From NCBI RefSeq assembly GCF_039655875.1, contig NZ_JBBYXK010000001.1:930001-994000 (forward strand): DNA of 64,000 bases, given 5' to 3'. Below, one piece after another: positions 1 to 64,000 of the stretch; position 1 is the first letter of the stretch, and each line of letters begins with the position of its first letter. A program made the position numbers and the translations under genes. Below the pieces are notes generated by a model. It was given only the letters and a program-made list of their open reading frames with translations. It was not told where the DNA came from and did no database searches. Source of the stretch: Emcibacter sp. SYSU 3D8. GTDB lineage: Bacteria; Pseudomonadota; Alphaproteobacteria; SMXS01.

Positions 1-773
1 ATATCGAGCAGGTCGCGGCGCGCCTCAACTGGCCGTGCGTGCGCGTCAACCTCGACAGCCACATCAGCCGTATCGACCTGATCGGCAAGGACGCCATCGT
101 CCTGAAGGACGGCAAGCAGATCACCGAGTTTCGCGAGGGCATCCTGCCCTGGGCGATCCAGAACCCGGTGGCGCTGGTGTTCGACGAATACGACGCCGGC
201 CGCCCGGATGTGATGTTCGTGATCCAGCGCGTGCTGGAGGTCGAAGGCCGCCTGACGCTGCTCGACCAGAACAAGGTGATCCATCCGCACCCGTCGTTCC
301 GCCTGTTCTCGACCACCAATACGATCGGCCTCGGCGATACGACAGGCCTCTATCACGGCACGCAGCAGATCAACCAGGGCCAGATGGACCGCTGGAACAT
401 CGTCGCCACGCTGAATTATCTGTCCCACGAGGCCGAGGTCGGCATCGTGCTGGCCAAGTCGCCCGCCTACAACACCGCCGAAGGCCGCGATGTCATCAAC
501 CGCATGGTGCGTATCGCCGATCTGACCCGCGCCGGCTTCATGGCCGGCGACCTGTCGACGGTCATGTCGCCGCGGACGGTGATCACCTGGGCGCAGAACG
601 ACGAGATTTTCAAGGATCTCGCCTTCTCGTTCCGCGTCAGCTTCCTTAACAAATGCGACGAGCTGGAGCGCCCGCTGGTCGCCGAGTACTACCAACGGGT
701 GTTCGGCGTCGAACTGCCCGAGTCCGCCGTGGCCCAGGCCGCCGGCGCGGCCAAGAAGGTGGTCAACGCCTAA
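1..773 (+). CDS. cobS: Cobaltochelatase subunit CobS (5' end outside window)
   Basis: CobS is the AAA+ ATPase subunit of the aerobic (CobNST) cobaltochelatase, which inserts cobalt into hydrogenobyrinic acid a,c-diamide during cobalamin synthesis. The frame is open from base 3 to the TAA at 771-773, so the N-terminus and the Walker A region lie upstream of the window. Visible AAA+ hallmarks are a Walker B segment ([10 protein letters not shown]) and a sensor-like FSTTNTIG. The C-terminal tail reads normally for CobS. cobT follows after 9 bases, so the two are surely co-transcribed. The pair stands near rpmB, as in many alphaproteobacteria. The identification is confident; only the start is missing. 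Confidence 0.95.
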
Positions 774-782
774 GGGGACCCA

Positions 783-2642
783 ATGGCCGCTCCAGAAAGC
801 CCCGTAGAACCGTTCAAGCGGGCCGTTGTCGGCGCGGCGCGGGCGATTTCCGAGGACCGCGAGCTGGAGCTGACCTTCAGCGCCCAGAATAGTCCCGGTC
901 CCGGCCGCCTGCCCACGCCGTCGCGCGACCTGACTGCGCGTGACGCAGCACTGGTGCGCGGCGCGGCCGACGCCCTCGCCCTGCGTATCAAACACCATGA
1001 CCGCGACGTGCACTCGACCCTGCTGCCTGTGGGCGGCACGGCGCGCGCCATTTTCGATGCCGCGGAACAGGCGCGCATCGAGGCGATCGGCGCCAAGACC
1101 ATGGACGGCGTCGCCATGAACCTCGAGGCGGCGCTGGTCGAGCGTTCGCGGATCAAGGGCTATGACCAGATCAGGACTACTGACGACGTGCCGCTTGCGG
1201 ACGTGGTCGGCTTCATGGTGCGCGAGCGGCTGACCGGCGCAACGCCGCCCGAAGGTGCGCGCGAGATGGTCGACCTGCTGCGTGCCATGATCGAGGTCAA
1301 GGCAGGCAAGGACCTGGACGAGCTTGACGGTTCGTTCGAGGACCAGAAGCGGTTCGCCCGCATCACCCGTCAGATCATCGCCGATCTGGACCTGGGCGAC
1401 GAGCTTGGCGAAGATCGGGAACAGGATGCCGAGGGCGAGGAGCAAACCGAGTCCCAGCAGATGCAGAAGGACGGAGAGGGCGACAACTCCGAGGATTCGA
1501 GCCCCGACGGCAAGTCCGTGTCCGACGTCGAGATGCGCGAGCAGCTGACCGACGATGAGTCGCTGGAAACGGTCACCATCGAGTCCGAACAGCAGACCGA
1601 CGGCGAGCAGGGCGACCAGGAAAACCAGGGCGAGGCGCCCTATCGTCCCGAACACGGCCGCAATGACAAGCGCGACCGCGCCTACACCACCTTTACCGAG
1701 GAATTCGACGAGGTCATCGCCGCCGAGGAACTGGCCGATCCCGAGGAGCTGCACCGCCTGCGCACCCAGCTGGACCGCCAGCTCGACGCGTTGCAGGGCG
1801 CCGTCGCCAAGCTGGCCAACCGGCTGCAACGCCGGCTGATGGCGCAACAGAATCGGTCGTGGGAGTTCGATATCGAGGAAGGCATGCTCGATACGTCCCG
1901 GCTCACCCGCATCATCATCGACCCGTATTACCCGTTGTCGTTCAAGCGGGAGAAGGACACCGATTTCCGCGATACGGTGGTGACGCTGCTGCTCGACAAT
2001 TCGGGCTCCATGCGTGGCCGGCCGATCACCATCGCAGCGATCTGCGCCGACATCCTGGCACGCACACTGGAGCGCTGCCACGTCAAGGTCGAGATCCTGG
2101 GCTTCACCACCCGCGCCTGGAAGGGCGGCCAGTCACGCGAGAAATGGCTGGCGAACGGCAAGCCCGCCAATCCGGGACGGCTCAACGATCTGCGCCACGT
2201 GGTCTACAAGAGCGCCGACGCGCCGTGGCGACGGGCACGCAAGAATCTGGGCCTGATGCTCAAGGAAGGCCTGCTGAAGGAAAATATCGATGGCGAGGCG
2301 CTGCTGTGGGCGCACAACCGTCTGGTCGCCCGCTCGGAAAATCGCCGTGTGCTGATGGTGATCTCGGACGGTGCGCCAGTCGACGACTGCACCCTGTCGG
2401 CCAATCCGGCCAACTATCTGGAGCAGCATCTGCGCCATGTGGTGAACTGGATCGAGACCAAGTCGCCGGTGGAGCTGATCGCCATCGGCATCGGCCACGA
2501 CGTGACCCGATATTACAAACGCGCCGTCACCATCACCGACGCCGAGCAGCTGGGCGGCGCGATGACCGACCAGCTCGCCTCGTTGTTCGAGGAAGACGGC
2601 AAGCGTCCCAGGGACAAGGCCAAGCGCCGGGCGGCGGCCTGA
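783..2642 (+). CDS. cobT: Cobaltochelatase subunit CobT
   Basis: CobT is the von Willebrand A subunit that assembles with CobS into the chaperone-like activator of the CobN cobaltochelatase. The 619-residue protein has an N-terminal helical domain, a strongly acidic Glu/Gln-rich middle (about residues 205-290) typical of CobT, and a C-terminal VWA domain. A MIDAS motif DNSGSMRG sits at about residue 404, and a second metal-site segment [10 protein letters not shown] lies near 525. It follows cobS by 9 bases with AAGGGGA just before the ATG. cobN is not in this window. Length and domain order are normal for the family. Confidence 0.95.
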
Positions 2643-2659
2643 GCCGGCATTCAGCCGGC
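2643..2659. terminator. Weak hairpin between cobT and a convergent gene
   Basis: GCCGGC, loop ATTCA, GCCGGC starts right after the cobT stop and lies 13 bases beyond the end of the convergent NTF2-like gene. It could serve both genes. The stem is only six pairs and no T-run follows, so this is a tentative call. Confidence 0.3.
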
Positions 2660-2672
2660 CCAGGCCATCGAC

Positions 2673-3167
2673 CTATTTCTTGACCAGCCAGGGCAGCAGA
2701 TCGGTGTGGTGGCCGATCATTTTCCACTCGCCGTCTTCCTTGCGGAAAATGTTGGTGGCGCGCAGCTCGACCTTCTGGACTTCGCCATTGATCGTGTTCT
2801 CGCCAACCTCGTAGTTCGTGACTACGGCAATGTCCTCGCCATTGATGACATGCATATTCTTGATCTTGATTTCACCACCAAGCTTCAGGTCGGCCTGTTC
2901 CTTCCAGATCGGCAGGATATTGGCCCAGCCGGTGTGCATGCCGCCCGAGGGACCGACATAGACCACGTCGTCCTTGTGGGACCACACGGCCTCCATCGGG
3001 GCGAGCTCGCCGACGAACATCTGGTTCAGCGCGGCGTAGAATGCCTCGGTCGCCTTGCTGACGGAATCGGCCGACACCGGCGCAGGCGGCTCTTCGGCAC
3101 TTGCTACTCCCGGAGTAATGCCGATGGACAGCACACACAGAACGACAGCCAGATATTTGATACGCAT
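2673..3167 (-). CDS. Exported NTF2-like / SnoaL-like protein (DUF4440 type)
   Basis: This 164-residue protein has a clear signal peptide (about residues 1-24, ending ASA) followed by one NTF2/SnoaL-like domain. The pattern fits the family: an N-terminal helix (SVSKATEAFYAALNQMF), then WSHKDDVVYVGP, a central GWANI loop and a terminal sheet ending FRKEDGEWKMIGHHTD. Such proteins bind small hydrophobic ligands or act as isomerase-like enzymes, and the substrate cannot be predicted. It is convergent with cobT and separated by about 300 bases from its upstream neighbour. That gap holds a perfect 18-bp palindrome that may be its operator. Periplasmic location is inferred from the signal peptide. 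Confidence 0.75.
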   Translation of the reverse strand: MRIKYLAVVLCVLSIGITPGVASAEEPPAPVSADSVSKATEAFYAALNQMFVGELAPMEAVWSHKDDVVYVGPSGGMHTGWANILPIWKEQADLKLGGEIKIKNMHVINGEDIAVVTNYEVGENTINGEVQKVELRATNIFRKEDGEWKMIGHHTDLLPWLVKK

Positions 3168-3285
3168 GGTTTCCTCCCAAAAAAATAAGCCCGTTGCCCA
3201 ACAACGGCCCCCAAGAACACACTTATAATGCGGCTCATTTTGCCACCGACATCAATCCAACCCTCGGACAACATTCCAATGAGAA

Positions 3286-3303
3286 TAAAATCCCGGGATT
3301 TTA
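3286..3303. promoter_or_regulatory. Perfect 18-bp palindrome in a divergent intergenic region
   Basis: TAAAATCCCGGGATTTTA is a perfect palindrome. It lies about 120 bases upstream of the minus-strand NTF2-like gene and about 160 bases upstream of the plus-strand small secreted protein. The 294-base gap is more AT-rich than its surroundings. The symmetry suits a dimeric repressor, but no regulator gene is adjacent. Confidence 0.45.
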
Positions 3304-3461
3304 CTCCCCACCGGCCCAACGGTTCTGGATTTTTCGAGACTATCGCCGGGTCTGAAGATCGGCAAGCGCCGATGGCGCGCACCCGCGCCGGCCCAGTGGG
3401 CCGCCTCGCCCGTGCAGGCAATTCGCGCTATGGTCCCCGTTCAACCTTCGGAGGATGAAAT

Positions 3462-3749
3462 ATGGGGCACAGGCACTTGAAACTTGCAGGCGCAGGGCTG
3501 GCGCTGGCCGTTGCCATCGGCGCGGCGATGCTGTGGACACCGGGCAATGCCCAATCGCCAGGTTCGTCTGGCGCCGCGCTGGCGTTTTCAGGCGGCTGGA
3601 TCCCCGTCGGCATGAACACCACAGGCGATCCCGCCCTGCCCAGCGTCGCCTGGTTCTATAACCGCGACGACGGCCGGGTGGTGGTGTGCCGGCATGGCGC
3701 CGATGACGAGAAACCGGCTACCTGTTCGCCGGCCACGCGGCTTCCCTAG
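3462..3749 (+). CDS. Small secreted hypothetical protein
   Basis: A 95-residue protein with a clear N-terminal signal peptide (hydrophobic core ALAVAIGAAMLW, cleavage probably after GNA near residue 30). A short Gly/Ala-rich mature part follows, with two cysteines (VVVCRHG and ATCSP) that could form a disulfide. I recognise no family. The ATG is preceded by CGGAGGATGAA, a good ribosome-binding site. It ends six bases before the stop of the convergent dienelactone hydrolase. The signal peptide and the RBS make it a credible gene rather than a chance frame; function is unknown. Confidence 0.6.
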   Translation: MGHRHLKLAGAGLALAVAIGAAMLWTPGNAQSPGSSGAALAFSGGWIPVGMNTTGDPALPSVAWFYNRDDGRVVVCRHGADDEKPATCSPATRLP

Positions 3750-3755
3750 CATCGC

Positions 3756-4556
3756 CTAGCCCTTCGGGGCGAACAGCACCTCGCCGAGAAACGACGTGGT
3801 GCGCTCCCAGGCCAGCCTGGCATCCGCCTCGTCATAGCGCGCCGAGGTGGGGTTGGCGAAAGCGTGGTCGGCCTCATAGCGGTACACAATCGCGTCCTTG
3901 CCCGCCGCCGTCATGTTGGTCTCGAAACCGTTCACCATGGCCGGGTTGATGAAGGCATCCCGGCTGGCGAAATGCCCCAGTATCGGCCCGCGCAGTTTCT
4001 TCAGCCGCTCGACCGGCTGGTCCACCTTGCCATAATAGACAACGGTCGCGTCGGTGCCGGCCTCGATACCGGTTTCCATGGACCAGCCGCCCCCGAAGCA
4101 CCAGCCGACGGATCCGACACGCCCGGTGGACTGCTTGTGCGCCGCCAGCCAGCGGGCCCAGCTCACCAGCGTGTCTGTCGCCTCATCGGGCTTCACCTGG
4201 CTCATATAGCCGCTGGCCTCTTTCTGGGTGCTGCCCACCTTCCCGCCGTAGAGATCGATGGCCAAGGCCAGGAAGCCTAGCTTGGAGAACTCCACGGCCA
4301 TGGACCTGATGTAGTCGTTCAGCCCCCAGAACTCGTGAATCACGATCAAGGCCGGCGCGGGCGTCACAGCCGGGACAGCGAGACTCGCCGTCACCTGCTT
4401 GCCCAGCACATGGGTCTTTAGTGTCTGCTGGGCGGTTGTCGCGGCAGCCATCCCGGCCAGCGCGGGATTGGCGAGCACCGCGGCAAGCGGCAAAGCCGCC
4501 GCGGTCTTCAGCAGGTCGCGGCGGCTCGGCCGGCCGTCCAACTGGTCTGATCCCAT
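3756..4556 (-). CDS. Tat-exported dienelactone hydrolase family protein
   Basis: An alpha/beta hydrolase of the dienelactone hydrolase family, 266 residues. The N-terminus carries a twin-arginine signal (SRRDLLKTAAALPLAAVLA), so the enzyme is probably folded and cofactor-free in the periplasm. The Cys-Asp-His triad of the family is visible: Cys in GWCFGGG (about residue 158), Asp in ASRDAFIN and His in EADHAFAN. A Glu in IHEFWGLND matches the conserved Glu that tunes the cysteine. The ATG at 4556 is chosen because GGGAAGGAGC lies just upstream. The reading frame runs further upstream without a signal peptide or a good RBS. The natural substrate is unknown; lactones or esters are likely. Confidence 0.85.
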   Translation of the reverse strand: MGSDQLDGRPSRRDLLKTAAALPLAAVLANPALAGMAAATTAQQTLKTHVLGKQVTASLAVPAVTPAPALIVIHEFWGLNDYIRSMAVEFSKLGFLALAIDLYGGKVGSTQKEASGYMSQVKPDEATDTLVSWARWLAAHKQSTGRVGSVGWCFGGGWSMETGIEAGTDATVVYYGKVDQPVERLKKLRGPILGHFASRDAFINPAMVNGFETNMTAAGKDAIVYRYEADHAFANPTSARYDEADARLAWERTTSFLGEVLFAPKG

Positions 4557-4641
4557 TTGAAGCTCCTTCCCTTTTCCCCCAGCCGCCCCATAATAGCCGC
4601 CGCTTGGTACAGGCCACAAACGAGACATTCCCTTGATCCCG

Positions 4642-5655
4642 ATGCGACACCTGATCCTGGGTGCAGCCGTGGCTGCGGCATGCGCCGCCGCCCCCGCCGC
4701 CGCCAAGGAAGCCAGGACAAGAAAGCCCGAGGTTCTGGTCGAGCAGCTCATTCTCAACCCGGACAACATGGCCGAAACACGGGTGGGCCGGCTGACCTGG
4801 CTGAACGGCGTCCGGCTGTGGTCCAAGCACTGGTTGTTCGGCGGATTTTCGAGCCTGGACATCAGCCCCGACGGCAGCCGGCTGCTGACTGCCAGCGACC
4901 GCGGCACGTGGTGGACGGCGAGCCTGAAGCTCAAGGACGGCATCCCCGAGGCGATCGGCGCCAACGCGCTGATCGACATGCCCGACGCCCAGGGCCAGAC
5001 GCTGGCCGAGAGCGATCAGGATTCCGAGGGCATGGCCACAAGTGCCACCGGCACGGTATATGTGTCGTTTGAGCGCCACCACAGGATCGTGCGCTATACC
5101 GCGCCGGATCCCGCCGACATCACCTCGCTCAGGCGCGCGCCGCCGGAAACCCTGCCCTCGCCGCCCGATCTGGCGCACGCGCCGAACAATGCCGGCCTCG
5201 AAGCCTTGGCCCTGATGGCGGATGGCACATTGTTCGCCCTGACCGAAAGCTATCAGGCGGAACCGGGCTATAACCGCGGCTGGCTGGTGCGGGATCAGAA
5301 CTGGGCGCCGTTCGAGTACAAACGCACCGAGCCCTATGACGTGACCGACGCCAAGCAACTGCCCGACGGCGACATGCTGGTGCTGGAACGCCGGTTCAGC
5401 ATGCTGGGGGGATTGGGCGCGCGGCTGTGCGTCATATCCGGCGCCACCATCAAGCCCGGCGCCAGACTGGAGTGCCGGACGGTGGCCGAGTTGCAACCGC
5501 CCCAGCCCATCGACAACATGGAGGGCCTGGCGGTGCGTCAGAACGAGAAGGGCGAGACCATCGTCTATCTGATTTCGGACGACAACTTCTCACGCCTGCA
5601 GCGCACCGTGCTGCTGGTATTCCGGCTGGAGCCCGAGGCGGCAACCGGCCATTAG
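4642..5655 (+). CDS. Exported esterase-like activity of phytase family protein
   Basis: About 337 residues with a signal peptide (MRHLILGAAVAAACAAAPAAA) and a beta-propeller-like body. It matches the pattern of the esterase-like-activity-of-phytase domain (Pfam PF13449): FSSLDISPDGSRLLTASDRG near the start, DSEGMATS and GLEALALMADG repeats in the middle, and DNMEGLAV with YLISDDNFSRLQRTVLLVF at the end. The family name comes from weak phosphatase/esterase activity, and its real role is not settled. In alphaproteobacteria it commonly sits between cobST and rpmB, as here. ATG at 4642 is preferred; an in-frame TTG at 4633 is possible. Periplasmic location is inferred. Confidence 0.8.
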   Translation: MRHLILGAAVAAACAAAPAAAKEARTRKPEVLVEQLILNPDNMAETRVGRLTWLNGVRLWSKHWLFGGFSSLDISPDGSRLLTASDRGTWWTASLKLKDGIPEAIGANALIDMPDAQGQTLAESDQDSEGMATSATGTVYVSFERHHRIVRYTAPDPADITSLRRAPPETLPSPPDLAHAPNNAGLEALALMADGTLFALTESYQAEPGYNRGWLVRDQNWAPFEYKRTEPYDVTDAKQLPDGDMLVLERRFSMLGGLGARLCVISGATIKPGARLECRTVAELQPPQPIDNMEGLAVRQNEKGETIVYLISDDNFSRLQRTVLLVFRLEPEAATGH

Positions 5656-5670
5656 GGGCGCCTGAACGAA

Positions 5671-5702
5671 ATCGGGGCCCGCGTTCGCACGCGGACCCCG
5701 AT
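5671..5702. terminator. Long hairpin between the phytase-like gene and rpmB
   Basis: Two 14-base arms (ATCGGGGCCCGCGT and ACGCGGACCCCGAT) pair with a single mismatch around a TCGC loop. The hairpin starts 15 bases after the phytase-like gene and lies 25 bases beyond rpmB, so it can terminate both convergent transcripts. Neither side has a long T-run. Confidence 0.75.
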
Positions 5703-5727
5703 AAATCTTGGCCGAGAAACGAAAGAC

Positions 5728-6018
5728 CTAGGCGGTTTCTTCCAGCTTCTTGCGCAGGCGGCGCTTCAGCAGCTGCGCGCCAGCCGACAATTCGTCAACT
5801 TTCGCCTTCAGCAGAAACGAATCCAGGCCGCCGCGATGCTCGACGGTGCGCAGGGCGTTAGCCGAGATGCGCAGGCGAACGGTTTCGTTCAGTGCGTCGC
5901 TGATCAGCGAAACATTGCGCAGGTTCGGCAGGAACCGGCGACGGCTCCTGTTGTTGGCGTGGCTGACGTTGTTACCCGTCTGAACGCCCTTACCGGTCAA
6001 TTCGCAAACTCGCGACAT
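5728..6018 (-). CDS. rpmB: 50S ribosomal protein L28
   Basis: L28 is a basic protein of the large ribosomal subunit. The 96-residue sequence starts [23 protein letters not shown] and has the conserved [13 protein letters not shown] core. The C-terminal extension after residue 75 ([12 protein letters not shown]) is common in alphaproteobacterial L28. It is transcribed alone and ends at the strong hairpin 5671-5702. Length and sequence are normal. Confidence 0.97.
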
Positions 6019-6125
6019 CGGTCAATCCTCTAGAAACGATTGCGGCACACATCCGCGCGCCGGGTCAGGGCGTGGTGTATAGGACAGGCATGGGATGGCG
6101 TCAAGGCGGGAAAACCCCGAAATCC

Positions 6126-7124
6126 TCAATCGGATTCGTGCCGGAAACGCTTGAGCAGCTTGTCGGCGGCGGCGCCCGGCGTGATCTTGCCCGCCGCCAC
6201 ATCGGCCTCGTATTTGTGCACCTTGGCGGCGATGGCCGGCTCGGCCTTGAAGGCCTCGATCAGGCCCTCGCGAATCTCGTTCCACATCCAGGCCCGGGCC
6301 TGGTCGGCGCGGCTGGCTTCCAGCTCGCCGGTCTCCAGCATGACGGTCTCGAAATTGGTGACCGCGTCCCACACCTCGCCGATGCCCTTGTTGGTCAGCG
6401 CCGAGGTGAGCAGCACATGCGGCTTCCAGTTGGCGCTGCGCGGGCGCATCAGGTGGAGCGCCGAGATCAGCTGGGACTGCGCCAGTTTGGCGGGCTGCTC
6501 CAGCGCGCCATCGGCCTTGTTGACCACGATCAGGTCGGCCAGTTCCATGATGCCGCGCTTGATGCCCTGCAGGTCGTCGCCGCCGCCGGGCGACTGCAGC
6601 AGCACGAACATGTCGACCATGTCGGCGACCGCTGTCTCGGACTGGCCCACGCCGACGGTTTCAATCAGCACCACGTCGAAACCGGCTGCTTCCACCAGCA
6701 GCATGGCCTCGCGGGTCCGGCGGGCGACGCCGCCCAGGGTGACGCCGGCGGGCGACGGCCGGATGAACGCGTCGGGATCTCGCGACAACTCTTCCATGCG
6801 GGTCTTGTCACCCAGGATGGAGCCGCCTGAGCGGGCCGAGGACGGGTCAACCGCCAGCACGGCCACCTTGTGTCCCAGTCCGGTCACATGCTTGCCCAGC
6901 GCCTCGATGAAAGTCGATTTGCCGACACCGGGCGCACCCGACAGGCCAAGGCGGATGGCCTTGCCGGTATCCGGCATGACGGCGTCGAGCAGTTTCTGCG
7001 CTTCGTGACGATGGTCGGCGCGAGTCGATTCAACCAGCGTGATGGCCCGGGCCAGTGCCCGGCGCTCGCCGGCGCGGAGTTTGTCCAGAAGGTCATGGGC
7101 TTTCATGACCAGTGTGGATGCCAT
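6126..7124 (-). CDS. meaB: Methylmalonyl-CoA mutase-associated GTPase MeaB
   Basis: A G3E-family P-loop GTPase that protects and gates adenosylcobalamin loading of methylmalonyl-CoA mutase. The 332-residue protein shows Walker [10 protein letters not shown] at about 62-70, the [18 protein letters not shown] segment, the switch region ETVGVGQSE and the base-recognition motif NKAD. No mutase gene is nearby. However, it lies a few kilobases from the cobalamin genes cobST, which supply its partner's cofactor. The C-terminal dimerisation arm is present. It stands alone between rpmB and the sulfide module. Confidence 0.93.
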
Positions 7125-7157
7125 GATCGGGCGGGGATGAAAAGGGTATAATCGCGC

Positions 7158-7553
7158 TCAGCCGACCCGCGCAAAGGCTGCCGATCCGGCCGGCGTCGCC
7201 TCCGCCGTATCGTCGCCGGCGGCAGGCTGCAGCGCCTCCATCGCAGCGGCGACGTCGTCGCCACCCATGATCGCTTCCAGCGCCCGGACGCACAGGCGAA
7301 CGCGGTCGCCGGCGAGGTCGTAATAGACCTGCTTGGCTTCGCGGCGGCTCCTGACCAGTTCGGCCTGGCGGAGTCCGGCCAGTTGCTGGCTAAGCGCGGG
7401 CTGCCCGATGCCGGTCAGCGAATCGATGTCACCGACCGTGCGCTCGCCGCGCAACAGGCATGACAGGATCATCAGCCGCTGCGTCTGCGCGTAGACCTTC
7501 AGCGTGTTTGCCGCCGCCTCTGCCCGGTCGCGGTCCTGGTACAGCGCCGTCAT
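7158..7553 (-). CDS. ArsR-family winged-helix repressor, BigR/SqrR-like
   Basis: A 131-residue ArsR-type regulator. The helix-turn-helix GIGQPALSQQLAGLRQAELVR and the wing RREAKQVYYDL match the BigR/SqrR subgroup that senses persulfide and represses sulfide-oxidation genes. That role fits its neighbours: a persulfide dioxygenase and SQR are divergent. Cys32 sits where BigR has its first sensing cysteine (helix 2). The second cysteine here is Cys88 in RLCVRAL, about one helix length before the usual position, where Gly is found instead. The ATG overlaps the peroxiredoxin stop as ATGA, so the two are coupled. A C-terminal Ala-rich tail follows residue 105. Confidence 0.85.
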   Translation of the reverse strand: MTALYQDRDRAEAAANTLKVYAQTQRLMILSCLLRGERTVGDIDSLTGIGQPALSQQLAGLRQAELVRSRREAKQVYYDLAGDRVRLCVRALEAIMGGDDVAAAMEALQPAAGDDTAEATPAGSAAFARVG

Positions 7554-8191
7554 GCTTCCTCCGCCAACCGGCAGAACCAGTCCTTCGAACCATCCCCGGC
7601 GGCCAGGCTGGTCGCAGGCGGCAGCAACACCGGCTGTCCGGGTTGCCATCCTTCCGGGGTCAGGACCCGATCGCCCTCGGCCCGCTGCAGCGCCGCGACC
7701 ATGCGCAGCATCTCGGCGACCGAACGCCCGACATTATGAGGGTACCAGGTCAACGCCCGGATGATGCCGCCCGGATCGATGAAGTAGCTGGCGCGGATGG
7801 AGGCGGAATCTCGGGCATTTTCGTCGACCATGCCATAGGCCCGCGCGACCGCCATGCTCGGATCCTCCACCACGGGGAACGGCACCGTTACGCCGAACAG
7901 GTCGCGGATCGCACGGGTCCAGGCAAGGTGGGAATACAGGCTGTCCACCGAAAGCCCGAGAAGATCGCAATCCAGCGCCAGAAACTGTTCCCTGGCGTTG
8001 GCGAGCGCGACGAACTCGGTGGTGCACACCGGCGTGAAGTCGGCGGGGTGCGAAAAGAATACCAGCCAGCGCCCCTGGTAATCCGAGAGAGTGACGTCGC
8101 CCATGGTTGTGCGGGCGCTAAAACCGGGTGCGGCCATCCCGATTCGCAGCGGGCCGGCCTGCTCGCTCATGGTGTGTTTGTGCTCGTCCAT
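7550..8191 (-). CDS. 1-Cys type peroxiredoxin (Prx6/AhpC-TSA family)
   Basis: A thiol peroxidase of about 213 residues. The peroxidatic Cys56 lies in the motif DFTPVCTTEF, and the Prx6-type C-terminal dimerisation domain (PHNVGRSVAEMLRMVAALQ) is present. Further cysteines at FLALDCD and near the end (WFCRLAEEA) could be resolving residues. It reduces peroxides and, by inference from context, could also handle persulfides. The start at 8191 is chosen for GGAG five bases upstream; ATG at 8206 is in frame. It is the first gene of a two-gene unit with the BigR-like repressor and is divergent from the persulfide dioxygenase gene. Confidence 0.88.
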   Translation of the reverse strand: MDEHKHTMSEQAGPLRIGMAAPGFSARTTMGDVTLSDYQGRWLVFFSHPADFTPVCTTEFVALANAREQFLALDCDLLGLSVDSLYSHLAWTRAIRDLFGVTVPFPVVEDPSMAVARAYGMVDENARDSASIRASYFIDPGGIIRALTWYPHNVGRSVAEMLRMVAALQRAEGDRVLTPEGWQPGQPVLLPPATSLAAGDGSKDWFCRLAEEA

Positions 8192-8233
8192 CGGTGCTCC
8201 GTTCATCTCGGCCTGTCTGCGACAGCCACCACC

Positions 8234-8276
8234 TTGACATAACTCTATTTCATAGTTACATATATACTGTAATTAT
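8234..8276 (+). promoter_or_regulatory. Promoter and operator of the sulfide module
   Basis: The 109-base divergent gap is strikingly AT-rich for this genome. A TTGACA at 8234-8239 stands 17 bases before TACATA at 8257-8262, a plausible sigma-70 pair for the persulfide dioxygenase gene. Overlapping the -10 is an inverted repeat at 8252-8276: ATAGTTACA, 7-base spacer, TGTAATTAT (8 of 9 pairs match). It fits the AT-rich palindromes bound by BigR-type repressors and is well placed to block both promoters. Confidence 0.7.
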
Positions 8277-8300
8277 TGGAATCATCAAGGCAGATCAACC

Positions 8301-9218
8301 ATGATCGACAATGCTCTCCGTCGCGCCGCTGCCCAGATCAAGGAAGCCCAGGCGCGAACTCCCGTCATCAAGGCGTTCTTCGACGACGCCACATTCACGG
8401 TTTCCTATGTCGTGCACGACGCAGCGACCAAGCGCGCGGCGATCATCGACAGCGTGCTCGATTATGATCCCGCTTCCGGCCACACCGCGCACACCTCCGC
8501 CGATGCCATCATCGCCTATGTGACCGGGCATGGCCTGGAAGTCGAATGGCTGCTCGAGACGCATGCCCATGCCGACCATCTGTCGGCCGCGCCCTATCTG
8601 CAGCAGGTGCTGGGCGGCAAGCTGGCCATCGGGGCGCAGATAACCGTCGTCCAGGAAACGTTCGGCAAGCTGTTCAACGCGGGGACCGAATTCGCCCGGG
8701 ACGGCTCGGATTTCGACAAGCTGTTCACCGACGGCGAGCAATTCAGGATTGGCGGGCTCGACGCCATCGCGCTGCATGTGCCGGGTCACACGCCGGCTGA
8801 CATGGCCTATGTGATCGGTGACGCGGCCTTCGTCGGCGACACCCTGTTCATGCCCGATTATGGCACCGCCCGCGCCGACTTTCCCGGCGGCGACGCGCGG
8901 CAGCTCTACCGTTCGATCCGGCTGTTGCTGTCCCTGCCCGATCACACGCGCCTGTTCATGTGCCACGATTACAAGGCGCCCGGCCGCGACCATTACGAGT
9001 GGCAGACGACGGTGGCCGAACAGCGTGCGGGCAATGTCCACGTCCATGAGGGCATCAGCGAGGATAGCTTTGCCGAGATGCGGGCCACCCGCGATGCGGC
9101 GCTGGGCATGCCGCGCCTGATCCTGCCATCCGTGCAGGTCAACATGCGTGGCGGGCATCTGCCGCCGGTGGAGGAAAATGGCGTGAGGTATCTCAAGATC
9201 CCGCTGGACGCGGTGTGA
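8301..9218 (+). CDS. Persulfide dioxygenase (ETHE1/Blh-type metallo-beta-lactamase fold)
   Basis: A 305-residue MBL-fold enzyme that oxidises glutathione persulfide to sulfite with a single iron. The metal motif THAHADH is at residues 87-93, followed by PGHTPADMAY and GDTLF, which supply the remaining ligands. The C-terminal ILPSVQVNMRGGHLP is typical of the Blh/ETHE1-like group found under BigR control. In the Blh proteins of Xylella and Agrobacterium this domain is preceded by a DUF442 rhodanese/phosphatase-like domain. Here that domain is absent and is fused to the next gene instead. The RBS is AAGGCAG before the ATG. It is cytoplasmic and the first gene of a two-gene operon with SQR. Confidence 0.9.
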   Translation: MIDNALRRAAAQIKEAQARTPVIKAFFDDATFTVSYVVHDAATKRAAIIDSVLDYDPASGHTAHTSADAIIAYVTGHGLEVEWLLETHAHADHLSAAPYLQQVLGGKLAIGAQITVVQETFGKLFNAGTEFARDGSDFDKLFTDGEQFRIGGLDAIALHVPGHTPADMAYVIGDAAFVGDTLFMPDYGTARADFPGGDARQLYRSIRLLLSLPDHTRLFMCHDYKAPGRDHYEWQTTVAEQRAGNVHVHEGISEDSFAEMRATRDAALGMPRLILPSVQVNMRGGHLPPVEENGVRYLKIPLDAV

Positions 9219-9264
9219 GACATAGCGGCGAAGGCAGGACGGCAATACCGGCAGGAGAAACCCG

Positions 9265-10845
9265 ATGAAGTACAAAGAAGTCGAACCAGGCTTTAATGTC
9301 TCGCCCCAGTTGCCGCCCGACCGCCTGGCGGAGCTTGCCAGTCGCGGATTCCGATCGGTCATCTGCAATCGGCCCGACGGCGAGGAGCCGGGGCAGCCGA
9401 GCGCGGAGACGATGCGGGCCGCCGCCGAAGCCGCCGGTCTCCAGTTCACGGCGATCCCGGTTGTCGGCGGCGCCATTGGCGACGCCGACGTGGCCCGGAT
9501 GGCCGCGGCCCTGGCCGAACTTCCCCGTCCCATCCTGGCCTATTGCAGATCCGGCGCACGCTCCGCGAAACTGTGGGAACTGGCGCAGGACAAGAATCCC
9601 CCGGCGCAGTACGACGTTGTGATCGTGGGCGGGGGCAGCGCCGGCATTGCGTCGGCGGCCAGCCTGCTCCGGCGCAGGCCCGGCCTGAGCATCGCCATCA
9701 TCGAACCCTCCGATGTTCACTATTACCAGCCCGGCTGGACTCTCGTCGGCGCCGGCGTCTTCACCCCGGAGGTTACAAGGCGCGCGACCGCGACCGTGAT
9801 TCCGGACGGTTGCACCTGGATCAGGGAATCCGCAGCCTCATTCGAGCCGGAATCCAACGCGGTGCGGCTTGCGGACGGAACACGGGTCAAATACCGGATT
9901 CTCGTCGCAGCGCCGGGCCTGAAGCTGGACTGGGACGCCATCCCCGGACTCAGCGAAACGCTGGGCAAAAACGGCGTCACGTCCAATTACAGGTACGACC
10001 TCGCGCCCTATACCTACAAGCTTGCCTGCGAGCTTTCCTCGGGCCGCGCCCTGTTTACCCAACCGCCCATGCCCATCAAGTGCGCGGGTGCGCCGCAGAA
10101 GGCGATGTATCTGAGCTGCGATCTCTGGCGCCGCGCCGGGAAACTCGGGAACATCGATGTCCAGTTCCATACGGCCGGCGCCGTGCTGTTCGGCGTGGCG
10201 GCCTACGTGCCCGCATTGAACGACTATGTTCAACGGTACGGAATCACGCTGAACCTGGAATCACGTCTGACTGCTGTCGACGGCAACGCCAGGGTCGCGA
10301 CCTTCGAGCACAAGGGTCCTGACGGCGCCGTCGCACACACCGAACAGCCGTTCGACATGCTGCACGCCGTGCCGCCTCAACTGGCCCCGGACTTCATCCG
10401 GTCCAGCGCGCTCGCGGGCGCCAGCGGATTCGTGGAGGTCGATGACGCGACCCTGCAGCATGCGCGCTACCCGAATGTCTTTGGCCTTGGCGATGCCTGC
10501 TCCGCCCCCAACGCAAAGACCGCCGCCGCCGCACGCAAGCAGGCCCCGGTCGTCGCCGAAAACGCACTCGCCGTGCTTGATGGCGCACCGCCGATCGCCG
10601 TCTACGACGGATATGGCAGCTGTCCGCTGACCGTCGAGCGCGGTCGGATCGTGCTGGCCGAGTTCGGTTATGGGGGCAAGCTCCTGCCCAGCTTCCCGAA
10701 ATGGCTGATCGACGGCACCCGCCCGAGCCGGGCCGCCTGGTTCCTGAAGGACCGGATCCTGCCCGCCCTGTACTGGCGAGGCATGCTCAAGGGCCGCGAA
10801 TGGCTGGCCAAGCCAGCCCACAAGCCCCTGGTTCCATCAGACTGA
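9265..10845 (+). CDS. DUF442 (phosphatase/rhodanese-like) - sulfide:quinone oxidoreductase fusion
   Basis: A 526-residue fusion. Residues 1-108 form a DUF442/TIGR01244 domain with a CRSGARS active loop at Cys94. From about residue 115 it is a flavoprotein with the FAD motif VGGGSAG (121-127). The flavoprotein part resembles mitochondrial-type (type II) SQR: Cys273 in IKCAGAPQK and Cys412 in GDACSAPNAKTAAA match the two redox cysteines of human SQOR. It would oxidise sulfide to a persulfide and pass electrons to quinone at the inner membrane. The rhodanese-like domain could shuttle the sulfane sulfur. It lies 46 bases after the persulfide dioxygenase gene, its natural partner. The C-terminal segment (FLKDRILPALYWRGMLKG) is typical for membrane association. 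Confidence 0.9.
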   Translation: MKYKEVEPGFNVSPQLPPDRLAELASRGFRSVICNRPDGEEPGQPSAETMRAAAEAAGLQFTAIPVVGGAIGDADVARMAAALAELPRPILAYCRSGARSAKLWELAQDKNPPAQYDVVIVGGGSAGIASAASLLRRRPGLSIAIIEPSDVHYYQPGWTLVGAGVFTPEVTRRATATVIPDGCTWIRESAASFEPESNAVRLADGTRVKYRILVAAPGLKLDWDAIPGLSETLGKNGVTSNYRYDLAPYTYKLACELSSGRALFTQPPMPIKCAGAPQKAMYLSCDLWRRAGKLGNIDVQFHTAGAVLFGVAAYVPALNDYVQRYGITLNLESRLTAVDGNARVATFEHKGPDGAVAHTEQPFDMLHAVPPQLAPDFIRSSALAGASGFVEVDDATLQHARYPNVFGLGDACSAPNAKTAAAARKQAPVVAENALAVLDGAPPIAVYDGYGSCPLTVERGRIVLAEFGYGGKLLPSFPKWLIDGTRPSRAAWFLKDRILPALYWRGMLKGREWLAKPAHKPLVPSD

Positions 10846-10853
10846 CAGCCGTT

Positions 10854-10875
10854 GCCGCTCGCGCAGGCGAGCGGC
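10854..10875. terminator. Bidirectional hairpin after the SQR fusion gene
   Basis: GCCGCTCGC, loop GCAG, GCGAGCGGC: a perfect nine-pair stem in the 38-base gap between the convergent SQR fusion and phosphotransferase genes. No T-run is present on either side, but the position suits a shared terminator. Confidence 0.6.
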
Positions 10876-10883
10876 GGCATCCC

Positions 10884-11960
10884 TCACCCGGCCGCGCCGG
10901 CCTTGCGCGCCTCTTCCCAGCCGGCTTCCGACAGCGGACGAACGCGGGCCGCGTTGGCGGCAGCGTTGGGATCGTTGGCCGTGCCGTCGCGGGCGCGCCC
11001 GACAATCCCCTGCACGATGGCCGCGATGCGGAACAGGTTGTAGGCCTTGTAGAAGTGAACGTTCTCCAGCGGCGGACGGCCGGCACGCTCGCAGTAGAGG
11101 GCGATATAGTCCTCGAATGACGGAATGCCGAGCGCCTCGAGATCGACACCCGCCAGGTTGGGCCGGCCGGACTTCGGCTTGGGCCCATAATAGTTCAACG
11201 TGTTGTAGGTCAGGTCGCCCAGCGGATGGCCGAGGGTGCTGATTTCCCAGTCGAGCACAGCCATTACCCTGGGCTCGGTCGGGTGAAACATGATGTTGTG
11301 GAGCGCGTAATCGCCGTGGACGATCGTGGTCTCGTCGCCTGCCGGGATGTTTTCGGGCAGCCAGGCCATCAGCTTGTTCATGGCCTCGACGGTCTCCGTC
11401 TCGGAGGCCACGTACTGCTTGGACCAACGCGAAATCTGCCGGGCGAAGTAATTACCCGGACGGCCGAAATCCTCTAGACCCAGCGCAACCGGATCGTAGG
11501 AATGCAGCTTGGCCATCGTGGCGTTCATGCTGTCATACATCTTCGAGCGGTCGGACTTGCTGACGTCGGGCATGCTCGGATCCCAGAACACCCGGCCCGG
11601 CATGAAGCTCATGATGTAGAATGGTGTGCCGGTGACGGTTTCGTCCTCGCACAGCACATAGGCGCGCGGCACCGGAAAGTCGGTCTGGTTGAGCGCCTTG
11701 ATAACCCGGAACTCGCGGTCGACGGCGTGGGCCGACGGCAACAGCTTCCCCGGCGGTTTGCGGCGCATGACATACGAGCCCGACGGCGCATCGAGGCGGT
11801 AAGTGGGGTTGGACTGGCCACCGGCGAACTGGCCGACGGTCAGCGGCCCGCGAAAGCCCTCGACATGCTCTTCCATGTAGCGCTCCAGCTTCTTCGCATC
11901 GAAGCGGTGGCGCTCGGCGACGTCGACAGTCTCGCCCTGGGATACTTTCATTTCGGCCAT
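10884..11960 (-). CDS. APH-type phosphotransferase, ACAD10/11 kinase-domain-like
   Basis: A 358-residue aminoglycoside-phosphotransferase-fold kinase. The GGQSNPTYRL glycine loop (about residue 47), the catalytic IVHGDYALHNIMF (HGDxxxxN) and the metal-binding VLDWEISTLGHPLGDL are all intact. This subgroup is not an antibiotic-resistance kinase. It corresponds to the N-terminal kinase domain of eukaryotic ACAD10/ACAD11, where it phosphorylates hydroxyacyl-CoA before the dehydrogenase domain acts. A dehydrogenase of the matching type lies one gene upstream at 13002-14294, as expected for a split version. It follows the luciferase-like gene by 17 bases, so it is the last gene of the minus-strand cluster and ends at the hairpin 10854-10875. 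Confidence 0.88.
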   Translation of the reverse strand: MAEMKVSQGETVDVAERHRFDAKKLERYMEEHVEGFRGPLTVGQFAGGQSNPTYRLDAPSGSYVMRRKPPGKLLPSAHAVDREFRVIKALNQTDFPVPRAYVLCEDETVTGTPFYIMSFMPGRVFWDPSMPDVSKSDRSKMYDSMNATMAKLHSYDPVALGLEDFGRPGNYFARQISRWSKQYVASETETVEAMNKLMAWLPENIPAGDETTIVHGDYALHNIMFHPTEPRVMAVLDWEISTLGHPLGDLTYNTLNYYGPKPKSGRPNLAGVDLEALGIPSFEDYIALYCERAGRPPLENVHFYKAYNLFRIAAIVQGIVGRARDGTANDPNAAANAARVRPLSEAGWEEARKAGAAG

Positions 11961-11977
11961 GGTAGCTCCTTCAGATC

Positions 11978-12886
11978 TCAGGCGAACGCCGCGAACAACT
12001 CGTCCGCCGCCTTGGTCATGCCGCCGGAGGTCGACGACGGCACCAGGATGGGTGTGGTGATGCCCGCCTCGCGCCGGGCCTCAACGCCCTCGCGCACCTC
12101 GGCGGCACTGCCGAACAGCGTCACGTCGGACAGCCAGCGGTCGCCGGCCACATGGGCGAGCGTATCACCCTTGCCGTCGGCGATTGCCTGCTCGACCGCG
12201 GACATTTCCGCTTCGTAACCCGCCGCCCGCCAGTAGTTCCGGTAGTTGGGCAGGGTCAGATACATGCGCAGCGTGCGGCGATGGACTTCCTTCGCTGCTT
12301 CCTTGTCGTCGCTGATCACGGTCGGGATCATCACCGCGGTCGTAAACCCGGCGATACGCGCCGATTGCGGAATCTCGGCTATCTGGGTGGGCGTGTAGCT
12401 GCGCGCGGCATTTGCCCAGACGGCGCCCTGCGCCACTTCGGCGGCGAGTGCCAGCATCTTCGAGCGCAGAGTGGCGAGGATGATCGGCGGCAGCGTCCCG
12501 GAATCCGCCTCGGCCGCACGCATGGCGGCCACGTAGTCGCGGGTATCGCTGACCGGCTGATTGCGCCCCTCGACCCCGAACTGAACACGGGACACCTCGT
12601 GGCTGACCCCAAGTCCCAGCCGGAAACGGCCATTGCCGATCTCGTGCAGATAATTGGCGATGCGCGCCATCTCGCGCGGGTTGATGTAGTAGATCGGCTG
12701 GATCGACGTCGCCACCTCGATGGTCGAGGTCGCCTCCAGCACCGACTGGCAGAACTGCATGGCCGCCGCCAGGCTGGGCACATAGATGCCCGTGAAGCCA
12801 CGCTTTTCGGCCTCCCGGGCCAGTTCAACCATCTTCACACGCCTACCCGGCGTGGCGACGAGCGTGATCGCCGGCATTTGCGTCAT
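11978..12886 (-). CDS. LLM-class (luciferase-like) flavin/F420 oxidoreductase
   Basis: A 302-residue TIM-barrel oxidoreductase of the bacterial luciferase-like superfamily. Typical features are TLVATPGRRVKMVELAREAEKRGFTGIYVPS at the N-terminus (split here only by description), the GRFRLGLGVSHEV segment at about residue 90, and the C-terminal DVTLFGSAAEVREGVEARR. The cofactor (FMN or F420) cannot be decided from sequence. Related genes occur beside acyl-CoA dehydrogenases in catabolic clusters. It lies between the phosphotransferase (17 bases downstream) and the acyl-CoA dehydrogenase (115 bases upstream, with a dispersed repeat between). Substrate unknown. Confidence 0.8.
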   Translation of the reverse strand: MTQMPAITLVATPGRRVKMVELAREAEKRGFTGIYVPSLAAAMQFCQSVLEATSTIEVATSIQPIYYINPREMARIANYLHEIGNGRFRLGLGVSHEVSRVQFGVEGRNQPVSDTRDYVAAMRAAEADSGTLPPIILATLRSKMLALAAEVAQGAVWANAARSYTPTQIAEIPQSARIAGFTTAVMIPTVISDDKEAAKEVHRRTLRMYLTLPNYRNYWRAAGYEAEMSAVEQAIADGKGDTLAHVAGDRWLSDVTLFGSAAEVREGVEARREAGITTPILVPSSTSGGMTKAADELFAAFA

Positions 12887-12921
12887 CGATGTTTCCCCCG
12901 ATTGGTGCGGCTGATCGAGCG

Positions 12922-12980
12922 CCCCTCACCCACCCGCTTCGCGGAATCCTCTCCCAGGAGAGAGGCTCGGGGCGAGAGGC
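12922..12980. repeat. Dispersed intergenic palindromic repeat (REP-like)
   Basis: The gap between the luciferase-like and acyl-CoA dehydrogenase genes holds the C-rich pattern CCCCTCACCC, then CCGCTTCGCGG, then a hairpin with arms CCTCTC and GAGAGG (12948-12965). The same layout recurs as a dispersed intergenic repeat in many GC-rich proteobacteria. It may attenuate read-through or stabilise the upstream mRNA. Confidence 0.6.
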
Positions 12981-13001
12981 GCCGTATCAGCGGCTCAAGT
13001 C

Positions 13002-14294
13002 TCAGACGTGCTCGACTTCCCGCTCGATCACATCGGCATAACGGCTCAGCGCCTCGGCGCGCTTCGACGGGATATGGGCGGTCGGGAACATACCGTTGGT
13101 GCCGTTGTATTCGCGCAGCACCTGACGGGCGACCGTGATCTTGTGGACCTCTGTCGGGCCATCGGCGAGCCCCATGTGGAAGCTCTCGGTGATGAGGTAC
13201 GAGAACGGCATTTCCGACGACACGCCGAGCGAGCCGTGCACCTGAAGGGCGCGGGAGGCGACATCATGAAGGACGCGCGGCATCATCGCCTTCACGGCGG
13301 CGATATCCTTGCGGACCATCATGTAGTCCTTGTACCGGTCGATCTTCCAGGCGGTCTGCAGCACCAGCAAACGGAAGGTCTGGATGTCGGTCCACGAATC
13401 CGAGATCTTCTCCTGCATCATCTGCTTGTTGGCCAGCAACTCGCCCTGGGTCTCGCGGGACAGCACGCGCTCGCACATCATGTCGAAGGCCAGCTTGGCC
13501 TTGCCGATGGTGCGCATGGCATGGTGGATGCGGCCGCCGCCGAGACGGGTCTGCGCCACCGCGAACGCCTTGCCGCGCTCGCCCAGGAGATTCTCCTTCG
13601 GCACACGCACATTCTCATAGCGGATATAGGCGTGAGTGCCGTGCTCCTCGCCGCCGATGCCGACATTGCGGATGATGTTCACGCCGGGGTGATCCTTCGG
13701 CACAAGGATCATGGACATGCGCTCGTAGGGCTTGGCGTCAGGGTCGGTCACCACCATGACGATCAGGAACTCGGCATAGCGGGCATTGGACGAGAACCAC
13801 TTCTCGCCGTTGATGACCCACTCGTTGCCGTCCAGCACCGCGCGGGTCTGGAACACCTTGGGATCGGCGCCGCCCTGCGGCTCGGTCATGGAATAGCAGG
13901 AGACGATCTCGTTGTTGAGCAACGGCTCCAGATATTTCTTCTTCTGTTCGGGCGTGCCGAAATGGGCGAGAATCTCCGAGTTGCCGGTATCGGGCGCCTG
14001 GGCGCCGAAGATGATCGGCGCGAATTTGGCGCGGCCGAGAATCTCGTTCATCAGGCCCAGCTTCACCTGGCCGTAGCCCTGACCGCCAAGGTCAGGACCC
14101 AGGTGACAGGCCCACAGCTTGCGCTTCTGCACTTCGGCCTGCAGCGGCTTGATCAGCTTGTTGCGCAGCGGATCCTTCATGTCGTTCGGATGCTTGATCA
14201 CATACTCGAGCGGCTCGACTTCGTTCTTCACGAAATCGGCGATCCAGTCGAGTTCCTTCTGGAATTCCGGATCGGTTTCAAATTCCCATGCCAT
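13002..14294 (-). CDS. Acyl-CoA dehydrogenase, ACAD10/11-like
   Basis: A 430-residue flavoprotein acyl-CoA dehydrogenase. FAD/substrate motifs include YSMTEPQGGADPKVFQT (about 137), WVINGEKWFSSNA and GRIHHAMRTIGKA. Near the C-terminus the usual Glu-Gly-Thr/Gly segment is replaced by LADGPTEVHKITVARQV, the DGP variant typical of the ACAD10/ACAD11 dehydrogenase domain. In that family the partner APH-type kinase is fused; here it is two genes downstream (10884-11960). The ATG at 14294 is chosen for GGGAGA ten bases upstream and because MAWEFETDPEF is the usual N-terminus. Cytoplasmic. Confidence 0.9.
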   Translation of the reverse strand: MAWEFETDPEFQKELDWIADFVKNEVEPLEYVIKHPNDMKDPLRNKLIKPLQAEVQKRKLWACHLGPDLGGQGYGQVKLGLMNEILGRAKFAPIIFGAQAPDTGNSEILAHFGTPEQKKKYLEPLLNNEIVSCYSMTEPQGGADPKVFQTRAVLDGNEWVINGEKWFSSNARYAEFLIVMVVTDPDAKPYERMSMILVPKDHPGVNIIRNVGIGGEEHGTHAYIRYENVRVPKENLLGERGKAFAVAQTRLGGGRIHHAMRTIGKAKLAFDMMCERVLSRETQGELLANKQMMQEKISDSWTDIQTFRLLVLQTAWKIDRYKDYMMVRKDIAAVKAMMPRVLHDVASRALQVHGSLGVSSEMPFSYLITESFHMGLADGPTEVHKITVARQVLREYNGTNGMFPTAHIPSKRAEALSRYADVIEREVEHV

Positions 14295-14447
14295 CTGGTC
14301 TTCTCCCTGAAGCAACCCGCAATCGGGCGCCATCGTTTCCCCAAAAAATGGTCGCGCCCGACTTTACGCCGGGCGCGCGGAGGATTGCCAGTGCTTGTTA
14401 CTGGGTAGGCCGATCGTATCACGCGCGCTCCAGGAACGCGGCGGGCC

Positions 14448-15824
14448 TCAGGCGTTCAGGTAGCTATCCAGCGTCTTGTGCAGCCGCCGGACTCGGATTT
14501 CTTGGTAGTTTCCAAGGGTTTGAGCAGTCTTCCGGGCGGCCTTGAAACCCTTCTGCTGCATCTCGAGATTGCCCGTGTCCTGATCGTAGACATGGCCGAG
14601 GAACGGGCCGATGCCGGGTACCGTCTCATAGGAGGTGCCGATGTCGATCTTGTAGGGCTCGGGCGCCTCGGGACGCTCCTGACCGGGCGCCAGTTCCTCA
14701 AGAAACAGCAGGTCGAAGATGGCGCTGTCCGGGTCCATGCCGTTGGGCCGGAACCGGTAGACCATGGGCAGCGATACGCCGGGGAACAGGAACATGTTCG
14801 GGAACAGGTGATACTCGATGGAATCGAGCATTTCGCTGTCGGACCGCGTCGACAGGTCGATACCCCGATCCTCGCCCAGCGTCTTGCGGAAATGGGCGGC
14901 GAGGAACGACCGGGCCGTCACGCCGTCCGGCACCTTGGTGCCCGGCGGCAGCATGCCCATGGCGTCGAGCAGCTCCTGCTCGGTCTGCGACTTGGTATAG
15001 CTCGGATCGGGGAACCCGAAGGTGTGGAAGAACCGTGTGACCCGTTCGCTGAAGATGTCGTACTGGGCATTGAGATTGGCCGAGAACGGCATGGCGTGGG
15101 CGTGCGTCTCCAGGCTGTGATAGGCCTCGACGAAGGCCTCCTGCGACGCCTTCCAGTTGGCCGGCAGGATCTTCTGGATGTGCAGCCGCACGTAACGATT
15201 GTCGAGCGGCCAGTTGGCGAAGTGCTCGGCCAGCGGCCCGATCCACTCCTCGAGCGGCATGGCGTTTTCGTCCATGTTGATGAAGTAGAAGCCGCCCCAC
15301 TTGGCGATCTTCACCTCGGGCAGCTTGAACTCCTCGTCGGTGACCTTGGGGAAATCCCAGCGGCAGGGGATTTCCTTCAGCGAGCCGTCCAGGTTCCAGG
15401 TCCAGCCATGGAACGGGCAGCGGAAATGCTGGACGCTGCCGGTCGAATCCGAGGGGCGCAGCTGGGTGCCGCGATGCAGGCACGAATTGACATAGGCCTT
15501 CACCTCGTCCGGCGCCGCGCGCACGACGATGATCGAATAATTGCCGATATCGTAGGTGTAATAGTCGCCCACTTCCGGGATGTGCTCGTCGCGGCAGGTC
15601 CATTGCCACGTCTTGTTCCACATCTTCGTCATCTCGAGGTCGAAGAATTCCTTCGAGGTGTAGCGTTCGAACGGAATGTCCTCGTCGCCCATATAGACGT
15701 AGTTCTCGGCGAGCAGTTGCGCCGGCAGCTCCCAGCCGTCCGAGAGGACCAGGTCCCTGGTGCTCGGACCCGGACAACGGGCCTCGCCCGGCTTCATGTT
15801 CGGCTGCGGATCGTAGATGTTCAT
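14448..15824 (-). CDS. Rieske non-heme iron oxygenase, alpha subunit (first of three)
   Basis: A 458-residue aromatic-ring-hydroxylating-type oxygenase large subunit. The Rieske [2Fe-2S] ligands are Cys115-x-His117 and Cys136-x2-His139. The catalytic iron ligands His236 and His241 lie in EAYHSLETHAHAM. A ferredoxin or reductase would be needed for electrons, but none is encoded nearby, nor is a small beta subunit. It is the first gene of the minus-strand cluster leading to the acyl-CoA dehydrogenase 153 bases downstream. The substrate is unknown; the neighbours suggest an acid or cyclic compound that is later activated as a CoA ester. Confidence 0.88.
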   Translation of the reverse strand: MNIYDPQPNMKPGEARCPGPSTRDLVLSDGWELPAQLLAENYVYMGDEDIPFERYTSKEFFDLEMTKMWNKTWQWTCRDEHIPEVGDYYTYDIGNYSIIVVRAAPDEVKAYVNSCLHRGTQLRPSDSTGSVQHFRCPFHGWTWNLDGSLKEIPCRWDFPKVTDEEFKLPEVKIAKWGGFYFINMDENAMPLEEWIGPLAEHFANWPLDNRYVRLHIQKILPANWKASQEAFVEAYHSLETHAHAMPFSANLNAQYDIFSERVTRFFHTFGFPDPSYTKSQTEQELLDAMGMLPPGTKVPDGVTARSFLAAHFRKTLGEDRGIDLSTRSDSEMLDSIEYHLFPNMFLFPGVSLPMVYRFRPNGMDPDSAIFDLLFLEELAPGQERPEAPEPYKIDIGTSYETVPGIGPFLGHVYDQDTGNLEMQQKGFKAARKTAQTLGNYQEIRVRRLHKTLDSYLNA

Positions 15825-15924
15825 CGGTCTTCCCCGTGGTGATCGTCAGTGGCGGACGGCCTTTCCCCAAGGCATCCGGCGGTCCCGAACGCTAACACAA
15901 TGGTCAGTCGTGCCCAAAAGGAAA

Positions 15925-15948
15925 GTCAGGCGCGATGGCTTGCCTGAC
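15925..15948. other. Short hairpin upstream of the Rieske gene
   Basis: GTCAGGC, ten-base loop, GCCTGAC: a perfect seven-pair inverted repeat about 100 bases upstream of the first Rieske gene and 165 bases before the TonB-receptor gene. It could be an operator; no regulator gene is adjacent. The 288-base gap holds nothing else except the Fur-like box. Confidence 0.35.
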
Positions 15949-16044
15949 AGGCCGACGCGCTTTTCCCGCGTGACGCGCTCGGCGCACACGGATGGACGGC
16001 ATATTCACGGAGTTCGGGGTGATGTCGCTCAGCACACCTCCCTG

Positions 16045-16063
16045 TGACAATCGTTCTCGATTG
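16045..16063. promoter_or_regulatory. Fur-like box upstream of the TonB-dependent receptor
   Basis: TGACAATCGTTCTCGATTG lies 49 bases before the receptor ATG. It contains the perfect inverted repeat CAATCG-TTCT-CGATTG (16048-16063). Its first 15 bases match the Fur-box-like TGAGAATCGTTCTCA at 13 positions. Iron control of a TonB receptor is expected. Confidence 0.5.
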
Positions 16064-16112
16064 ATGCTATGCACGCGGACCCGTCAATTTCCGCCGCGAA
16101 GCGTTGCCGTTC

Positions 16113-18467
16113 ATGTCCCGATCCCTCCTGCTGTGCGCCGCCGCGCTCGTCATTCACACCGCGCCGTCGGCCGCCGCACCGCGTGACGGCGACATGCCTG
16201 CCGAAAACGAGGTCGTGGTCATCGGCACCTCGCCGATCATCGGACCGGGCATCGACCGCGACAAGATTCCGGCCAATACCGAGACGGTGACCGGCGACGA
16301 CATCCGCCGAGCCGGCAGTCTGCTCGAGGCGCTCAACGGCGGTATCGGCGGCATCGGCCTGGGCCACGCTCAGGGCAATCCGTTCCAGCCCAACCTGGTC
16401 TATCGCGGCTTCGAGGCATCGCCCCTCGCCGGCAATGCGCAGGGCCTGGCGGTCTATGTGGAGGGCGGCCGGTTCAATCAGCCGTTCGGCGACACGGTCA
16501 ACTGGGACCTGATACCCGAGCAGGCCATCGACGCCGCCGTGCTGCAGACCTCGAACCCGGCGTTTGGCCTCAACGCGCTGGGCGGCGCCCTGTCGGTAGG
16601 GCTGAAGGACGGGTTCTCGTATCGGGGCGCCGAGACGGAACTGACCGGCGGCAGCCGGGGCAGCATCGAAGGCGCGCTGCAATATGGCGCGCAGAGCGGC
16701 CCGTTCGCCGCCTATCTGGCCGTGCGCGGCCTGCACGACAAGGGCTGGCGCGACCATTCGCCGTCGGACCTGCGGCAGATGTTCGCCGACCTCGGCTGGC
16801 GCGGCGACAGGGCCGAGATTCATCTGGGTGTGCTGGGCGCGGACAATACCCTGATCGGCAATGGCACAGCGCCGGTGGATCTGCTGGCGGCCTCGCGCAA
16901 GGCTGTCTTTACTCATCCGGACGAAACCAGGAACCGGTTCGGACGCATCAACCTCAATGCCAGCCTCCGGCTCAGCGACGCGTGGTCGGTGCAGGCCGGC
17001 GGCTATGTCGGCCATCTGCGCCAGCGTACCCGCAACGGCGACGCCGCCGACGTGGAGCCGTGCGAGGATGACGAGGCATTGCTGTGCCTCGAGGACGGCG
17101 ATGCGCTGACCGCCCTGGGCGGCGGCGCCATCGGCAACTTCATCACCGACAGTCCCTATGCCGGGCTCCCGGCATTCGCCGAGCGGTTCGAAGAGGGCGG
17201 CCCTTACGCCCAGCTCAATCGAACGGCGACCAATACGGACTCCTTCGGCGTGTCGGCGCAGGTCACGTGGCAGGGCAAGGTCGGCGGCATGACCAACCAG
17301 TTCCTTGCCGGACTCGGCTATGACGGCGGCCGCACCCGCTTCTCGGCAACATCCGAGATCGGCGCGCTGGGCCTGGACCGGGGCTTCGAGGGACCCGGAA
17401 TCGTCATCGTCCAGCCGGACGGCGTCATCGCGCCGGTTTCCGTGCATACCTCGGCGGATTATCTGGGCGTGTTCTTACGTGACACGCTGGACATCACCAA
17501 TGCGGTGTCGCTGTCGGTGGGCGGCCGCTACAACCACGCCGCCATCGACCTCGTCGACCAGATCGGTACGGCGCTCAACGGACGCCACCGCTACAACCGG
17601 TTCAATCCGCAGGCCGGGATCACCTGGAAACTCACGCCGATCATCACCGCCTATGCGGGTTATGCCGAGGCAAACCGCGCACCGACCCCGGCGGAATTGT
17701 CTTGCGCCGATCCGGAGGCGCCCTGCAGCCTGACCAACTTCTTCGTGGGCGACCCGCCGCTGGAACAGGTGACGACCCGCACCGTCGAGGCCGGGCTGCG
17801 CGGGCGGCTCCAGATCTCGCCGCGCTATTTCGTGTCGGGGAAGCTGGGCCTGTTCACCACCACCAACCGGAACGACATCAGCTTCGTCGCCAGCGACATA
17901 CCGGGCCGCGCCTTCTTCATGAATGTGGGACGCACCCGCCGCCAGGGCATCGAGGCGGCGGCCTCGCTGGGTTATGGCGCGCTGCAGGCGTCGGTGGATT
18001 ATGCCTATATGGACGCGACCTTTCGCAACCCGCTGGTGCTGAACAGCCCGGACAACCCGTTCGCCGACAATGACGGCCAGATATTCGTCGATCGCGGCGA
18101 CAATTTGCCCGGCATCCCGCGCCACCGGCTGAAGGCGCGGCTGGATTATGATGCCAGCGACCGGTTGCGGCTGGGTCTCGATGCGCGCTTTTCCAGCGGG
18201 CAGTTCCTGTTCGGCGACGAAGCCAACAACGCGCCGAAGACCTCGTCCTATGTGGTGGTGGGCGCCAGCGCCAGCTACCGCATCGGCAGCCACCTGGAAC
18301 TGTTCCTGCGGGCGGAGAACCTGCTGAACACGAAATACGAGACCTTCGGCACGTTCTCGCCAACCGACGAGGTGCCCATCATCCAGGCGCCGGACGCGGA
18401 CAACCCCCGAAGCCTGAGCCCGGGGCCGCCGATCACGATGTATTTCGGGATCAGGGTCAGCCTCTAG
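16113..18467 (+). CDS. TonB-dependent outer-membrane receptor
   Basis: About 784 residues with a signal peptide (MSRSLLLCAAALVIHTAPSAAA). A plug domain follows (NEVVVIGTSPI... through RFNQPFGDTVNWDLIPEQAI) and then a C-terminal beta-barrel with the usual internal strand repeats (YAGYAEANRAPTPAEL; LRLGLDARFSSGQF; LELFLRAENLLNTKYETFG). A TonB-box-like VVVIGTS lies near the mature N-terminus. Such receptors import siderophores, cobalamin, haem or other large solutes using TonB energy. A Fur-like box 49 bases upstream favours an iron-related ligand. The sequence ends in L rather than the usual aromatic residue. An in-frame TTG at 16104 is possible; ATG at 16113 begins a normal signal peptide. Confidence 0.9.
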   Translation: MSRSLLLCAAALVIHTAPSAAAPRDGDMPAENEVVVIGTSPIIGPGIDRDKIPANTETVTGDDIRRAGSLLEALNGGIGGIGLGHAQGNPFQPNLVYRGFEASPLAGNAQGLAVYVEGGRFNQPFGDTVNWDLIPEQAIDAAVLQTSNPAFGLNALGGALSVGLKDGFSYRGAETELTGGSRGSIEGALQYGAQSGPFAAYLAVRGLHDKGWRDHSPSDLRQMFADLGWRGDRAEIHLGVLGADNTLIGNGTAPVDLLAASRKAVFTHPDETRNRFGRINLNASLRLSDAWSVQAGGYVGHLRQRTRNGDAADVEPCEDDEALLCLEDGDALTALGGGAIGNFITDSPYAGLPAFAERFEEGGPYAQLNRTATNTDSFGVSAQVTWQGKVGGMTNQFLAGLGYDGGRTRFSATSEIGALGLDRGFEGPGIVIVQPDGVIAPVSVHTSADYLGVFLRDTLDITNAVSLSVGGRYNHAAIDLVDQIGTALNGRHRYNRFNPQAGITWKLTPIITAYAGYAEANRAPTPAELSCADPEAPCSLTNFFVGDPPLEQVTTRTVEAGLRGRLQISPRYFVSGKLGLFTTTNRNDISFVASDIPGRAFFMNVGRTRRQGIEAAASLGYGALQASVDYAYMDATFRNPLVLNSPDNPFADNDGQIFVDRGDNLPGIPRHRLKARLDYDASDRLRLGLDARFSSGQFLFGDEANNAPKTSSYVVVGASASYRIGSHLELFLRAENLLNTKYETFGTFSPTDEVPIIQAPDADNPRSLSPGPPITMYFGIRVSL

Positions 18468-18542
18468 GGCGCGGTGCGGGCATGACGCCGAGGGGCGCGC
18501 GCGGCTATGATCCTGTTCCCACGAGCCACGCGCCCCGGTCCC

Positions 18543-19478
18543 ATGAACCCGTTCCTGCTCGGCATCCTGCTGATGATCGCCACCTGCGCCGTCTGGGGGC
18601 TGGCGTTCGTTGCGCCCATTGCACTGCCGGACGCCTCGGCCATCGAGGTGACATTGGGGCGCACCATGGCCTATGGCGCGATCTCGCTGATGCTGTTCGA
18701 CCTGCGCCGCGCGATCCGGCTGCCCCGCGGCGTCCTGTGGCGGGCGCTGGTCTATGCCTTGACCGGCAACGTGCTGTATTACTTCCTGCTGGTCCTCGGC
18801 ATGCAATGGGCGGGCGCGTCCATGGGTGTGCTGGTCATCGGCATGGCGCCGGTGACGGTGACCCTGGCCGGCCGGCTGCAGCAGGGTTTTGGCGCGCTGA
18901 AGCCCATCGCCGTCCCGCTGGCGCTGTTCTGCGGCGGCCTGATGCTGGCCAATACGGCCAAGACCGACTTTTCGGGCGCCTCGGACGACCTGGCGCCGCT
19001 GGGCGTGGCCGCCATCTTTCTCGCGCTGGTGATGTGGACCTGGTACGCGGTGGTCAACGCCCGCTTCCTGCAGGAAACCCGCCTGGTGACGCCGCAGGAA
19101 TGGAGCTCGGTGATCGGCATCGTATCGCTGGCCGCCGCGCTGGTGGCGCTGCCCGTTGCCTGGGCGACCGGGCTGGCCCGGCTGCCCGGCGAGATCGGCG
19201 GCGGGGAATTGGCCATGCTGGCGCTGTGGAGCCTGCTGCTGGGCGGCGGCTCCACCTGGCTGGGCACGGTGCTGTTCAACATGGCGTCGAAGGTGCTCGA
19301 CCTGACCATCCTGGGTCAGATGATCATCTTCGAGGCGGTGTTCGGCATGATCTATGTGTTCGTCGCGGTAGGCGAAGTGCCGACGGCCCAGGAATTTGCC
19401 GGCATCGCCGTTGCCCTGTTCTCGGTGTGGCTCTCGATCCGGCGGCTTTACCAGCCTGCGCCCAGGATGGCGCCCTGA
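18543..19478 (+). CDS. EamA-family (DMT) membrane transporter
   Basis: A drug/metabolite-transporter superfamily protein of about 311 residues with roughly ten transmembrane helices arranged as two EamA repeats. The first covers about residues 1-130, the second about 150-300. The repeat signature GTVLFNMASKVLDLTILGQMI near the end is typical. Substrate is unknown; amino acids or metabolites are usual for the family. The start at 18543 (MNPFLLGILLM) puts the first helix at the N-terminus. ATG at 18507 would add 12 residues. It follows the TonB receptor by about 75 bases on the same strand. Confidence 0.85.
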   Translation: MNPFLLGILLMIATCAVWGLAFVAPIALPDASAIEVTLGRTMAYGAISLMLFDLRRAIRLPRGVLWRALVYALTGNVLYYFLLVLGMQWAGASMGVLVIGMAPVTVTLAGRLQQGFGALKPIAVPLALFCGGLMLANTAKTDFSGASDDLAPLGVAAIFLALVMWTWYAVVNARFLQETRLVTPQEWSSVIGIVSLAAALVALPVAWATGLARLPGEIGGGELAMLALWSLLLGGGSTWLGTVLFNMASKVLDLTILGQMIIFEAVFGMIYVFVAVGEVPTAQEFAGIAVALFSVWLSIRRLYQPAPRMAP

Positions 19479-19526
19479 CGGCCAGCCCGCCATAGGCCGG
19501 CCCCGTCAAGGGCCGGCCCTGGCTTT

Positions 19527-19560
19527 GGCATTTGCCGGACTGGGGCATTTGCCGGACTGG
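19527..19560. repeat. Perfect tandem duplication of 17 bp
   Basis: GGCATTTGCCGGACTGG occurs twice, head to tail, with no spacer (19527-19543 and 19544-19560). It lies between the EamA gene and the end of katG, seven bases from the katG stop. It looks like a slippage-type duplication. Confidence 0.9.
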
Positions 19561-19567
19561 CGCCGGG

Positions 19568-23679
<4,112 letters not shown>

Positions 23680-23702
23680 GGGATATACTTATCCGGGTAT
23701 TG

Positions 23703-23732
23703 TGAACGCGCGGTTATATGGGCCCGCGTTCA
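23703..23732. promoter_or_regulatory. Inverted repeat in the typA / MFS divergent gap
   Basis: TGAACGCG and CGCGTTCA form a perfect eight-base inverted repeat with a 14-base spacer. It lies 23 bases upstream of typA and about 120 bases upstream of the MFS gene. It could be an operator for either; no adjacent regulator is visible. Confidence 0.35.
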
Positions 23733-23851
23733 TCGACGCCATAGCGAATTTTTCGTATCTGCCAAGATATTATGCACGAAACCGGTGGCGCCCGAGCACG
23801 GGTGATGCTTTTCTGGGCACAACAAACAAGCCGGAAAACGGGAGGGGATGC

Positions 23852-25150
23852 ATGGCTCACGCTGGAGCCCAGGGAGAGCCGATCGACGCATCGTCGCGGC
23901 GCTATACGTTGTTTCTGCTCGTTGTTGTCTATACGTCGAGCTTCATCGACCGCAGCATCATCAACATCCTGGTGCAGCCCATCAAGGAAGAGTTCGGCGT
24001 CTCCGACACGGCGATGGGCTTCCTGACGGGCTTCTCTTTCGCCATCTTCTATGCGGGTCTCGGCCTGCCCGTCGCCATGCTGGCCGACCGCTCCAACCGC
24101 CGGAACATCATTGCGTGGGCGATCGCCATCTGGTCGGGCATGACCGCGCTGTGCGGTGCGGCGCAGAATTTCTGGCAGCTGGCGGCCGCGCGTATCGGCG
24201 TCGGCATCGGCGAAGCGGGCGCCGGCCCGCCATCGCATTCCATGATCGCGGACATGTATCCGTTGCGCGAGCGGACATCGGCGATGGCGATCTATTCCTG
24301 GGGCATCCATATCGGCCTGATGTTCGGCGCGTTGATCGGCGGCATGGTCGAGGACGCCTATGGCTGGCGCGCCGCCTTCCTGGTCGTCGGCATCCCTGGC
24401 CTGGTGCTGGCGCTGCTGGTGCGCTTCACCATCCGCGAGCCGGCGCGCGGTATGGCCGACACGGTCCACGCGGCGCCGGACAAACAGGGGCTGGCGGATG
24501 CCTTCGTGCATTTGTGGCGTATCCGCAGCCTGCGCCACACCATCGCCGGCTGCACCCTGGTCGCCTTCGTCGGCTATGGCATCTCGGCGTGGGGTGCGGC
24601 GTTCCTGATGCGCTCGCACGGCCTCACCGGCAAGGAAGTCGGCCTGTTGATGGGGCCCGCGGGCGGCCTCATGGGGATCATCGGCGCCATCGTCGCCGGC
24701 AGGCTGGCGGACCGCCTGAGCGAGAAGGATCCGCGCTGGACGCCGTGGGTGGTCTCGGTCTCGAAGGTGGCAGCCATCCCGCTGGTGTTCCTGTTCTACC
24801 TGCCGGACAATCTGTGGATCGCCATGCTGGCGTTCATCCCGATGATCGCGCTCGCCGCCACCTATCAGGGCTCGACCTTCGCCATGGTGCAGACCCTGTC
24901 GCCGCTGCGGATGCGGGCGCAGGCCTCGGCGATCCTGCTGTTCGTGATCAACCTGATCGGCCTGGGCCTCGGCCCGGTCGCGGTGGGCATCATCAGCGAC
25001 CTGCTGCTGCCCTATTACGGCACCGATTCGCTGCGCTATTCCCTGCTCATCGTGTCCATGCTGGGGCTGTGGGGCGCCTGGCATTACTATCTGGCCGGAC
25101 GCCATTACCGCGAGGACCTGGAAATCTCCCAGGGCAAGGTCATGGCGTGA
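23852..25150 (+). CDS. MFS transporter (spinster/organic-acid type)
   Basis: A 432-residue major-facilitator protein with 12 predicted transmembrane helices. The loop motif GLPVAMLADRSNRRNIIAWAIAIWSGMTALCG (between helices 2 and 3, quoted in two parts: GLPVAMLADRSNRR is the MFS signature) and GIGEAGAGPPSHSMIADMYP are characteristic of the group often found beside aromatic or steroid catabolic genes. The ATG at 23852 is chosen for GGGAGGGG five bases upstream. It is followed by the NTF2-like gene after 22 bases, so the pair is co-transcribed. Substrate unknown; uptake of a hydrophobic acid is a reasonable guess. Confidence 0.88.
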   Translation: MAHAGAQGEPIDASSRRYTLFLLVVVYTSSFIDRSIINILVQPIKEEFGVSDTAMGFLTGFSFAIFYAGLGLPVAMLADRSNRRNIIAWAIAIWSGMTALCGAAQNFWQLAAARIGVGIGEAGAGPPSHSMIADMYPLRERTSAMAIYSWGIHIGLMFGALIGGMVEDAYGWRAAFLVVGIPGLVLALLVRFTIREPARGMADTVHAAPDKQGLADAFVHLWRIRSLRHTIAGCTLVAFVGYGISAWGAAFLMRSHGLTGKEVGLLMGPAGGLMGIIGAIVAGRLADRLSEKDPRWTPWVVSVSKVAAIPLVFLFYLPDNLWIAMLAFIPMIALAATYQGSTFAMVQTLSPLRMRAQASAILLFVINLIGLGLGPVAVGIISDLLLPYYGTDSLRYSLLIVSMLGLWGAWHYYLAGRHYREDLEISQGKVMA

Positions 25151-25172
25151 TGCATTCAACGGGGAGGTTGGC

Positions 25173-25667
25173 ATGACGGAACTGACGGCCGAGGAAATCG
25201 GCCTGGTGCGGGAGCTGCTGGAGGTCGAGGCCGTCCGCAAGCTGATGGTGAAGTTCACCCAGCTGATGGACGCCAACCAGCTGGACCGGATGATCGAGCT
25301 GTTCCTGCCCGACGCCCGCTGCGAGTTCGGCCATTACGGCGTCTGGGAAGGTCGGGAGGCGATCTACGAAGGCTTCCGCGCCCGCGCCGAGGGCAATGGC
25401 TGGATGCCCATGAAGGTGCTCCGCGCCAACACCAATCACTGGGTCGAGATGACCGGCCCGGACACCGCCGTGGGCCGCCGCTACCTGCTCAACGGCGCCA
25501 GCTTCAAGGAGACGGACCAGTCGCCGATCAACTATCTGGGCCTGTATGACGAAGACTACCGCAAGCTTGACGGCAGCTGGAAGATCCAGCGCAGCAGCCT
25601 CTATTTCTTCTGGCCCACCCGCGAGGTGAAGGAAGGCTTTCCCGGCGAGTTCCCGCCGGCAAGGTAG
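25173..25667 (+). CDS. Cytoplasmic NTF2-like / SnoaL-like protein
   Basis: A 164-residue SnoaL-like (NTF2-fold) protein without signal peptide. The N-terminal helices LLEVEAVRKLMVKFTQLMDANQLDRMIELFLPDARCEF (start of domain) and the terminal strand LDGSWKIQRSSLYFFWP are typical. Members act as hydratases, isomerases or ligand binders in polyketide, steroid and aromatic pathways. It sits 22 bases after the MFS gene, with GGGGAGG before the ATG. It ends two bases before the stop of the convergent SDR. Its tie to a catabolic substrate is inferred from context only. Confidence 0.8.
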   Translation: MTELTAEEIGLVRELLEVEAVRKLMVKFTQLMDANQLDRMIELFLPDARCEFGHYGVWEGREAIYEGFRARAEGNGWMPMKVLRANTNHWVEMTGPDTAVGRRYLLNGASFKETDQSPINYLGLYDEDYRKLDGSWKIQRSSLYFFWPTREVKEGFPGEFPPAR

Positions 25668-25669
25668 CC

Positions 25670-26431
25670 TCAGTCGACCGCGGCGACCTGCCCGCCGTCG
25701 ACGACGATATGGGCGGCGTTGATCCAGCAGCCGGCCGGGCTGGCGACGAACGAGATCACCCGTGCCAGTTCCTCGCCGGTGCCGAGGCGGCCCAGCGGTA
25801 TCGACTTCTCCACCGATGCATAGAAGTCGGGCATCTCCTTCTTGCGCTTGTCCCACGAGCCGCCGGGAAACCACACCGCGCCCGGCGAGATGGCATTGGC
25901 GCGAATCCTGTGCTTGCCGTATTTCTGCGCCAGCTCGTTGGCATAGACGCGCATGGCGCCCTTGGCCGGACCGTAGGACGACGAGCGGCCGAAATAATAT
26001 TTCGACGCCATCGACCCGATGAAGGTGATGCTGGCCGCGTCTGATTCGATCAGCGCCGCCTCGCATTCCTCGACCGCGCGCACGCCGGCCATCATATCCA
26101 CCTGGAAGCTGCGCTCCCAGCCGGCCTCGCCGCCGGTCAGGTCGAAGCCGCTGGCATTGTGAATGAGGATGTCGCAGCCGCCCAGCGCCTTCAGGGCGTC
26201 GCGGCAGAACTGGCGGGTTTCCTCGCCGTTCTCCAGATTCGCCGCGGCGCCGAACACCGTTCCCGGCCCGATCGCCTTCAGCTTCTCGGCAGCTTGATTG
26301 ACGCCGTCGGCGCCGCGCGCGCAGAACGCCACATCGGCGCCTTCCCTGCGCAGCAGCTCGCCGGTGTACCAGCCCATGCCACGGCTGCCGCCCAGGATGA
26401 TCGCCTTCTTGCCCTTTACGCCAAGATCCAT
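25670..26431 (-). CDS. SDR-family oxidoreductase
   Basis: A short-chain dehydrogenase of 253 residues. The cofactor loop is LGGSRGMGWYTGE (GGSRGMG instead of TGxxxGxG, with residues that suit NADP or NAD). The catalytic Ser is in FIGSMAS and Tyr-x3-Lys in SSYGPAKGAM. The C-terminal SPAGCWINAAHIVVDGG is normal. It is convergent with the NTF2-like gene (a two-base gap) and transcribed from the tRNA-Leu side. The substrate is not predictable; the neighbouring MFS/NTF2-like pair suggests a hydroxy or keto intermediate. Start at 26431 follows GGGAGAGACAC. Confidence 0.88.
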   Translation of the reverse strand: MDLGVKGKKAIILGGSRGMGWYTGELLRREGADVAFCARGADGVNQAAEKLKAIGPGTVFGAAANLENGEETRQFCRDALKALGGCDILIHNASGFDLTGGEAGWERSFQVDMMAGVRAVEECEAALIESDAASITFIGSMASKYYFGRSSSYGPAKGAMRVYANELAQKYGKHRIRANAISPGAVWFPGGSWDKRKKEMPDFYASVEKSIPLGRLGTGEELARVISFVASPAGCWINAAHIVVDGGQVAAVD

Positions 26432-26647
26432 GTGTCTCTCCCGTTTCTGACCGGCGGCGCCAGGCCGCATTGGCGGCAGGATAGCCCAGCACATGCACAG
26501 GCGCAGAATCTTTTCAGGTCAATTGGGCTGGACATGCCGCAGCGCATGCACCTCGCGCTCCCGCGAAAGCAGCGCTGTCGATCTGCCGGGTCATCGATCC
26601 GGGCCAGCCGGTTTCTGCGGCCTGTCATGAGGCTGCTCAAGATTGGC

Positions 26648-26734
26648 TGGTGCGAGCGGCGGGAATCGAACCCGCAAGCCCTGACGGGCGAGGGATTTTA
26701 AGTCCCTTGTGTCTACCAGTTCCACCACGCTCGC
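26648..26734 (-). tRNA. tRNA-Leu(UAA)
   Basis: On the minus strand the sequence folds as a class II tRNA. The acceptor stem GCGAGCG pairs with CGCTCGC, the anticodon stem AGGGA/TCCCT carries the loop CTTAAAA with anticodon UAA, a long variable arm follows, and the T-loop is GGTTCGATTCC. The 3' CCA is encoded (26648-26650). Total length 87 nt with CCA. Confidence 0.95.
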
Positions 26735-26802
26735 GATGCGGCAAACCTATGCGAGCGGCGCGGTTCCGTAAAGCGCAGGCCGCATCATCGCGAACTTGCC
26801 GT

Positions 26803-26895
26803 GGTCTGCCCTGAACGGTGCCGCGAGCGGTCGGAGAGTATGAGCGGGTCGGCTCTCCATCCGGCGCGTGCCACGCGGCATATTCAGGGCAGACC
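26803..26895. other. Nested inverted-repeat structure, possible structured RNA or palindromic element
   Basis: GGTCTGCCCTGAA (26803-26815) and TTCAGGGCAGACC (26883-26895) are perfect 13-base complements. Inside them TGCCGCG (26819-26825) pairs with CGCGGCA (26874-26880), and inside that GGAGAG (26833-26838) pairs with CTCTCC (26853-26858). The arms nest in order, giving a 93-base folded element. It lies between the tRNA-Leu and the lipoprotein gene in a 287-base gap with no credible ORF. It could be a small RNA, a REP/MITE-like element or an mRNA 3' structure. Confidence 0.6.
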
Positions 26896-26939
26896 GCGGC
26901 AGGCCGAACGTTCTGCCCGTGAGGCCTCGCGGGACAACC

Positions 26940-26963
26940 GGGACCGGAACGATGTCCGGTCCC
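26940..26963. terminator. Hairpin downstream of the lipoprotein gene
   Basis: GGGACCGGA, loop ACGATG, TCCGGTCCC: a perfect nine-pair stem 58 bases beyond the end of the lipoprotein gene. On the plus strand it is followed by TTT, on the minus strand by no T-run. Likely a terminator for one or both directions. Confidence 0.5.
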
Positions 26964-27021
26964 TTTGCCGTATCCGGGCCGGCGCTGGGTCCGTCCCGGT
27001 ATCCTTTGGCTGGTGCCGGCG

Positions 27022-27387
27022 TCAGCCGCAGATCCACCACTGGCACTTGACCGCGCGGGCCTGGGTCTCGTTGGCGCCGCAGGTGTGCGCCACTTCCTCG
27101 GCCATGCGCCAGTGCGCCTGCGGGCCGGTCTGCGCCTTGCGGCCCTCGGCGCTGGTCGGGTCGAAGCGGGCCGGCATGATCACCGTGCCGCCCTTCATGG
27201 GGCCGGCGGGCGTGTAGGCGGCGCCTTCGCGGTCGCCATACACGACGGTCGGCTGGGCCGAAGGGCATTGCAGCCCGGTGACCTTTGTGGTCAGCGCCTG
27301 CATTTCGGCGATGTGGCTGGACGCCGGCGTTTCGGCGCAGGCCGCAAGGAGGCTAACCGCCGCGAGGGCGGGGATGATCGACTTCAT
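27022..27387 (-). CDS. Putative lipoprotein, unknown function
   Basis: A 121-residue protein with a lipoprotein signal peptide: MKSIIPALAAVSLLAAC, lipobox LAAC with the lipidated Cys at 17. The mature part is short and has four more cysteines (GLQCPS, HTCGAN, VKCQWWICG), which suggests disulfide stabilisation in the periplasm. I recognise no family. The ATG at 27387 is chosen because it begins a normal lipoprotein signal. The reading frame extends upstream without an RBS. The gene is flanked by intergenic regions of about 290 and 360 bases, so it is probably monocistronic. Confidence 0.65.
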   Translation of the reverse strand: MKSIIPALAAVSLLAACAETPASSHIAEMQALTTKVTGLQCPSAQPTVVYGDREGAAYTPAGPMKGGTVIMPARFDPTSAEGRKAQTGPQAHWRMAEEVAHTCGANETQARAVKCQWWICG

Positions 27388-27749
27388 GATGTTGTCCTCG
27401 TCTGTTGCGGGCAGGCCGCGCCTGTCCGCTGTTGGCCGTTTCGGTTGCGTGAGACGGGAATGTTGACCCCGCCATGTCCGCGCTGTGCGAACAGGCGCCA
27501 CGCCTTTCGACCAACTCGCAGCCGGATGTCCCGGCGGGCGATTTCAGATGGATTTCATCCCTGTCCCAGTCCGATGCCGTAGCATCGGCCCAAGCCCGAA
27601 ACAGGCGAGAAACTCGGGTGATACCGGATCCATCCCCCATATGAACGATCCGGCATCTTCGGAACCCCGATGGTGTTGGCCGAGGGTGGCTCCGGGGATC
27701 AGATTTACGAGCGTTTCAAATTTTATGCAACTTCAAATTGTGTTCGAAA
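27388..27749. other. Intergenic region (362 bases) between lipoprotein and CinA-like genes
   Basis: No credible gene is present. The half nearest the CinA-like gene (about 27700-27780) is unusually AT-rich, with TTCAAATT-type runs. It probably carries the promoter of the lipoprotein gene on the minus strand. A short inverted repeat CCGGATC ... GATCCGG lies near 27626-27654. No terminator with a T-run is evident for the CinA-like gene. Confidence 0.4.
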
Positions 27750-28511
27750 TCAGGCAGATTCCTCAAATTGGGGTGTTCCACCCAATGTTTCAGCCATTTC
27801 AAACACTTCCTGGGCCAACCTGGCGTTGAGCGCCTCGTCCGTAGAGCGAATGACGATGCTGGTGCCGCCCTTGCCCTGGCGATAGAACGGATACGATCCG
27901 ATGTCCGCCGTGGGATTGCGATTCTGCATGTCCCTGAGGCCCGTGGCGATCGCGCTTTCCGCCAGATGCAGCAATACCGACCGCGATCTGACCGGCAATC
28001 CGCCGGTCAGCCGATGTTTCAGGCTTTCCAGCATGGTCTGCATGATCAGCGGAATGCCGGCGAGGACGAAGACATTCTCCATCTGGAAGCCGGGCGCCTT
28101 GGAAATCGGATTGTCGACCAGCCTGGCGCCGCGCGGGGTACACGCCATGCGTGCACGCGCCGAGGTCAGGCCTTCGGGTCCGTAATATTCCTTTAGGATC
28201 TCGTGCGCCTCGGGATGCAACTCCCACGGCACGCCGAACGCCTTGGCGATCGATTCGGCGGTAATGTCGTCATGGGTAGGGCCGATGCCGCCGGTGGTGA
28301 ACACGTAGTCGAATCTGGGCCGCACCTCGTTCACCGTGCCCACGATAGTATCCTCGACATCGGGGATCACGCGGGTTTCGGTCAGCTGGATGCCGCATTG
28401 GTCGTTCAGCCATTTGGCCAGATACGCCAGATTGGCGTCCTGGGTCCGGCCGGACAGGATTTCATTGCCGATGATGATCAGGCAGGCGGTGACGGTTTTC
28501 TGTTCTGTCAT
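27750..28511 (-). CDS. CinA N-terminal-type / molybdopterin-binding domain protein
   Basis: A 253-residue protein containing the MoCF-biosynthesis (MoaB/CinA-N) fold: TACLIIIGNEILSGRTQDANLAYLA at the N-terminus and FTTGGIGPTHDDITAESIAKAFG near residue 75 are diagnostic. The C-terminal nicotinamide-nucleotide amidase domain of full-length CinA is absent. This matches the stand-alone competence/damage-inducible protein A family common in alphaproteobacteria. It may have nucleotide-hydrolysing activity on ADP-ribose-like compounds, as in CinA. The ATG at 28511 gives the usual N-terminus. It lies near sfsA and map, a frequent arrangement. Confidence 0.88.
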   Translation of the reverse strand: MTEQKTVTACLIIIGNEILSGRTQDANLAYLAKWLNDQCGIQLTETRVIPDVEDTIVGTVNEVRPRFDYVFTTGGIGPTHDDITAESIAKAFGVPWELHPEAHEILKEYYGPEGLTSARARMACTPRGARLVDNPISKAPGFQMENVFVLAGIPLIMQTMLESLKHRLTGGLPVRSRSVLLHLAESAIATGLRDMQNRNPTADIGSYPFYRQGKGGTSIVIRSTDEALNARLAQEVFEMAETLGGTPQFEESA

Positions 28512-28628
28512 GCCTGTCTTTATACCAATCCGCCCGCAGCGGGGCACGGCAAAACGGCCGGAAGAATTCACTTCCGGCCGTTTCGCCGCGCGCCCCCGAG
28601 GGAGGGGGAAACAGAGGCGCGCTGAACC

Positions 28629-28976
28629 TCAGTCAGCTGGCGGCGCCTCGCTGGTTCTGACGCCGCCATCGAGCGCGGCGGCTGTCTTCACCAGATTGAC
28701 GAACTCGACGCGGTAGCCCTGGGCGTCGGCGCCGCGCCCTTCCGAGGCCAGCGCCGCGATGCGCTCGTAGCCGAAATCGCCCAGATAGGCGCCGTGGCGA
28801 AAGCCGCCGCCGAATGGGTTCCCTAACGAGCCCGCCGCACCGGCTGTTGCGGCAGCGGAGAACAGGGTGCCGCCGCGCAGCCTGTCGGTCTGTGGTGTGA
28901 TGATCGGGTTCACCCGGAAGGCGGCCGCAGGAGCGACGGGCTGGCATGCGCGGCGAGCTTTTGAAAGTCTCTGCAT
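28629..28976 (-). pseudogene. Probable C-terminal fragment of a YfbK-like VWA/DUF3520 protein
   Basis: The 115-residue frame is poor at its N-terminus but from about residue 55 reads FRHGAYLGDFGYERIAALA and then GYRVEFVNLVKTAAALDG. That matches the C-terminal end of the DUF3520 domain of YfbK-type von Willebrand A proteins (pattern: LR..AYLGDF.Y..I..LA, then D..GYR.EF..LV). The VWA domain and most of DUF3520 are absent upstream. It is either a decayed remnant or a small protein built from this piece. An RBS-like GAGGAGATTC precedes the ATG at 28976, so it could still be translated. Confidence 0.55.
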
Positions 28977-29049
28977 CGAATCTCCTCCCCAGGAGTCATT
29001 GCCGAGTTAACCTGTTGAAAATGTTACGCCTGCCAGCGGCAAACTCCCG

Positions 29050-29096
29050 TTAACTCGGGTTCATGGAAGCCGAATCCGGATTAATTCGCGTTCATG
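29050..29096 (+). promoter_or_regulatory. Two 16-bp direct repeats upstream of sfsA
   Basis: TTAACTCGGGTTCATG (29050-29065) and TTAATTCGCGTTCATG (29081-29096) match at 14 of 16 positions and start 31 bases apart, about three DNA turns. The second copy ends 41 bases before the sfsA ATG. The TTAA half-sites recall CtrA-type sites, but the second TTAA of that consensus is missing. Probably regulator sites. Confidence 0.4.
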
Positions 29097-29137
29097 CCGG
29101 GATTGCGTGCCGCATCAGGCACTTATAGGGTCCGGAC

Positions 29138-29839
29138 ATGAAATTTCACGCTCCCCTGGTGCGCGGCACCCTGGTTCAACGTTACAAAAGGTTCATGGCC
29201 GACGTGGTGCTCGACACCGGCGAGACCATCACCGCGCACTGCGCCAATTCGGGCGCCATGGCCGGACTGAAGGCGCCCGGCTCCGTCGTCTGGCTGTCGC
29301 CCGCCGCCAATCCGGACCGCAAGCTGAAATATTCGTGGGAGCTGATCGAGGCCGACGGCGCCCTGGTCGGCATCAACACCGCCCATCCCAACCACATCGT
29401 CGCCGAGGCGATCCGCGCGGGCGCCATCGAACCGCTTGCCGGCTATGCGACCCTGCGTCAGGAAGTGAAATATGGCCGCAACTCGCGCATCGACATCCTG
29501 CTCGAGGATCCGGACAGGCCGATGTGCTACGTGGAGGTGAAGAACGTCCATCTGCGCCGCGACGGCAGCCTGGCGGAGTTCCCCGACGCGGTCACCGCGC
29601 GCGGCGCCAAGCATCTGCTCGAACTCGGCGACATGGTCGAGGCTGGACACCGGGCGGTCATGCTCTATCTGGTTCAGCGCATGGACTGCGACCGATTTGC
29701 AATCGCCGGGGACGTGGACGCCGCGTATGATAAAGGTTTGCGGGTGGCCCGCGAGCGCGGCGTTGAAGTCCTTTGCTACGCCTGTAGACTGACCACCGAA
29801 GAAATCACCGTTGACCGGAAGCTGGTCCTCGCTATCTAA
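29138..29839 (+). CDS. sfsA: DNA/RNA nuclease SfsA
   Basis: A 233-residue SfsA protein: an N-terminal OB-like part ([22 protein letters not shown], conserved start) and a PD-(D/E)xK nuclease part with [12 protein letters not shown] and [14 protein letters not shown] (Glu-x-Lys of the active site). The last part has [17 protein letters not shown]. The family was named for sugar-fermentation stimulation, and a nuclease function is supported by fold. It is followed by map after 23 bases, the usual alphaproteobacterial order. Start and length are normal. Confidence 0.93.
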
Positions 29840-29862
29840 GCGCCGGGTTTGAAGGGCACACA

Positions 29863-30678
29863 ATGAACGATCAGAAAGTTGGCGAGATGCACGCCGGCGG
29901 CATCAAGATTCACGGGCGCGAGGGCTACGACGGCATGCGCGCGGCCGGACGGCTGGCAGCGGAGACGCTCGACTTCATCACGCCGCATGTGCAGCCGGGC
30001 GTCACCACCGGTCATCTCGACCAGTTGTGCCACGACTTCATCATCGAGCGCGGCGGCATCCCGGCGCCGCTCGGCTATCGCGGTTTTCCCAAGAGCATCT
30101 GCACCTCCATCAACCATGTGGTGTGCCACGGCATCCCGGGCGACAAGGCGCTCAAGGATGGCGACATCCTCAACATCGACGTGACGCCGACGGTCGACGG
30201 CTGGCATGGCGATACAAGCCGCATGTATCTGGTGGGTGATGTCTCGGTGAAGGCGCGCAGGCTGTGCGACATCACCTTCGAGGCCATGTGGCACGGCATC
30301 CGGCAGGTCAAGCCGGGCGCCACCCTGGGCGACATCGGCCATGCCATCCAGACATATGCCGAGGGCGAGCGTTGTTCGGTGGTGCGCGATTTCTGCGGCC
30401 ACGGTCTGGGAAAGGTCTTCCATGACGCACCCAACGTGCTGCACTACGGCGAGCCTCATTCGGGCGTGATCCTGCGGCCCGGTATGTTCTTCACCATCGA
30501 GCCCATGGTCAATCTGGGCCGCTATGACGTGAAGATCCTGGCGGACGGCTGGACCGCCGTGACCCGCGACCGGTCGCTGTCGGCCCAGTTCGAGCATTCC
30601 ATCGCCGTGACCGATGACGGCTACGAGGTGTTCACCGCCTCGGCGCGCGGCCTGGACAAGCCGCCCTACGCCGTCTGA
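29863..30678 (+). CDS. map: Type I methionine aminopeptidase
   Basis: Removes the initiator methionine from nascent proteins. The 271-residue enzyme shows the five metal ligands of the family: two Asp in [19 protein letters not shown], His in [10 protein letters not shown], Glu in FTIEPMV and Glu in QFEHSIAV. The N-terminal extension (about 20 residues before [11 protein letters not shown]) is common in this group. It sits between sfsA and radC on the same strand, with GAAGGGC before the ATG. Confidence 0.96.
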
Positions 30679-30703
30679 CGCCGGCGCCGTCGGGTTGGGG
30701 GCC

Positions 30704-31387
30704 GTGACGGACGAAAAACCACACCATCTGGGACACCGGCAGCGCCTACGCGAGCGTTTCATGAGCGGCGGCGCCGCGTCCATGCCCGACTACGAAGTGC
30801 TGGAGATGCTGCTGTTCAGCGCCCTCCCCCGCGGCGACACCAAGCCGCTCGCCAAGGCGCTGATCGACCGCTTCGGCAGCCTCGCCGACGTACTGAGCGC
30901 GCCGCCCGAGCGGCTGGCCGAGGTCAAGGGCGTGGGCGACGGCATTGTCGCGGCCCTCAAGCTGGTGCGCGAAGCCGGCCTGCGCCTGACCCGCGCCAAG
31001 GCACTCAACCGCCCTGCCCTGAGTTCCTGGGCCGCCGTGCTGGAATATTGCCAGGCGGCCATGGCCTATGAGAACAGGGAGCAGTTCCGCATCCTGTTCC
31101 TCGACCGCAAGAACACGCTGATCGCCGACGAGGTGCAGCAGACCGGCACCATCGACCATACGCCGGTCTATCCGCGCGAGGTGGCCAAGCGGGCGCTGGA
31201 GCTGGATGCGACGGCGGTGATCCTGGTGCACAACCACCCGTCCGGCGACCCCAATCCCAGCCGCGCGGACATCGAGATGACCAAGAAGGTGGTGGCGGCG
31301 GCCGCGGCGCTGGGCATCGTCGTCCACGACCATTTGATCATCGGCCGCGGCACCCATTCCAGTTTCAAGTCGTTGGGGCTGTTGTGA
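30704..31387 (+). CDS. radC: RadC/JAB-domain protein
   Basis: A 227-residue RadC-family protein with an N-terminal helix-hairpin-helix ([24 protein letters not shown]) and a C-terminal JAB/MPN domain with the JAMM metal site [14 protein letters not shown]. The original role in recombination repair is disputed; metalloprotease-like or DNA-binding activity is possible. The GTG at 30704 is chosen because [15 protein letters not shown] is the common start of the family and the gene then begins 25 bases after map. The stop overlaps the next gene as TGATG. Confidence 0.92.
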
Positions 31388-31815
31388 TGCCGGCAGGCTT
31401 CGTCATCGATACGCTCGCCGAGAGCGAAATCCCGCAGGCCGTGGCCTTATGGCAAGCCTGCAATCTCACCCGGCCCTGGAACGATCCCCATGCCGACGCC
31501 CGGTTCGCGCTGGGTGGTCCCGGCTCGACCATCCTGGCAGGGCGGCAGGGCGGCGTCCTGATCGGCGCCATCATGGTCGGCCATGACGGCCATCGCGGGG
31601 CGGTCTATTACGTGGGCGTGCTTCCCGACCACCGGAAGCTGGGGATCGGCGCGGCGCTGATGGCCGCGGCCGAACAGTGGCTGCAGGATCGCGGCGTGCC
31701 AAAGCTCAATGTCATGGTGCGGACCGGCAATCTGGGCGCGCGCGGCTTCTATGAGTGCCTGGGTTATGAGCCAAGCGAAGTCGTCGTGCTATCGAAGCGG
31801 CTGGGCGGGTGCTAG
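31387..31815 (+). CDS. GNAT-family acetyltransferase (YpeA-like)
   Basis: A 142-residue single-domain GNAT N-acetyltransferase. The acetyl-CoA binding motif is GVLPDHRKLGIGAALMAAAEQWL (RxxGxG/A; first part GVLPDHRKLGIGAAL), and the C-terminal GARGFYECLGYE is typical. The sequence is closest in pattern to YpeA. The acceptor is unknown. The ATG overlaps the radC stop (TGATG), so the two are translationally coupled. Confidence 0.85.
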   Translation: MPAGFVIDTLAESEIPQAVALWQACNLTRPWNDPHADARFALGGPGSTILAGRQGGVLIGAIMVGHDGHRGAVYYVGVLPDHRKLGIGAALMAAAEQWLQDRGVPKLNVMVRTGNLGARGFYECLGYEPSEVVVLSKRLGGC

Positions 31816-31886
31816 CGGCCTGGCAATTTCGTATGGTGTCGCCAGCTCGCCGCGCGGCGGGCCGGCGAGTTCCGGGGAGCTAGGAC

Positions 31887-32579
31887 ATGGATTCACTCAG
31901 CAGCGGCCCGATCGCGGAGGTTCTCCGCCGTCTCCATCGGGAAGCGGACGCCGCGGATGCGCCGCTGATACAGGCGGTCGTCGACGAGGCGATCACTTTC
32001 GAGCAAGCGATGCAACGGGTGGTCGACGCCGAGATCAAGGACCTGACCGGACTGTATCGCGGCTACGCGGGCAACTTCCTGAGCGTCGATCCAGAGTTCG
32101 GGCGCTTTCTCTACATGCTGGCGCGGTCCTGCCAGGCAAAGCGGATCGTCGAGTTCGGCTCGTCCATGGGGATTTCCGCCATCTACATGGCCGCAGCCCT
32201 GCGCGACATGGGCGGCGGCGTCCTCATCGGCACCGAACTCGAGCCCGCTAAAGCCGAGCGGGCGCAAGCGAACGTCGCTGCGGCCGGTCTCGCCGATCTT
32301 GTCCAGTTCCGGATCGGCGATGCACGCGAGACCCTTAAACCGGGCGTCGGCGGTGACATCGACATGGTGCTGCTCGACGGCGCCTTTACGCTCTACGACT
32401 CGGTCCTCGCGCTGCTGGAGCCGCACCTGAGGCCGGGCGCGATCATCATCGGGGAGAACGCGTTGCAGCAGGCGTCGGGCTATATCGATTATGTGCGCGA
32501 TCCTCGGAACGGCTACCTTTCCGTGCCGCTGCCGTTCAGTCCAGGGCGTGGCAACGAACTGACGGTCAAGACGAAGTAG
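31887..32579 (+). CDS. Class I SAM-dependent O-methyltransferase
   Basis: A 230-residue methyltransferase of the catechol-O-methyltransferase-like (methyltransf_3/24) group. Motif I is RIVEFGSSMGISAIYMAAAL at about residue 87, the acidic end of beta-2 is IGTELEPAKAERAQANV, and the DIDMVLLDGAFTLYDSVLALL segment supplies metal/substrate residues. The substrate is unknown: a phenolic or catecholic compound is possible, fitting the neighbouring Rieske oxygenase, but this is inference. RBS GGGGAGC precedes the ATG. It ends 13 bases before the convergent Rieske gene. Confidence 0.82.
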   Translation: MDSLSSGPIAEVLRRLHREADAADAPLIQAVVDEAITFEQAMQRVVDAEIKDLTGLYRGYAGNFLSVDPEFGRFLYMLARSCQAKRIVEFGSSMGISAIYMAAALRDMGGGVLIGTELEPAKAERAQANVAAAGLADLVQFRIGDARETLKPGVGGDIDMVLLDGAFTLYDSVLALLEPHLRPGAIIIGENALQQASGYIDYVRDPRNGYLSVPLPFSPGRGNELTVKTK

Positions 32580-32592
32580 CCGTCCCGCCGCC

Positions 32593-33936
32593 TCACCAGC
32601 CCGGCGGCTTGCCGTCCAGATAGTCGTTCAGCACCTCGTGGAACCGCCTCACCCGCGTCTCCTGTCCCGCGAGATAGGGCTCCTGATAACCGCGCGAGCG
32701 CCATCCCGACTGCTGGCCGGGACTGAGCGCCCAGTCCTGGAACACCACCTGATCGTGCAGGTCGGCAACGGCATCGGGGCCGGAATAGACGCGGAAGTCG
32801 TATTCGGCTTCCTTCATCTCCATCTCGGTCTCGGTGAGGCGGGCGCGGTACTGGCCGTCGATCGGGAACGCCAGGTCCCACAGGTCGAAATAGCACTTCT
32901 CCGGATCGTCCCGGTGCGGCTCCCAGCGGAAGAACGACATGCCTTCCGCGCCGGCGCCGAAGGCGATGTTCGGGAACACCACGCCGAACGGGCTTTCGGT
33001 CAGGTCCTCGTCGTTCAGCGTCTCGAAATGCCTGTAGCCGCGCTCCGGTCCCAGCTTGCGCTTGGCCGCTTTCAGGTCGAGCCAGCCCTGCATGGCCTTC
33101 TCTTCGTAGGTTGCATAGCTGTCGGGGTCGATGCCCCATTCGCGCAGGGTATCGTCGAACGGATGCGGCTGGCCCTCGGGCACGCGGTCGCGCAAGGACG
33201 GGCGTCCCATCTGGATGATGCGCGCGTGCCCCATGGGAAACATCTCGAACCGCGACGTGAAATGGTCCTGGTCGATGATCGGCGGCACCTGCGGATGAGC
33301 GGTGCGGGTGTGATACGATTCGTTGAAATTGTCCGACGAGAACTTCCAGTTGCAGCCCAGTTCGACCCGGACCCAACGCACGCGAATCTGCGTCTCGAAG
33401 GGGAAGTTCCTGTAGATCTCGGGGATCGGCTCCAGGTACTTCAGCAGCGGCGGCGCGTCGTTGTCCATGGTGTACCAGACGAAGCCGCCCCAGGTGTCGA
33501 CCCGCACCTCGATCAGGCGGATCTTGCCGACCGGGTCGCCCTGCGGGAAGTCGTCGCGGTCGCAGGCGTCGAGCAGGCTGCCGTCGATGCTCCATTCCCA
33601 GCCGTGATACGGACAGGTCCAGCTGTCCTGCGAACCCTTGTCCCACACCAGTTTCTGGGCCCGGTGGCCGCAGGCATTGTAGAAACCCTTCAAGCTGCCG
33701 TCGGGCTGGCGGGCGATGATGACCGATTCGTGCATGAAATCGTGCACGATATAGTCGCCCGGCTCAGGCAGCTGGTTCTCGCGGCCGGCGATGTGCCACA
33801 CCTTGGTCCACAGGTGATCCCATTCCCGCTGCATCCAGTCGCGCGAATAATAGCGGTCCTGTGAAATCCGGTCGCCGCGCGCATTGCGCGGGTCCTTGCC
33901 GTTGATGGCCAGCGGATGAGTGATGATCTCGGTCAT
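32593..33936 (-). CDS. Rieske non-heme iron oxygenase, alpha subunit (second)
   Basis: A 447-residue ring-hydroxylating-type oxygenase large subunit. Rieske ligands are Cys89-x-His91 and Cys108-x2-His111. Mononuclear iron ligands His209 and His214 lie in DNFNESYHTRTAH. The Cys-His spacing (16 residues) is shorter than in the other two oxygenases of this window. No beta subunit, ferredoxin or reductase is adjacent. The ATG at 33936 follows GGGGAGACGGAC and gives the usual N-terminus; the frame continues upstream without an RBS. Monocistronic, convergent with the O-methyltransferase. Substrate unknown. Confidence 0.88.
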   Translation of the reverse strand: MTEIITHPLAINGKDPRNARGDRISQDRYYSRDWMQREWDHLWTKVWHIAGRENQLPEPGDYIVHDFMHESVIIARQPDGSLKGFYNACGHRAQKLVWDKGSQDSWTCPYHGWEWSIDGSLLDACDRDDFPQGDPVGKIRLIEVRVDTWGGFVWYTMDNDAPPLLKYLEPIPEIYRNFPFETQIRVRWVRVELGCNWKFSSDNFNESYHTRTAHPQVPPIIDQDHFTSRFEMFPMGHARIIQMGRPSLRDRVPEGQPHPFDDTLREWGIDPDSYATYEEKAMQGWLDLKAAKRKLGPERGYRHFETLNDEDLTESPFGVVFPNIAFGAGAEGMSFFRWEPHRDDPEKCYFDLWDLAFPIDGQYRARLTETEMEMKEAEYDFRVYSGPDAVADLHDQVVFQDWALSPGQQSGWRSRGYQEPYLAGQETRVRRFHEVLNDYLDGKPPGW

Positions 33937-34290
33937 GTCCGTCTCCCCGTTTCCCGTTTTCGGCCAGATCGCGATTATTGATCGGCTGTCGAACAGCTTT
34001 GGGAGCGTAAACCGCGGCGGCATCCTGTCAATCCGAATCCGGAAAACTGGTCAGTTCCGGACGACACTGCGCAGCCAAGGCGCGGTCTCGGCCGGTCCCG
34101 ACAGAGGGACGCTGCAAGCGGCACCGCGATACCGCGGAACCGCCTGTGGCATTGGTGCGTTGGCACCATACAATGCTTGAAAAGCTAATCTATCAATCAC
34201 CCCGGTAAACCGCCTGTCTTGTTGGCGGCCGTCGGGCACCTCGGTAAAGTGCATTCCGCCACCGCAGCTGGTTTGTCCACGAGGAAAAGC
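33937..34290. other. Divergent intergenic region (354 bases) between Rieske and kaiC-like genes
   Basis: No gene is visible. It should hold both promoters. A bulged hairpin, GCATTGGTGC ... GCACCATACAATGC, spans 34149-34176 with loop GTTG and a four-base bulge, about 115 bases before the kaiC-like ATG. Another GC-rich stretch (about 34090-34140) has short dyads. No recognisable sigma-54 promoter: the GG and GC are 11 rather than 10 apart. Confidence 0.45.
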
Positions 34291-35781
34291 ATGCTCGACC
34301 CGATGATCACGGCAGCCACCGGCATTGAAGGCCTCGACGAAATTCTCGCCGGCGGATTGTCGCGCGGCAGCCTGTTCTTGCTCGAAGGCGAACCGGGGAC
34401 CGGCAAGACCACCATCGCGCTTCAGTTTCTCATGGACGGCGCCCGGCGCGGCGAAAAGTGCCTTTACATCACGCTGTCGGAAACGCCGGACGAATTGCGC
34501 CAGGGCGCGGCGTCGCACGGCTGGGAACTGGATGAGCATATCGAAGTGTTCGAACTCATCCCGCCGGAAAGCATTCTCAGCGACGAACATCAGCAAAGTC
34601 TGCTTTATGCCTCCGACCTGGAACTGGTGGAAACGACCAAGCAGATATTCGCGACGGTCGACCGAGCCAAGGCATCGCGCGTCGTTATCGACAGCCTCTC
34701 CGAGATCCGGCTTCTGGCGCAAAGCTCGCTCCGTTACCGGCGCCAGATTCTCGCCATCAAACACTATTTTGCACGCCACAGCGCCACGGTGCTGCTGCTG
34801 GACGACCTGACATCCGAGGCCGCCGACAAGACCGTGCACAGCGTCGCCCAGGGCGTCATCCGCCTCGAGGAGATCGCGCCCGAGTACGGCGCCGAGCGCC
34901 GGCGTCTGCGGGTGATGAAATATCGTGGCCAGAAATTCCGCGGAGGCTTCCACGACTTCGTCATCAAGACCGGCGGAATCGGGGTGTTTCCGCGCCTGGT
35001 GTCAGCGGAACATCGCAACAGGTTCGAGCGACGCGTGCTATCGGCGGGCATCCCCGAACTCGACGCCCTGCTCGGCGGCGGCGTGAACGCTGGCTCAAGT
35101 ACGCTGATCCTCGGTCCGGCCGGCACGGGCAAGTCGCTGGTTGCAATGACTTTCGTGATGGCGGCGCTCACCCGAGGCGAAAAGGCGGCCCTGTTCCTGT
35201 TCGATGAGGAACTGGGCCTGCTGTTCGACCGGATGCTCGGCCTGGGCATCGACCTGGAGAAATGGCAGGCCGAAGGCAAGCTGTTCGTCAACCAGATCGA
35301 CGCCGCCGAACTGTCTCCTGGCGAATTCTCGCACCGGGTCTGCCAGATCGTGAATACCCAGGATATCAAGACCGTCGTCATCGACAGCCTCAACGGCTAC
35401 CGCGCCTCGATGCCGGAAGAAAACTCGCTGATCCTGCATATCCACGAGCTGCTGCAATATCTGAACCGCCACGGCGCGGCCACCTTCATGACCGTGGCCC
35501 AGCACGGACTGGTCGGCGACATGAAGACGCCAGTCGACGTGACCTATCTGGCCGACACGGTGATCCTGCTGCGCTATTTCGAGGCAATCGGCGAGGTGCG
35601 CCGCGCCATATCGATCATCAAGAAGCGCACCGGCCGGCACGAACCGACGATCCGCGAATTCGGGATCGGCGAGGATGGCCTGACCATCGGCGAACCACTG
35701 ACGGACTTCCACGGTGTTCTCAGGGGCGTGCCCACCTATTCGGGCAGCGGCAATCCCCTGCTGCAAAGGAAGCCCAGTTGA
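34291..35781 (+). CDS. KaiC-like two-domain RecA-type ATPase
   Basis: A 496-residue protein with two RecA/KaiC domains. The first has Walker A GEPGTGKTT (33-41), catalytic-Glu region YITLSETPDEL and Walker B RVVIDSLSEIR. The second has GPAGTGKS (275-282), LFDEELGLL and TVVIDSLNGYR. The C-terminal part aligns with KaiC CII. The autophosphorylation pair Ser431/Thr432 of cyanobacterial KaiC corresponds to Thr418 and Tyr419 in VTYLADTVILL. kaiA and kaiB are absent. The stop overlaps the start of a histidine kinase, so this is probably a signalling ATPase rather than a clock core. GAGGAAAAGC precedes the ATG. Confidence 0.9.
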   Translation: MLDPMITAATGIEGLDEILAGGLSRGSLFLLEGEPGTGKTTIALQFLMDGARRGEKCLYITLSETPDELRQGAASHGWELDEHIEVFELIPPESILSDEHQQSLLYASDLELVETTKQIFATVDRAKASRVVIDSLSEIRLLAQSSLRYRRQILAIKHYFARHSATVLLLDDLTSEAADKTVHSVAQGVIRLEEIAPEYGAERRRLRVMKYRGQKFRGGFHDFVIKTGGIGVFPRLVSAEHRNRFERRVLSAGIPELDALLGGGVNAGSSTLILGPAGTGKSLVAMTFVMAALTRGEKAALFLFDEELGLLFDRMLGLGIDLEKWQAEGKLFVNQIDAAELSPGEFSHRVCQIVNTQDIKTVVIDSLNGYRASMPEENSLILHIHELLQYLNRHGAATFMTVAQHGLVGDMKTPVDVTYLADTVILLRYFEAIGEVRRAISIIKKRTGRHEPTIREFGIGEDGLTIGEPLTDFHGVLRGVPTYSGSGNPLLQRKPS

Positions 35782-37844
35782 GTGAACCGGGACCACTCTC
35801 CGAGCGGGCGATCGTGCTCGCACCCAGCGGACGAGACGGCCCACTCGCGGTATCGATTCTTCAGAGAGCGGGCTTCCCGGCAGAGGGCTGCAACGATCTG
35901 ACGGCATTGCATCACGAGATCGGCAAGGGCGCCGGGCTGGCCCTCATCGCCGACGAGGCGCTGCGCGGCGTCGATATCGCGCCCATCGCCGAGGTCCTGC
36001 GCGCCCAGCCGCCATGGTCCGATTTTCCAGTGATCCTGCTGACCCAGCGCGGCGGCGGGCCGGAGCGGAATCCGGTGGCCGCACGTCTTGCCGAGCTTCT
36101 CGGCAATGTCACCTTCCTCGAACGCCCGTTCCATCCGACGACCCTGGTCAGCGTGGTGCGCACCGCCGTGCGCGGCCGGCGGCGGCAATACGACGCCCGC
36201 AGCCGGCTGATCGAGCTGTATGAAAACGAACAACAGCTGCAGACCGCGCTGCGCGCCGGCAATCTCGGGTCGTGGACTCTTGATATCACCACGATGGCGT
36301 TGCGTGCCTCGGATAGCTGCAAGGCGCATTTCGGCCGCCTGCCCAAGGATCCGCTGACCTATGACGACGTGATCGAGGCGATCCATCCCGATGACCGCGA
36401 GCGCATGCGCAGCGCCGTCGAGCATAGCCTGCGGACGGGCGAGAACTACTCGATCGAATACCGGATCGTCTGGCCGGACGGGTCGCTCCGATGGATGGAT
36501 GTCCGCGCGCGGGTGCTGCGCAGCAGCACCGGCGTGATCGAGCAGATGATCGGCGTCTCCTCCGATATCACGCCGCGCAAGACGTCAGAACTGGAACGGG
36601 AGCAGCTGCTGGCCCAGCTCGCCGCCGAACGGGCCACCTTGTCCGACCTGACGGCGACCCTGGAACAGCGCGTGCGCGAGCGCACCGATGCGCTGATGAC
36701 CGAAGTCGCCGCCCGCGAGCGCGCCCAGGTCCAGCTGCTGCAGGCGCAGAAGATGGAGAGCATCGGCCAGTTGACCGGCGGCGTCGCCCATGACTTCAAC
36801 AATCTGCTGGCGGCGGTGATGGGCAACCTGGAATTACTGCGCAAGCGGCTGCCCGACGACCCACGGCTGGACCGGCTGATCGACGGCGCCATGCAGGGCG
36901 CCCGCCGCGGCGCCGCGCTGACCCAGCGCATGCTGGCATTCGCCCGGCAGCAAGACCTGAAAACCGGCTCGGCGGATCTGGGAGAATTGTTGACCGGCAT
37001 GCGCGATCTGCTCGACCGCACGCTCGGCCCCGAGGTCAGCTTGACCTTCGATATTCCGGACCACCTGCCGCCGGCCCAGGTCGACGCCAACCAGATCGAG
37101 CTGGCCACCCTGAATCTGGCGATCAACGCCCGCGATGCCATGCCTGATGGCGGCGGCATCGACATCTCGGTCAGCCTGGCGGCCAAGGTGCACCCCGATC
37201 TGGCGCCCGGCCAGTACCTCAAGTTGCAAATTGTGGACAGCGGCGTCGGTATGGACGAGCCAACGCTGAAAAAGGCGATCGAACCGTTCTTTTCGACCAA
37301 GCCCGTCGGCAAGGGTACCGGACTAGGGTTGTCCATGGTGCACGGACTGGCCGAACAGCTGGGCGGCCTGCTGGAATTGTCCAGCGTCCCCGAAAAAGGC
37401 ACGACCGCCACTCTCTGGCTGCCCGTAGCTGCCCCGGCAGCGATTGCCGAGGCCGCCGCGCCGGCCCCGGTCTTGCCCGAGGAGGCTGGCCGGAGCGCGA
37501 CCATCCTGGTGGTCGATGACGACCCGCTCATTGCCAGAAGCACCGCCGAGATGCTGGCGGATCTTGGGCACATTGTCGTGGAGGCCAATTCCGGCCGGGA
37601 GGCGCTGGACATCCTCGAGAGCGGACTCGGCGTCGACCTGATAGTGACCGATCATGCGATGCCCGGCATGAACGGCATCGAACTCGCTGCCGCGGTCCAT
37701 CGCAGCCGCCCCGGTATGCCGGTGCTGCTGGCCACGGGTTATGTCGAACTTCCGGTTCAGGCGACGGGCCTGCCGCGTCTCGCCAAGCCTTATGAACAGG
37801 CCGCGCTCAAGGCTCATATCGACCATCTGCTGGCCTCCGCCTGA
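35778..37844 (+). CDS. Hybrid sensor histidine kinase coupled to the KaiC-like ATPase
   Basis: A 688-residue hybrid kinase. In order: an N-terminal receiver-like domain (about 8-135) whose first acidic strand is changed to VLAPSGRD and so is probably not phosphorylated. Next come a PAS domain (about 150-265, IHPDDRERM and SIEYRIVWPDGSLRWMDVR), a coiled coil (265-325), and HisKA with the phospho-acceptor His338 in GGVAHDFNNLL. An HATPase domain (DSGVGMDE, FFSTKPVGKGTGLGLSMV) and a C-terminal receiver with Asp about 625 in VTDHAMPG complete it. No membrane segments. The start is a TTG in TTGA, overlapping the kaiC-like stop, with AGGAAG upstream; no closer ATG fits. Pair and architecture recur in alphaproteobacteria. 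Confidence 0.9.
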   Translation: MSEPGPLSERAIVLAPSGRDGPLAVSILQRAGFPAEGCNDLTALHHEIGKGAGLALIADEALRGVDIAPIAEVLRAQPPWSDFPVILLTQRGGGPERNPVAARLAELLGNVTFLERPFHPTTLVSVVRTAVRGRRRQYDARSRLIELYENEQQLQTALRAGNLGSWTLDITTMALRASDSCKAHFGRLPKDPLTYDDVIEAIHPDDRERMRSAVEHSLRTGENYSIEYRIVWPDGSLRWMDVRARVLRSSTGVIEQMIGVSSDITPRKTSELEREQLLAQLAAERATLSDLTATLEQRVRERTDALMTEVAARERAQVQLLQAQKMESIGQLTGGVAHDFNNLLAAVMGNLELLRKRLPDDPRLDRLIDGAMQGARRGAALTQRMLAFARQQDLKTGSADLGELLTGMRDLLDRTLGPEVSLTFDIPDHLPPAQVDANQIELATLNLAINARDAMPDGGGIDISVSLAAKVHPDLAPGQYLKLQIVDSGVGMDEPTLKKAIEPFFSTKPVGKGTGLGLSMVHGLAEQLGGLLELSSVPEKGTTATLWLPVAAPAAIAEAAAPAPVLPEEAGRSATILVVDDDPLIARSTAEMLADLGHIVVEANSGREALDILESGLGVDLIVTDHAMPGMNGIELAAAVHRSRPGMPVLLATGYVELPVQATGLPRLAKPYEQAALKAHIDHLLASA

Positions 37845-37857
37845 CGGGACCTCGCCG

Positions 37858-38055
37858 TCAGCGCGCCGCAGTGGCCTCGCGGTACAGGCGAGCCATGTGG
37901 TCCGGGTCGATGCAGGCTTCCTCGGCGCCCGCCACGATCGCGAACAGCCGAGACTTCAGCGCGGCCTCCTCGGCCTCCGACAGATGCGGATGGTGCGTCG
38001 CCATCTGAAAAAGGATCGCGTCGATGATTTCGTGTGGCGGCTTACAGCAAGTCAC
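37858..38055 (-). CDS. Small conserved-looking hypothetical protein
   Basis: A 65-residue soluble protein starting at GTG with GGAG seven bases upstream. It has a paired Cys near the N-terminus (TCCKPP), one further Cys, and a helical middle rich in Ala/Glu. No family is recognised. It is convergent with the hybrid kinase gene (13-base gap). The RBS and codon use support it as real, but it is short. Confidence 0.45.
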   Translation of the reverse strand: MTCCKPPHEIIDAILFQMATHHPHLSEAEEAALKSRLFAIVAGAEEACIDPDHMARLYREATAAR

Positions 38056-38189
38056 TTTTCAGCTCCGGAATCGGGCGGGAGCACACACGTCTCTCGGTCG
38101 GCGGTCGCCATACAGGTTCGCCGATTGAGATCATTTTGCACGGTAGTGATGAACCGCGCCTTAACATGGATTTAGGCTGTGACGACACG

Positions 38190-38224
38190 AAAAAGCCGCC
38201 CGCGCCCCAGGGCGCGGGCGGCTT
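38190..38224 (-). terminator. Rho-independent terminator of the tetR-region catabolic operon
   Basis: AAGCCGCCCGCGCCC, loop CA, GGGCGCGGGCGGCTT: a perfect 15-pair stem at 38193-38224, followed on the minus strand by TTTT. It lies 14 bases beyond the nitronate monooxygenase gene and closes the operon 42435-38239. Confidence 0.92.
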
Positions 38225-38238
38225 CGAAGTCCGAACAA

Positions 38239-39216
38239 TCAGTTGGCGATGCGCCTCAGACGCTGGTTGATGAGCTCTTCGGCGTCGTGGATGATCCGCT
38301 CGACAAGTTCCTTCACCGTGGGGATGTCCTTGATGATGCCCATGACGGTGCCGGCGCTCCACACACCCGATTCCATCTCGCCGGTCTCCAGCAGCGAACG
38401 GCCCTTCACGCCGACCACCAGTTCCTTGATATCCTCGAACGTGGCATCGGCCTTGGTGGTCTCGATCTCGTGGACCCGCTTGGCGATATCGTTCTTGTAG
38501 ATGCGCGCCGTGTTGCGGAACTTGCGGTAGACAAGCTGGGTGTCGCGCTCGTTGCTGTCGACCAGCTTGCGCTTCACGTTCTCGTGCACCGGCGCTTCCT
38601 TCGTGGCCATGAAGCGGGTGCCCATGTTGATGCCTTCGGCGCCCAGGGCAAGCGCGGCGACGAGGCCGCGGCCGTCGCCGAAACCGCCCGAGGCGATCAT
38701 CGGGATGGTCAGCTGGTCGGCGGCTGCCGGCAACAGCACCAGATTCGGCACGTCGTCCTCGCCCGGATGGCCCGCGCACTCGAAGCCGTCCATGGATACC
38801 GCGTCACAGCCCACCTGCTGGGCCTTCACGCCGTGGCGCACCGAGGTGCATTTGTGGATCACCTTCACGCCGGCTTCCTTGAACCACGGCATGTAGGGCT
38901 CCGGGTTGCGGCCGGCCGTCTCGACGATCTTCACGCCGCCATCGATGATGGCACGGGCATATTCGTCATAGGGCGTCGGCTTCACGGTCGGCAGGATCGT
39001 CAGGTTCACGCCGAACGGCTGGTCGGTCATCTCGCGGCAGCGCTTGATTTCCTTGGCCAGGTCCTCGGGTGTCGGCTGGGTCAGGGCAGTGATGAAACCG
39101 AGTGCGCCGGCATTGGCCACGGCCGACACCAGTTCGGCGCGGCCAACCCACTGCATGCCGCCCTGCACGATGGGATGCTTGATGCCGAACTCTTCGGTGA
39201 AACGAGTCTTGATCAT
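38239..39216 (-). CDS. Nitronate monooxygenase / 2-nitropropane dioxygenase family
   Basis: A 325-residue FMN-dependent TIM-barrel protein. The N-terminal PIVQGGMQWVGRAELVSAVANAGALGFI, the AGHPGEDDVPN loop (His possibly catalytic) and SGGFGDGRGLVAALALGAEGINMGTRF phosphate-binding segment are diagnostic. Such proteins oxidise alkyl nitronates, but many members in beta-oxidation clusters have an unknown role in steroid or acyl-CoA metabolism. It is the last gene of the four-gene operon, eight bases after the acyl-CoA dehydrogenase, and ends at a strong terminator. Confidence 0.88.
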   Translation of the reverse strand: MIKTRFTEEFGIKHPIVQGGMQWVGRAELVSAVANAGALGFITALTQPTPEDLAKEIKRCREMTDQPFGVNLTILPTVKPTPYDEYARAIIDGGVKIVETAGRNPEPYMPWFKEAGVKVIHKCTSVRHGVKAQQVGCDAVSMDGFECAGHPGEDDVPNLVLLPAAADQLTIPMIASGGFGDGRGLVAALALGAEGINMGTRFMATKEAPVHENVKRKLVDSNERDTQLVYRKFRNTARIYKNDIAKRVHEIETTKADATFEDIKELVVGVKGRSLLETGEMESGVWSAGTVMGIIKDIPTVKELVERIIHDAEELINQRLRRIAN

Positions 39217-39224
39217 GGTCTCTC

Positions 39225-40442
39225 TCAGTTCGCCCCGGTGGGGATATTGTTGAACGGCAGGTCCTTGTCGACCCGGATGTCGCCCGGCAGGCCCAGTACG
39301 CGTTCGGCGATGATGTTGCGCAGGATCTCGTCCGTGCCGCCCTCGATCCGGTGGGCCACGGCGCGGAAGAAGATCTCGTGGAACTGTCCGCCGTTCACCG
39401 CCAGGTCCTTCTGGCTGATGACGCCATAGGTATCCTGAATGTCCAGCATGGTCGAGGCCATGTTCTGGCGGTTTATGCCCAGCACCAGCTTGCTGATGGA
39501 GGCTTCCGGACCGGGCGCCTGCCCCCGCGACAGCGCCGACATCATGCGGTTCTGCGTGTTGCGCAATCCGGCGGCGCGAATGTACCAGTCGGCCAGCTTC
39601 TCGCGCACCGACTGGTCCTCGATGGCGGGGCCGTCCTCACCCTCGATGACCTTGGTCAGCTCGAACATTTCCTCGAAATTGGTCGGGAAACCGCCGCCCA
39701 CCGCAAGACGCTCGTTCATCAGCGTGGTCAGCGACACCTTCCATCCGTCACCGACGGCGCCGAGGCGCTGGCTGTCGGGAATGCGGACGTCGGCGAAATA
39801 GACCTCGTTGAAGTCGGACCGGCCCGAGACCTGCTTGATCGGCTTGACGGTCACGCCGGGCGAGCGCATGTCCAGATAGAACATGGTCAGGCCCTTGTGC
39901 TTGGGCACGGTGGGATCGGTACGGGTGATGACGATGCCGAAATCGGCGTAATGGGCGCCCGAGGTCCAGATCTTCTGGCCGTTGATCACCCATTCGTCAC
40001 CCTGCTTTTCGGCGCGCGTGCGCAGGCCGGCCAGGTCGGAACCGCTGCCCGGTTCTGAGAACAGCTGGCACCAGATCTCCTCGCCGCTGGCAATCTTGGG
40101 CACATGGCGCTGCTTGGCGGCTTCGGAGCCGTGCGCCATGATCGTCGGGGCGCACATGCCCTGGCCGATGATGAACACGCCGCCGAGCTGGCCCAGTTCA
40201 CCCTCTTCCTGCGACCAGATCACCCGCTCGATGGGCGTCGCGCCGCGGCCGCCATATTCCTGCGGCCAATGGATGCAGGCCCAGCCCGCGTCGTACTTCT
40301 TTTTCTGCCACGCCTTGGACATGGCGATGCCGTCGACGTCGCGGCCGGTCTTGTTCTGCCAGTCGGTCGGACGGTTCGCGGCGATCCAGGCCCTTGCCTG
40401 CGCCCGGAAGTCGGCTTCCTGCGGGGTATCGTTGAAATCCAT
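39225..40442 (-). CDS. Acyl-CoA dehydrogenase (alpha-type partner)
   Basis: A 405-residue acyl-CoA dehydrogenase. FAD motifs CQLFSEPGSGSDLAGL (about 126) and WVINGQKIWTSGAHYADFG are present, and the C-terminal catalytic-site segment IEGGTDEILRNIIAERVLGLPG keeps the Glu-Gly pair. The following gene is a second, smaller acyl-CoA dehydrogenase that lacks this segment. Adjacent unequal pairs like this often form heterotetramers in steroid and isoprenoid side-chain degradation. Transcribed as the third gene of the operon, 15 bases after the smaller copy and eight before the nitronate monooxygenase. Confidence 0.9.
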   Translation of the reverse strand: MDFNDTPQEADFRAQARAWIAANRPTDWQNKTGRDVDGIAMSKAWQKKKYDAGWACIHWPQEYGGRGATPIERVIWSQEEGELGQLGGVFIIGQGMCAPTIMAHGSEAAKQRHVPKIASGEEIWCQLFSEPGSGSDLAGLRTRAEKQGDEWVINGQKIWTSGAHYADFGIVITRTDPTVPKHKGLTMFYLDMRSPGVTVKPIKQVSGRSDFNEVYFADVRIPDSQRLGAVGDGWKVSLTTLMNERLAVGGGFPTNFEEMFELTKVIEGEDGPAIEDQSVREKLADWYIRAAGLRNTQNRMMSALSRGQAPGPEASISKLVLGINRQNMASTMLDIQDTYGVISQKDLAVNGGQFHEIFFRAVAHRIEGGTDEILRNIIAERVLGLPGDIRVDKDLPFNNIPTGAN

Positions 40443-40457
40443 GAAACTGTCTTTCCG

Positions 40458-41585
40458 TTAGGCCGCGTTGCGCTCTTCGAGACGGCTGATCAGCCGGTCC
40501 TTCCAGCGCGGCAGGCTGCCCAGCACCAGGCTGAGAACCTTCGAGCGGCGGTAATGCAGGTGGCAGTCGAACTCCCAGGTGAAGCCCATGCCGCCATGCA
40601 CCTGGATGTTCTCCTTGGAGCACTCGTGATAGGCCTCGGTGGCGCTGACCCTGGCGGTCGCCGCGGCGATGGCCAGCTCGGGCGCGTCGGTCGACAGCGC
40701 CCAGGCGCCGTAATAGGAATTCGAGCGTGCCAGCTCGGTCGCCACATACATGTCGGCCAGCTTGTGCTTGATGGCCTGGAACGAGGCGATCGGCCGGCCG
40801 AAGGCATAGCGGCCCATGGCGTAGTCGCGGGCCATCTCCAGCGCGGCCTGCGAACCGCCGACCTGCTCGAACGCATAGAGCACGGCGGCACGGTCGAATA
40901 CCTTGTCGAGAATCGCCCAGCCCTGCCCGGCCGCGCCCAGCGGCTCGGCGCCAGCGCCGTCGAAGCTGACCTTGGCGTGGCTGCGGGTCGGATCGACCGT
41001 ATCGACCGCCTCGGCCGTCACGCCGCCGGCCTTCATGTCGACGATGAACAGCGAGATCGAGCCTTCGTCGTTGCCCGCGCCGGTCCTGGCCGCGACCACC
41101 GCGTAGTCGGCCACGTCGCCGTCGGTGACCGGCAGCTTCACGCCGGTCAGCCTGCCGCCGGCGACCGAGGTCTTGATGGTCTTGGGCGTCACCGCGCCGG
41201 CGCCTTCGGACAGCGCCAGGGCGCCGATGATCGCGCCTTCCGACACCTTCGGCAGGTATTTCTGCTTCTGCTCTTCCGTACCGGCGATCAGCACCGCCTC
41301 GGCGAACAAATAGACGGTCGAGCTGAACGGGATCGGCGCCACCGCGCGGCCCAGTTCCTCGGCGATCACGCACAGTTCCAGATAGCCCAGGCCAAGCCCG
41401 CCATATTCCTCGGGGATCGAGGCGCCCAGCCAGCCCATCTCGGCCACGCCCTTCCACAGTTCGGGATGGTAGGGCTCGTTGCCGTCAAGGATGCGGCGCA
41501 CCTCCTTGGCGGAGCACTTGCTGGCGAGAAAGCCGCGGGCCTGTTCCTTCAGCAGCTTCTGGTCGTCGGAAAATTCAAAGTTCAT
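40458..41585 (-). CDS. Acyl-CoA dehydrogenase (beta-type partner)
   Basis: A 375-residue acyl-CoA dehydrogenase-fold protein. The early domain DQKLLKEQARGFLASKCS and mid-domain IEEYGGLGLGYLELC pattern are present, but the usual C-terminal EG[GT] segment with its Glu is missing. The end reads GFTWEFDCHLHYRRSKVLSLVLGS instead. It is therefore probably a non-catalytic or differently catalytic partner of the 405-residue protein next door. Second gene in the operon, four bases after the enoyl-CoA hydratase. FAD contacts of the N-terminal half seem incomplete, consistent with a shared active site. Confidence 0.87.
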   Translation of the reverse strand: MNFEFSDDQKLLKEQARGFLASKCSAKEVRRILDGNEPYHPELWKGVAEMGWLGASIPEEYGGLGLGYLELCVIAEELGRAVAPIPFSSTVYLFAEAVLIAGTEEQKQKYLPKVSEGAIIGALALSEGAGAVTPKTIKTSVAGGRLTGVKLPVTDGDVADYAVVAARTGAGNDEGSISLFIVDMKAGGVTAEAVDTVDPTRSHAKVSFDGAGAEPLGAAGQGWAILDKVFDRAAVLYAFEQVGGSQAALEMARDYAMGRYAFGRPIASFQAIKHKLADMYVATELARSNSYYGAWALSTDAPELAIAAATARVSATEAYHECSKENIQVHGGMGFTWEFDCHLHYRRSKVLSLVLGSLPRWKDRLISRLEERNAA

Positions 41586-41589
41586 GGGT

Positions 41590-42435
41590 CTACTCCCCTG
41601 CTTTCTTCTGTCCCTGGGTACGGTAGTCGCCGAACACCTCGTCGCGCTTTGTCAGCGCCTGGGTTACCCCCTTGCGGAGTTCGGCCCGGTAGGTCTGCGA
41701 TGTCTCGGTAAAGAAGGCCAGCGCCTGCACTTCGGTGCCGGCGCGGATGGCCGCGCGCATCCCCATGATCTCCATGGCGTGATGGATGCTGCGCTTGTTC
41801 ATCTGCTGGATGTCGGACGGCACCTTGGCGACGCGCTCGGCGTGCTCCAGCACCTTCGCTTCCAGTTCGTCCGCCGGATAGGCCCGGTTGGCGAATCCCT
41901 TGTCGACCGCGTCCAGCCCGCTCATGGCGTCGCCGGTCAGCATCAGTTCCATGGCGTGGCGCATGCCCAGCATCCAGGGATGGAACTGCATGTCGGGCGG
42001 GCTCATGGTGCGCACCGGCGGATAGCCGATCTGCGCGTCCTCGGCCACGTACACGAGGTCGCACGCCGTCGCCAGCTCGGTGCCGCCGGCGAGGCAATAG
42101 CCATGCACCTGGGCGATCACCGGCTTGGCCAGGTCCCAGATGGTGAACCAGCCCTGCACCACATGGCGCGGCCAGTTGCCGATGCCGCCCGGCGTGTAAT
42201 AGGGCTGTTCCTGGTCGTTGGCGCCCGCCAGATCGTAGCCGGCGCAGAATGCCTTGCCCGCGCCGCGCAGGATGGTGACCCGGATGCTCTCGTCCTTGTC
42301 GTTCGCCTCCAGCGCCCTGAACACCTCGCCGCGCAGGCCGTTGTTCATGGCATTGCGCTTTTCAGGCCGGTTCAGGGTGATGCGGCGCACGAAGGGCGCG
42401 GGATCATCCACCAGGATGAATTCGTAGTCGGACAC
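41590..42435 (-). CDS. Enoyl-CoA hydratase/isomerase family protein
   Basis: A 281-residue crotonase-fold protein: LNRPEKRNAMNNGLRGEVFRALE at the N-terminus, oxyanion-hole segment GAGKAFCAGYDLAG and the VHGYCLAGGTELATACDL core. The catalytic Glu pair of classic hydratases is not obvious: the second half has YPPVRTMSPPD. Thus isomerase or another crotonase activity is possible. It is the first gene of the operon, four bases before the small acyl-CoA dehydrogenase. It follows an upstream palindrome at 42553-42570 that fits a TetR-family operator. Confidence 0.87.
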   Translation of the reverse strand: MSDYEFILVDDPAPFVRRITLNRPEKRNAMNNGLRGEVFRALEANDKDESIRVTILRGAGKAFCAGYDLAGANDQEQPYYTPGGIGNWPRHVVQGWFTIWDLAKPVIAQVHGYCLAGGTELATACDLVYVAEDAQIGYPPVRTMSPPDMQFHPWMLGMRHAMELMLTGDAMSGLDAVDKGFANRAYPADELEAKVLEHAERVAKVPSDIQQMNKRSIHHAMEIMGMRAAIRAGTEVQALAFFTETSQTYRAELRKGVTQALTKRDEVFGDYRTQGQKKAGE

Positions 42436-42552
42436 GGATCAGGCTCCCCAGCGGGCGGGTATCTTCCCCAAGAAGACGGTGGGAGCACTTTAAAGAGTTT
42501 GAAAGGGGCCGCAAGCCCGCCCCGGCGGAAAAATAACCGGTGGGTAACATAA

Positions 42553-42570
42553 ATTCGAACATGTTTGAAT
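42553..42570. promoter_or_regulatory. Palindrome upstream of the enoyl-CoA hydratase operon
   Basis: ATTCGAACATGTTTGAAT is an 18-bp palindrome with one mismatched pair, about 120 bases before the operon's first ATG. Its half-site shares the T..TTGAA pattern with the palindrome at 43464-43479, suggesting the same regulator. Confidence 0.55.
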
Positions 42571-42597
42571 GTGTGGACGAGCCACCACCCACGATCA

Positions 42598-42621
42598 TCA
42601 TTCCCGCGGGCCCGGGAATGA
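42598..42621. repeat. REP-like hairpin TCATTCCCG/CGGGAATGA
   Basis: Two perfect nine-base arms (TCATTCCCG and CGGGAATGA) flank a six-base loop. The same TTCCCG/CGGGAA palindrome is a common dispersed intergenic repeat in alphaproteobacteria. It lies between the tetR 3' end and the enoyl-CoA hydratase promoter. Confidence 0.6.
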
Positions 42622-42680
42622 CGGCAAAGGGGTGCTAAATTATAATAGCGAGACTTGAACGATTGTATAACGCAGCGGGC

Positions 42681-43361
42681 CTATGCCCGCCCTGCCAGCG
42701 CATAAAACCCCGCAGCGAAATACGGCACCATGCGATCGAGAATGGCATCGAAGTCCGAGGCGTCCACCAGGTCGCCCGACTGGCGGTTGATGGCGCCGGT
42801 TTCGGCAAGCGCGTAGACGATGGCGCCCTGCAGGAAGAACACCGAATAGTGGATGTTGCGCGGCGAGGCGGCCGGCAGCGCCTGCTTGAACGCATCCGTA
42901 TAGGCCTCGACCACCGGGTCGTAGCGCTCGTTCATGGGCGCGAGAAAACCGTGGCTCTGCCTGGTATTGGCGGTGTGCGACAGCAGCTGCAGGTAATGCT
43001 TCCAGCCCGGTCCGCCGCGCATGGTGCGCTCGAACATGGGCTCGCAGAACGCCCGCACCAGCGCCTCGACCGACGGCGGCCGGCCGCCCGCCGCCGCGAC
43101 CGCGCGCTCGAGCGACGCCGTCTGCCGGCTGCTGTTCTCCTCGGCGCGGCGGCCGATGACATGGCGGAACAGCTCTTCCTTCGGCCCGAAATGGTAGTTG
43201 GCCAGCGCCAGTTCAACGCCCGCATGCCGGGTGATGTCGCGAATCGACACGCCGTAATAGCCGCGCTCGGCGAACAATTCCTCGGCGGCGTCGAGGATCT
43301 TGTCCTTGGTCGTCACCTTGGGCTCGTCCGCCGGGCGGCGCTCGATGTCGGCTATCTCCAT
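42681..43361 (-). CDS. TetR-family transcriptional regulator
   Basis: A 226-residue TetR repressor. The N-terminal HTH is DKILDAAEELFAERGYYGVSIRDITRHAGVELALANYHF (helices 1-3, described in part), and the C-terminal ligand domain is hydrophobic and helical (YLQLLSHTANTR; FFLQGAIVYALAE). Ligand unknown, probably an acyl-CoA or the oxygenase substrate. The ATG at 43361 gives the conventional start; the frame extends upstream but overlaps the operator region. It is divergent from the third Rieske oxygenase and lies upstream of the catabolic operon on its own strand, so it is the likely regulator of both. Confidence 0.9.
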   Translation of the reverse strand: MEIADIERRPADEPKVTTKDKILDAAEELFAERGYYGVSIRDITRHAGVELALANYHFGPKEELFRHVIGRRAEENSSRQTASLERAVAAAGGRPPSVEALVRAFCEPMFERTMRGGPGWKHYLQLLSHTANTRQSHGFLAPMNERYDPVVEAYTDAFKQALPAASPRNIHYSVFFLQGAIVYALAETGAINRQSGDLVDASDFDAILDRMVPYFAAGFYALAGRA

Positions 43362-43436
43362 GGCCCGAAATCCCTTTCCCCCAACGCAGCCGGGCCTTGG
43401 CGAACGGACCAGTGCGACCGATATTGACTCTCTTGA

Positions 43437-43479
43437 CAACAACCATCGGCTTCGGCACGGTTGTTGAACGATCGTTGAA
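43437..43479. promoter_or_regulatory. Operator/promoter region between tetR and the third Rieske gene
   Basis: Two dyads lie here. CAACAACC (43437-43444) and GGTTGTTG (43459-43466) form a perfect eight-base inverted repeat with a 14-base spacer. Next to it TTGAACGATCGTTGAA (43464-43479) is a near-perfect palindrome whose core AACGATCGTT is exact. TTGACA at 43433 may be a -35. Placement suits a TetR dimer pair controlling both directions. Confidence 0.6.
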
Positions 43480-43528
43480 ATTTTGCACGATCAAAACGGG
43501 TGATGCAAGACCAGATCGGGGACAGATC

Positions 43529-44863
43529 ATGAGCACGGTAAGCAACAGGCTGGATGTCGAACGTCCGGCGAAGATTCCGGAACCCACCTTGCGCGGCGAC
43601 ATCATCGACGCCGAGCGCTACATCTCGAGCGAGTATTATGAACGGGAATGGCGCCGTGTCTGGATGCGCACCTGGCAGATCGGCGGTTTGTCCTATCACA
43701 TGCCCGAGCCGGGCGACTATCTGAACACCACGCTGGGCCGCGAATCCATCCTGATGGTCCGCCAGGAGAACGGCAGCGTCCGCGCCTTCTTCAACGTTTG
43801 CCAGCACCGCGGCGCGCGCCTGACCTTTGCCGACGAAGGCTGTGCGACGAACGGCTTCACCTGCCCCTATCATGGCTGGACCTGGGGCGCCGACGGCCTG
43901 CTCAGGGACATGCCCGACGCCGAGGATTTCCCGGGCGGCAGCCAGATCGGCAAGCTGGGCCTCGTGGACATGCCCTGCGAGGAATTCGCCGGCTTCGTCT
44001 GGTTCAACATGGACCCCAACGCCATCCCGCTGCGCGAGGCGCTGGGCAGTTCGGGCGACGAGATCGAGGGCTACCGCATGGAGAACATGGTGCGGGTGCT
44101 GGCCCTGACCGCCGACGCCAACTGCAACTGGAAGGTGATCACCGACAATTTCAACGAGGGCTATCACGTCCAGGTGCTGCACCCGGAGCTGGCGCCCTAT
44201 ATCGAGACCGTGTTCTCGGAATGCCAGTTCGACCTGCGCGAGAACGGCACCAACAGCGGCTGGTTCCCGTCGCACCGGCCCACCGCCTCCTATACGGGCG
44301 ACGAGCCGCCCGCCGACGTGGCGGCGATGATGGAAAAGTGGGAGCTGAACCCGGCCGATTACCACGGCAATGCGCGGATGAAGCAGATCCGCCTCGATAT
44401 CCAGAAGCAGAAGCGCAAGATCGGCCCGTCGAAGGGCTACCACCACTACGCGCATCTGAAGGACTACCAGCTGACCGACTACGTCATCTACAACATCTTT
44501 CCCAACAACGTGATCACGGTTGGTCCGGATGGCGTGCAGCTGCTGCGCCCGCGCCCGCACGCCACCGATCCACAGAAATGCGAGTTCGATCACTGGTACT
44601 TCGTGCCGAAGATCGACGGTGTCGACACGGTTCCCTCGCCCGCCGGCGGCCCGGACCTTCCGTTCGAGGACGCGCCCGTCGACCATTTCAGATACGGCGA
44701 GAAGACGCTGGGCCGCACCAACGACCAGGACCTGTCGATCTCGGAGAACCAGCAGCTGGGCTTCAACTCGGCCGGCTACCGGGGCGCGCACCTGACCAAC
44801 CAGGAGCGCCGCGTGCAGCACTTCCACGACACGCTGAACGACTATATCGAGGGGCGGAAATAA
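43529..44863 (+). CDS. Rieske non-heme iron oxygenase, alpha subunit (third)
   Basis: A 444-residue oxygenase large subunit. Rieske ligands: Cys91-x-His93 and Cys112-x2-His115. Mononuclear iron ligands: His213 and His218 in DNFNEGYHVQVLH. As with the others, no beta subunit, ferredoxin or reductase is encoded next to it. It is divergent from tetR and shares the palindromic operator region, so it is probably induced by the same compound as the beta-oxidation-type operon on the other side of tetR. It would start attack on the substrate whose side chain or ring product enters that operon; this is inference. Confidence 0.88.
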   Translation: MSTVSNRLDVERPAKIPEPTLRGDIIDAERYISSEYYEREWRRVWMRTWQIGGLSYHMPEPGDYLNTTLGRESILMVRQENGSVRAFFNVCQHRGARLTFADEGCATNGFTCPYHGWTWGADGLLRDMPDAEDFPGGSQIGKLGLVDMPCEEFAGFVWFNMDPNAIPLREALGSSGDEIEGYRMENMVRVLALTADANCNWKVITDNFNEGYHVQVLHPELAPYIETVFSECQFDLRENGTNSGWFPSHRPTASYTGDEPPADVAAMMEKWELNPADYHGNARMKQIRLDIQKQKRKIGPSKGYHHYAHLKDYQLTDYVIYNIFPNNVITVGPDGVQLLRPRPHATDPQKCEFDHWYFVPKIDGVDTVPSPAGGPDLPFEDAPVDHFRYGEKTLGRTNDQDLSISENQQLGFNSAGYRGAHLTNQERRVQHFHDTLNDYIEGRK

Positions 44864-44897
44864 GGCTTCCGCGTCCCACCTCGCCCTTGAGAACCGC

Positions 44898-44933
44898 ACG
44901 GCGCGATCCGGCTTGACGGCCAGATCGCGCCGT
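44898..44933. terminator. Hairpin between the Rieske gene and purB
   Basis: ACGGCGCGATC and GATCGCGCCGT pair perfectly (11 pairs) around a 14-base loop, starting 34 bases after the Rieske stop. No T-run follows. It can separate the accessory transcript from purB or form part of the purB leader. Alternative pairing GCACGGC/GCCGTGC exists. Confidence 0.5.
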
Positions 44934-45031
44934 TGCCGTGCAGCTGGTTTCGCGGCCCTCTGTCGGGCCGTCCTTGTCGCGGGGCGCACGGTCTGCTAAC
45001 CAACCGCGAACTTCCCGAAGAAGAGCACAGC

Positions 45032-46339
<1,308 letters not shown>

Positions 46340-46342
46340 CGC

Positions 46343-48175
46343 TCAGAGCGGCCAGACGATCAGCAGCATGGGCACGGAAACCGCGATCACCAGCAGCTCG
46401 AGCGGCAGCCCCACCCGCCAATAATCGGAAAACCGGAACCGGCCCGGTCCCATGATCAGGGTGTTGTTCTTGTGGCCGATCGGCGTCAGGAACGCGCAGG
46501 AACAGGCGATGGCCACGCCCATCAGAAACGTGTCCGGATTGACCTGGAGCCGCTGCGCCAGGTCGATGGCGACCGGTCCGGTGATGACCATGGTCGCGAT
46601 GTTGTTAAGGGCATCCGACAGGGTCATCGTCACCACCATGATCGTCACCAGCGCCACCACCGGCGGATAGCCCTGCGTCATGGAACTGATCCCATCCGCG
46701 ATCAGCGCCGTGCATCCGAGTGATTCGAAGGCCGCGCCCACGGGCAGCAGGCAGGCCAGCAGCACCACCACCGGCCATTCGATCTGCTGGTAGAACTCGC
46801 GCGCCGGCACCAGCCCGATGGCCGCGTAGCCGATCACCGCGATGGCGATGGCGATGGTGAAGGAAAGCAGCCCGGTCGTCGCGGCGATGATGGCGGCGGC
46901 AAACAGGCCAATGGCGATCATGGCCTCGCGGGGCCGGAACGGCGCGGCGCCGACCCGGCTGACCGAGATCAGGCCGAGATCGTCCAGCGTCTGGGTGGCA
47001 ACCGCACCCGAACCGGTGATCAGCAGCACGTCGCCGGCCTGGATCGGCCGCGAATGCACCTGCTGGCTTCTGAAACTGCCTGCCCTGGCCATCCCCAGCA
47101 AGGTGATGTCGTGACGCTTGCGCAACTCCACCGTCCGGGCCGACCGGCCCACCAGCCTGGAATCGCCGCGGACGACAGCCTCGACGACTTCCGGATCGCG
47201 GGGCCGCGCCGCGGCGGCGGCGTCTTCCTCACCGGCCTCGGCACTTTTAGCGTCGGCCTGTTCGGCGGTCTCGGCGGTTTCCTTCGAGCTCTTGCTGGCG
47301 GCGCTCAGATCGGCTGCCTTCATGAAGGCGGCGATACCCTCGGTCGAGCCTTCGACCACCAGCACGTCGCCAGCCTCCAGAAGCTTGGATCGCAGGCTGC
47401 TGACAAACCGTTCGCCGCCGCGGAGCAGGCCGATAATCAGCACGTCGGCGCGCTCGGCGTCTTCGTCCAGTTCGGCGCCGACCTTGCCGACCACCGGCGA
47501 ACCGTCCGCGAGGAGCAGCTCGGCCTTGAAGGACGCGCCGGATGCGGTCTCGGGCATGTCGTCCGCGCGCCGGGGCACCAGCCGCCATCCGATCACGGCG
47601 ACGAATGCAAGACCGGCAAGGGCCACGCAAATCCCCACCGGGGCGAAGTCGAACATGTGAAAGGGCTCGCCGAGCAGCCGGGTGCGCACCTCGGAGGCGA
47701 CGATGTTGGTCGGCGTGCCGATCAGCGTGACCATGCCGCCCAGGATGGTGGCGAATGCCAGCGGCATCAGGGTCAGGCCGGGCGCCCGGCCGGCCTTGCG
47801 CGCGGCCTGCATGTCCAGCGGCATGAGCAGCGCCAGGGCGGCCACGTTGTTGATGACCGCCGACAGCGCCGCGCCGATGCCGCCGGTCAGCAGGATGTGC
47901 GCCGGCAGTGAACGGGCGCCCTTGGATATCTTGTCGGACAGCAGGCCCAGCGCGCCGGAATTCTCGAACGCCCGCGACGCCACCAGCACCAGCGCGACAA
48001 TGATCACCGCGTGGCTGGCGAAGCCGGAAAAGGCCCGTTCCTCCGGCACCAACCCCAGCACGACGGCAATGACGAGACCGGCGGCCGCCACGAGGTCATG
48101 CCGGAAGCGACCCCACAGCAGCATGCCGAGAATCGCGGCGGAGAGACCGAACAGCATCCCCTGGTCCAGTGTCAC
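46343..48175 (-). CDS. SLC13-family permease with two TrkA-C domains
   Basis: A 610-residue divalent-anion:Na+ symporter-like membrane protein. The N-terminal half has helices to about residue 200 with VINNVAALALLMPLDM and GTPTNIVAS. The C-terminal half has DALNNIATMVITGPVAIDLA and LTPIGHKNNTLIMGPG. Between them lie two cytosolic TrkA-C (RCK_C) domains (about 210-300 and 340-420), separated by an unusual Ala/Glu/Lys-rich linker. Substrate may be sulfate, dicarboxylate or another anion. Convergent with purB (three-base gap). Confidence 0.88.
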   Translation of the reverse strand: MTLDQGMLFGLSAAILGMLLWGRFRHDLVAAAGLVIAVVLGLVPEERAFSGFASHAVIIVALVLVASRAFENSGALGLLSDKISKGARSLPAHILLTGGIGAALSAVINNVAALALLMPLDMQAARKAGRAPGLTLMPLAFATILGGMVTLIGTPTNIVASEVRTRLLGEPFHMFDFAPVGICVALAGLAFVAVIGWRLVPRRADDMPETASGASFKAELLLADGSPVVGKVGAELDEDAERADVLIIGLLRGGERFVSSLRSKLLEAGDVLVVEGSTEGIAAFMKAADLSAASKSSKETAETAEQADAKSAEAGEEDAAAAARPRDPEVVEAVVRGDSRLVGRSARTVELRKRHDITLLGMARAGSFRSQQVHSRPIQAGDVLLITGSGAVATQTLDDLGLISVSRVGAAPFRPREAMIAIGLFAAAIIAATTGLLSFTIAIAIAVIGYAAIGLVPAREFYQQIEWPVVVLLACLLPVGAAFESLGCTALIADGISSMTQGYPPVVALVTIMVVTMTLSDALNNIATMVITGPVAIDLAQRLQVNPDTFLMGVAIACSCAFLTPIGHKNNTLIMGPGRFRFSDYWRVGLPLELLVIAVSVPMLLIVWPL

Positions 48176-48348
48176 GCTTGGTTACTCCCCGCTGCTCATC
48201 CTTGCAGGGAAGCCCTTCAGGGGCAGCGCGTCAAGGGCGCCCTCCACGGACGGTCAATCCGGATGTAAGGCCGCCCGCTCCGGACAGGGAGCCGCGACGG
48301 TGGTCCAGCGCGTGCTCGACCGGGAAAAAGGCCACGTCAGGCCGCGCG

Positions 48349-48678
48349 TCAGAGCTGGACTTCGTCCTGGATCTGCTGCTTGGCGACATCAAGCAGGTCT
48401 TCCATCTGCTTGCGCAGGTGATGGTCGCTCACCGAGACCTGCTTGGCGTCGAGGTCAGCCCTGACCTTGCGGAATACGTCTTCATCGCCGGCTTCCTCGA
48501 AGTCGGAGCGGACCACGTCGAGCGCGTATTCCCGGGCGGCATCATCCTTCAGATCGAGCTGCTCGGCCGCCCACATTCCCAGCAATTTATTGCGCCGGGC
48601 CATGACCTTGAACTGAAGTTCCTGATCGTGGGCATACTTCGATTCGAAGCCTTTTTCGCGCTTGTCGAACTGGGTCAT
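48349..48678 (-). CDS. F-type ATPase inhibitor subunit zeta (DUF1476)
   Basis: A 109-residue helical protein of the DUF1476 family, the zeta subunit that in alphaproteobacteria such as Paracoccus inhibits ATP hydrolysis by F1. The start MTQFDKREKGFESKYAHDQELQFKVMARRNKLLG is family-typical (first residues form the inhibitory segment), followed by WAAEQL and DVVRSDFEEAGDEDVFRKV. It is divergent from purC, separated by 154 bases, a common arrangement. Strong marker for an alphaproteobacterium. Confidence 0.92.
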   Translation of the reverse strand: MTQFDKREKGFESKYAHDQELQFKVMARRNKLLGMWAAEQLDLKDDAAREYALDVVRSDFEEAGDEDVFRKVRADLDAKQVSVSDHHLRKQMEDLLDVAKQQIQDEVQL

Positions 48679-48832
48679 GGCATATGGCTCCCGCCGGGGT
48701 GACTTGGGTCTCCTATCCAGATAGCGAGAGGGGTCCTTATAATCAACCGTGTAAATCGTTTGTCGGGACAGCATGATTGCTCTATGTTCCCGCGCTCCAA
48801 ATCTGCCCCATGATGCGGCAAGGAATCAGCCA

Positions 48833-49600
48833 ATGAGCCGGCGCCGGCAAATCTACGAGGGCAAGGCCAAGGTCCTTTTCGAAGGCCCTGAGCCCGGAAC
48901 GCTCGTCCAGTACTTCAAGGACGACGCCACTGCCTTTAACAACAAGATGAAGGGCACGATCACCGGTAAGGGCGTGCTCAACAACCGTATTTCCGAATTC
49001 ATCATGCTGCGTCTTGGTGAAGTCGGTATCCCGACCCACTTCGTGCGCCGCCTGAACATGCGCGAGCAACTGGTGCGCGAGGTCGAGATCATCCCGATCG
49101 AGATCGTGGTGCGCAATGTGGCCGCGGGCTCGATCTCGCAGCGCCTGGGCATCGCCGAGGGCACGCCGTTGCCCCGGTCCATCGTCGAATACTTCTACAA
49201 GAACGACGAGCTGGGCGATCCCATGGTGGCCGAGGAGCACATCACCGCCTTTGGCTGGGCGACGCCGCCCGAGCTGGACGAGATCATGGCGCTGGCGCTG
49301 CGGGTCAACGACTTCCTCAGCGGCCTGTTCCTGGGCATCGGCATCAAGCTGATCGACTTCAAGCTTGAGTTCGGCCGCCTGTATGACGACCAGGATCAGA
49401 TGCGTATCGTGCTGGCCGACGAGATCAGCCCGGACAATTGCCGGCTGTGGGACCTGCACACCCAGGAAAAGATGGACAAGGATCGTTTCCGCCGCGGCCT
49501 TGGCGGCGAGGCGGAAGCCTATCAGGAAGTGGCGCGCCGGCTGGGTATCCTGCCGGAGAGCGGCCCCACCGACATGAAGGGACCGGAGGTCATGCAGTGA
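48833..49600 (+). CDS. purC: Phosphoribosylaminoimidazole-succinocarboxamide synthase
   Basis: SAICAR synthase of 255 residues: joins CAIR and aspartate using ATP. Diagnostic segments are [30 protein letters not shown] near the N-terminus (start), [20 protein letters not shown] and [10 protein letters not shown]. The ATG at 48833 begins [10 protein letters not shown]. The stop overlaps the purS GTG (GTGA), so translation is coupled. First gene of the purCSQL cluster. Confidence 0.96.
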
Positions 49601-49839
49601 AGGCACGGGTGCATGTGACGTTGAAGCCGGGCGTACTGGATCCGCAGGGACGCGCCATCCAGCACACGCTGGCTTCGCTGGGATTCGGTGGCGTATCGGA
49701 CGTGCGCCAGGGCAAGTACCTGGAGCTGGATCTGGCCGAGACCGACCGCGCCGCCGCGGAAAAGGCGGTAAAGGACATGTGCGAGAAGCTTCTCGCCAAT
49801 ACCGTCATCGAGAACTACAGCATCGATCTGGTGGAATGA
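49597..49839 (+). CDS. purS: Phosphoribosylformylglycinamidine synthase subunit PurS
   Basis: An 80-residue small subunit of the three-part FGAM synthase. It links PurL and the glutaminase PurQ. The sequence [20 protein letters not shown] and the two-half beta-alpha repeat are typical. It starts with GTG overlapping the purC stop and ends in an ATGA overlap with purQ. Length is normal. Confidence 0.94.
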
Positions 49840-50491
49840 AGCCGGCTGTCATCGTTTTCCCCGCCTCGAACTGCGACCGGGATGCCGCCGTCGCCATCGA
49901 GAAAATCTGTGGCGTGAAGCCGCAAATGATCTGGCACGGCGATAGCACGCTGCCCGATCTGGACCTGATTGTGATCCCGGGAGGCTTCGCCTTCGGCGAT
50001 TACCTGCGCTGCGGCGCCATGGCGGCCCGTTCGCCGGTGATGCGCGAAGTGGTCGACCGGGCGAACAGGGGCACGCCCGTTCTGGGCATCTGCAACGGCT
50101 TCCAGGTGCTGACCGAAGCGGGGCTGCTGCCGGGCGCGCTGATGATGAACGCGCACCTGAAGTTTGTCTGCAAGGATGTGGCACTGACGGTCGAGAGCAA
50201 CGAGTCCGTGTTCACCAATCGCTATCGGGCGGGCGAGATCGTCACCTATACGGTCGCCCACCACGAGGGCAATTATTTCACCGACGACGCCACGTTGGCC
50301 CGGATCGAGCAGAACGGCCAGGTCGCCTTCCGCTACGTGAACAACCCTAACGGCGCGCGCAACGACATTGCCGGGATCTTCAATGAAAAGCGCAACGTGC
50401 TGGGGCTGATGCCCCATCCGGAGCGCATGATCGAATCTGATCTCGGCGGCGCCGACGGCGCAAGGATGTTCGAAAGCCTGGTGGCCTCCCT

Positions 50492-50495
<4 letters not shown>
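49836..50495 (+). CDS. purQ: Phosphoribosylformylglycinamidine synthase subunit PurQ
   Basis: The class I glutamine amidotransferase subunit (219 residues) that supplies ammonia to PurL. The catalytic Cys is in [11 protein letters not shown], and His/Glu follow in [10 protein letters not shown]. The N-terminus [15 protein letters not shown] is family-typical. It overlaps purS and purL by ATGA on both sides, giving a tightly coupled complex. Confidence 0.96.
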
Positions 50496-52681
<2,186 letters not shown>

Positions 52682-52699
52682 CGCAGGAGCCGATCGCCC

Positions 52700-52933
52700 A
52701 TGGCGATGGACGCACACGAAATCGAAAAGCTGATCAAGGAAGCCCTGCCCGACGCGACGGTCACCATCGAGGACCTGCGCGGCGACGGCGACCATTATGC
52801 CGCCCGTGTGATTTCCGAAGCGTTCCGGGGCAAGAACCGGGTACAACAGCACCAGATCGTCTACAAGGCACTGCAGGGCAATATGGGCGGCGTATTGCAT
52901 GCCCTGGCGCTGCAGACCTCCGTACCGGAGTAG
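52700..52933 (+). CDS. BolA-family protein
   Basis: A 77-residue BolA/YrbA-type protein. The fold pattern is IEKLIKEALPDATVTIEDLRGDGDHYAARVISEAFRGKNRVQQHQIVYKAL (domain), with His in DGDHYA and QHQIVY as potential Fe-S ligands. Such proteins partner monothiol glutaredoxins in iron-sulfur delivery and iron sensing. The grxD gene follows after nine bases. The pur-bolA-grx order is recurrent in alphaproteobacteria. Confidence 0.92.
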   Translation: MAMDAHEIEKLIKEALPDATVTIEDLRGDGDHYAARVISEAFRGKNRVQQHQIVYKALQGNMGGVLHALALQTSVPE

Positions 52934-52942
52934 GAACCAGCG

Positions 52943-53281
<339 letters not shown>

Positions 53282-53357
53282 CCGGCTCGCCCCCTCTCCC
53301 CGCTCTTGTCACCCGGAACGGGCCCGTGGTGACGACGGGGCGCTGTGACAGGGCGGA

Positions 53358-53669
53358 TCAGTCCCTCGCGAAGCCATGGGTCCGCTCCACGCGGCACACA
53401 TCCAGCCTGAACCAGTCGTAGAACCGCGCGCGGCCCATGGCCTGTGCGCCGAGATGTTCGGCGTTGGCGCGCCAGGCGGCCACCGCCGCCTCGGATGCCC
53501 AGTAACTCACCGTGATCCCCAGACCGCCCTCGCCCCGGACGCTGTCGTGGCCCAGATAGCCGGGCTGGCCCCGGACCAGCGTCTCCATGCGGTCGGCCAC
53601 GGCGCCATAGCCCTCGGCATCGGCGCCCAAACGGGACGTGAAGATGACGGCGTAGGCGCCTTTTTCCAT
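53358..53669 (-). CDS. Antibiotic biosynthesis monooxygenase (ABM) domain protein
   Basis: A 103-residue dimeric ferredoxin-like-fold ABM protein. The pattern YAVIFTSRLGADAEGYGAVADRMETLV, then GYLGHDSVRGEGGLGITVSYWASEAAVAAWRANAEH is typical of the YgiN/heme-oxygenase-like group. Activity is unknown: cofactor-free monooxygenase or haem degradation are possible. It is convergent with grxD and divergent from the phoX-like gene (82-base gap). Confidence 0.8.
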   Translation of the reverse strand: MEKGAYAVIFTSRLGADAEGYGAVADRMETLVRGQPGYLGHDSVRGEGGLGITVSYWASEAAVAAWRANAEHLGAQAMGRARFYDWFRLDVCRVERTHGFARD

Positions 53670-53751
53670 GGCATAGCCCCTTCACAATAGTGACACTGGC
53701 GGTCTGCTAGCCTTGCCAGACTCCGCCCCAGAGCGCCAGCCGGAACCTGCC

Positions 53752-55755
53752 ATGACCGACGACGACGATTTCTGCGACCGCCCCCTCAACTCGACCAGTC
53801 TCGACGAGATCATCTCCCGCCGGATCAGCCGGCGCACGGTGCTGAAGGGTGGCCTCGCCGCCTCGGCGGCGCTGGCGACGGTCAGTCCGGCGGCGCTGCG
53901 GGCCGTGGAGACGGCGACTGCACAGCCCTTCACCTTCAAGGGGCTGGAACGCGGCGTCGACGAAACCCATCATGTGGCGGACGGCTACGACGCCCAGGTG
54001 CTGATCCGCTGGGGTGATCCCGTGCTGCCCGGCGCGCCCGCTTTCGACCCGTCCAATCAGTCGGCTGAGTCCCAGGCGCTGCAATTCGGCTACAACAACG
54101 ACTTCATCGGCTATGTCCCGCTGCCCGCCGGTTCGAAGAATTCGGAACACGGCCTGCTGTGCGTGAATCATGAATATGTCTCATCAGAGATCATGCACCC
54201 GCCGATCCCGGGCGAGCTTGATGAGACCGCCCGCGCCGAATACCTGAAACGACGGGTACACACCGAGATCGCCGCCCATGGGGGCTCGATCATCGAGGTC
54301 CGCAGGCAGGACGGCGCCTGGCAGGTGGTAAGGGACAGCAAATACGCCAGGCGCATCACCGCCGCGACTCCCATGAAGGTGCACGGACCTGCGGCCGGCC
54401 ATCCATGGTTGCGGACCAACGCCGACCCGGAAGGCAGGACCGTCCTGGGCACCCTCAACAATTGTGCTGGCGGCATCACGCCGTGGGGCACCTATCTGAT
54501 GGCGGAAGAGAATTTCCACTTCTACTTCAGCGGCGCCTTGCACGGCGGCGATCCCCGGCGCGAAAGCCACAAGCGATACGGCATTCCCAGAAAAGGCAAC
54601 TGGGCACAGGCCGATTCCCGGTTCGACGTGGGCTCGGAACCCAACGAGCCTTTCCGCTTCGGCTGGGTCGTCGAGGTGGACCCGTTCGACCCGTCATCCA
54701 TGCCGGTCAAGCACACCGCTCTGGGACGGTTTGTGCACGAAGGCGCGGAACCCATCGTCAACCGCGACGGACGCCTCGTCGTCTATATGGGCGACGACGC
54801 GCGGTTCGAATATCTCTACCGCTATGTTTCCGACGAACGCTACGACCCGGGCCAGCGCATGGAGAATGCCGCACTGCTGGACGAGGGCACGCTGTCCGTC
54901 GCCCGGTTCGACGACGCCGGCGCATTGGCCTGGATCCCGCTTGTGCATGGCCAGCACGGCCTGGACAAGGCCAATGGCTTCGAAAGCCAGGCGGATGTGT
55001 TGATCCATGCCCGGCTGGCCGCAGACCTGGTCGGCGCCACGCCCATGGACCGGCCCGAGGATGTGGAACCCAACCCGGTGAGCGGCAAGGTCTATGTCAT
55101 GCTTACCAACAACTCCCAGCGCGGCAAGGCCGGCTTTGCCGCGCCTGACGGCCCAAATCCGCGCGCCGGCAATTCCAGCGGCCAGATCCTCGAAATCACG
55201 CCCGATGGCGGCGATCACACGGCCGCGACAGCGCGTTGGGACCTGCTGGTCCGCTGCGGCGACCCCCAGCGCGACGGGATCGGCGCGGTATGGAATCCGG
55301 CGACCGGCGAGAATGGCTGGTTCTCGTCACCCGACAATTGCGCGGTCGATCCGGCAGGCAATCTCTGGGTGGCGACCGACCAGGGCGACAATTGGGTGTT
55401 CAATTCCGGCAAGCCCGCATCCGATACCCCCAAGGGCGAGGTGCCGGAGGGCGTCTCCGCCGACGGCTTCTGGGCGATCGAAACCGAAGGTCCGGGCCGC
55501 GGGCTGGCAAGGATGCTGTTCCGCTGCCCCATCGGCGCGGAAATGTGCGGCCCGCGCTTCACACCCGACGGACAAACCCTGTTCCTGGCCATCCAGCACC
55601 CCGGCGACGACAGCTGCGACAGATGGCCCCTGTTCAAGGGGCCCTCCAGCTTCGCGAATCCCGGCACACGCTGGCCCGACTTCAGGCCGGACATGCCGCC
55701 GCGTCCATCGGTGGTGGTGGTGACCAGGCAGGGCGGCGGCCGCATCGGCACCTGA
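53752..55755 (+). CDS. PhoX-family phosphatase (DUF839), Tat-exported
   Basis: A 667-residue protein. It has a Tat signal within the first 70 residues (RRISRRTVLKGGLAASAALATV) and a DUF839/PhoX body: GVDETHHVADGYDAQVLIRWGDP, CVNHEYVSSE, NNCAGGITPWGTYLMAEENF, LYRYVSDERY and NLWVATDQGDNW. PhoX enzymes are Ca/Fe-dependent extracytoplasmic alkaline phosphatases, often induced by phosphate starvation; no Pho box is evident here. ATG at 53752; a TTG at 53713 is upstream in frame. It is convergent with rpsD. Confidence 0.88.
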   Translation: MTDDDDFCDRPLNSTSLDEIISRRISRRTVLKGGLAASAALATVSPAALRAVETATAQPFTFKGLERGVDETHHVADGYDAQVLIRWGDPVLPGAPAFDPSNQSAESQALQFGYNNDFIGYVPLPAGSKNSEHGLLCVNHEYVSSEIMHPPIPGELDETARAEYLKRRVHTEIAAHGGSIIEVRRQDGAWQVVRDSKYARRITAATPMKVHGPAAGHPWLRTNADPEGRTVLGTLNNCAGGITPWGTYLMAEENFHFYFSGALHGGDPRRESHKRYGIPRKGNWAQADSRFDVGSEPNEPFRFGWVVEVDPFDPSSMPVKHTALGRFVHEGAEPIVNRDGRLVVYMGDDARFEYLYRYVSDERYDPGQRMENAALLDEGTLSVARFDDAGALAWIPLVHGQHGLDKANGFESQADVLIHARLAADLVGATPMDRPEDVEPNPVSGKVYVMLTNNSQRGKAGFAAPDGPNPRAGNSSGQILEITPDGGDHTAATARWDLLVRCGDPQRDGIGAVWNPATGENGWFSSPDNCAVDPAGNLWVATDQGDNWVFNSGKPASDTPKGEVPEGVSADGFWAIETEGPGRGLARMLFRCPIGAEMCGPRFTPDGQTLFLAIQHPGDDSCDRWPLFKGPSSFANPGTRWPDFRPDMPPRPSVVVVTRQGGGRIGT

Positions 55756-55792
55756 GCGGCCGATGGAACGCCGGCCTGTCAGGCGCCCCAAT

Positions 55793-55822
55793 AAAAACGG
55801 GCCGGATTTGCATCCGGCCCGT
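55793..55822 (-). terminator. Rho-independent terminator of rpsD
   Basis: ACGGGCCGGAT, loop TTGC, ATCCGGCCCGT: a perfect 11-pair stem at 55797-55822. On the minus strand it is followed by TTTTTAT, giving a classic terminator for rpsD. It also faces the phoX-like gene. Confidence 0.92.
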
Positions 55823-55844
55823 CTGAAATTCTATGGCAGCAAAC

Positions 55845-56462
55845 TCAGCGCGAGTAGAACTCGACGACCAGGTTCGGCTCCATGTGGACGGCGTAGGGCA
55901 CGTCACCCAGCTTCGGCGTGCGCACGAAGGTGGCGGACATGGCCTTGTGGTCCACGTCGAGATATTCGGGGGTGTCGCGCTCGGCCGATTCGACGGCTTC
56001 CAGCACGACCAGCAGCTGCTTCGACTTGTCGCGCAGCGAGATCACGTCGCCTTCGCGGACCCGGTAGGAAGCAATGTTCACGCGCTTGCCGTTGACCAGC
56101 ACGTGGCCGTGGTTGACGAACTGGCGGGCGGCGAAAACGGTCGGCACGAACTTGGCGCGGTAGATGACCGCATCCAGCCGGCGCTCCAGCAGGCCGATCA
56201 GGTTCTCGCCCGTGTCGCCGCGCAGGCGGACGGCTTCGGCGTAGATGTTGCGGAACTGCTTTTCCGTGATCGAGCCGTAGAAGCCCTTCAGCTTCTGCTT
56301 GGCCATCAGCTGGTTACCGAAATCCGACGGCTTGCGGCGACGGCGCTGGCCATGCTCGCCCGGCGGATAGGACCGGTTATTGACGGGGCTCTTGGGACGA
56401 CCCCAGAGGTTTTCGCCCAGGCGTCGGTCGATCTTGTACTTCGCGTTGATCCGCTTGGTCAT
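55845..56462 (-). CDS. rpsD: 30S ribosomal protein S4
   Basis: Primary rRNA-binding protein of the small subunit, 205 residues. The start [26 protein letters not shown] is alphaproteobacterial, and the S4 RNA-binding domain reads [39 protein letters not shown] (domain). Zinc-type Cys residues are absent, the common form. Monocistronic, ending at a strong terminator. Confidence 0.98.
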
Positions 56463-56785
56463 TCAGCCGTTCTTCTCGGTTCGCGTTCGTGCAAAAAATA
56501 ATTGCGGGCATCGCTGCCCGCTTGGGTGGGCGCACTATACGCAGCACAAACTCGATGTCAAACGGTTAGAGACCGGAAAACGGCCCGTTTCGGCATCGAC
56601 GCCATGATGGCGCGCCCGCGCCCTTGCAGCATGATCCGGCCGCCCATCAGCGGCATCAGCGGGCCGGTGATATGGATGTCCGCGCCGGCGCGGAACGGAC
56701 GGATCGGTGCACCGCCGCTGTCGGGGCGTCATGCCCCTGCAACGGGATCGATTCGCAGCTCGCCGTCCATTCCGCCAAGGCGGAC
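56463..56785. other. Intergenic region (323 bases) upstream of rpsD
   Basis: It should contain the rpsD promoter on the minus strand. No complete gene is visible. On the minus strand the frame that runs through 56770-56558 is open except for one TGA at 56729-56731, and its second half (HITGPLMPLMGGRIML) looks protein-like, so a small decayed frame is possible. Evidence is weak. Confidence 0.35.
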
Positions 56786-57076
56786 TCAGACCTGCGGCAG
56801 GCGCATGATCTCGGGTGCGCCGTCCATGAATTCGCCCATGGCGCGGCCCAGTTCCTTGAAGTGGGGATAGCCACGGTGCGCCTTCATGGCGTCCTCGCTC
56901 TCATAGCGCTCGACGAACACGAACTGCAGCGGGTCTTCGGTGCTGTGCAGTTCATAGAACATGCAGCCCGGCTCATTGGCGTTCACCGCCGCCGACAGCG
57001 CCTTGGCGGCCTTCACGAAATCCTCGGCCTTGCCGTCCTTCGCCTTGATCTTGGCGACGATGCACCACGTGGTCAT
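56786..57076 (-). CDS. ABM-domain (putative quinol) monooxygenase
   Basis: A 96-residue single-domain protein of the antibiotic-biosynthesis-monooxygenase family. Pattern: TTWCIVAKIKAKDGKAEDFVKAAKAL, EPGCMFYELHSTEDPLQFVFVERYESEDAMKAHRGYPHF (middle) and APEIMRLPQV at the end. The FYELHSTEDP part is typical of YgiN-like proteins that may act on quinols or reactive carbonyl compounds. It follows trmJ by 16 bases and shares its transcript. Start at 57076 has GGGAG upstream. Confidence 0.85.
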   Translation of the reverse strand: MTTWCIVAKIKAKDGKAEDFVKAAKALSAAVNANEPGCMFYELHSTEDPLQFVFVERYESEDAMKAHRGYPHFKELGRAMGEFMDGAPEIMRLPQV

Positions 57077-57092
57077 GCGTTTCTCCCCTCGG

Positions 57093-57836
57093 TCAGTCGT
57101 TCTTGACGCCCCGAGTCTTATACGAAGACAGGGCGACGATGATACCCCGAAGCGTGCGCACATCCTGTTCGCGAAAATCCGCGCGCTGCCACATGTTGCG
57201 CAGGTTCAGGATCATGCTGGGACGCTTGGCCGGCGGGAACAGGAAGCCCGCCTGGTCGAGCGCCTGCTCCATGTGTTCCATGAAGCCGACCAGCTCTTCC
57301 TTGGTCGCCGGCCGCGAGCGCTCGTCGGCCGCGGGCGCGGCGACCGTGCCGCCGGTCGCCATCATCCACTCATAGCCCAGCAGCAGCACGGCCTGGGCAA
57401 TGTTGATGGAGGCATAGTCGGGATTGGTCGGGATGGTGACGACAGCGTCTGCCAGCGCCACGTCTTCGTTGGCGAGCCCGGACCGTTCGCCGCCGAACAG
57501 GATGCCGGTCTTCTCTCCCCGCCCGCTGCGCGACCACAGATCCTCGGCAGTCGCACGCGGGCTCAGCACCGGCTTGATCATACCGCGCTGGCGCGCCGTG
57601 GTGGCGACCACATAATTGAGATCGGCGATGGCATCCTCGGTGGTGCGGAACACCGTGGCGTTGTCGAGGATGTCGGTCGAACCCGCCGCCATGGGCACGG
57701 CATCGGGATTGGGCCAGCCGTCGCGGGGCCGCACCAGGCGCAGGTCCGTCAGGCCGAAATTGTTCATGGCCCGCGCGGCCGCGCCGATGTTCTCGCCCAT
57801 CTGCGGCACGACAAGAATGACGGCAGGAGCGGCCAA
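57093..57836 (-). CDS. trmJ: tRNA/rRNA methyltransferase TrmJ-type (SpoU family)
   Basis: A 247-residue SPOUT methyltransferase of the TrmJ group, which makes 2'-O-methylation at tRNA position 32. Knot-forming segments are VPQMGENIGAAARAMNNFGL at the N-terminus (motif 1) and GILFGGERSGLANEDVALADAVVTIPTNPDYASINIAQAV (motifs 2/3; first half GILFGGERSGL). A C-terminal helical extension follows. Third gene of the minus-strand unit, seven bases after DUF934. Function by homology; the exact tRNA target is not visible. Confidence 0.88.
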   Translation of the reverse strand: MAAPAVILVVPQMGENIGAAARAMNNFGLTDLRLVRPRDGWPNPDAVPMAAGSTDILDNATVFRTTEDAIADLNYVVATTARQRGMIKPVLSPRATAEDLWSRSGRGEKTGILFGGERSGLANEDVALADAVVTIPTNPDYASINIAQAVLLLGYEWMMATGGTVAAPAADERSRPATKEELVGFMEHMEQALDQAGFLFPPAKRPSMILNLRNMWQRADFREQDVRTLRGIIVALSSYKTRGVKND

Positions 57837-57844
57837 GGCCGTGC

Positions 57845-58330
57845 CTAGCCCCGGCGCCGCCAGAGCGGCTGGTCCTGGTCGGTCGAGGGCTGATAGGTGA
57901 CCGTGAAATCGTCGAACGCCTTCAGTGCATCCTCGATGCTGCGATCGGGCCGCACCTCGAAGGCGTCGAAGCCGACGCGGTGCATGAAGAAAATCTGGTC
58001 GCGCAACACGTCACCGGTCGCGCGCAACTCGCCCTTGAAGCCGTAACGCTCGCGCAGCAGCCGGGCCGTGGTGAAGGCACGGCCGTCCCGGAAGATCGGA
58101 AAGTTCAGCGCCACGACCTCGAAATTGTCGAGATCGGCGGCAATGTCCTCGGCATGCTCGCTGGACGCAAGCTGGATGCCCAGGCCGCTGTTGCGGCGGC
58201 CGATCAACGCCTCGCGCTCGGTCCGCCAGCGCGACAGCGACACGATGATCTTGCCCTCGGGAAGCGGCGCACCGTCTTCCACATGCTGCCAGCCGTCCTC
58301 GACGATGGTGCGACCCTTAATGATCTGCAT
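57845..58330 (-). CDS. DUF934 protein associated with sulfite reductase
   Basis: A 161-residue DUF934-family protein. It is nearly always encoded directly after one-chain nitrite/sulfite reductases in proteobacteria, as here. It probably helps electron delivery or complex assembly; the mechanism is unknown. Conserved segments include NSGLGIQLASSEHAEDIAADL, VALNFPIFRDGRAFTTARLLRERYGFKGELRATGDVLRDQ (middle) and RSIEDALKAFDDFTVTYQ. Its ATG lies 14 bases inside the end of the reductase gene, so they are coupled. Confidence 0.88.
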   Translation of the reverse strand: MQIIKGRTIVEDGWQHVEDGAPLPEGKIIVSLSRWRTEREALIGRRNSGLGIQLASSEHAEDIAADLDNFEVVALNFPIFRDGRAFTTARLLRERYGFKGELRATGDVLRDQIFFMHRVGFDAFEVRPDRSIEDALKAFDDFTVTYQPSTDQDQPLWRRRG

Positions 58331-59972
58331 AGACGCGTTCCTTGAAGGGTTCCATGCCGATGCGCCGGTAGCAGTCGATGAACCGCTCCTCGGGCTCGCG
58401 ATTGGCGACGAAGACCTCGATGACTTTTTCAATGGCGGGCACGACGTCCGCCTCGGAGAATGCGGGCCCCATGATCTTGCCCACCGACGCGTCATCCTCC
58501 GGCGATCCGCCGAGGGTGACCTGGTAGAATTCCTCGCCCTTCTTGTCCACGCCCAGAATGCCGATATTGCCGGCATGGTGGTGGCCGCAGGCGTTGATGC
58601 ACCCGGAGATGTTGAGCCGCAGATCGCCCAGGTCGTGGACGAAATCCAGATCGTCGAACCGGTCGATCAGGCGCTGGGCAACCGGAATCGAGCGCGCGTT
58701 GGCCAGGCTGCAATAATCCAGGCCGGGGCAGGCGATGATATCGGTCAGGGTATCGACCGTGGCGCTGGCCATGCCCAGGTCCTTCAGCTTGCCCCACAGC
58801 TCGGGCAGACGCGACGTCTCGACATCGGTCAGCACCAGGTTCTGCTTGAAGGTGGTCCGCAGCGTGCCGAACGAATAATCGTCGGCCAGGTCGGCCACGG
58901 CGTACATCTGGTCGGTGGTCGCGTCGCCCGGTGCAACGCCCTTCGGCTTCAGCGAGATGGTGACGATGGAATAGCCGGGCGCCTTGTGCGCGGTCACATT
59001 CCGGTCATGCCACATCTTGAACTGCTTGTTGCTCGCAACGAGCGAGTCGACCGCCGCGTCGCCATCCGGCAGCGCCCGGTAGGACGGCGGCGTGAAGAAC
59101 GCCTTCATGCGTTCGATTTCGGCGTCGTCCAGCTCGAGCGAACGGCTCATGTTCTTTGCAAAGTCTTCGTCGACCTGACGGCGGAATTCCTCGATGCCCA
59201 GATCCTGCACCAGAATCTTGATTCGGGCCTTGAAGATGTTGTCGCGCCGTCCGTAGCCGTTATAGACGCGCATCACCGATTCCGAATAGGACAGCAGATG
59301 CTTCTTCGGCACGAATTCCTTGATGATCTTGCCGACGATGGGCGTGCGGCCCATGCCGCCACCCACGATGATCTGGAAACCGACCTCGCCGGATTCGTTC
59401 TTCACCAGCCGGTAGGCCATGTCGTGGAAGTAGACGGCCGCGCGGTCACGCTCGGCGCCGGTCAGTGCAAGCTTGAACTTGCGCGGCAGATACGAGAATT
59501 CGGGGTGGAAGGTCGACCACTGGCGCAGGATTTCCGCATAGGGCCGCGGGTCTTCGAGTTCGTCGCGCGCGACACCGGCGAACTGGTCCGTCGAAATATT
59601 GCGGATGCAGTTGCCCGAGGTCTGGATGGCGTGCATCTCGACCTTGGCCAGATCGTCGAGGATATCGGGCATGTCTTCCAGCTTGATCCAGTTGTACTGG
59701 AGGTTCTGCCGGGTGGTGAAATGGCCGTAGTCGCGGTCGTACTTGCGCGCGATCATCGCCAATTGGCGCAGCTGGTCCGATGACAGGACACCATAGGGCA
59801 CCGCGACGCGCAGCATGTAGGCGTGAAGCTGCAGGTAAAGGCCGTTCATCAGCCGGAGCGGCCGGAACTCCTCTTCCGTGAGGTCGCCGCGCAGGCGACG
59901 TTCCACCTGTCCACGAAACTGGGCATTGCGTTCGGCCAGAACCTGATGGTCGAAGCTGTCGTACTGATACAT
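58317..59972 (-). CDS. cysI: Nitrite/sulfite reductase (sirohaem, 4Fe-4S), cysI-type
   Basis: A 551-residue sirohaem/[4Fe-4S] hemoprotein that reduces sulfite to sulfide in assimilation. The cluster ligands are ACPGLDYCSLANARS (Cys-x5-Cys) and ISGCINACGHHH (Cys-x3-Cys). Two ferredoxin-like halves are present, with RDYGHFTTRQNLQYNWI and TSGNCIRNIS in the first. ATG at 59972 starts MYQYDSFDHQVLAE, the usual N-terminus. It is first in the unit cysI-DUF934-trmJ-ABM. It supplies sulfide, opposing the sulfide-oxidation module at 8-11 kb. A CACAC-TATAT-GTGTG dyad lies 83 bases upstream. Confidence 0.93.
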   Translation of the reverse strand: MYQYDSFDHQVLAERNAQFRGQVERRLRGDLTEEEFRPLRLMNGLYLQLHAYMLRVAVPYGVLSSDQLRQLAMIARKYDRDYGHFTTRQNLQYNWIKLEDMPDILDDLAKVEMHAIQTSGNCIRNISTDQFAGVARDELEDPRPYAEILRQWSTFHPEFSYLPRKFKLALTGAERDRAAVYFHDMAYRLVKNESGEVGFQIIVGGGMGRTPIVGKIIKEFVPKKHLLSYSESVMRVYNGYGRRDNIFKARIKILVQDLGIEEFRRQVDEDFAKNMSRSLELDDAEIERMKAFFTPPSYRALPDGDAAVDSLVASNKQFKMWHDRNVTAHKAPGYSIVTISLKPKGVAPGDATTDQMYAVADLADDYSFGTLRTTFKQNLVLTDVETSRLPELWGKLKDLGMASATVDTLTDIIACPGLDYCSLANARSIPVAQRLIDRFDDLDFVHDLGDLRLNISGCINACGHHHAGNIGILGVDKKGEEFYQVTLGGSPEDDASVGKIMGPAFSEADVVPAIEKVIEVFVANREPEERFIDCYRRIGMEPFKERVYADH

Positions 59973-60054
59973 GTCGTGCCGCTCCTGAGCGCTCTGCGGT
60001 GACCGCAGGCAGGCGCCTTTTACTCGCCTTGCCCGCCGAGAGCAACCCCTATTC

Positions 60055-60069
60055 CACACTATATGTGTG
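60055..60069 (-). promoter_or_regulatory. Dyad upstream of sulfite reductase
   Basis: CACACTATATGTGTG has perfect five-base arms around an AT-rich centre, 83-97 bases before the sulfite reductase ATG, in an AT-rich patch. It may be an operator for a sulfur-assimilation regulator, and TATAGT on the minus strand could be a -10. Confidence 0.4.
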
Positions 60070-60233
60070 TTGTTAATATGATTTCACATTCTACAGGGTG
60101 GTTTTGCGCGGATCAACTGTAACCTTCGCGTGGGACTCCAGCGCCATGTCACAAATCCGAAACCGATCGGTCACCGGATTGACGCTCGGCCGCAGTAGAG
60201 AAGACGCAACAAAAAATGCACTGGAGAACTCCC

Positions 60234-61778
60234 ATGCGGTCCATTCTTACGCTTGCCCTGGCTGCCGCGGCCGCCGGGCTGTTCGCCGCCCAGGACGCAT
60301 CGGCGCTGACCCTCAAACAAATTCTCCGCCACGAAAGCGGCGTCTTCGACAAGAGCGCCGCCGAAATCGTGGTCTTCGACGCGGGCAGCAAGCGCTTCTA
60401 CGTCGTCAATGGCGCCTCCCCCTCGATCGACATCCTGCAACTGGGCGACGGATCGTCGGCCGACACCGCCTCGTGGTCCGAAGCGGGCACGCTCGCCCTC
60501 GGGGAGAACGAATCGCCGACCAGCGTCGCCGTCCATGACGGCCTGGTGGTCGCGGCGGTGCACGGCGCCAAGGAACTGGGCCGGCCGGGCAAGGTGATCT
60601 TCTTCGACGCCGCGGGCACAAGGCTGGCCGAAGTCGAGACCGGCTTCCTTCCCGACATGGTCACCTTCACACCCGACGGCAAGTTTGTGCTCACGGCCAA
60701 TGAGGGCGAGCCGACCGACGATATGGACCCGGAAGGGTCGGTCAGCATCATCGATATCTCGGGCGGCGCCGCCGCGGCCAGGGCCGTTACCATCGGCTTC
60801 GAGAGTCTGACCGCCGACGCCATGCGGGCCGCCGGCGTTCGCGTGTTCCCGGGCAAGGAACCCCGGACCGATTTCGAGCCGGAATACATCGCCGTGTCGG
60901 CTGACAGCACCACCGCCTGGGTGTCGCTGCAGGAGAACAACGCGCTGGCCAAATTCGACATCGCCACCGCCACCCTGACCGCCGTGCTGCCGCTGGGCAC
61001 CAAGGACCACAGTCAGGCAGGCATGGGGATGGATCCGAACGACAAGGACGGCAAGATCGACATTGCGCCGGTGCCGGTGCGCGGACTCTACATGCCCGAC
61101 ACCATCGCCGCGTTCAGTGTCGGCGGTAATGCGTATCTCATCACCGCCAACGAGGGTGATGCTCGCAATGAAGACGAACGGGTCGAGAAGGCGAAGATCG
61201 ACCCCGCCGCCCTGTCCGGTGATCAGAGGAAAAAGCTGGAGCGGCTGAAAATCTCGACCATCGACGGCGATACCGACGGTGACGGCGACATCGACGCGCT
61301 GCACGCCTACGGCGCCCGTTCGGTCACCATCTGGGACATTGACGGCAAGGTGGTATGGGACAGCGGCGACCAGATCGAAAAGATCACCGCCGCCCGCCTG
61401 GGCAACAACTTCAACAACAACAACGACGAGAACAAATACGAAAGCCGCAGCGACGACAAGGGACCCGAGCCCGAAACTGTCGATGTCGGCGTGATCGATG
61501 GCTACACCTATGCGTTCATCGGACTGGAGCGCGTCGGCGGCGTGATGATGTTCAACGTGTCCAATCCCGCCAGCCCAACCTATGCGGGCTACGAGAACAA
61601 CCGCGACTTCACCACCTCGCTCGACTTCTCGCTGCCGGGCGACCTCAAGGCGGCAGGCGATCTGGGCCCCGAATGCGTCAGGTTCATTCCCGCCGACAAG
61701 AGCCCGTACGGCGTGCCGCTGCTAGCCGTCGCCTCCGAGGTGAGCGGCACCGTCACCCTCTACACGGTCTCCAGGTAA
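60234..61778 (+). CDS. Secreted choice-of-anchor I domain protein (beta-propeller)
   Basis: About 514 residues with a signal peptide (MRSILTLALAAAAAGLFAA...). The body is a beta-propeller-like repeat protein of the choice-of-anchor I family, with repeated units such as MVTFTPDGKFVLTANEGEP, EYIAVSADSTTAWVSLQENNALAK and YLITANEGDARNED. DGDTDGDGDIDALHAYGARS contains a dockerin-like calcium loop. A role in surface or periplasmic phosphatase-like functions is suspected for the family but unproven. Start at 60234 is chosen for GGAG eight bases upstream; ATG at 60216 is possible. Confidence 0.82.
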   Translation: MRSILTLALAAAAAGLFAAQDASALTLKQILRHESGVFDKSAAEIVVFDAGSKRFYVVNGASPSIDILQLGDGSSADTASWSEAGTLALGENESPTSVAVHDGLVVAAVHGAKELGRPGKVIFFDAAGTRLAEVETGFLPDMVTFTPDGKFVLTANEGEPTDDMDPEGSVSIIDISGGAAAARAVTIGFESLTADAMRAAGVRVFPGKEPRTDFEPEYIAVSADSTTAWVSLQENNALAKFDIATATLTAVLPLGTKDHSQAGMGMDPNDKDGKIDIAPVPVRGLYMPDTIAAFSVGGNAYLITANEGDARNEDERVEKAKIDPAALSGDQRKKLERLKISTIDGDTDGDGDIDALHAYGARSVTIWDIDGKVVWDSGDQIEKITAARLGNNFNNNNDENKYESRSDDKGPEPETVDVGVIDGYTYAFIGLERVGGVMMFNVSNPASPTYAGYENNRDFTTSLDFSLPGDLKAAGDLGPECVRFIPADKSPYGVPLLAVASEVSGTVTLYTVSR

Positions 61779-61924
61779 ACGCGCTCCTTCCGGCGCCACT
61801 TATCCTCGAAGGACCGCTTCGGCCAAGGCTGAAGCGGTCCTTCGTCATTTTGGCGATGCCCGCTCGACAGCCGGCAGACCACAACGGCTTTTGCATTTCC
61901 GCGGCAGGCATGGAATCAAGGTGC

Positions 61925-62506
61925 ATGACCGACCTTGCCCAGCTTCTTGCCGATATCCGGGCCTGCCGCGTGTGCGAGGCCAGATTGCCGCTCGGGCCCC
62001 GTCCGACGCTGCGCGCCGCCCGATCGGCACGGATCATGATCGTTGGCCAGGCCCCGGGCACCCGCGTCCATGAAACCGGCATCCCGTGGAACGACCGCAG
62101 CGGCGACCGGCTGCGGGAATGGCTCGGGCTGGACAGCAACACATTCTATGACGAGAGCCGCATCGCCATCGTACCCATGGGATTCTGCTATCCCGGCACC
62201 CACCCCAATGGCGGCGACGCACCGCCCCGGCCGGAATGCGCGCCGCTATGGCACGACCAGCTCCGCGCCCAGCTGCCGGACATCGAACTCACCCTGCTGG
62301 TCGGCGCCTACGCGCAGGCCCGCTATCTGGGCGAAAGGCGCGGCTCCACCATGACCGAGACTGTCGGCCGCTGGGCCGATTACCTGCCGCACTTCTTTCC
62401 GACGCCGCATCCGAGCTGGCGGAATACGGCCTGGCTGAAGAAAAATCCGTGGTTCTCGGATGTGGCCCTGCCCGCGCTAAGGCGTCGCCTCGAGACCCTG
62501 CTTTAG
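61925..62506 (+). CDS. Uracil-DNA glycosylase superfamily protein
   Basis: A 193-residue protein of the UDG family 4/5-like group. The N-terminal RACRVCEARL has two of the four iron-sulfur Cys seen in family 4, and motif A is GQAPGTRVHETGIPWNDRSG. The C-terminal motif B is HPSWRNTAWLKK. Since the C-terminal Fe-S Cys pair is not evident, cluster binding is doubtful. It could remove damaged bases or bind nucleic acids. ATG at 61925 follows CAAGG; it tail-overlaps the convergent metallopeptidase gene by 30 bases. Confidence 0.82.
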   Translation: MTDLAQLLADIRACRVCEARLPLGPRPTLRAARSARIMIVGQAPGTRVHETGIPWNDRSGDRLREWLGLDSNTFYDESRIAIVPMGFCYPGTHPNGGDAPPRPECAPLWHDQLRAQLPDIELTLLVGAYAQARYLGERRGSTMTETVGRWADYLPHFFPTPHPSWRNTAWLKKNPWFSDVALPALRRRLETLL

Positions 62507-64000
62507 CGAGTCTCCGGCGACCGCGTAAATCGCCTCCAGCCGTTCGCGCGCCTGACGCACCACGACCGGATCGCGGCCCCACGCGACCACATGCTCATAG
62601 GACCGGACCGCATCAACGATCTCGCCGCGCTTCAGGTGGGTATGGGCCGCGATCAGCTCGATCTCCTGGTTCATGGGCAACAGCCGCTGCGCCCGCTGGA
62701 CCAGCGCGATTATTTCGTCGGGAGGCCTGCCCGGCTGGATCAACCAGGTGCGCGCCAGTCCCGACAGGGACTGGGCATGATCAGGATCGATTGCCAGCGC
62801 CCGGCGGTACGACTTGGTCGCGGCAGCAAGGAACCCCTCGCCGCCCGGTTTGTCCGCAGAAACCAGCTCCGCCGCGCGCCGCAGATCCAACTCGCCCCTG
62901 AGGCTTGCCACGTCCGGGTCGGCGTCAGCGGCCGGGCCGGCTTGTGCCAGGATTGTCTCTGCCTTGGCGATGTCGTCGTTGGTAATGGCGACCGCGGCAA
63001 GCAGCGCCCTTGCCCTCATATTGCCAGGATTGGTGGCAATGGCGCTCTGCAGCAGTTCCACGCCCTTGCTTTGCACGGGTGAAAAATGCAGCAGCGTATA
63101 GGCCAGCTGCTCGCGGACTTCATCGGCCGGCGGCACCCGAATCGCGGGCTGCGGCAACGGGCCCGCAGGCCGTTCGAATCGCTCCACGCCATAGCGGGCC
63201 ATACGCCGGTATTGCCGCAGATGGCGCGAAAAGTCCTCGATCGACTCACCGAAGACATCCTCGAACGCCGGCACGAAGTCGACCATGGGCGTATTGAGGC
63301 GATCGAGAAACGCATAGAGCTTCGCCCGCCGGTCCGGGTCGGTCATCAGATAGTGCACAACCAGCCAGGATTCCGCATTGAAGTCGCTGTTTCCGTGGCC
63401 GGTCTCGTAACCCCTGGCGTTGAGCAACGAGCCAATCGGAATCCGCCGCGTCTTCTCAAGGGTCAGCACACGGTGCATGGGCGGCGCCCCGACCTTGTAA
63501 CGCCCGTCGCCGCTGACGTCGAACGTCGACAGGAATTCGGCATAGCCCTCATGGAACCACAGCGGATATCGCCTCTTGGCATCGATCTCCAGCAGGTAGT
63601 GGACATATTCATGGAACACGCCGTCCATGCCGACAGTGCGGGTATTCTGCCTGGCGCGGTAGATCGGGCCATAGGCGGTATAAGTGATCTGGAGACTGTC
63701 GGTGCCGTCGGGCGCCCGGGCGGTCAGGTTGACCGCGGCCAGACCGCCGCGATAACTCTGCTGGAATGCCCCGAACACGTTATCGGTGCCGATCAGCGCC
63801 TTGAGCTGGCTGGCGCCAACCAGCGCGACAATATGGAACGGCAGCGGATTCGATTCGATATCGAGGTTGGTCGCCTCGATCACCAACCTGCGGAAGTCCT
63901 CGAGATTCTCGATGAGGTAGCGGGCGCGGCCCTCGCCGGCGTTTGTCAGCACGACGAAATTGTCGGTGCGCGCCTCGGTCCACGAAGCTTCGGCAATCTT
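62477..64000 (-). CDS. HExxH metallopeptidase-like protein with TPR repeats (5' end outside window)
   Basis: The visible part is 507 residues and remains open to the window edge, so the N-terminus is missing. The first part is peptidase-MA-like (DUF1570 type): SWTEARTDNFVVLTNAGEG, then the zinc motif HEYVH at FHEYVHYLLE with a downstream WFHEGYAEFL Glu as third ligand. The C-terminal part has tetratricopeptide-like repeats (VREQLAYTLLHFSPVQSKGVELLQSAIATNPGNMRARALLA; KSYRRALAIDPDHAQSLSGLAR). A signal peptide, if present, is upstream. Overlaps the 3' end of the uracil-DNA-glycosylase-like gene. Substrate unknown. Confidence 0.82.
   Translation of the reverse strand, partial: KIAEASWTEARTDNFVVLTNAGEGRARYLIENLEDFRRLVIEATNLDIESNPLPFHIVALVGASQLKALIGTDNVFGAFQQSYRGGLAAVNLTARAPDGTDSLQITYTAYGPIYRARQNTRTVGMDGVFHEYVHYLLEIDAKRRYPLWFHEGYAEFLSTFDVSGDGRYKVGAPPMHRVLTLEKTRRIPIGSLLNARGYETGHGNSDFNAESWLVVHYLMTDPDRRAKLYAFLDRLNTPMVDFVPAFEDVFGESIEDFSRHLRQYRRMARYGVERFERPAGPLPQPAIRVPPADEVREQLAYTLLHFSPVQSKGVELLQSAIATNPGNMRARALLAAVAITNDDIAKAETILAQAGPAADADPDVASLRGELDLRRAAELVSADKPGGEGFLAAATKSYRRALAIDPDHAQSLSGLARTWLIQPGRPPDEIIALVQRAQRLLPMNQEIELIAAHTHLKRGEIVDAVRSYEHVVAWGRDPVVVRQARERLEAIYAVAGDSLKQGLEATP

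What the first reader, a model, noticed from the sequence alone, without database searches (positions are those of the whole stretch)
7158..10845. Rearranged sulfide/persulfide module: DUF442 fused to SQR instead of to the dioxygenase, with a peroxiredoxin coupled to the repressor
In the well-known BigR/Blh systems the DUF442 domain is joined to the persulfide dioxygenase. Here the dioxygenase stands alone and DUF442 (CRSGARS) is the N-terminal domain of a mitochondrial-type SQR. On the other side a 1-Cys peroxiredoxin is joined by ATGA to the ArsR-type regulator. Seen: domain order, catalytic motifs, overlaps. Known: BigR, ETHE1/Blh and SQR families; the DUF442-SQR fusion itself occurs elsewhere. 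Inferred: the rhodanese-like domain takes sulfane sulfur from SQR and hands it to the dioxygenase, while the peroxiredoxin limits peroxide or persulfide damage.
Basis: partly seen in the sequence, partly recalled or inferred. Interest (0 to 1): 0.72.

Follow-up and report, generated by a model that had tools for sequence, protein, structure and literature searches.

The report
Sulfide-oxidation module with peroxiredoxin-linked repressor
A bacterial gene cluster that burns off toxic sulfide with enzymes in a common, already studied arrangement; what looks new is that its on/off protein has lost the usual sulfur-sensing cysteines and instead sits next to an antioxidant enzyme and carries a conserved tail found almost only in such pairs, as if the antioxidant enzyme did the sensing.

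Summary
The four genes are there as described. The enzyme half is ordinary: DUF442-SQR beside a stand-alone persulfide dioxygenase (PDO) is the usual arrangement (of the 80 best relatives 75 fused, 73 with a PDO, none DUF442-fused), and its DUF442 domain has been assayed in Cupriavidus (PMC6441731).

The unexpected part is the regulator. It lacks the BigR/SqrR sensing dithiol (S31, G97) and ends in a conserved tail. Among 112 distinct ArsR relatives the tail's core, [FW]A[RK] near the C-terminus, occurs in 37 of 43 beside a peroxiredoxin and 1 of 69 others. In two places of the tree regulators without peroxiredoxin also lack the tail. The canonical cysteine C42 is kept in 65 of 68 regulators without peroxiredoxin, 11 of 44 with it. 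A palindrome at 8256-8272, the genome's only TTACA-N7-TGTAA, recurs in relatives.

Best reading: an autoregulated sulfide-oxidation module in which the peroxiredoxin, docking on the tail, has taken over sensing. The docking is inferred, not shown.

The parts
7158..7553 (-). ArsR-type regulator, 131 aa; winged-helix core about 1-100, low-confidence linker about 101-121, conserved C-terminal tail GSAAFARVG; C32 and C88, no BigR-type dithiol
   Evidence: start placed at 7553 by the ATGA overlap and by relatives (the longest frame starts at 7649)
7161..7190 (-). codons of the C-terminal tail of the regulator (GSAAFARVG and the residue before it)
7550..8206 (-). Prx6-type peroxiredoxin, 218 aa, C61 (PVCTTE), C80, C-terminal WFC (C212)
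7550..7553 (-). ATGA overlap joining peroxiredoxin stop and regulator start
   Evidence: ATGA in 33, GTGA in 6, neither in 4 of 43 homologous pairs
8234..8239 (+). putative -35 box TTGACA of the PDO-SQR promoter, 22 bp before the operator
   Evidence: offset 22-23 bp in 25 of 35 regions; the simple promoter scan found none
8256..8272 (.). putative operator TTACATATATACTGTAA (consensus TTACATA-N3-TATGTAA)
   Evidence: only TTACA-N7-TGTAA in the 4.07 Mb genome; 21 of 35 divergent regions have it with at most 3 mismatches; 2 mismatches here
8301..9218 (+). stand-alone persulfide dioxygenase, 305 aa, of the type of PDB 9g8t/4ysk and of the C-terminal part of Blh
9265..9591 (+). DUF442 (BLH_phosphatase, TIGR01244) sulfurtransferase domain, residues 1-109, active-site C94 and R99
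9607..10797 (+). human-like SQR domain, residues 115-511; C273 equals human C201, A411 stands at human C379, C412 one further on
9265..10845 (+). DUF442-SQR fusion gene, 526 aa

Best explanation
A locally autoregulated sulfide/persulfide-oxidation module. SQR oxidises sulfide with quinone through FAD and C273; DUF442 (C94) moves the sulfane sulfur to a small thiol such as glutathione or to sulfite; the lone dioxygenase oxidises glutathione persulfide to sulfite. The ArsR repressor holds the divergent promoter by the palindrome at 8256-8272. In place of the BigR/SqrR dithiol, the co-translated peroxiredoxin is the redox sensor: in one thiol state (sulfenic acid or persulfide at C61) it binds or releases the regulator's C-terminal tail and so switches repression; in this subclade a thiol exchange between Prx C212 (WFC) and regulator C88 may lock the switch. 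Shown: genes, domains, conserved residues, tail, conserved palindrome. Known for relatives: DUF442 and PDO chemistry. Inferred: repressor-operator pairing, sensing by the peroxiredoxin, docking.
For: Domains and matches. Enzyme layout conserved. Homologous DUF442 active through C94: PMC6441731, PMC8533005 (passages). Palindrome: unique in the genome; 21 of 35 divergent regions with at most 3 mismatches, mean 2.7 against 5.7 in shuffles. Tail core [FW]A[RK] in the last 25 residues: 37 of 43 ArsRs beside a Prx and 1 of 69 others, that one (L059) having a Prx nearby in the same run of genes; the full G[AV]AxFA[RK][IVL]: 22 of 43 and 1 of 69, the same one. Motif positions G, A, F, A, R have 0.3-1.2 bits of entropy against 3.0-3.6 in the linker, with all synonymous codons in use at these five. 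Regulators in two places of the clade without Prx in the DNA held also lack the tail (L199; L069 and L198). A Prx-ArsR pair with no PDO in 5.4 kb still has the tail (L203), while 18 PDO-near ArsRs without Prx lack it. C42 kept in 65 of 68 ArsRs without Prx and 11 of 44 with it; 7 of 43 Prx-linked regulators have no cysteine at all. C88 and Prx WFC co-occur: 19 of 22 against 0 of 21.
Against: No binding or expression data. Prx-linked regulators lie on one side of a single branch, so the tail/Prx and C88/WFC associations rest on few independent events and the Fisher values overstate them. The sample is rich in the window's kin: starting from the Prx side (21 Prx hits in 289 genomes besides the window), 10 have an ArsR in the same run, and of these only 3 have the strict core, 6 have variants (FPT[IV] or FAVV) and 1 (L193) none that I would call a tail. 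The variants were recognised after the fact; the loose pattern that takes them in, L193 too, hits 43 of 43 with Prx and only L059 of 69 without. AlphaFold gives the tail low confidence (about 50), which fits a docking peptide but does not show one. Prx residues that set linked apart from unlinked copies are few (R32, V87, L90, V159, L194). In Rhodobacter, whose SqrR senses by two cysteines, only SQR and a rhodanese of five candidates, a peroxiredoxin among them, are said to affect polysulfide-induced transcription (PMC9995734, passages). 14 of 35 divergent regions have 4-6 mismatches to the palindrome, in the range of shuffles; the promoter scan found no sigma-70-like site.
Confidence: 0.5

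Rival explanations
1. Ordinary module with a self-sensing regulator: C88, with C32 or with C88 of the other subunit, forms the persulfide-linked switch, and the peroxiredoxin only removes peroxide or persulfide. The tail is an inherited oddity.
For: C88 (without C42 or C108) in 23 of 44 Prx-linked regulators; it lies in helix 83-96, which in ArsR proteins makes the dimer interface (recalled). A peroxiredoxin is among the genes up more than 10-fold with sulfide in Rhodobacter (PMC9995734, passages).
Against: C32 is not conserved in the clade; 10 of 44 Prx-linked regulators have none of C42, C88 or C108, and 7 of 43 have no cysteine. It leaves unexplained the tail conserved after a variable linker and absent together with Prx.
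Confidence: 0.3
2. The tail is a degradation signal: the regulator is removed by a protease when sulfide or peroxide appears, and Prx is linked only by operon membership.
For: A short conserved C-terminal peptide on a low-confidence linker is also how degrons look (general knowledge).
Against: In 10 of 43 regulators 4-14 residues follow the motif, so a free C-terminus is not needed; a degron need not follow the peroxiredoxin.
Confidence: 0.1
3. On the enzyme side (not exclusive with the above): DUF442 C94 replaces the missing second catalytic cysteine of human-type SQR, so that the fused domain is part of the SQR catalytic cycle and not merely a downstream transferase.
For: Human SQOR works through a C201-C379 trisulfide (PMC11039317, passages). 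0 of 99 distinct DUF442-linked SQRs (92 fused, 7 with an adjacent separate DUF442 gene) have Cys at the C379 place; 6 of 21 without DUF442 do, as does human; C. pinatubonensis HN-2 SQR has GDAG there.
Against: 10 of 21 SQRs without DUF442 also lack any Cys there, 6 of these 10 being remote relatives; the fused ones are mainly one lineage; 31 of 92 fused ones, and the window's, have a Cys one residue on, which might serve. Domain distances in the model could not be read.
Confidence: 0.3

Closest known systems
SQR (DUF442 fused) and PDO of Cupriavidus pinatubonensis JMP134 (CpSQR AAZ62946.1; PMC6441731, PMC8533005)
   Same: DUF442 with C34 and C94 at the same positions and a CRxGxR loop; in strain HN-2 (locus L058) a lone PDO lies directly before the fusion
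   Different: No Prx or ArsR match in the 13.7 kb held for L058; its regulator was not identified here
BigR operon with Blh (Xylella, Agrobacterium; PMC5823870)
   Same: ArsR-type repressor, DUF442 and dioxygenase activities in one operon
   Different: Blh joins DUF442 to the dioxygenase; BigR carries a redox cysteine pair (C42/C108, numbers recalled); here dioxygenase alone, pair absent, regulator tailed and Prx-linked
SqrR of Rhodobacter capsulatus (PMC9995734; PDB 6o8k, the name SqrR for this entry recalled)
   Same: ArsR relative (E 1.7e-14) tied to SQR; a peroxiredoxin is in its sulfide response
   Different: SqrR senses by a tetrasulfide between two cysteines (PMC9995734, passages); the first of these is Ser here
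Human SQOR (PDB 6oi5)
   Same: Fold (Z 51.4, rmsd 1.9 over 396 residues, 37% identity), C201
   Different: No DUF442 domain; C379 replaced by A411 in the window
Peroxiredoxin redox relays to transcription factors (yeast Orp1-Yap1 and the like; recalled)
   Same: A thiol peroxidase acting as sensor for a regulator would be the same idea
   Different: No such relay to an ArsR-family repressor in a sulfide operon was seen in the listings (titles, abstract starts and a few passages only)

Membership tests
BigR/SqrR persulfide-sensing repressors | ArsR winged-helix fold | tested here: met
   PF01022 42.2 bits over cut-off 22; BigR 3pqj E 3.5e-16
BigR/SqrR persulfide-sensing repressors | cysteine pair C42 and C108 (BigR numbering and the C108 place recalled) | tested here: not met
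   S31 and G97 at these places
BigR/SqrR persulfide-sensing repressors | NCBIfam NF040642 curated cut-off | tested here: not met
   77.3 bits against 155
BigR/SqrR persulfide-sensing repressors | derepression by persulfide or sulfide | not testable with these tools
   needs gel shift and reporter assays
CpSQR-type DUF442-SQR fusion | DUF442 domain with C94 and R99 before a human-like SQR | tested here: met
CpSQR-type DUF442-SQR fusion | sulfide:quinone reductase and rhodanese activity | not testable with these tools
   enzyme assay
Human-type SQR | fold and C201 | tested here: met
   Z 51.4 to 6oi5; C273
Human-type SQR | second redox cysteine C379 | tested here: not met
   A411; C412 is one residue on
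Blh (bifunctional sulfur transferase/dioxygenase) | DUF442 and dioxygenase in one chain | tested here: not met
   PDO matches only Blh 127-422, 395.8 bits against cut-off 625
Persulfide dioxygenase of the 4ysk type (Pseudomonas PDO, name recalled) | close solved relatives and MBL metal motifs | tested here: met
   9g8t E 5e-129, 4ysk E 2.8e-116; HAHADH etc. read in the sequence
Prx6-type (1-Cys) peroxiredoxin | family model and peroxidatic Cys | tested here: met
   NF009668 227.9 over 211; 1-cysPrx_C 30.1 over 21.1; PVCTTE
Prx6-type (1-Cys) peroxiredoxin | no resolving cysteine | tested here: inconclusive
   C-terminal WFC (C212) here and in 19 of 43 linked Prx could resolve

The most novel reading that the evidence does not exclude
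A new kind of redox-sensing repressor: in a clade of ArsR regulators the sensing thiols have been handed over to a co-encoded peroxiredoxin, which controls the repressor through a C-terminal docking peptide (typically G-[AV]-A-x-F-A-[RK]-[IVL]). In members with no cysteine at all the peroxiredoxin would be the only sensor; in the window's subclade a Prx C212 / regulator C88 exchange would be added.
Probability: 0.4. Interest if true: 0.8.

Novelty: new variant of a known kind. Interest (0 to 1): 0.6.

Why it matters
In the known BigR/SqrR systems persulfide is sensed by two cysteines within the repressor. Here is a lineage in which these cysteines are mostly lost while a peroxiredoxin gene and a tail on the repressor are kept together. 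If the peroxiredoxin is the sensor, this would be a bacterial peroxiredoxin relay to a transcription factor, with regulators that have no cysteine as a clean natural control. The absence of the second SQR cysteine in DUF442-linked SQRs also makes the role of the fused domain directly testable.

Tried and rejected
In-frame stops between DUF442 and SQR in five loci (L025, L026, L028, L053, L078) looked at first like selenocysteine; they are TAA or TAG followed by a new start, so two separate genes.

In a second set of 42 loci, chosen among others for SQRs without DUF442, one of the 28 loci with a PDO has a PDO frame with a weak DUF442 match, as Blh would (L170, 28.9 bits).

DUF442 in place of SQR C379 as a strict rule: not upheld, since 10 of 21 SQRs without DUF442 also have no Cys there.

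Paper searches for a Prx-ArsR relay or a peroxiredoxin in a BigR/PDO operon showed nothing on it in the listings; TrtA (PMC12724145, passages) proved unrelated. Xin 2016 (Environ Microbiol) was seen only as a citation in PMC8533005.

The promoter scan of 8100-8400 found no sigma-70-like site. Besides 8256-8272 the window holds two more sites with 3 mismatches to the palindrome (8798 and 27714); not followed. Predicted structures gave no coordinates, so the C94-C273 distance could not be measured. Flavoprotein chains filled the structure list, so the DUF442 part was not tested there.

Rows dropped or chosen: one search left out ArsR hits under 38 bits, frames open at a contig end (this drops L004), frames reaching more than 150 aa past the match, and duplicates of equal score and tail; 'beside' means a Prx match of 100 bits or more within 800 bases. 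60 of the best-listed places were fetched; G037:C1:878036, in that range, was missed by oversight, and two more (in G050, G180) were already held as L149 and L155. Searches also count the window's own regulator, hence 44 against 43; their 'Prx' group includes L193, which a loose pattern took in. Cysteines were counted from an estimated start. One search held two duplicate rows (L025/L026, L012/L153); one search gives the distinct counts.
Full report
WHAT IS THERE. Four genes: on the minus strand a peroxiredoxin (7550-8206) and an ArsR-type regulator (7158-7553) sharing ATGA; divergently a persulfide dioxygenase (8301-9218) and a DUF442-SQR fusion (9265-10845). Pfam, NCBIfam and PDB matches agree. 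The AlphaFold model of the fusion (39 sequences) has mean pLDDT 87.7; its SQR part matches human SQOR 6oi5 at Z 51.4. The genome has no second DUF442 and no second match to the fusion at E 0.001.

THE ENZYMES ARE ORDINARY. Of these 80, 75 have DUF442 fused to SQR and 5 have it as a separate gene directly before SQR; 73 of 80 hold a PDO, none fused to DUF442; 32 hold the Prx-ArsR pair by a strict adjacency rule. The DUF442 domain of the Cupriavidus pinatubonensis JMP134 SQR has rhodanese activity, and C94, not C34, is essential (PMC6441731, passages; R99 critical, PMC8533005, passages). Both cysteines and R99 stand at the same positions here. 29 of the 32 pair-bearing loci hold a pmpA or pmpB gene; in the four read (L003, L010, L020, L025) these lie between PDO and SQR. 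Here there is no room for them (46 bases), and the genome's copies lie elsewhere.

A POINT NOT IN THE FINDING. Human SQOR works through a C201-C379 trisulfide (PMC11039317, passages). The window keeps the first (C273) but has A411 at the second, with C412 one residue on. Of 99 distinct SQRs with a fused or adjacent DUF442 (window not counted), none has a Cys at the C379 place (32 have one at the next residue, 67 neither); of 21 without DUF442, 6 have it, 5 have the +1 Cys and 10 neither, 7 of the 21 being remote relatives. The fused ones are mainly one lineage, so this counts as few events. The reading that DUF442 C94 stands in for C379 is open and testable.

THE REGULATOR. It is a BigR relative (3pqj, E 3.5e-16) but under the BigR cut-off (77.3 of 155 bits). 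BigR C42 aligns with S31 (C32 is one residue on) and the C108 place with G97 (numbers recalled). Of its relatives, 65 of 68 that are not beside a Prx have C42 (47 also C108), but only 11 of 44 Prx-linked ones do (7 with both, 4 C42 only); 23 have C88 instead and 10 have none of the three. Seven of 43 Prx-linked regulators have no cysteine. The same genome holds a canonical-looking one (VLCQLS and EVFC) beside a SulP-like permease (name from recall) and pmpA/pmpB (L144).

THE TAIL. Prx-linked regulators end in a conserved peptide after a variable linker, typically G-[AV]-A-x-F-A-[RK]-[IVL]. In 112 distinct ArsRs (window excluded) its core [FW]A[RK] within the last 25 residues is in 37 of 43 beside a Prx and in 1 of 69 others (Fisher 4e-22, overstated because the rows are related). 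The full pattern is in 22 of 43 and 1 of 69. The one is L059, whose Prx lies in the same run of genes with PDO between. Of the 6 exceptions, three end in FPT[IV]R, one in FPTV and one in FAVV; L193 has at best a faint likeness. Entropy at the motif's G, A, F, A and R is 1.15, 0.54, 0.27, 0.45 and 1.01 bits against 3.0-3.6 in the linker, and all synonymous codons occur at these five positions (43 of 45 regulators, L193 and L148 having no anchor; rows were lined up by the F-A-R-I-like anchor, so G and A before it are the independent part). AlphaFold gives a confident core and about 50 for the end of the linker and the tail.

TREE. A starred branch (97/95) parts 48 rows from 65: 44 Prx-linked (window and L193 included), L059, and three with neither Prx nor tail (L199; L069 and L198), which fall in two separate starred groups and have a PDO nearby. 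So Prx and tail are absent together in two places inside the group. The alignment is short (99 columns) and the bootstrap had not settled. A Prx-ArsR pair with no PDO in 5.4 kb still has the tail (L203), and 18 PDO-near ArsRs without Prx lack it: the tail follows Prx, not PDO.

PRX. Regulator C88 and a Prx C-terminal WFC go together: 19 of 22 with C88 have it, 0 of 21 without (nested in one subclade). Looking from the Prx side gives a less kin-biased sample: 22 hits, the window's included, in 19 of 289 genomes at E up to 1e-48. Of the other 21, 10 have an ArsR in the same run: 3 with the strict core (L155, L203, L246), 6 with FPT[IV] or FAVV variants (L149, L187, L197, L148, L258, L259), 1 without (L193); 11 have none in the same run in the DNA held. 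So the FAR form is typical of the window's kin, and the wider pattern is a family of related endings. Residues separating 44 linked from 13 unlinked Prx are few.

OPERATOR. TTACATATATACTGTAA at 8256-8272 is the only TTACA-N7-TGTAA in 4.07 Mb (the reversed control has none). In 35 divergent regions (window included) the best match to TTACATA-N3-TATGTAA has on average 2.7 mismatches against 5.7 in shuffles; 21 have at most 3, 14 have 4-6, as shuffles often do; TTGAC stands 22-23 bp before it in 25. For the window itself one or more of 50 shuffles also reached 2 mismatches. The consensus was read from these same sequences. The sigma-70 scan found nothing.

MECHANISM. Shown: gene set, domains, conserved residues, tail, palindrome. 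Known for relatives: sulfur transfer by DUF442, GSSH oxidation by PDO. Inferred: regulator binds the palindrome; Prx senses; tail docks. The regulator needs some input; for cysteine-free members it cannot be a thiol of their own, and the tail-bearing pairing with Prx is the most direct candidate. Against it: one clade, variable tail outside the window's kin, no binding data, and in Rhodobacter no effect on polysulfide-induced transcription credited to a peroxiredoxin (PMC9995734, passages), where SqrR has its own cysteine pair.

VERDICT. The finding as titled is a real but common arrangement.

Noticed in passing
L025, L026, L028, L053, L078, L147, L156, L158: DUF442 and SQR are separate adjacent genes, mostly in Erythrobacteraceae-like loci and once in a genome of the window's genus (L147): natural un-fused versions.
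   Followed up: partly
L170:3768-5075 and 5989-7275: A PDO frame with a weak DUF442 match (Blh-like) beside an SQR without DUF442 that keeps the human-type second cysteine: the alternative wiring in one locus.
   Followed up: no
L173, L176: Two fused SQRs have A or G in place of the first catalytic cysteine (human C201), next to an extra DUF442 gene: possibly SQR-like proteins with another role.
   Followed up: no
L144:8176-10686 (own genome): pmpA/pmpB with a SulP-like permease and a second ArsR regulator that does have the BigR-type cysteines.
   Followed up: partly
own genome G000:C2:439562-440245: A second, remote dioxygenase-like MBL protein (36% identity).
   Followed up: no
L180-L186: A remote SQR-like family (37-40% identity) without DUF442, with GD[VI]xGVPKGK at the second-cysteine site and the first cysteine kept.
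   Followed up: no
window 6126-7124: GTPase of the MeaB/ArgK type directly downstream of the regulator (named from its sequence, recalled).
   Followed up: no
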